From positions 1 to 10,837 of the forward strand of contig JACMIS010000785.1 in assembly GCA_014381035.1 (NCBI GenBank): 10,837 nucleotides of DNA. Reading direction: 5' to 3'. Shown in pieces: positions 1 through 10,837 of the stretch. The position numbers and the translations under genes are program-made. A model generated the notes under the pieces. That model was not told the DNA's origin. It saw only the letters and a program-made list of their open reading frames with translations, and searched no databases. Origin of the DNA: Armatimonadota bacterium. Lineage in GTDB: Bacteria > Armatimonadota > Armatimonadia > Armatimonadales > Armatimonadaceae. The stretch's first letter is position 1. Each line of letters starts with the position of its first letter.

Positions 1-646
1 CGACGCGACGGACGATGGCGTCGGTAGTGTCGATGATAGCAACGCGTTCACCGGCGACACGTCGGATCAAAGGAGTCAGCACGGGGAAGTGTGTACACCC
101 TAACACTAAAACGTCCGCGCCGCGTGCCAAAAGCGGCTCCACGCACTCGCGCACGGCGTTCAGGGTTTCCGGGGTGTCGAACTCGCCCGCTTCTACCAAC
201 TCCACCCAGCGCGGGCAGGGTTGTTTCAACACTGTCACGCCCTCCGCGAACGTGGAAACGAGTTGCGCCATCCGGTTTCCGTTCAAGGTGCCAACCGTGG
301 CAAGTACACCGACAACCCCGGTTTTCGTTGCGCGGGCGGCGGGCTTTATGCCGGGTTCGGTGCCGATAATGGGAATCTGCGGAAACCTATCGCGCAGGAG
401 AGGTACCGCCGCCGAAGTCGCCGTGTTACACGGAACGACAATCGCTTTTGCGCCGTGTATTTCAATGAGATAGCGGGCGATGTCAAGGGAAAACCCTTGT
501 ATTTCCTCCGCCGGACGCCCGCCATAGGGGACATGCGCGGTATCACCGACGTAGACGATCTGTTCGGCAGGCAATCGCTCCCGCAGGGCGCGTATCACGG
601 TCAGACCGCCTAATCCGGAATCGAACGCGCCGATGGGAGCGGACAC
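1..646 (-). CDS. murI: Glutamate racemase MurI (3' end cut by window edge)
   Basis: Cytoplasmic cofactor-independent racemase that converts L- to D-glutamate for the peptidoglycan stem peptide. 215 residues are visible; the family is usually about 260-270, so about 50 C-terminal residues lie outside the window. The family's catalytic set is all present: Asp9 and Ser10 in the FDSGLGG motif, YVGDTAHVPYG near 32-42, Cys73 in VVPCNTAT, Glu152 in ELVEAGE, and Cys184/His186 in LGCTHFP. The start is GTG at 646. It is chosen because a strong GGAGG (minus strand) lies 9 bases upstream and no ATG is available before the conserved N-terminal strand. The start is 2 bases after the GerMN gene's stop codon, so translational coupling is likely. 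It is the last visible gene of the amidase-GerMN-murI operon. Identification is essentially certain. Confidence 0.97.
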   Translation of the reverse strand, partial: MSAPIGAFDSGLGGLTVIRALRERLPAEQIVYVGDTAHVPYGGRPAEEIQGFSLDIARYLIEIHGAKAIVVPCNTATSAAVPLLRDRFPQIPIIGTEPGIKPAARATKTGVVGVLATVGTLNGNRMAQLVSTFAEGVTVLKQPCPRWVELVEAGEFDTPETLNAVRECVEPLLARGADVLVLGCTHFPVLTPLIRRVAGERVAIIDTTDAIVRRV

Positions 647-648
647 CG

Positions 649-1311
649 CTACCGTCCTCCGGTACCTGCGAATGGCGGCGTGGCGACATCAGGGATTGAG
701 GCAGAGCTGCCGGCTTGCGGCACCGGGAGTGGCTCATCCAATGTCTGACCGCCACCCAGCGAGTCTATCTTTTTTCCATCTATCAGAAATTGCACGGTCT
801 TTACCGACTTGAATTGACCGAGAGTGGAAAGAACCGCGTTAATAAGCAGTGCTTCCGCCGAGTCGCCGCCGGGAAAGTTGTCTTTGATCTCGTGACTGAA
901 GTCTACGGTAGCCATACCGCCCTCGCTGATCTTTACCGACCTCAGCTTGGTACCCGCGGGGATGGGCGACTCCGCCGTGCTCAGCAGAGTTTCGAGCGCG
1001 AACAACGCCGGGGTGGTGGCGGAATCGCCGGGAAGGGCGACCTCTTTCGGCTCTAATCTTTGATTGCCATCGGCGTCCTGCGCGACCGAATACACCGTGA
1101 TTTTGCGACCCGTCGCCGGTTTATCGCCGGGAAGATCGCTCTGCGGTGATGTGGAGGGAACGATAGCCGGAACCTCGGTAGGCGTGACCGGTTGTTGCGC
1201 GGTGTTCTCGTTGTTGCAACCGCCGACAACGGCGATGACCGACAGGAGAGAACCTGCGGCGACGAGAACGGGCAGGTAGGCATGGATTCGTTTCATATAA
1301 TCTTTGGACAC
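649..1311 (-). CDS. GerMN-domain lipoprotein
   Basis: Predicted lipoprotein of 220 residues. A hydrophobic signal segment (about 13-31) ends in a lipobox-like VVGGC with Cys32 as the lipidation site. A Pro/Thr/Ser-rich linker (38-66) follows, then a GerMN (sporulation/spore germination GerM-like) domain at about 70-190. Recognisable GerMN features are the ITVYSV first strand, LFALETLLS helix, IPAGTKLRSVKISEGGMATVDFS, and the closing VKTVQFLIDGKKIDSLGG. GerMN proteins are envelope-associated; in Bacillus, GerM contributes to sporulation peptidoglycan and engulfment. Here it sits between an amidase and murI, which supports a cell-wall role. The C-terminal tail (195-220) is low complexity. The start is ambiguous. 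GTG at 1311 lies 5 bases after the amidase stop. ATG at 1296 gives a more typical 27-residue lipoprotein signal. Neither has a strong Shine-Dalgarno site. Confidence 0.85.
   Translation of the reverse strand: MSKDYMKRIHAYLPVLVAAGSLLSVIAVVGGCNNENTAQQPVTPTEVPAIVPSTSPQSDLPGDKPATGRKITVYSVAQDADGNQRLEPKEVALPGDSATTPALFALETLLSTAESPIPAGTKLRSVKISEGGMATVDFSHEIKDNFPGGDSAEALLINAVLSTLGQFKSVKTVQFLIDGKKIDSLGGGQTLDEPLPVPQAGSSASIPDVATPPFAGTGGR
656..660 (-). promoter_or_regulatory. Shine-Dalgarno site fixing the murI GTG start
   Basis: GGAGG on the minus strand, 9 bases before GTG at 646. It is embedded in the last codons of the upstream GerMN gene, consistent with coupled translation. Confidence 0.7.
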
Positions 1312-1316
1312 TCGGA

Positions 1317-3281
1317 TTACTTCTTCGGTTGCTCGATCTCGATGGCACTGGGCGACGGTTCATCACTGGTTAACGGAGCGATGGCAACGCTACTCGGTGC
1401 CGGAGCCGGAAGGGACGATACATCAGGATTTCCCTCGATATAGTCCTGAATACCATTGGCGATGGAGCGTGCGATCTTCGTTTGCATTTCGGCTTTGACC
1501 AGCAAGGAAACATCGCGACTGTTGGTCATGTATCCAGTCTCGCACAGAATCGCGAGTGTGTTTGTGCGTCGCAACACCGAGAATCCATTGGTGTACATCT
1601 TCCCGTCCGAGCGGGAACCCTGGGTACGGATGCCGCCCATTTCCCGGAACCGGTCGGCGATGCAGTTCGCTAGAACTCGTTCCGACGCATCGTTAAGATG
1701 ATAATAGACCGTGGAGCCGTTCGCGCGGGACCCGGCGGCGTCGCAGTGAACCGCGATAAACATATCCGCTCCGGCGCGGTTGGAGATTTCAGACCGTTCC
1801 GCGAGTGGCACGAAACTATCGGAGTCGCGGGTCATGATCACGTTCGCGCCTTTTTCGCGCAGTTCTTCGGCGAGGCGGCGGGATATGGCGAGAGCGATAT
1901 TCTTTTCGCGTGCGCCGTTTACCCCTTTCGCGCCACCATCCGTTCCGCCGTGACCGGGATCAACGATGATGAGTTTGCCCGCGATCCGCCCGCCCGCCCC
2001 GCGTGGCAGGGTCAGATCCACGATGAAGCCACCCTTCGGGTCCAGTCGGACGGTATAGTTCACTGCGCGAGAAAGGTCAATGAGGAGTTGCGCAGTGGTC
2101 GCGGAGGTATTCACGGTTTGGACGCCCTTGAGAAGCGGGTGCGACGCTTCGGGAAGCGTTGTCTGTGTGCCGGGACCGAATACCGCGTTTTGCACATCCA
2201 AAGTGAAGCGGGCTTTGGTTATCAGGGTGCGCACAGCATTCGCGGAGGGGGAGTCCACAATGATGCGTGCCTGGGTATCCGAAACTCGTACAAACCGGAC
2301 GCCTTTTAGCACCGTGGGAACGGCGGGCTTGCCGGTTTTAGGGTTTGTCTTTTGCGGCCGGGGTGTCGTGGGCAACGGGTTGCCATCGGGACCAACCGTC
2401 ACGGAGACGGGCGGTGCCACGTTGGTTGTGGGCAGGGTGGGGTCGGTCGGCGTCGCTGGTAGTGCCACCCCCGACGATTGCTCGATTGCAACGGGCAGGT
2501 TCTCGACACCGGGGGCAGAAGAAAGTATGGCGACCGTTGAGGACGATGCGGACGGAAGCAAGGCGAAGGGTTTTGCTTCCATGAGTTCGAGGACGATCCG
2601 GGCGGTGTTGCCGTCGAATTGTCCAGTCCGCGCCTTGACAACATTGGGACCGAGCGCGGTCAGGTTCCGGGGTAAGGTTCCGATCTCCGCGCCGGGAAAA
2701 TCAAACGCGACGGTTTTACCGCCATTGAGTTTGGTGATGCGTGGCGCAAGCGGCAGGGTGCCCTTGACGCGCAATTGCGAACCCAGCATCTCTACCGAGG
2801 TCAACACGGAGCGGGTGTAGAGCGTGTTGGTTTTCGTGTCCCAATGGCACTTTCCGCCGAGTGCCTCCGCGAGCGGACACAACGCCACAAAGGCACCGCG
2901 CAGATCGCTTCCGGGCGGGGGGACGCGAATCGTCGCGGTCGCTGTCGCGCCGGTCTCGCCATTCATGAAGTAAACCTTGCCCGCTTTTTGATCCATAGTG
3001 AACGTGGCTCCCAATGCGGCGGAAACGGCTTCCGGCGCGACACACACACTGTTATCTACGGTGTCACGGAAGGTTTGCCGGGCTTTCTCGGAAACGACGA
3101 TCAGCGACCGCCCGATGACAATCTGCGGAAGAGGAGCAGACAACGCCGGGGCGTTCGTGCCGGTGGTCGGCGGCATCGCGGACCGGACGGTTTGTGCAAA
3201 GGCAGGTGCCGCACTGGAAATAGCGGCAATAGCGAAAAGGCTGGCAACAAATCGGTTGCCTCGGTCGGTTCGGCGGCGCAT
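1317..3281 (-). CDS. Secreted N-acetylmuramoyl-L-alanine amidase with CuAO-N-like and AMIN domains
   Basis: Zinc amidase that cuts the bond between N-acetylmuramic acid and L-alanine in peptidoglycan, 654 residues, exported. Domains in order: Sec signal peptide (1-30, ending in APAFAQ); a copper-amine-oxidase-N-like domain (about 52-160); a first AMIN-like beta domain (about 162-242); a Pro/Thr-rich linker (245-322); an AMIN domain (about 324-426, from VLKGVRFVRVSDTQARIIVD); Amidase_3 catalytic domain (about 436-614); and a Pro/Ser-rich tail. Catalytic-site residues are His444 (VDPGHGG), Glu459 (NGAREKN), His512 (AVHCDA) and Glu581 (LCETGYMTN), so it appears active. No inhibitory helix typical of division amidases AmiA/B/C is obvious in the catalytic domain. 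ATG start at 3281 with AAAGGA about 4-5 bases upstream. First gene of the operon with GerMN and murI, with a promoter candidate at 3408-3437. The family call is firm; the gene name (amiC-like) is not. Confidence 0.95.
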   Translation of the reverse strand: MRRRTDRGNRFVASLFAIAAISSAAPAFAQTVRSAMPPTTGTNAPALSAPLPQIVIGRSLIVVSEKARQTFRDTVDNSVCVAPEAVSAALGATFTMDQKAGKVYFMNGETGATATATIRVPPPGSDLRGAFVALCPLAEALGGKCHWDTKTNTLYTRSVLTSVEMLGSQLRVKGTLPLAPRITKLNGGKTVAFDFPGAEIGTLPRNLTALGPNVVKARTGQFDGNTARIVLELMEAKPFALLPSASSSTVAILSSAPGVENLPVAIEQSSGVALPATPTDPTLPTTNVAPPVSVTVGPDGNPLPTTPRPQKTNPKTGKPAVPTVLKGVRFVRVSDTQARIIVDSPSANAVRTLITKARFTLDVQNAVFGPGTQTTLPEASHPLLKGVQTVNTSATTAQLLIDLSRAVNYTVRLDPKGGFIVDLTLPRGAGGRIAGKLIIVDPGHGGTDGGAKGVNGAREKNIALAISRRLAEELREKGANVIMTRDSDSFVPLAERSEISNRAGADMFIAVHCDAAGSRANGSTVYYHLNDASERVLANCIADRFREMGGIRTQGSRSDGKMYTNGFSVLRRTNTLAILCETGYMTNSRDVSLLVKAEMQTKIARSIANGIQDYIEGNPDVSSLPAPAPSSVAIAPLTSDEPSPSAIEIEQPKK

Positions 3282-3375
3282 GGCGTCCTTTCTTGTGCGT
3301 CGGGCAAGGTATACCGCATCGCAGGGAAGACAAATACAGGCACTTGGACAACGTGCATCGGTCTTGACTTCACGC

Positions 3376-3390
3376 GAAATCGGCGATTTC
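3376..3390. promoter_or_regulatory. Perfect short palindrome in the amidase leader
   Basis: GAAATC-GGC-GATTTC, a 6-bp perfect inverted repeat about 18-32 bases downstream of the predicted -10 box of the amidase operon, so probably in the 5' leader. It could be an operator or a small hairpin. Short enough to be chance. Confidence 0.3.
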
Positions 3391-3407
3391 AGGAAATGGG
3401 TGTAATT

Positions 3408-3437
3408 ATTCTACGCTAAAGTTGTACCATATATCAA
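3408..3437 (-). promoter_or_regulatory. Sigma-70-type promoter for the amidase-GerMN-murI operon
   Basis: On the minus strand a -35 box TTGATA (3432-3437, 5 of 6 to consensus) and a -10 box TAGAAT (3408-3413, 5 of 6) are separated by 18 bases. This leaves a leader of about 120 bases before the amidase ATG. It is the best promoter match in the gene-free stretch and is correctly oriented. Prediction only. Confidence 0.5.
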
Positions 3438-3534
3438 GTATCGGTAGATATTGTTTTTCTCAACAGCACAACACGCCTGGAATGAGTCATCCGCATAACG
3501 CCGAACTGAGCCTGAAGTGTGACACCGGAAGGGG

Positions 3535-3649
3535 ATTAGGCGAGGGGGGACGGGTTACAGGGAGTGATCTCAGGGAAAGTGCGGTAGCCGCTCGACCACG
3601 ATCCGACTACTTCCTATAAACACTCTGTAACCCGTCCCCCTCGCCTAAT
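3535..3649. repeat. 115-bp element with ~30-bp imperfect terminal inverted repeats (MITE-like or long hairpin)
   Basis: The left arm at 3535-3566 begins ATTAGGCGAGGGGGGACGGG. The right arm at 3621-3649 is its reverse complement except for one missing G in the G-run and a two-base difference near the inner end. The 54-base centre holds further nested complementarity (GGAAAGT with ACTACTTCC, and GCGG-TAG-CCGC), so the whole unit could fold as a long hairpin or cruciform. Both ends carry TA next to GG/CC, as expected for a TA-target (IS630/Tc1-type) non-autonomous element, but the TA also fits within the repeat. The right arm overlaps the stop codon of the porin-like gene. On the minus strand it lies at the 3' end of that gene's transcript and could act as a terminator or stabiliser, although no U-tract follows. 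No transposase is present. Confidence 0.75.
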
Positions 3650-4910
3650 ATTGTAAAAACGACTGTATGGTCAGGCGGCGGTAGACCTGCGTACTGCCTT
3701 GACCGGTCTCAGGAACGTTGCGCTCGAATTCGAACAGGGTGCGTATCGTCCATTGGAACTGGTTGCCGATACGGATCGGGGGAATATACTGCCCGCCGAT
3801 GCCTATGGAGGTAGCGCGACTTGGCTTGTTGACAAAATCCCAGCGACGACTGTAAGCGACGGCGGAAAGATCGCGTTTGATACGATAGTTTGCCTCCGCG
3901 AAGTAGCCATAGACCGGCTCATTATCGTTACCACCGAACACAATCTCCCCACGAAAAATCCACGGATCACGGAACAGTTGCGCATCCGCAGCGAAGCGGG
4001 TGGCTTTTACTACCGACTGTGTCTCCACCGTCCCGGAAGGATACAGGAGCGTGTTGGAGTTCGTCCGCGGGAGTTTTCCCGACAGCAAGGAACCACCGAT
4101 TTCTGCGGGACCGATCTTTGGCAGAGTCACGGCGCGGGCGAGGCGGAACGCAAAAACAGCGTTGTCGTCGAACTCGACGCGGTTCGGTCCTGTCCCGGCA
4201 GTGATGGACCCCGCATAGCGAAAATCGCCGTACCGTCCTTCCAGCATGACGCCGGTATCTACCCGTAGCCCGAGTGCTTTCTCATACAGCGTCTGGATCG
4301 GTTGTAGCGGGGTGTCATAAACCGCGAGTAGCCCGAAGGGGATGACAAACTGACCGACACGCGCCCGCGCCGAAACACCGCCGGAAAGAAACGTGTAATA
4401 ACCGTAGGCTTCGGATAGTCGCAACTTTTCGATCACGGTGCCCCGCTGATCGGTTTCCAGCAACATCTGCACACGTACCCCGCCGCGCTCATCCCGATTG
4501 AGTGGGTTCGCCCGCACCCAGTCCGTCGTCAATCGTCCGGCGGAAACATAGGTACCGCTCTGTTCGCCCAAGCCCGTGACGCTCCGATAGCGCAGATCGC
4601 CTTCGAATCGAAACCCGAAGTTATCCTTGCCGCGAAACATCCGGACCGTGGAGCCGGGATACAGCGTGGAGGTGAAAGGAACCGGTGAAGTGGAGACGGG
4701 TTCGGAACTCGTTTCCTGCGACGGAACCTTGGGGATCGGCACAGGCGAATCGGAAGGAGTCGGTGGACTCTCAGGAGACGGCGGCACCGGGGCATCGTCC
4801 TGTGCGAAGACTGGGGAGGCAGCAAGCAGACAGAAAGTTAAAGCGGCTAAGGCGGTAGGGAGGGAACGGGTAAAGTCGGTCACGGTTTTGTTTCTGTGAC
4901 GGCGCGACAA
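3645..4910 (-). CDS. Outer-membrane beta-barrel protein, phosphate-selective porin (OprO/P)-like
   Basis: 421 residues. A Sec signal peptide ends near AFAQ (37), followed by a Pro/Ser-rich spacer (about 41-82). From about 90 there are alternating amphipathic strands (FGFRFEGDLRYRS, YGYYTFLSGGVSARARVGQF, FRYAGSITAGTG, YGYFAEANYRIKRDLSAVAY), ending in a C-terminal aromatic residue (LQY), as BAM-assembled barrels usually do. The segment GQFVIPFGLLAVYDTPLQP (187-205) resembles the conserved core of OprO/P-type porins. Substrate is unknown. The N-terminal proline-rich spacer is unusual for a trimeric porin and might reach into the periplasm. The start is TTG at 4910 or GTG at 4883; an in-frame stop lies just upstream and neither start has a clear Shine-Dalgarno site. 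The stop TAG lies inside the right arm of the 115-bp element. The barrel call is good; the family call is moderate. Confidence 0.7.
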   Translation of the reverse strand: MSRRHRNKTVTDFTRSLPTALAALTFCLLAASPVFAQDDAPVPPSPESPPTPSDSPVPIPKVPSQETSSEPVSTSPVPFTSTLYPGSTVRMFRGKDNFGFRFEGDLRYRSVTGLGEQSGTYVSAGRLTTDWVRANPLNRDERGGVRVQMLLETDQRGTVIEKLRLSEAYGYYTFLSGGVSARARVGQFVIPFGLLAVYDTPLQPIQTLYEKALGLRVDTGVMLEGRYGDFRYAGSITAGTGPNRVEFDDNAVFAFRLARAVTLPKIGPAEIGGSLLSGKLPRTNSNTLLYPSGTVETQSVVKATRFAADAQLFRDPWIFRGEIVFGGNDNEPVYGYFAEANYRIKRDLSAVAYSRRWDFVNKPSRATSIGIGGQYIPPIRIGNQFQWTIRTLFEFERNVPETGQGSTQVYRRLTIQSFLQY

Positions 4911-4966
4911 CGACTTCGTTTCGTGAAATCGCCAACTCTACTTGGTTCAAACCCGTCACGAGCTTT

Positions 4967-4994
4967 GTTTTACCCTTCCTGTTTCGGTTGACAA
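4967..4994 (-). promoter_or_regulatory. Weak promoter candidate for the porin-like gene
   Basis: On the minus strand TTGTCA (4989-4994) and TAAAAC (4967-4972) are separated by 16 bases, in the 132-base gap upstream of the porin-like gene. The -35 box matches 5 of 6 and the -10 box 4 of 6. Suggestive only. Confidence 0.25.
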
Positions 4995-5042
4995 ACGTAG
5001 TCGGTGCCGGTAGGTACCTGTGCTATGCCGCTATTTTTTCGG

Positions 5043-5582
5043 TCAAAAAGGGTTGCCATGGTAGTACGCCCAATCGCCGACTCGTTCGACCGACACTCCG
5101 GGTTTACCGGGGGGATAATTGCCGGTAGAAGAGTAGGTCAGTACGCCGTCCCGCTCGTCGCGGACCGCGACGCCGATCCTCCATCGTTTCGATTCGACCG
5201 CATACAAATAATCGCCCCCGGAGCAGAGAGCGGGCGGTGGTTGTGGGACCCGTGGCAGGTAGCGGGGCACCAGATCTGCGAGCGTCGCGGGAGGGTGACG
5301 GGTGGCTTCCTCGTAGGTACGAATCGCCCGGACGACTGGCATGGTGCTTTGTATGAGTCGCTCACGGTCCGAGGCGGGGATAGGCCCGCCTGCCCGCCGG
5401 AATCCGCCGAAGGTCGCCCATACCGCTAAACTCAGTGCGAGTATCACGCCGACATTGAGAGCAAACCGACGGTAATTCTTGCGAAAAAATGACTTGTTTT
5501 CCGTCACGAGTTTAAGAATATCATGGTGTGAAGGCAATTCCTTGAAACGCGAGAAAACGGACGCTGTCCTAACAGTAGACAC
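5043..5582 (-). CDS. Single-pass membrane protein with pseudopilin-like periplasmic domain
   Basis: 179 residues. A basic juxtamembrane stretch (FFRKNYRRF, 32-40) precedes one transmembrane helix (about 41-58), then a soluble domain predicted outside the inner membrane. Its segment IRTYEEATRHPPATLADLVPRYLPRVPQPP (residues 87-116) resembles the helix-plus-loop pattern after the stem helix in type II secretion/pilin-like proteins (helix, then HPP-tLxDLVPrYL, then small beta sheet). There is no prepilin peptidase G/xxE site, so it is not a processed pilin. The start is uncertain: GTG at 5582 gives a 40-residue cytoplasmic leader without a Shine-Dalgarno site; GTG at 5507 would give a short leader. 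It lies 132 bases upstream of the porin-like gene on the same strand and is divergent from the PEP-CTERM gene. Function unknown. Confidence 0.65.
   Translation of the reverse strand: MSTVRTASVFSRFKELPSHHDILKLVTENKSFFRKNYRRFALNVGVILALSLAVWATFGGFRRAGGPIPASDRERLIQSTMPVVRAIRTYEEATRHPPATLADLVPRYLPRVPQPPPALCSGGDYLYAVESKRWRIGVAVRDERDGVLTYSSTGNYPPGKPGVSVERVGDWAYYHGNPF
5565..5581. promoter_or_regulatory. TGTC-N9-GACA dyad, candidate enhancer site
   Basis: Inverted tetranucleotides TGTC (5565-5568) and GACA (5578-5581) form a 17-bp dyad about 120-130 bases upstream of the predicted sigma-54 promoter, a typical distance for a bacterial enhancer-binding-protein site. It overlaps the possible GTG start of the divergent pseudopilin-like gene. 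Short and speculative. Confidence 0.25.
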
Positions 5583-5595
5583 AGTAAAAATACTG
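5582..5595. repeat. CAGTA-AAAA-TACTG palindrome in the divergent intergenic region
   Basis: Perfect 5-bp inverted repeat around AAAA, immediately next to the TGTC-N9-GACA dyad in the AT-rich region between divergent genes. Could be an operator; no further support. Confidence 0.3.
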
Positions 5596-5697
5596 GAAAA
5601 ATAAATTATTCAGTCTGTTTCATTTCACTGCTCTATGGGGAGAATGTGGCGAGTACTTCTACCTATCGAAGAAACCGTTATCGTCGTGACGGAGTAT

Positions 5698-5713
5698 TGG
5701 CATGAAAATTGCC
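5698..5713 (+). promoter_or_regulatory. Sigma-54 (RpoN) -24/-12 promoter of the PEP-CTERM gene
   Basis: The sequence TGGCATGAAAATTGCC aligns base for base with the sigma-54 consensus TGGCACGNNNNTTGCW. GG and GC have the exact 12-base phasing, and the only mismatches are C-to-T in the sixth base and the final W. Transcription would start about 12 bases after the GC, near 5723-5725, leaving a ~20-base leader that contains the Shine-Dalgarno site at 5731. It is correctly oriented and placed. PEP-CTERM genes are known to be controlled in some species by the PrsK/PrsR two-component system, whose regulator PrsR is a sigma-54 activator, which gives the match biological sense. Confidence 0.6.
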
Positions 5714-5730
5714 ATATTAAAGACGGCGGA

Positions 5731-5735
5731 AAGGA
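5731..5735 (+). promoter_or_regulatory. Shine-Dalgarno site fixing the PEP-CTERM gene start
   Basis: AAGGA with a 7-base spacer before ATG at 5743. This excludes the upstream in-frame ATG at 5635, which lies before the predicted promoter and would spoil the signal peptide. Confidence 0.75.
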
Positions 5736-5742
5736 AGAAATA

Positions 5743-6366
5743 ATGCGTAATTCAATGAAGCGAGCAATCACAGCCATTACCCTGGGCGTTGCTCTCATCT
5801 CTGCTATCTCTGCTAAGGACGCTAACGCGTTCCTCGATCTGAACCTGGTCACCGGTCCTACCGACATCGGCGGCGGTTTATTCACCTATCTCTATGACGT
5901 GGACTTGATTTCCGGTTTCAACGTAACCAACAACCAAGACCTTACTTTGTTCGACGTTCTGGGTATCCAGTCTGCTTCCTTCACCAAGATCGGTGCCTAC
6001 GATGGTACGTTCGCGGTATCCCTTCCGGCAACCGGCGAGAACCCGATCATCGGGTTCACGGACACGTTCATTCCGAACGTTAACCTGAACTACACCGGTA
6101 GCAGTATCGTTGGTCCTGCGACCGGCAGTCCGAACCTGAACGTGGGGCAACTCCTTGTCACCTCGACCGCGGGCGTGTTGCAAAATGGTGCAAACCCGTT
6201 CTCGGCAGTGACCCAGGACAAAGCAACCCTTAACAACTCTTTTGCTCAATCCACTGTAGACGGACCGGGAGTTGCTATCGTTCCGGAAGCAGGTACGATG
6301 GCTCTTCTCGCCACCGGTCTTCTTGGCATGGTTGGCGTCGGTCTTCGCCGCCGCGCTACCAAGTAG
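5743..6366 (+). CDS. PEP-CTERM sorting-domain protein (PEA variant)
   Basis: 207 residues. A Sec signal peptide (MRNSMKRAITAITLGVALIS onward) is probably cleaved after DANA (29). The mature domain is rich in Thr, Asn, Gly and Val with alternating beta-type strands, typical of secreted PEP-CTERM proteins. At the C-terminus are VPEAGTMALLATGLLGM (180-196) and then GVGLRRRATK: the tripartite PEP-CTERM signal of short motif, transmembrane helix and basic tail. The second proline of PEP is Ala (PEA, 181-183), a tolerated variant in the family. Such proteins are handled by exosortase during export, often with exopolysaccharide production; no exosortase is in the window. Codon choice leans to AAC, ACC, GGT and CTG, unlike the neighbours, suggesting high expression. 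It has its own sigma-54-like promoter and terminator, so it is monocistronic. The specific function of the mature domain is unknown. Confidence 0.85.
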   Translation: MRNSMKRAITAITLGVALISAISAKDANAFLDLNLVTGPTDIGGGLFTYLYDVDLISGFNVTNNQDLTLFDVLGIQSASFTKIGAYDGTFAVSLPATGENPIIGFTDTFIPNVNLNYTGSSIVGPATGSPNLNVGQLLVTSTAGVLQNGANPFSAVTQDKATLNNSFAQSTVDGPGVAIVPEAGTMALLATGLLGMVGVGLRRRATK

Positions 6367-6404
6367 TCAGGGTACTTGCTGCGACTGGTTCGCAATCCAT
6401 CCTT

Positions 6405-6440
6405 AAAACCCGCCCTTCTCACGAGGGGCGGGTTTTTTTT
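6405..6440 (+). terminator. Rho-independent terminator of the PEP-CTERM gene
   Basis: AAAACCCGCCC (6405-6415) pairs with GGGCGGGTTTT (6426-6436) around a 10-base loop, followed by a run of eight T (6433-6440). It lies 38 bases after the stop codon. The minus-strand reading has only a four-T tail, but the hairpin sits just beyond the stop of the convergent SEDS-PBP gene and may serve both. Confidence 0.92.
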
Positions 6441-6451
6441 ATATAGAATGA

Positions 6452-9400
6452 TTATGGTGAAAGCGATTGAAGCACTTGTCGCGTTGCTGGTACGGCTGAT
6501 TGTGATCCGTACCCGCCGTTCTCGATAATCACCGCGAACGCGACTTTAGGTTTGTCCGCCGGGGCGAACCCGATGAACCAGGAATGGGAAACGCGGTCGT
6601 ACTGATCGTTCTGCGCGGTGCCAGTCTTACCCGCGACCGGGAAAGGGAGATCGGAGAAGCGACCCGCCGCTGTGCCGGTGATGGTGACGCGGCGCATCAT
6701 GTCGGCGATCCGCGCGGCATCTTCTGGCGAAAGTGGTGTGTCCGCGACTTTCGTCGTCCCGGTTTTCTCCCACTGCGGCGCGAGACGCTTCCCGCCGTTC
6801 GCCACGGTTTGCGCGACGCCCGCCATTTCCAGCGGCGTCGCGAGCATCTCGCCCTGCCCGAAGGCGATCTCGGGCAGGGCGGCGTTGAACTCGGAAAGAT
6901 CGGGCAGATGAGCGAGCCCGTACCGGGCGGCGTGATCGTGCAAGGTCTGGGAGCCGAGTCGCAGACCCGCACGGGCAAAATAGACGTTGCACGACTCGGA
7001 AACCGCGATGGTCAGATTCGTCAAACCGTGCGGTCGCTCACCTTCATCGTCCACGATGCGCCGCCGGGCGTAGGTTTGATTGCCCGCCGTCCAGAGCACA
7101 TTCGGCTCGATGTGTCGGCAATTCACGGTAAAATCGGCGAGTCCCGCCGCGAACATCGCCGAGGTGGAGACGATCTTGAACGTCGAACCGGGCGGATACT
7201 GCCCGGCAATAGCGCGATTGATGAGTGGAAAGTCACCGTCCAGATTGGCATTGAGGTAGCGCATCTCCTGCGGTGTCAGATCGTTCGGGTCGTAGTTCGG
7301 GAGCGTTGCCGCCGCCAGGACCCCGCCGGTTGTCACATCCATGACGACAATCGCACCGCGTCGTTTCTTCGCTCCGTTGCGTTTATCGCGCAGGTTTGCC
7401 GTGACATTCTTCAACGCGGTGAGCGCGGCGGTTTGCAGGTCGGCATTGAGAGTAAGTGCAACATCCTTACCCTGCGGCAACCGAAAACCGGGCGTGTCCT
7501 TGCTACGCCAGTAGCCGACGAGGGACGCTTCCGTCTTGTAGCCGCGTAACCGTTCATCGAACCGCTTTTCCATCCCGGTCGGACCACCGATAGCGGGGGA
7601 CAAATACCCGATCAGGTGTCCCGTGGTCGCGCCCAACGGATAAACCCGTACGCCGTCGGGGCGTGTCGTCGCCAGCACTTTTCCGGCACGGTCGGTGATC
7701 CGCCCGCGCTTGATTCTGGCGGCGAGAGACAGCAGTCGTGGGTTGATGTGCGCCCGCCGCTGCTTGTCACGATCCGGAACGAGCACGGTGCGTGCGGCGA
7801 TAGCATCCGCGGCGAAGATATGGATGAATACGAGCCGCCCGGCGCAGATCAAACCGAGTGTGGCGAAAAAGAACATGCCGACCCGCCGCGCTGATGTTTC
7901 CCACGGGCGCGGCAATACCACCAACGCGCCACTGCCGGGAGGCACCCGAGAGGACAAATGAAGCAGGACACCGACCGCGAACAGCGAGGCGATGAGCGAT
8001 GATTTGCCGAACGATACGAAAGGAAGGGTGACACCCGAGAGCGGGAACAGCCCGAGCGTGCCGGAGACAATGAGCAGTGTCTGCAAGCCGAACAGCGAGG
8101 CGAGACCTGCCGCCAGATAGCGGTCGAAATCGGTCGCGGCGTGCCGCGCAATCGCGAACCCTCGCACGACGATGACGAGGTTACATAGTAGCACGGCGAG
8201 CGAACCGGCAATCCCCATGTCCTCGCCGAGCGTCGCCAGAGCGAGATCCGAGCCGCCCCGCGGAATAAATCGAGTCCCCCCTAGTCCTAAACCGGAGCCG
8301 AGCGGACCGCCCGACGCCATCCCCCATAACCCCAGCGCGAGATGGTCACCGCGCTGTTGCATGTTGTTCCAGGGGCTGAGCCACATATCGAGCCGGGTCG
8401 CGAAAACTCCGATGTCGAGCCGGTATCCGATAAATCCGCCAAGAAGAACCAGTCCCATTCCCGCCCAGATGTATACGCTACGCCCGGTGGCGAGGTAGAG
8501 CATGATCACGAAAACGCCGAAAAGAAGCAGTGCCGGTCCGAGATCGCGCACGATGGCGAAGAGGGCAAGTGGCAAGGCATACATCACGATCAACGGCATC
8601 GTGTCTTTCGCACGTGGCACCGGGAACGGTCCCCACTTCCGTAGAGGGTCGTCAAGCAATGTCGCCCTTTCAGCGAGATAGGCGGCGAGGAAGAAAACGA
8701 GCAACACCTTGATTGCTTCGACCGGCTGGACCCCGGCGACGGAAAGCCGGACGCCACCCGGACCGGAACCGGCAACCGCGAGCAGGATACAACCGCCAAA
8801 CGCCGCGAGTGCGTAGACATAGCCATACCTGTGGAGCGGGGCACGACCGAAAAGTGGGGACAGGGCAAGTATTAGCGCGACCGCACCGCCGTACACGATC
8901 CCCTGTGCTTGACTGACGAACGACAGCCTGTCACGCGTCGGGTCTTTAATAGCAAACAAAAGCAGGACAGAAACAAAGGAAAGGAACGCGGCGACAGGAA
9001 GCAGAAACGCGTCGGCTCGCGGGTGCGCGATTCGCAAAAGCAGATGCGTGACCACGAAAAACGCGACCAACCCGCCCGCCCAGAGAAACAACGTTTTCCG
9101 CACGGTAGCGACACTGCGAACAACGAGTCGAGGCTTTGCCTCGGAATAGTTCGCACGGGGGATGAGAAACTCTTTGCCGCTTTTCACGCGAGCAATGGCG
9201 TCCACATCGTCAAACCCATCTTTCGGACGTCTGGTGACAATCTGCTCCCCGACACTCGCGGGAACGTGCAAAATATTCGCCAACTGTGGCGCGGAAGCGG
9301 TGTTTATATTCAGGAGAGGCGGGGCGTTCGTTTTCTGTAAAGAATGGGGACTTGCGGACAGTTTCGTCAGCGTGGAGAGAGTGATACCGCAAATGAAGAC

Positions 9401-9502
9401 AAGGATTGCCAGAAGTAGAAGCAAGGCTTCGGTTACCCGAAGAGAGCGTTCACGCACGCCGGGACGGATGCGCTCGGAAACAGGTGGTAAGGAGTTGCTC
9501 AA
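6452..9502 (-). CDS. HhH-SEDS-PBP fusion: FtsW/RodA glycosyltransferase joined to class B penicillin-binding protein
   Basis: One 1016-residue membrane protein that should both polymerise lipid II and crosslink peptidoglycan. TM helix 25-47. ComEA-like helix-hairpin-helix domain 62-112 (LLNINTASAPQLANIL, GFDDVDAIARVKSGKEF). TM helix about 136-158. Ten-helix SEDS domain about 163-518, with VAGVQPVEAIKVLL, the large loop 361-428 with Asp419 (GGSDLALATLGEDMG) at the position of the essential SEDS aspartate, and LPLSGVTLPFVSFGKSS. TM helix 541-562, short pedestal domain (about 596-680). Transpeptidase about 716-1014 with Ser773-Thr-Phe-Lys776, Ser837-Cys-Asn839 and Lys959-Thr-Gly961. The helix count (13) places HhH and transpeptidase outside the inner membrane, with the SEDS domain in normal orientation. 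The reading frame is uninterrupted. The start is TTG at 9502 after a close in-frame stop, without a clear Shine-Dalgarno site; GTG at 9457 is an alternative. The transpeptidase is PbpA/PBP2-like. Confidence 0.95.
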   Translation of the reverse strand: MSNSLPPVSERIRPGVRERSLRVTEALLLLLAILVFICGITLSTLTKLSASPHSLQKTNAPPLLNINTASAPQLANILHVPASVGEQIVTRRPKDGFDDVDAIARVKSGKEFLIPRANYSEAKPRLVVRSVATVRKTLFLWAGGLVAFFVVTHLLLRIAHPRADAFLLPVAAFLSFVSVLLLFAIKDPTRDRLSFVSQAQGIVYGGAVALILALSPLFGRAPLHRYGYVYALAAFGGCILLAVAGSGPGGVRLSVAGVQPVEAIKVLLVFFLAAYLAERATLLDDPLRKWGPFPVPRAKDTMPLIVMYALPLALFAIVRDLGPALLLFGVFVIMLYLATGRSVYIWAGMGLVLLGGFIGYRLDIGVFATRLDMWLSPWNNMQQRGDHLALGLWGMASGGPLGSGLGLGGTRFIPRGGSDLALATLGEDMGIAGSLAVLLCNLVIVVRGFAIARHAATDFDRYLAAGLASLFGLQTLLIVSGTLGLFPLSGVTLPFVSFGKSSLIASLFAVGVLLHLSSRVPPGSGALVVLPRPWETSARRVGMFFFATLGLICAGRLVFIHIFAADAIAARTVLVPDRDKQRRAHINPRLLSLAARIKRGRITDRAGKVLATTRPDGVRVYPLGATTGHLIGYLSPAIGGPTGMEKRFDERLRGYKTEASLVGYWRSKDTPGFRLPQGKDVALTLNADLQTAALTALKNVTANLRDKRNGAKKRRGAIVVMDVTTGGVLAAATLPNYDPNDLTPQEMRYLNANLDGDFPLINRAIAGQYPPGSTFKIVSTSAMFAAGLADFTVNCRHIEPNVLWTAGNQTYARRRIVDDEGERPHGLTNLTIAVSESCNVYFARAGLRLGSQTLHDHAARYGLAHLPDLSEFNAALPEIAFGQGEMLATPLEMAGVAQTVANGGKRLAPQWEKTGTTKVADTPLSPEDAARIADMMRRVTITGTAAGRFSDLPFPVAGKTGTAQNDQYDRVSHSWFIGFAPADKPKVAFAVIIENGGYGSQSAVPATRQVLQSLSP

Positions 9503-9546
9503 TCTATTTGCTTAGACGGGAAAACTCACGCTTGGTTGCGATAGTA

Positions 9547-9589
9547 ACGGGCGATTCATTCCCCGTGGAGTGGGGAACGAATCGCCCGT
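9547..9589 (-). terminator. Strong 18-bp hairpin after the rpsF-ssb-rpsR operon
   Basis: The arms 9547-9564 and 9572-9589 pair at 17 of 18 positions (one A/C mismatch at 9558/9578) around a 7-base loop. It lies between the rpsR stop and the start of the SEDS-PBP gene. On the minus strand the stem is followed by TTACTATCG, with no U-tract, so a standard intrinsic terminator is not supported. Alternatives are a processing or stabilising hairpin, or an operator-like site. Confidence 0.5.
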
Positions 9590-9594
9590 CGGCG

Positions 9595-9615
9595 CGGAAC
9601 GGTGTCACCGTCCGG
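9595..9615. repeat. Near-perfect palindrome just downstream of rpsR
   Basis: ACGGTG-T-CACCGT (9599-9611) forms a perfect 6-bp inverted repeat around one base, with partial extension on both sides, 11 bases beyond the rpsR stop codon. It is next to the 18-bp hairpin, making two consecutive dyads in 60 bases. Role unknown. Confidence 0.4.
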
Positions 9616-9625
9616 TAGTTTCTGT

Positions 9626-9880
9626 TTAGGACGCTTCGGCGACGAACGGAAGCAGGGCGATTTCTCGTGCCCGCTTGATCGCGGTCGTCAGCATCCGCTG
9701 GTAGCGGGCGTTGGTACCGGTCGTGCGGCGCGGCAGGATCTTGCCACGCTCGGAGACGAAACGGCGCAGGAGAGCGACGTTCTTGTAGTCAATGAAGTCG
9801 ATTTTCTGCACGGTAAAGTAGCAGACTTTTCGCTTTACCTTTTTGAATTTGGTGCGACGCGGAGCGCGTACAACAGGCAT
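9626..9880 (-). CDS. rpsR: 30S ribosomal protein bS18
   Basis: 84 residues, the normal length for bS18, which binds the 30S platform as a heterodimer with bS6. The family pattern is clear: [36 protein letters not shown], then [23 protein letters not shown] start at 9880 with a weak AG-rich site upstream. It follows ssb by 21 bases on the minus strand, in the conserved order rpsF-ssb-rpsR, and is presumably cotranscribed. Nothing unusual. Confidence 0.97.
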
Positions 9881-9901
9881 AGTTTAATTTCTTTCTTGTA
9901 T

Positions 9902-10513
9902 CTATTCCGCGAACGGGTCATCGAACTGGTCCGCGTTGTCGTTATAGTTATTTGCCGGAGGAGCGTTTCGGCTGGGCGTGGGACGCGGCGCAGCGGTTCC
10001 ACCGCCACCATTGTAGCCGCCGCCACGGTTAGCCGGTGCCGCAACGGGAGCGACCTCGCGTGGTGTCTGGTCGTATTCGCCATTGCCACCGCCGCCGCCG
10101 CCGCCGTACTGGGCGTTACCACCACTTCGGGCGTATTGCTGACCGCCGCCGCCGCCCGCCGCATCACCTTCACCCTGTTCGCGCCGGTCGAGACCTTTTA
10201 CGGTATCGGCGACTACTTCCGCCGCCTTGCGCTTCTGACCCTCTTTATCCACGTAATCGCGGATCTGGAGGCGACCTTCGACGAGCACCAGACGCCCCTT
10301 GTTCAGGTATTGCGCCGCGTACTCCGCGCTTTGTCGCCATGTCGAAATGTCAATAAAGTCGGCTTGTTCCTGCGTGCCCTGATTGCGTGCTTCTTGCGAA
10401 AGCGGGCGATTCACGGCAAGGCGGAACTGCGTGACGGCGATTCCTGACGGGGTGTACTTCAGTTCGGGGTCGTTGACCATGCGGCCGATAAGAATGATGC
10501 GGTTGTAATTCAT
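9902..10513 (-). CDS. ssb: Single-stranded DNA-binding protein
   Basis: 203 residues. The OB-fold spans about 1-112: MNYNRIILIGRMVNDPELKY, VTQFRLAVNRP, ADFIDISTWRQSAEYAAQYL, KGRLVLVEGRLQIRDYVDKEG. It protects single-stranded DNA in replication and repair. A Gly/Asn/Pro-rich disordered linker (about 115-190) is encoded partly by a run of GGC/GGT codons. The acidic tip DDPFAE ends the protein; it resembles the DDDIPF tip that recruits partner proteins, but with two extra residues after Phe, whereas the classical tip ends in Phe. The ATG start at 10513 has GGAAGGAA 8 bases upstream. Between rpsF and rpsR, as in most bacteria; coupling to ribosomal-protein expression is the known logic of this operon. 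Confidence 0.97.
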   Translation of the reverse strand: MNYNRIILIGRMVNDPELKYTPSGIAVTQFRLAVNRPLSQEARNQGTQEQADFIDISTWRQSAEYAAQYLNKGRLVLVEGRLQIRDYVDKEGQKRKAAEVVADTVKGLDRREQGEGDAAGGGGGQQYARSGGNAQYGGGGGGGNGEYDQTPREVAPVAAPANRGGGYNGGGGTAAPRPTPSRNAPPANNYNDNADQFDDPFAE

Positions 10514-10520
10514 CGAAACG

Positions 10521-10528
10521 TTCCTTCC
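10521..10528 (-). promoter_or_regulatory. Shine-Dalgarno site of ssb
   Basis: GGAAGGAA on the minus strand, ending about 8 bases before the ATG at 10513; one of the few strong ribosome-binding sites in the window. Confidence 0.7.
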
Positions 10529-10546
10529 TGGATCACGGCGGCGTAA

Positions 10547-10560
10547 ACTGCAAATGCAGT
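10547..10560. repeat. ACTGCA-AA-TGCAGT palindrome upstream of ssb
   Basis: Perfect 6-bp inverted repeat 34-47 bases upstream of the ssb start, in the 147-base rpsF-ssb gap. Could be an operator or a small hairpin; no promoter could be placed beside it with confidence. Confidence 0.3.
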
Positions 10561-10660
10561 CTCGCGGTTTGCCGGTCCGCTACTGTGTCAATACTCACTA
10601 CATGAGGCGTGAACGGTGGTGTAGACCGTTTTTGACTATCCGTATAAGGGATAATCGTGC

Positions 10661-10837
10661 TTACTCCTCGGAAGCGGAATCGGAATCTGCACTATTTTCT
10701 TCCGCGCCGTTTTCTTCACTGGGAAGGTCGGTGACGGTAGGTGCTTCATTCGCAGATGCTTGTTGTTGCGCGGCGGCACGGGCTGCCATATCACGCTCGC
10801 GCTTTTCGGATTCGGCGGCGCGGATCTTGCTCGGATA
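10661..10837 (-). CDS. rpsF: 30S ribosomal protein bS6, C-terminal tail only (5' part beyond window)
   Basis: 58 codons and a TAA stop are visible, read from the right edge in the frame YPSKIRAAESEKRERDMAAR, then Ala/Gln-rich and finally a Glu/Ser/Asp-rich end. This is not the conserved bS6 fold but the charged extension that many bS6 proteins carry after it. The call rests mainly on position: it directly precedes ssb and rpsR in the same direction, as in the near-universal rpsF-ssb-rpsR cluster. If correct, the acidic tail is long compared with typical bS6. Confidence 0.75.
   Translation of the reverse strand, partial: YPSKIRAAESEKRERDMAARAAAQQQASANEAPTVTDLPSEENGAEENSADSDSASEE

What the first reader, a model, noticed from the sequence alone, without database searches (positions are those of the whole stretch)
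6452..9502. SEDS polymerase and class B PBP fused in a single protein with all catalytic motifs
The sequence shows one uninterrupted 1016-codon frame with a full ten-helix FtsW/RodA domain (Asp419) and a full transpeptidase (Ser773/Lys776, Ser837-Cys-Asn839, Lys959-Thr-Gly961). SEDS proteins and class B PBPs normally act as a complex of two proteins, often from adjacent genes. A covalent fusion would lock the ratio at 1:1 and build polymerase and crosslinker as one machine. I cannot tell whether it is the cell's division or elongation enzyme, or an extra one.
Basis: partly seen in the sequence, partly recalled or inferred. Interest (0 to 1): 0.75.

Follow-up and report, generated by a model that had tools for sequence, protein, structure and literature searches.

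The report
Fused cell-wall polymerase and crosslinker
One bacterial gene makes a single protein that looks able both to spin cell-wall sugar chains and to crosslink them, jobs usually split between two proteins; such fusions are already known to exist, but this one belongs to a third, little-studied wall-building pair that some relatives keep after losing the usual elongation machinery.

Summary
Window 6452-9502, minus strand, is one 1016-codon frame with a complete SEDS domain and class B PBP. The catalytic residues named are invariant in all 80 aligned sequences, window included. The join is real: full-length homologues exist at 71-86% identity. Natural SEDS-PBP single ORFs are already mentioned in print (PMC10449877), so the fusion alone is not new.
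What the tools add: it scores as neither FtsW, RodA nor PBP2 and falls in a third SEDS clade with the two-gene RodA-PbpA pairs of a Ser/Thr-kinase operon (PBP trees agree less firmly). Fusion arose more than once (p-AU 0.0005). The closest genome also has FtsW, RodA, PBP2, an FtsI-type PBP and MreB. Four Armatimonadota without detected MreB, MreC or RodA keep it. Some other fused relatives have lost transpeptidase residues, three apparently the SEDS Asp too; the separate homologues examined nearly all keep theirs. Most likely it is an intact, MreB-independent bifunctional wall synthase. Activity is inferred, not shown.

The parts
6452..9502 (-). fused SEDS-class B PBP gene, 1016 codons
9359..9457 (-). 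extra N-terminal membrane helix (residues 16-48)
   Evidence: AF2 helix, best 19-residue hydropathy 2.77
9119..9322 (-). helix-hairpin-helix domain (residues 61-128) between the two extra helices, predicted outside the membrane
   Evidence: PF03934 over its cut-off, PF12836 below its cut-off; AF2; side of membrane inferred from helix count
9026..9112 (-). second extra membrane helix (residues 131-159)
7943..9007 (-). SEDS glycosyltransferase domain, ten helices (residues 166-520)
8246..8248 (-). codon of Asp419, putative SEDS catalytic Asp
   Evidence: invariant in 80 of 80; equivalence to the catalytic Asp of RodA/FtsW recalled
7910..7948 (-). short linker joining SEDS to PBP (residues 519-531)
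   Evidence: AF2 confidence falls to 69 at 521-530
7814..7909 (-). PBP membrane anchor helix (residues 532-563)
7358..7813 (-). PBP pedestal region (residues 564-715), weak PbpA-type dimerisation-domain match
   Evidence: PF21922 23.9 bits, below cut-off 27
6467..7357 (-). transpeptidase domain (residues 716-1012)
   Evidence: PF00905; best Foldseek match M. tuberculosis PBPA
7175..7186 (-). SxxK motif S773-K776
6986..6994 (-). SxN motif S837-N839
6620..6628 (-). KTG motif K959-G961
6405..6436 (+). terminator-like hairpin (14 pairs) just downstream of the fusion; listed on the + strand only
   Evidence: which notes that such matches are not evidence of function
9541..9595 (-). strong 19-pair hairpin between rpsR and the fusion
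   Evidence: -36.9 kcal/mol, z -8.5
9626..9880 (-). rpsR (S18), directly upstream; same order in 4 relatives
9902..10513 (-). ssb, upstream of rpsR; same order in 3 relatives, the fourth contig ends first

Best explanation
The gene encodes an intact single-chain peptidoglycan synthase: a SEDS polymerase fused through a short cytoplasmic linker to its cognate class B PBP. It descends from the RodA-PbpA pair of the FHA/PP2C/Ser-Thr-kinase operon, not from FtsW-FtsI or from the MreB-linked RodA-PBP2 pair, and acts as a third SEDS-bPBP synthase beside those two. Inferred mechanism: the SEDS half polymerises lipid II; the covalently held PBP helix and pedestal keep it active, as the separate partner does in RodA-PBP2; the growing strand is passed to the attached transpeptidase for crosslinking; the helix-hairpin-helix insert is a docking or sensing site outside the membrane. 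Shown by calls: architecture, conserved residues, fold of each half, phylogeny, operon context of relatives, co-occurrence. Inferred: both activities, strand hand-over, role of the insert, site of action.
Against: No biochemical or localisation data. No genome is held for the window itself, so its own FtsW/RodA set is inferred from G640. In the window's family the gene sits beside rpsR-ssb, not in the kinase operon. The MreB-less genomes form one clade, so their pattern is probably one event (Fisher p 0.001 ignores kinship). One genome of that order (G547) has FtsW but no fusion. 3 of 28 MreB-positive fused genomes also show only two SEDS, and G674, not tested for MreB, shows the fusion alone, so missing genes in incomplete assemblies are possible. 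The PBP side is weaker: with ten other PBPs as outgroup they split off at only 83, and the Armatimonadota-Acidobacteriota fused clade, 99, is not among the starred sets. All trees are quick ones without bootstrap.
Confidence: 0.75

Rival explanations
1. It is the cell's main elongation synthase, working inside the MreB-MreC Rod system in place of RodA-PBP2.
For: Whole-protein best NCBIfam match is pbp2_mrdA, though under its cut-off; mycobacterial RodA-PbpA is an elongation enzyme (background knowledge).
Against: G640 keeps a separate RodA, PBP2 and MreB, and 25 of 28 MreB-positive fused genomes have three or more SEDS matches; the MreB/MreC-less order keeps the fusion but shows no RodA; the SEDS tree separates it from RodA.
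Confidence: 0.1
2. It is a divisome enzyme acting at the septum as a second FtsW-FtsI.
For: The SEDS half scores higher with the FtsW (158.6 bits) than the RodA (132.7) model.
Against: Both scores are far below cut-off; a separate FtsW-like SEDS and a class B PBP lie within about 7 kb on one contig in, for example, G603, G635, G505, G553 and G598; the SEDS tree separates it from the FtsW clade.
Confidence: 0.07
3. The chain is made as one but cut after the SEDS domain, so the working enzyme is an ordinary two-chain complex.
For: The linker block 521-530 (pLDDT 69) is the least ordered internal block besides 51-60; a minor fraction of a synthetic RodA-PBP2 fusion is cleaved (PMC6207328, passages).
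Against: The fused order is kept in all 23 sequences aligned; no cleavage motif was looked for.
Confidence: 0.12
4. Artefact: a sequencing or assembly error joined two overlapping genes.
For: In two-gene Armatimonadota L251 and L253 the two frames overlap by 4 bases, so one indel could join such genes.
Against: Full-length homologues at 71-86% identity on other contigs; at least 50 of 201 genomes of the phylum have one stop-free match over both domains (my count of the rows listed; the list is cut).
Confidence: 0.01

Closest known systems
Natural SEDS-PBP single ORFs (mentioned in PMC10449877, citing the Rhodococcus RHA1 genome paper)
   Same: One reading frame encodes a SEDS protein and a PBP
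   Different: The passages seen name no Armatimonadota, third clade, HHH insert or catalytic decay; the cited genome paper is not held
Actinobacterial RodA-PbpA pair of the pstP operon (PMC6554272)
   Same: SEDS then PbpA-type PBP; same SEDS clade; best Foldseek match is PBPA
   Different: Two genes there, one here; kinase operon absent around the window; no HHH hit in the one actinobacterial SEDS scanned (L043)
Fused SEDS-PBP of Coriobacteriia; Atopobium parvulum and Eggerthella lenta transpeptidase crystals (such as 4r23, 4n1x, 4mnr)
   Same: Same fused architecture; Atopobium crystal numbering 523-949 and the match to residues 507-958 of L002 suggest pieces of such fusions
   Different: Apart from the window's clade in the trees; L002 lies in the kinase operon; no HHH hit in L002 or L003
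E. coli RodA-PBP2 (8tj3) and Pseudomonas FtsW-FtsI (8bh1) complexes
   Same: SEDS fold and, by inference, the polymerise-then-crosslink chemistry
   Different: Separate chains as natural proteins; different SEDS clade; matched chains cover model residues from about 154 on, without the first helix and HHH
Class A PBPs
   Same: Polymerase and crosslinker in one chain
   Different: They use a GT51 domain (recalled); here the polymerase is a SEDS domain and no GT51 family was hit

Membership tests
SEDS glycosyltransferase | PF01098 over cut-off | tested here: met
   146.4 vs 26.4 bits
SEDS glycosyltransferase | ten-helix fold with the conserved Asp | tested here: met
SEDS glycosyltransferase | moenomycin-resistant lipid II polymerisation | not testable with these tools
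   needs purified protein
Class B PBP | PF00905 with SxxK, SxN, KTG and no GT51 | tested here: met
Class B PBP | covalent beta-lactam binding | not testable with these tools
   needs protein; Atopobium parvulum homologues are crystallised with beta-lactams
FtsW (TIGR02614) | equivalog cut-off and FtsW clade | tested here: not met
   158.6 vs 337.5 bits; outside the FtsW clade
RodA of the Rod system (TIGR02210) | equivalog cut-off and RodA clade | tested here: not met
   132.7 vs 336.7 bits; outside the RodA clade
PBP2/MrdA (TIGR03423) | equivalog cut-off | tested here: not met
   238.9 vs 455 bits
RodA-PbpA pair of the Ser/Thr-kinase operon | SEDS half groups with such pairs | tested here: met
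   third SEDS clade, SH-aLRT 100
RodA-PbpA pair of the Ser/Thr-kinase operon | PBP half groups with such pairs | tested here: inconclusive
   split from other PBPs at 90 with three outgroup rows and 83 with ten, both under a star
RodA-PbpA pair of the Ser/Thr-kinase operon | FHA, PP2C and kinase genes beside it | tested here: not met
   none among the ten window proteins scanned; present beside the fused relative G498
RodA-PbpA pair of the Ser/Thr-kinase operon | PbpA-type dimerisation domain PF21922 | tested here: inconclusive
   23.9 bits, cut-off 27; precomputed hits in several close homologues; over cut-off in fused L002, L003 and L089
Natural SEDS-PBP fusion | both domains in one uninterrupted frame | tested here: met

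The most novel reading that the evidence does not exclude
Fusion turned the RodA-PbpA pair into a self-contained wall-growth enzyme that needs no MreB cytoskeleton and, in one Armatimonadota order, carries all SEDS-driven growth outside the septum. Once the partner is tethered its chemistry becomes optional: the same architecture has repeatedly decayed into a SEDS polymerase with a built-in dead transpeptidase as activator (Chloroflexota; Armatimonadota G622 and G527), or into a chain in which both halves look dead (G593, G573, G666).
Probability: 0.35. Interest if true: 0.75.

Novelty: new variant of a known kind. Interest (0 to 1): 0.5.

Why it matters
Polymerisation and crosslinking by SEDS-bPBP pairs must be coupled, and how the PBP switches on its polymerase is an open question. 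Natural fusions with intact, half-decayed and apparently fully decayed domains are a ready-made series for asking which half is needed for activation and which for chemistry. The Rod-less Armatimonadota offer a test of whether a cell can grow its wall outside the septum with one tethered synthase and no MreB. The fused protein is also a natural single-chain target for structural work; the E. coli structure in PMC10449877 used an artificial fusion.

Tried and rejected
Assembly artefact: rejected on independent homologues. Class A PBP in disguise: no GT51 hit. FtsW or RodA identity: rejected on equivalog scores and the SEDS tree. Single origin of all fusions: rejected (54 fused rows against 60, p-AU 0.0005, quick SEDS tree); the label fused/separate needs at least 5 changes on that tree and 4 on the wider PBP tree. 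Stops reported inside some frames (G595, G638, G643) were read as two neighbouring genes, not as recoding. Kinases near the fusion in G553 and G543 lie beyond other genes and are not counted as operon members. PHROGs, PADLOC and Rfam were not searched. The HHH insert was not folded or searched alone, and no PDB match to it stood out.

Literature: ten searches, seen as listings, and passages of four papers. One paper states that natural single-ORF fusions exist; nothing seen describes the third clade, the Rod-less genomes or the catalytic decay. Subscription papers and preprints are not held.
Full report
OBSERVATION. The frame lies on the minus strand, 6452-9502, 1016 codons from a TTG start. 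Pfam finds FTSW_RODA_SPOVE at 172-518 and Transpeptidase at 716-1012, both far over their cut-offs, plus a T2SSK match at 64-108 just over its cut-off, an HHH match and PBP dimerisation domains below theirs. All but Cys838 (Cys in 69, Ser in 11) are invariant in 80 of 80 aligned sequences: the window and 79 homologues picked from the 120 listed. A chance frame of this length is excluded (maximum 413 codons in 200 resamples).

THE JOIN. One search found 567 proteins, the window's included, at E <= 0.001 among the 7994 candidates scored (only those sharing most words were scored); 120 are listed and 119 of these carry both PF01098 and PF00905 (P0014, a 654-aa partial, has only the first). P0002-P0004, P0006 and P0007 are full length at 71-86% identity on other contigs. 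The fusion is therefore real and inherited.

A FUSION ALREADY KNOWN IN KIND. [quoted passage not shown] PMC6207328 (passages) reports a linked RodA-PBP2 that largely restores rod shape. Atopobium parvulum transpeptidase crystals, several with beta-lactams, carry residue numbers 523-949, and residues 507-958 of the fused Coriobacteriaceae protein L002 match one of them (4jbf) at E 1.7e-177, so these crystals appear to be pieces of a natural fusion.

DISTRIBUTION. A genome handle in the window's phylum was reached through a draw of relatives. I take the phylum to be Armatimonadota because the fused protein of G505 is 100% identical to P0044, named Armatimonas rosea. Of 201 genomes searched, at least 50 show one stop-free match over both domains (my count of the rows listed; the list is cut, and contig-edge and degenerate cases are included). 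Others have two adjacent genes, which overlap by 4 bases in L251 and L253. In G564 (L252) no PBP gene was found beside the SEDS gene. Among loci fetched elsewhere, fused frames also occur in Coriobacteriia (6 loci by record title) and Chloroflexota. The draws of 290 and 386 genomes, which overlap, gave one match below 1e-100 (G450), though only two candidates per genome were scored.

PHYLOGENY. In a SEDS tree of 114 rows the window lies in a clade of 39 fusions (30 Armatimonadota and 9 that I label Acidobacteriota; SH-aLRT 100), inside a third SEDS clade (100) that holds the two-gene pairs of Actinomycetota, Chloroflexota, Bacillota and Armatimonadota, apart from FtsW (96) and RodA (98) clades that contain the E. 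coli proteins. The Acidobacteriota label rests on the source names of P0070, P0084 and P0091 only. The PBP tree of 96 rows, with three outgroup rows, gives the same fused clade at 99. With seven more Armatimonadota PBPs (103 rows) the ten other PBPs still form one side of a branch, but at 83, and among the sets that hold the window the largest starred one is the 30 Armatimonadota fusions (96). One origin of all fusions is rejected on the SEDS tree (p-AU 0.0005). All these trees are quick ones; the SEDS tree has a long branch (L273).

OPERON. L253 (two genes) reads FhaA, FHA, SEDS, PBP, PASTA kinase; L251 reads FHA, SEDS, PBP, PASTA kinase to its contig end; L252 reads FhaA, FHA, PP2C, SEDS. 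The Coriobacteriaceae locus L002 reads FhaA, FHA, PP2C, fusion, PASTA kinase. G498 has fusion, FhaA, PP2C and kinase (no PASTA hit) genes in a row. This is the kind of gene set described for the actinobacterial pstP-rodA-pbpA locus (PMC6554272, passages). In the window's own family the gene instead follows ssb-rpsR (window, G640, G635, G603; G584 shows rpsR before its contig ends).

WHAT ELSE THE CELL HAS. PF01098 was sought in 43 handles, MreB in 38, PF00905 in 21 and MreC in 24. Of the 32 genomes with a fusion that were in both of the first two searches, 28 have an MreB match; 25 of these have three or more SEDS matches (G584's four include contig fragments) and 3 (G630, G577, G654) have two. 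Five fused genomes were left out of the MreB search; one of them, G674, shows the fusion alone. The 4 without MreB (G498, G598, G621, G537) each have one separate SEDS over the FtsW cut-off and under the RodA cut-off and three PF00905 matches: the fusion, one frame of 501-655 aa, and one of 780-787 aa that I take for class A. Only the G598 class B PBP was typed: best model spoVD, below its cut-off, ahead of PBP2. They belong to one order of 5 genomes; the fifth, G547, shows FtsW but no fusion and was not tested for MreB. MreC is absent in all 5 and present in 18 of the other 19 tested (G584 lacks it). The window's nearest genome, G640, has FtsW, RodA, PBP2, an FtsI-type PBP (best model spoVD, below its cut-off), a class A PBP, MreB, MreC and the fusion. 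In Chloroflexota, the five genomes tested (four with a fused frame, one with a pair) each have two further separate SEDS.

CATALYTIC DECAY. Residue columns were read for the fused and separate proteins that two HMMs found in loci L001-L277 (a gene present in two loci counts twice). Of 40 distinct Armatimonadota fused loci, 33 keep D419 and all three transpeptidase motifs, 2 (G640, G584) are cut by contig ends before a motif, and 5 are changed. Of these 5, G622 and G527 keep D419 and read N and E in place of S773 and K776; G593, G573 and G666 have a gap at D419 in a weak alignment (72-108 bits) and changed transpeptidase residues (G593 keeps S773 and K776). Of 9 distinct Chloroflexota fused frames, 8 keep D419 but have a changed SxxK; in six of these 8 the other two motifs fell in an unaligned stretch. 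The ninth (L009/L133, cut by a contig end) keeps all. The 6 Coriobacteriia fusions keep all. Among separate proteins, 174 of 174 SEDS rows have the Asp and 148 of 149 transpeptidase rows keep SxxK. The HMM threshold could miss decayed separate partners.

HOW IT MOST LIKELY WORKS. The simplest reading is a bifunctional synthase in which the tethered PBP helix and pedestal hold the SEDS half active and receive its product. The third-clade position, the kinase operon of its relatives and its survival where MreB, MreC and RodA are not found all point to wall growth outside the MreB system, as in MreB-less Corynebacterineae (PMC8262863, passages). The HHH insert is a likely docking site; its ligand is unknown. 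30 of the first 68 listed proteins, window included, and 0 of the other 52 have a precomputed HHH or T2SSK hit. Direct scans show HHH in fused L171, L276 and L275, and none in L002, L003, L089 or the separate SEDS of L251, L253 and L043.

VERDICT. As a bare fusion it is already on record; as a third, MreB-independent pair with repeated fusion and decay it is a worthwhile lead, not yet a demonstrated mechanism.

Noticed in passing
L082 1444-4602, L089 1489-4134, L093 1378-3801, L100, L103, L108, L112, L114 (Chloroflexota): Fused SEDS-PBP proteins whose SEDS Asp is intact but whose SxxK is changed: possibly a polymerase with a built-in pseudo-PBP.
   Followed up: partly
L273, L274, L275 (G593, G573, G666) and L276, L277 (G622, G527): Armatimonadota fusions in which both halves look degenerate (first three, weak alignment) or only the transpeptidase does (last two).
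   Followed up: partly
L241 3088-8853: FhaA, PP2C, Ser/Thr kinase and HEAT-repeat genes directly downstream of the fusion in an MreB-less genome.
   Followed up: partly
G498, G598, G621, G537, G547: An Armatimonadota order without detected MreC, and without detected MreB in the four tested, but with FtsW.
   Followed up: partly
P0014, P0041: Fusion proteins labelled Akkermansiaceae and Cytophagales in a source are 99.8% and 100% identical over 653 and 918 aa to G640 and G584 of the Armatimonadota set: the labels look wrong.
   Followed up: yes
window 9541-9595, minus strand: A 19-pair hairpin between rpsR and the fusion, -36.9 kcal/mol, z -8.5, with no T run after it; possible terminator or attenuator.
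   Followed up: partly
window 1317-3281 and 649-1311: AMIN/Amidase_3 wall hydrolase and a GerMN-domain protein followed by murI: a second cell-wall gene group, kept in G640.
   Followed up: no
window 5635-6366: Possible PEP-CTERM protein (19.8 bits, just under the Pfam cut-off of 20.7) convergent with the fusion, with a terminator-like hairpin at 6405-6436 between them.
   Followed up: no
window 3645-4910: 421-aa protein with no Pfam hit, 88% identical in G640; 'porin-like' is only a guess from its sequence.
   Followed up: no
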